Below are positions 1-5,090 of a stretch of DNA of 5,090 bases, in pieces; positions within the stretch are counted from its first letter, which is position 1; the number at the start of each line of letters is the position of its first letter. The DNA is taken from assembly GCA_023140095.1 (NCBI GenBank), contig JAGLMJ010000082.1, positions 1 to 5,090 on the forward strand, given 5' to 3'. Source of the DNA: Candidatus Omnitrophota bacterium (GTDB taxonomy: Bacteria > Omnitrophota > Koll11 > Zapsychrales > Zapsychraceae). The translations under genes were made by a program, and so were the position numbers. The notes below the pieces were generated by a model. The model was not told the DNA's origin and ran no database searches. It worked only from the letters and a program-made list of their open reading frames with translations.

Positions 1-113
1 TAAGGAAGGATCCTGTTATTATTGTCGGACAATTTGCGGGACTCATTGTCTATTTGCGTAATCTAAGATTGATCTATAAAAAAGAAAAAATGGAAAAGAG
101 TATCAACATCTGA
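1..113 (+). CDS. Lipid-A-disaccharide synthase N-terminal (LAB_N) domain protein, C-terminal end only
   Basis: Only the last 36 codons are in the window, read from base 3 to the TGA at 111-113. The visible piece runs RKDPVIIVGQFAGLIVYLRN and ends in a basic tail after LRLIY. The pattern K-D-P-V-x-I-x-G-Q-x-x-G-L-x-V-Y-L-R-N-L-x-L-I is the hallmark end of the LAB_N domain, a small multi-helix membrane domain found at the start of some LpxB proteins and as stand-alone proteins of about 90-100 residues, often near lipid A or glycosyltransferase genes. The VIIVGQFAGLIVYL stretch is the last membrane helix, and the Lys-rich tail suits the cytoplasmic side. Here the domain ends the protein, so this is a stand-alone LAB_N protein rather than full LpxB. 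Its exact biochemical role is unknown. The next gene starts 29 nt downstream, which suggests a shared transcript. Confidence 0.8.
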   Translation, partial: RKDPVIIVGQFAGLIVYLRNLRLIYKKEKMEKSINI

Positions 114-142
114 ACGCATGTCAAGAAGATAAGGAGTTTGTG

Positions 143-442
143 ATGATAAAAAGAATTCCAATTGTTTTCATAAGTTTGCTTGTGCTGGCAGGATGCACGA
201 CATCTCAGAAAGCCGCAACGACCGGAGGGTTGGCCGGTGCGACGCTTGGCGGGATCATTGGTCATCAGACCGGTGACGGCGTTGCGGGCGCGGCGATCGG
301 AGGAGTCATCGGGACGGCTGGCGGGATGCTCATCGGCGACCGGCTCGAGAAGAAATTTTGCCCGATTGGCGGTGAAGTCTATGCGGAAGATGTTATCTAT
401 TGTCCTAAACATGGTGTTGAACTCAAATACCGCGACCGATAG
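143..442 (+). CDS. Small glycine-zipper outer-membrane/envelope lipoprotein with a zinc-ribbon-like tail
   Basis: A 99-residue predicted lipoprotein. A basic MIKR n-region, a hydrophobic core (residues 5-15) and the lipobox LAGC (15-18) predict cleavage by signal peptidase II and lipidation at Cys18. Residues about 24-66 form a glycine zipper rich in GG, GxxxG and alternating Ala/Ile/Val, like the Gly-zipper domains of small envelope lipoproteins (YMGG/OmpA-type), which are thought to pack as a membrane-associated hairpin. The tail differs from ordinary members: F-C73-P-I-G-G, then Y-C87-P-K-H90-G resembles a zinc ribbon that has lost one cysteine and has His for another. I chose the ATG at 143 over the GTG at 140 because AAGGAG at 131-136 lies 6 nt from the ATG and only 3 nt from the GTG. 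The stop overlaps the Shine-Dalgarno of the next gene, so the two are probably translationally coupled. The function is not known. Confidence 0.85.
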   Translation: MIKRIPIVFISLLVLAGCTTSQKAATTGGLAGATLGGIIGHQTGDGVAGAAIGGVIGTAGGMLIGDRLEKKFCPIGGEVYAEDVIYCPKHGVELKYRDR

Positions 443-453
443 GAGAAATTCCA

Positions 454-831
454 ATGAAAATATTTATCGTTGACGACTCCCTGATTGATCAAAAACTTCT
501 GATAACGACCCTTCAGAAAGCCGGTATCGACAAGGAGATCCTTGTGGCCTCGGACGGTAAGGAGGCCCTGGAGATCCTGGAGAAGGAATACGAGGATATT
601 TGTTTGATGTTCCTTGATTGGCAGTTGCCGAAAGTCGACGGATTGGAAATTCTCAAAAGGGTCGCCCAAGATCCTAAAACAACCGCTTTGCCTGTTATTA
701 TGTCTACGGCGACGAATTCGCCAGAAGACGAGGAGATCTCTCGGTTATTGAATCCAAACCTGGCTGCGTTTCTTCACAAACCTTTCGACCCGGAAAAAGT
801 CGTGGCAGCAGCTTTACCTCACATCAAGTGA
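454..831 (+). CDS. Single-domain CheY-like response regulator
   Basis: A 125-residue stand-alone receiver (REC) domain with no output domain, of normal length for CheY/Spo0F-type proteins. The whole phosphorylation site is visible: acidic pair D7-D8 for Mg2+ binding, phospho-acceptor D55 in FLDWQLP (the Asp-Trp pair also occurs in chemotaxis CheY), switch Thr85 in IMSTA, aromatic switch position F106, and K109 in the closing K-P-F motif. It should receive phosphate from a histidine kinase and act by binding a partner protein in the cytoplasm. No kinase or chemotaxis gene is in the window, so its partner is unknown. The Shine-Dalgarno AGGAG (441-445) overlaps the TAG of the lipoprotein gene and lies 8 nt before the ATG, indicating translational coupling. 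A link between this regulator and the envelope lipoprotein is inferred from position only. Family assignment is firm; the specific pathway is not. Confidence 0.93.
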   Translation: MKIFIVDDSLIDQKLLITTLQKAGIDKEILVASDGKEALEILEKEYEDICLMFLDWQLPKVDGLEILKRVAQDPKTTALPVIMSTATNSPEDEEISRLLNPNLAAFLHKPFDPEKVVAAALPHIK

Positions 832-918
832 GGCTATTTTACGATATCTCCAGCCAAAATATTTTTCGACTAACGCACCCTGCTAACAAGAATTTCCTTC
901 CTAGTTTTTAATTATTAG

Positions 919-946
919 TTGAACATCAGAATGAAAATGATATAGT
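919..946 (+). promoter_or_regulatory. Predicted sigma-70-type promoter with extended -10, upstream of the PEP carboxykinase gene
   Basis: TTGAAC (919-924) matches the -35 consensus well. After a 16-nt spacer, TATAGT (941-946) matches the -10 hexamer, and TG at 938-939 gives an extended -10 (TGnTATAGT). Transcription would start near 953, leaving a leader of about 40 nt with a strong Shine-Dalgarno AAGGAGG (979-985) 6 nt before the ATG at 992. It lies in the only sizeable gap between the response regulator and the carboxykinase gene, so the latter appears to be its own transcription unit. No operator palindrome is seen around it. Confidence 0.6.
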
Positions 947-991
947 GTCTCGCTTTCAAAGTTAAGATTATGTAATACAAGGAGGATTCAA

Positions 992-1480
992 ATGTCAGAA
1001 AATAAGGATTTAACGATAATTCTTTCCAAATGTGGTGAGGCCAACAAGGCTAAGATCATGGCTGTGAAAAATCAAGAACTTCTGGCCAAGATCGCGAGCC
1101 GGATCGGACTCTGCAACCCCAAAGACCTTTTTATCCATACTGGCAGCGCTGAAGACTTCGAGTATATTAAAAAGATGTCTTTAGAGGCCGGGGAAGAGAT
1201 GCCTTTGGCTATGGGAGGCCATACGATCCATTTTGACCCTCCGGCGGAACAAGGCCGGGTTGTGAAGCAGACTTACGTAGTGGAGGATGAAGACATGTAT
1301 ATTAATTCTGCGACCAATGCTCTGCCTAGAGTTCAAGCGGATGACCTGATCCAGGATAACATGAAGAATATCATGGACGGAAAAACTATGCTCGTGGGCT
1401 TTTATATCAGAGGACCGGTGGGCGCTCCGACCGCCTATGCCTCGTTAACCATTTCTGACACCTGGTACCTCGCGCATTAG
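992..1480 (+). CDS. pckG: GTP-dependent phosphoenolpyruvate carboxykinase, N-terminal part (ends at in-frame TAG)
   Basis: This 162-residue reading frame is the N-terminal lobe of a GTP-type PEP carboxykinase (oxaloacetate + GTP = PEP + CO2 + GDP; cytoplasmic, gluconeogenesis/anaplerosis). Family features in order are LFIHTGS (46-52), the substrate-binding arginine R89 in QGRVVKQT (aligned by eye with Arg87 of the rat enzyme), GPVGAP (141-146, like GPLGSP), and the ISDTWYLAH segment matching LTDSxYVAHS in relatives. The frame stops exactly after that His, where a Ser is expected. The family is about 600 residues and the rest of the enzyme follows in the same frame, so this piece alone cannot be an active enzyme: it lacks the nucleotide-binding P-loop. 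Start choice is clear: ATG with AAGGAGG 6 nt upstream. See the separate entries for the TAG and for the C-terminal part. Confidence 0.88.
   Translation: MSENKDLTIILSKCGEANKAKIMAVKNQELLAKIASRIGLCNPKDLFIHTGSAEDFEYIKKMSLEAGEEMPLAMGGHTIHFDPPAEQGRVVKQTYVVEDEDMYINSATNALPRVQADDLIQDNMKNIMDGKTMLVGFYIRGPVGAPTAYASLTISDTWYLAH
1478..1480 (+). other. In-frame amber (TAG) codon interrupting an otherwise intact PEP carboxykinase gene
   Basis: The frame opened at 992 continues without any other stop to the TAA at 2897-2899, giving 635 codons if this TAG is counted as one residue (position 163). The 39 codons between the TAG and the next ATG (1481-1597) are not spacer. They encode family-like sequence, including QDNLYRC just after the TAG (compare S-E-D-I-L-Y-R in relatives, from memory) and FFTNTHSKW (compare the FxxxHSxG region). 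The TAG occupies a position that is Ser in the relatives I recall, and TCG to TAG is a one-base change. The possibilities are a fresh nonsense mutation, a sequencing or assembly error, suppression or read-through, or reassignment. TAG also ends the lipoprotein gene (440-442) and the DoxX-like gene (4171-4173), which argues against TAG being sense throughout this genome. Confidence 0.9.
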
Positions 1481-1597
1481 CAGGATAATCTTTATCGTTG
1501 CAATATATCCGATTTTGAGAAACAGGTTGACCTGATCGGGCTTTTCTTTACCAACACGCACAGCAAATGGTCTCTGAATACCAAAGAGGCTTATGTT

Positions 1598-2899
1598 ATG
1601 ACGGATAGGAAAAACAAGGAGACTTGGGCCTGGAATGTTTCCTACCTTGGGAATTGCGCTTTGATCAAAAAAGGCCATCACCGGCTGGCTAATGATGATG
1701 CGATCTACAGCCATCGCGGAGAACGGCTGTCCGAACATATGTTTATTACCGGTATGAAAATGAAAGATGGTTCTATCATCTGGACCGACGGCGCGGCACC
1801 CAGCGGCTGCGGCAAGACCACGACCGCCATGGCTGGTGATTCGTTTATCGGTGACGATCTTGCCCAGATATGGATTGCCGACGATGGCACGATCAGATCT
1901 GTCAACCCGGAGATTGGTATTTTTGGAATTGTCAAAGACGTTAATATCGAGGGGGATCCGATTCTGATGGAACGTCTGAGAAATCCGGGGTCCGAAATAA
2001 TATGGACCAATGTCCTGATCGACGACAAAGGCGTTCCTCATTGGGAAGGAAATGAAGAAGAAGCTCCTAAGAGCGGAAAGAATTTCCAAGGAGAATGGAC
2101 GGAAAGCAAGGTGGATGCCAACGGGAAACCGGTTCCGATTTCGCATCCCAATTTCCGTTGCACCATCCGTAGCCGGGAACTTAGCAACTTTAACGAAGCG
2201 GTTGCTAATAATGCCGATGGTGTTGAGACTAAGGTCTTTACTTATAGCGGCCGGGATGCGGATATGATGCCTCCGGTCGTTGCCAGTTTGACTCCCGAAG
2301 AAGGAGTGACATTTGGTGCGGATATCACCTCACAAACGACGGTAACCGAGGTTGGAGCAAAAGGAGATGTCAATCGCTCACCGTGGGCCAACGCACCTTT
2401 CTTTTTAGGGGCGCTGGGAGATTATATGGACGGGCAGTTTAAGTTCTTTACCAATCCCAAACTGAAAACAAAACCGGTTCTGGCTTCGCTGAACTATTTT
2501 CTTACTGATGAATCCCGGGGAGGCACGACAAAAAAGCTTCTTGGGGAAAAACGGGACGTCAGGGTTTGGCTCGCCTGGTTAGCCAGGTTGGCGAATAATG
2601 AAGTGATCGGGATCAAGACGGCTATTGGGATTATTCCGACCTTTGAGGAGATCAGCGATATTTTCGACGAGCTGATCCCGGATAAGGGCTACACCAGAGA
2701 ATTGTATAACAAGCAGTTTGCCCTTTATGTTGATAACATCATTGCTAGGATCGACATGCAGGTCGACGCCTATAAAAAAGAGGTCAATGTGCCTGAGATA
2801 TATTTTGAAACGCAGGTTGCTAAAAGATCGCGTTTGCAGGCCTTGAAATCGGAAAAAGGCTCGGTTGTGATCCCGGATCAATTGGTTGAAATGGCATAA
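1598..2899 (+). CDS. pckG: GTP-dependent phosphoenolpyruvate carboxykinase, C-terminal part with the catalytic and nucleotide-binding lobe
   Basis: This is the remainder of the PEP carboxykinase, in the same frame as the N-terminal part. It is shown from the first ATG after the TAG, but the homologous sequence really continues from 1481. Residues in this piece: YLGN (16-19) and the KK pair (24-25) that supplies a metal-ligand lysine; H47 in SEHM, the expected metal-ligand histidine; the P-loop APSGCGKTT (67-75) with the catalytic cysteine and nucleotide-binding lysine; the kinase-2-like GDD (85-87); and R219 in the SGRDADMMPPV segment. The GDDLA, NPEIGIFGIVKDVN and GRDxDxxPPV patterns resemble the archaeal/anaerobe-type GTP enzyme more than the animal one. 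ATG 1598 has no convincing Shine-Dalgarno at a proper distance, and a protein starting there would lack the N-lobe and its arginine, so independent function is unlikely. The C-terminus ends at a normal TAA, followed 32 nt later by a terminator. All key residues checked are present, so any inactivation is recent. Confidence 0.9.
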   Translation: MTDRKNKETWAWNVSYLGNCALIKKGHHRLANDDAIYSHRGERLSEHMFITGMKMKDGSIIWTDGAAPSGCGKTTTAMAGDSFIGDDLAQIWIADDGTIRSVNPEIGIFGIVKDVNIEGDPILMERLRNPGSEIIWTNVLIDDKGVPHWEGNEEEAPKSGKNFQGEWTESKVDANGKPVPISHPNFRCTIRSRELSNFNEAVANNADGVETKVFTYSGRDADMMPPVVASLTPEEGVTFGADITSQTTVTEVGAKGDVNRSPWANAPFFLGALGDYMDGQFKFFTNPKLKTKPVLASLNYFLTDESRGGTTKKLLGEKRDVRVWLAWLARLANNEVIGIKTAIGIIPTFEEISDIFDELIPDKGYTRELYNKQFALYVDNIIARIDMQVDAYKKEVNVPEIYFETQVAKRSRLQALKSEKGSVVIPDQLVEMA

Positions 2900-2931
2900 A
2901 GCATTGAGATTTAAATTAATATCTGTAGCTT

Positions 2932-2966
2932 AGAAGAGCGGACTTTTTGAGTCCGCTCTTCTTGTT
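2932..2966 (+). terminator. Rho-independent terminator after the PEP carboxykinase gene
   Basis: A perfect 13-bp inverted repeat (2932-2944 with 2950-2962; arm AGAAGAGCGGACT) encloses a 5-nt TTTTG loop and is followed by TTGTT. The stem has a GC-rich core, but the U-tract is short. It lies 32 nt after the TAA of the carboxykinase gene, the place expected for its terminator. Confidence 0.8.
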
Positions 2967-2983
2967 ACGGTGTAATGATCGCA

Positions 2984-3021
2984 CAAAAAAAGACTGATAA
3001 AAACCGGTCTCTTTTTTGTTT
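2984..3021 (+). terminator. Possible second, bidirectional A/T-flanked terminator hairpin
   Basis: A 6-bp stem (2991-2996 with 3005-3010, one G-T wobble) with an 8-nt loop is flanked by seven A on the left and, after one unpaired C, six T on the right. The A and T runs can extend the stem and give U-tracts in both directions. It would back up the stronger hairpin upstream and insulate the following promoter, whose weak -35 overlaps its T-run. The stem is modest, so this is tentative. Confidence 0.45.
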
Positions 3022-3046
3022 AGATATGGTCGATTTGTGGTAGAAT
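3016..3046 (+). promoter_or_regulatory. Predicted extended -10 promoter for the DsbA-like/DoxX-like/Memo operon
   Basis: TAGAAT (3041-3046) preceded by TG at 3038-3039 forms an extended -10 element (TGGTAGAAT). The best -35-like hexamer, TTGTTT (3016-3021), sits at a long 19-nt spacing, so the promoter would rely mainly on the extended -10. The predicted start near 3053 gives a leader of about 50 nt before the ATG at 3105. Position after two terminator-like hairpins and before the first gene of the next cluster supports it. Confidence 0.5.
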
Positions 3047-3104
3047 AAACTTCAATATAAGGTTTTCAACCGTTTCCGTCGCGGTTATTGACGACATATC
3101 TTTT

Positions 3105-3731
3105 ATGGCAAAAATTTCTAAAAGAACAGCTACGCTTCTGGTCATCCTTATTTGTGTCCTTTCTGTCTATGCAACGAAATCCTTAATGCAACAGTTCAGA
3201 AAGGACGGATCAATGGCGATGAGTGCCAGAATAAAGGGCAATGATCATGCTCCGATCAAGGTTACCGAATTCATTGATTTTCAGTGCTCCGCCTGTGCGT
3301 ACGGAGCTGCGTATTTAAAAGAAATGATCAAGAAGCATCCGGAGGCGATCCAGGTGGAAGTTAAGCATTTTCCGCTGCAGATGCACCGGCACGGGCTGTC
3401 GAGTTCCCGCTATGCCGAATGCTCGGCGCGGCAGGGAGGTTTTTGGCCGTTCCAGGACATGTTGCTCGCCCGGCAAGGCAATTGGATGCGGCTTGTCGAT
3501 GCGGATCCGGCCTTTTTGCGGATCGCCGATGATAGCGGTCTTGACGAGAAAAAACTGGAAGCTTGTTTGAAGGACTACACCGTTGATGAGGCGATCGAAA
3601 AGAATAAGGAAGAAGGAAAAGTATTAGGGATCAAAAGCACGCCGACCTATTTCATAAATGGAAAAATGGTCGTTGGGGGTAAGTCTTTGGAGGAGGAAAT
3701 TAAGAAACTTCTGGAGGAAAATGGCTATTAA
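3105..3731 (+). CDS. Membrane-anchored or secreted DsbA-family thioredoxin-fold thiol oxidoreductase
   Basis: A 208-residue protein. A basic start (MAKISKR) and one hydrophobic helix (about 9-24) predict export, as an N-terminal anchor or signal peptide. The soluble part opens with GNDHAPIKVTEFIDFQCSAC, the classic DsbA/DSBA-like thioredoxin entry, with active site C61-S-A-C64. The helical insert contains ECSARQGGFWPFQDML. The C-terminal thioredoxin half has GIKSTPTYFING with the cis-proline P180 that lines the active site. It probably catalyses disulfide formation or exchange in envelope proteins. C106 and C154 are additional cysteines commonly seen in this subfamily. The start at 3105 has no recognisable Shine-Dalgarno; I keep it because it provides the export signal. 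An internal ATG at 3213 has AAGGA 7 nt upstream but would give a cytoplasmic form. The gene overlaps the DoxX-like gene by 11 nt. Substrate and direction (oxidase, isomerase or reductase) are not determinable. Confidence 0.9.
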   Translation: MAKISKRTATLLVILICVLSVYATKSLMQQFRKDGSMAMSARIKGNDHAPIKVTEFIDFQCSACAYGAAYLKEMIKKHPEAIQVEVKHFPLQMHRHGLSSSRYAECSARQGGFWPFQDMLLARQGNWMRLVDADPAFLRIADDSGLDEKKLEACLKDYTVDEAIEKNKEEGKVLGIKSTPTYFINGKMVVGGKSLEEEIKKLLEENGY

Positions 3732-4173
3732 TGTTTTTGTGATCTTAAGGATTTTGATCGGTGTCATGTTCATTGTTTCGGGATTCGAGAAGCTGATTAG
3801 CCCGTATCAGAATTTTCTCTATGTTGTGCAGGGTTACGAACTGTTCCCGGCTTTCTTGGAAAATGTTGCGGCGTACGTCATGCCATGGGTTGAACTTTTT
3901 CTGGGAGCTTTCCTTCTTTTGGGCCTTTGGGTGAAATGGGCCTTGCGTGCAGCTTTGGTTTTGACGGGGGTGTTTATTTTTATTGTGTCTCAGGCGATCA
4001 TACGGTGGCTTCCCATTGTTGAATGCGGCTGTTTCGGTGATTTTATTTCGGTTCCTTTATACGGAGTTATTATATTTGACGTTGGCATATTTTTTGTGAT
4101 AGATTCTTTAATGAGGAAAGAAGGTCGTACGAGTGTTTTAAGCCTGGATCGCTATCTTGAAAATGAGGGGTAG
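3721..4173 (+). CDS. MauE/DoxX-family redox-associated integral membrane protein
   Basis: A 150-residue protein with four predicted membrane helices (about 5-22, 49-70, 73-93 and 113-129). The N-terminal R-I-L-I-G-x-x-F-x-x-S-G-x-E-K-L pattern is typical of DoxX/MauE proteins. C102-G-C-F-G106, before the last helix, is the cysteine motif of the MauE branch, which is associated with thiol-disulfide chemistry; MauE itself is needed for maturation of the disulfide-rich methylamine dehydrogenase small subunit. Next to a DsbA-like gene, the natural inference is a DsbB-like partner that exchanges electrons with it, but this is not demonstrated. The frame is open upstream to an ATG at 3658, but I prefer ATG 3721: GGAGG (3713-3717) lies just before it, and translation from 3658 would add a hydrophilic, non-family segment read from inside the DsbA-like gene. 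The 11-nt overlap implies translational coupling. The gene ends in tandem TAG TAG, in frame with the next gene. Confidence 0.85.
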   Translation: MAINVFVILRILIGVMFIVSGFEKLISPYQNFLYVVQGYELFPAFLENVAAYVMPWVELFLGAFLLLGLWVKWALRAALVLTGVFIFIVSQAIIRWLPIVECGCFGDFISVPLYGVIIFDVGIFFVIDSLMRKEGRTSVLSLDRYLENEG

Positions 4174-4194
4174 TAGGCCGTTTTCACAGTTTCT

Positions 4195-5090
4195 ATGGGA
4201 TACGACGTGCATTCGAAAAAATACAGAGATACACCTGTCCTTAAAGGTGTCAAACTTTTAACCATTATCCTATTCTTATTGAGTGTTATGTCTTCGTTAG
4301 CTTTCGGTGGTTCCAAGATCAAACAGCCCAATGTAAGCGGGCAGTTCTATGACGCGAACCCGAAGCGGTTGTCGGAGCATATCGACAAGTTTTTTTTCGA
4401 AGCTACCAACAAGCCTTCCGATCGTGATATTGATATTCTCATTGCTCCACATGCCGGGTATATCTATTCCGGAGGGGTGGCGGCTTATGGGTTTAAGGCG
4501 GCCAGCCAGCAAACGTTTAAAACCATTCTGGTTTTGGCCCCGAGCCATCATGTTGGATTTGACGGGATCTCGATTTGGGAGGAAGGCGGCTTTCAAACGC
4601 CGTTAGGCGTCGCCGAGGTTGATGCTGAGTTTGCGAAGAAATTGATCGCGGCAAATAAGGACTTCTATTTTGAACCGCGGGTTTTTCAATCCGAACATTC
4701 CCTCGAAGTTGAAATTCCTTTCATACAAAAGACATTTCAGGATTTTAAGATTGTTCCGATCATTTTTGGGCAGACCAGTCTTGGGCTTTTGGAAGATTTC
4801 GCAACAGTGTTGCGAAATCTTATCGGCACACGTAAGGATGTTTTGATCGTCGTGAGCACGGACCTGTCGCACTATCATGATGGTGCATCCGCGCTTAAAA
4901 TGGACCGGCGCACGATTGATGCCGTTAAGAACCTTAAGATCGAGCAACTTTGGAAGGAGTGTCAACTACGCACAATGGAAATGTGCGGATTCGTGCCCGT
5001 AACGGCGGCTTTGTTGTACGCGAAGCAAAAGGGTTTAACAGAAGTGGATGTTCTTCGCTATGCGCATTCCGGGGATGTCAGTGGTGATAA
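4195..5090 (+). CDS. amrB: Memo-family protein (AmmeMemoRadiSam system protein B) with N-terminal export signal, 3' end beyond window
   Basis: An open frame of 298 codons that runs off the window. Memo-family landmarks appear in order: SGQFYD (48-53), IAPHAGYIYSG (83-93), LAPSHH (114-119), TPLG (135-138), EHSLEVEIPF (168-177), STDLSHY (221-227), MCGFVP (263-268), and HSGDVSGD (291-298) at the very edge. The family's usual end comes soon after the last motif, so little is missing. H86, H118, D223, H226 and C264 correspond by eye to residues around the metal site of human MEMO1. In prokaryotes the family usually accompanies an AMMECR1-like protein and a radical-SAM enzyme, with unclear function. 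Unusually, a basic region and hydrophobic helix (about 19-36, ending SSLAFGG) precede the domain, predicting export or anchoring. The start ATG is 21 nt after the DoxX-like stop and has no clear Shine-Dalgarno; GTG 4207 is an alternative start that would keep the signal. Confidence 0.88.
   Translation, partial: MGYDVHSKKYRDTPVLKGVKLLTIILFLLSVMSSLAFGGSKIKQPNVSGQFYDANPKRLSEHIDKFFFEATNKPSDRDIDILIAPHAGYIYSGGVAAYGFKAASQQTFKTILVLAPSHHVGFDGISIWEEGGFQTPLGVAEVDAEFAKKLIAANKDFYFEPRVFQSEHSLEVEIPFIQKTFQDFKIVPIIFGQTSLGLLEDFATVLRNLIGTRKDVLIVVSTDLSHYHDGASALKMDRRTIDAVKNLKIEQLWKECQLRTMEMCGFVPVTAALLYAKQKGLTEVDVLRYAHSGDVSGD

Follow-up and report, generated by a model that had tools for sequence, protein, structure and literature searches.

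GTP-dependent PEP carboxykinases combine two domains (PF17297 and PF00821), and the solved enzymes of this type carry a P-loop that reads PSACGKT. A further motif, HPNSR, binds substrate. Here we describe a gene of this kind in a contig of an uncultured Omnitrophota bacterium; the window, by which we mean the whole stretch of 5,090 nucleotides that was analysed, matched both domains in the same order, and the P-loop of its clade, PSGCGKT, aligns with that of the solved enzymes. Unlike a GTP-dependent PEP carboxykinase, the frame in the window is broken by a TAG at codon 163.

An early pseudogene formed by nonsense mutation is a general counterpart of such a locus, since the window likewise has a frame that is intact but for one stop, which is private to a single contig; it differs from a settled pseudogene in that the stop is known from an assembled contig and the signs of relaxed constraint are weak. 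Recoding of amber codons, as pyrrolysine or otherwise, has in common with the window an in-frame TAG flanked by conserved sequence, but in the nearest genome compared (G001) release factor 1 (RF1) is present and PylS absent, and relatives have Gln at the codon. The locus also resembles cases of gene displacement at a fixed position, in which a non-homologous or distant enzyme with equal activity moves in, as ATP- and GTP-type PEP carboxykinases of relatives share the slot between a response regulator gene and a DsbA gene. No literature joining Omnitrophota with phosphoenolpyruvate carboxykinase was found, a result that depends on the exact phrase, and an excerpt of PMC10066038 does mention PEP carboxykinase for Omnitrophota; neither was any literature found that joins PEP carboxykinase with 'stop codon readthrough', or Omnitrophota with stop codon reassignment.

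The interrupted PEP carboxykinase frame

The frame lies on the forward strand, as do all window features described below, and runs from an ATG at 992 to a terminal TAA at 2897–2899 (992–2899, 635 codons), the TAG at 1478–1480 (codon 163) being the sole other stop. With the stop written as X, 635 of 635 residues were aligned with those of the intact relative L013 at 89.6% identity, and the codon alignment of the two was gap-free, indicating that the window gene has no frameshift. By Pfam, the piece before the stop (992–1477), which is found among public proteins as the 162-aa P0121, matched PEPCK_N with 98.7 bits, and the piece after it (1481–2896), which holds the P-loop domain, matched PEPCK_GTP with 282 bits. 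An earlier description made from the letters alone (the sequence-only reading) had reported a 635-codon frame with a lone TAG at codon 163, no frameshift and family sequence on both sides of the stop, all of which was borne out. Judged by homology, a chance origin of a frame this long is excluded, and by its domain matches the gene is a GTP-type PEP carboxykinase of a divergent clade with Gln at residue 163 (PF00821 scored about 290 bits in 4 relatives of the window's type, and 462–540 bits in classical copies).

The first ATG after the stop, at 1598, is in frame 40 codons downstream, with a GAGG a few bases ahead of it, so one may picture a split enzyme in which translation restarts past the stop, for example at this ATG, and the two pieces cooperate. 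In intact relatives, the bases before position 1598 code for conserved protein as well, indicating that the GAGG does not necessarily mark a ribosome site; some 40 residues would be lost by a restart at 1598, and a gene split at this point was seen in none of the other genomes compared. We regard a split enzyme as very improbable.

Codon 163 and the PEP carboxykinase slot in relatives

Residue 163 was compared in 116 proteins longer than 600 aa, taken from the best 120 of 4304 matches with 4 shorter ones excluded, among which Gln occurred in 34 and Ser in 82. Gln was found in all 34 proteins of the window's own clade among the matches listed, and Ser marked a clade further removed (82 of those 116, from the best 120 of 4304). 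At the DNA level, seven distinct genomes of the window's clade had CAG (six: L013, L014, L015, L016, L017 and L018) or CAA (one: L007), and nine of nine loci of the Ser clade had Ser codons; the window is one base apart from its closest relatives at this codon, and none of these seven genomes and nine loci shares the stop. A comparison of the same codon in related genomes, which the sequence-only reading had proposed, hence gave a sense codon in all seven clade genomes; its expectation of Ser here (Y-V-A-H-S) was mistaken for this branch, and Ser was rejected as the residue of the window's clade in view of CAG or CAA in 7/7 genomes and Gln in 34/34 listed proteins.

A search with the N-terminal piece gave 10 proteins, among which the TAG form was confined to a single public contig of 5,090 bases, the window's own. 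Four shortened relatives (P0125, P0127, P0128 and P0130) had tails that could not be aligned with full-length proteins, as frameshifts would produce, and a fifth (P0122) had a short foreign tail at its end; no second TAG case was identified among these truncated relatives. Five stretches of viral contigs matched a pattern, none of them encoding a relative.

The genes around the frame belong to a recurrent order, namely a glycine-zipper gene, a response regulator, the PEP carboxykinase slot, DsbA, MauE and Memo. In the window, these are a glycine-zipper lipoprotein-like gene ending in TAG (140–442; Pfam and relatives), a CheY-like response regulator that is a conserved neighbour of the slot (454–831; Pfam and locus comparison), a DsbA/thioredoxin-like gene (3105–3731; Pfam and tblastn), a MauE/DoxX-like gene ending in TAG, with its start taken at 3718 (3718–4173; Pfam and relatives), and a Memo-family gene that is incomplete at the contig end (4195–5090; Pfam). 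Searches of the window for RNA families and tRNAs found none. G001 is 97% identical to the window over the last 778 bases of the latter, up to the end of the G001 contig; the PEP carboxykinase region is absent from G001, whose contig ends at the matching stretch.

The content of the slot varied among the 37 relatives. By tblastn, the divergent GTP type was found in the window and L013, the ATP type in G004 and G012, and the classical GTP type in G010 and G018 (the latter cut by a contig end), and in G005, G021, G006 and G023 the interval from response regulator to DsbA contained no PEP carboxykinase. In eight further genomes (G007, G014, G016, G017, G019, G020, G027 and G035), one contig carries both the response regulator and, downstream of it, an ATP type, these eight slot assignments being made from coordinates alone. 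The slot thus holds an ATP type in 10, a classical GTP type in 2 and the window's type in 1 of the 37 relatives and is empty in 4, the other 20 being unassigned. The slot flanks are 831–992 and 2899–3105 in the window, and the compared loci were L092–L096 and L098–L100; a 207-codon frame occupies the slot of G006 and G023 instead (L095:2669-3289 and L096:2487-3107).

Over whole genomes, the ATP type was above its cut-off in 22 of the 37 relatives and a GTP type was present in 9 (4 of the window's clade), with both families in none and neither in 6, of which four are at least 90% complete; G001, only 74% complete, is also among the six. These swapped or empty slots, together with the six genomes with neither family, indicate from gene content that loss or exchange of PEP carboxykinase is ordinary in this family. 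The expectation that loss of so central an enzyme would be notable is weakened accordingly by those six relatives. As a modest by-product, gene order points to isofunctional PEP carboxykinases having replaced one another at this fixed position within the family.

TAG as a stop codon and internal stops in the nearest genome

RF1 was matched in 37/37 relatives and exceeded its cut-off in 35, including G001 (480.7 bits, with the cut-off at 423.25). The PylS profile also gave matches in 37/37 relatives, of which 0/37 exceeded the cut-off (1 of 14 control genomes did), and the match in G001 falls inside the lysS frame. As far as these relatives' genomes speak for the window's own, which is outside the set, pyrrolysine and loss of RF1, both raised by the sequence-only reading, found no support, and both were rejected, with RF1 kept and PylS below cut-off. 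The lysS gene of G001 itself ends in TAG, its match extending to profile position 494 of 496 before this codon, and of the 142 open frames with a minimum length of 200 codons in 185 kb of G001, TAG terminates 22. In the window, TAG is the normal end of the glycine-zipper gene, whose homologue in G004 covers residues 1–100 of 100, and of the MauE gene, whose homologues in G005 and G004 cover 1–149 of 151. Judging from RF1, PylS and these gene ends, TAG appears to serve as an ordinary stop in the lineage.

Functional read-through would mean that UAG 163 is leaky and is decoded as Gln by a near-cognate tRNA-Gln or a suppressor, yielding a low amount of full-length enzyme. The frame past the stop is intact, Gln is the residue in relatives, and insertion of Gln at UAG by near-cognate decoding in E. 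coli is described in an excerpt of PMC6207430; the cells of that excerpt were without RF1, whereas G001 has it. No tRNA with a CUA anticodon occurred among 11 distinct tRNAs of G001, a set far from complete (10 in the first searches and 10 in 714 kb, giving 11 distinct ones including an Ala gene), and the window's own genome may carry a private suppressor tRNA. Since the stop is not conserved in relatives, nothing suggests a maintained read-through programme. Read-through is possible, with nothing in its positive support, and we consider it improbable.

For G001, the one genome scanned in this way, 120 contigs with 714,042 bases in total (some two thirds of 1.1 Mb) were then searched for stops flanked on both sides by coding-like sequence, giving 39 candidates (24 TAA, 9 TAG and 6 TGA). 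Family models were applied to 6 of the 39, the other 33 having been put down to operon neighbours or noise on visual inspection; four of the six turned out to be internal stops. A TAG at L059:1873-1875 (G001 contig C1) interrupts a SecDF fusion at a position with a sense codon in 15/15 relatives compared (Glu, Asp, Gln and others), and open frames of at least 697 codons were found in 20 of 22 matched relatives, the other two being G001 itself and G004, where the match is split between two contigs. This TAG could be taken for the end of a secD gene, which was rejected, as the whole frame places it inside the SecDF fusion. A second TAG, in murA (L047:16965-16967), stands where 3/3 relatives compared have Lys; atpD contains a TAA (L191:2589-2591; family match to profile 186, resuming at 188) and the dihydrolipoyl dehydrogenase gene a TGA (L194:6252-6254; profile 393, then 395). 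Of the remaining two candidates tested, L126 (TAA) was unsupported as an internal stop by its family model and L049 (TAA) was assigned neither way. The search for other genes split by TAG, proposed in the sequence-only reading, thus yielded two in G001, SecDF and MurA.

That two of these four internal stops are TAG might be read as genome-wide recoding of TAG, to Gln or pyrrolysine, in the lineage. The four also include TAA and TGA, the relatives' residues vary, with Lys at the MurA stop and Glu, Asp, Gln or other residues at the SecDF one, and RF1, PylS and the TAG-ended frames of G001 described above speak against it as well, so that recoding appears extremely unlikely. We would also give very little credence to a genus-wide state in which internal stops of core genes, those of PEP carboxykinase in the window and of SecDF, MurA, AtpD and dihydrolipoyl dehydrogenase in G001, are real and read through by pervasive leaky termination with RF1 kept.

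Three stop types in four essential or core genes of G001 instead suggest, more than they suggest biology, base errors that create internal stops in drafts of the lineage. A base error in the contig, arising from sequencing, low coverage or mixed strains while the gene is intact in the organism, therefore becomes a serious and strong rival explanation of the window's TAG; the internal position of the SecDF stop in particular raises its probability and lowers that of a real mutation. Consistent with it, the TAG form is limited to the window's contig among the 10 proteins retrieved with the N-terminal piece, and in all four G001 genes the family match resumes after the stop. On the other hand, G001 is a different assembly, whose error rate may not transfer, and 4 stops in an estimated ~200,000 codons would strike a 635-codon gene in about 1 case in 80. 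A base error alone also leaves the other unusual residues of the window's frame unexplained. We rate it a substantial possibility, though clearly short of an even chance.

Possible signs of decay and the preferred reading

The window protein departs from the clade at 8 columns that are at least 95% conserved, compared with 2 in its sister P0001 and a median of 3 in 35 proteins, and the intact P0035 also has 8 such departures. Among the changes, T425M and A108T fall at positions where the 116 other proteins (from the best 120 of 4304 matches) agree, and S388F alters a residue of the HPNSR motif that is Ser or Ala in the others. In a branch test, omega on the window tip was 0.23 against 0.065 (p 0.0006), with an omega of 1 not rejected (p 0.12); when the intact tips L015 and L017 were taken as foreground, the signals were stronger (p 1e-9 and 3e-5), showing that this test is non-specific. 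Neither control gene gave a significant rise on the window tip (Memo: omega 0.085, p 0.71; response regulator: omega 0.27, p 0.20). A pattern of AT-biased decay was not seen among 58 polarised window changes (18 GC to AT, 37 AT to GC). Taken as sequence comparisons, the unusual residues and the raised omega lend weak support to relaxed constraint on the window gene. The window and L013 differ at 215 codons, of which 150 are synonymous, and these many synonymous differences, together with the lack of a frameshift or second stop, indicate that any loss would be recent.

The explanation that we tentatively prefer, at a little under an even chance and slightly ahead of a base error, is that the TAG is genuine and arose by a private nonsense mutation in a gene that can be replaced. 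The Gln 163 codon, seen as CAG or CAA in relatives, would have changed to TAG in this bacterium, the base being real, and translation would end there through RF1, which is present in the nearest genome. The product would be a 162-residue piece, and as this lacks the P-loop domain, the enzyme would probably be lost. Such a loss may be tolerated in this organism, because its lineage repeatedly loses or swaps PEP carboxykinase at the locus. Of the options listed in the sequence-only reading, a nonsense mutation and an assembly error accordingly are still likely, unlike pyrrolysine and RF1 loss.

As one stop codon in one contig, the TAG is of little importance. If read-through were true, it would in our judgement be a first case in which a standard-code bacterium maintains a central enzyme despite a stop in its gene. 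The analysis also carries a caution, in that essential genes in drafts of this lineage contain internal stops with the appearance of errors. For the biology of the family, the comparative result is that PEP carboxykinase types appear to have been exchanged at a single fixed locus.
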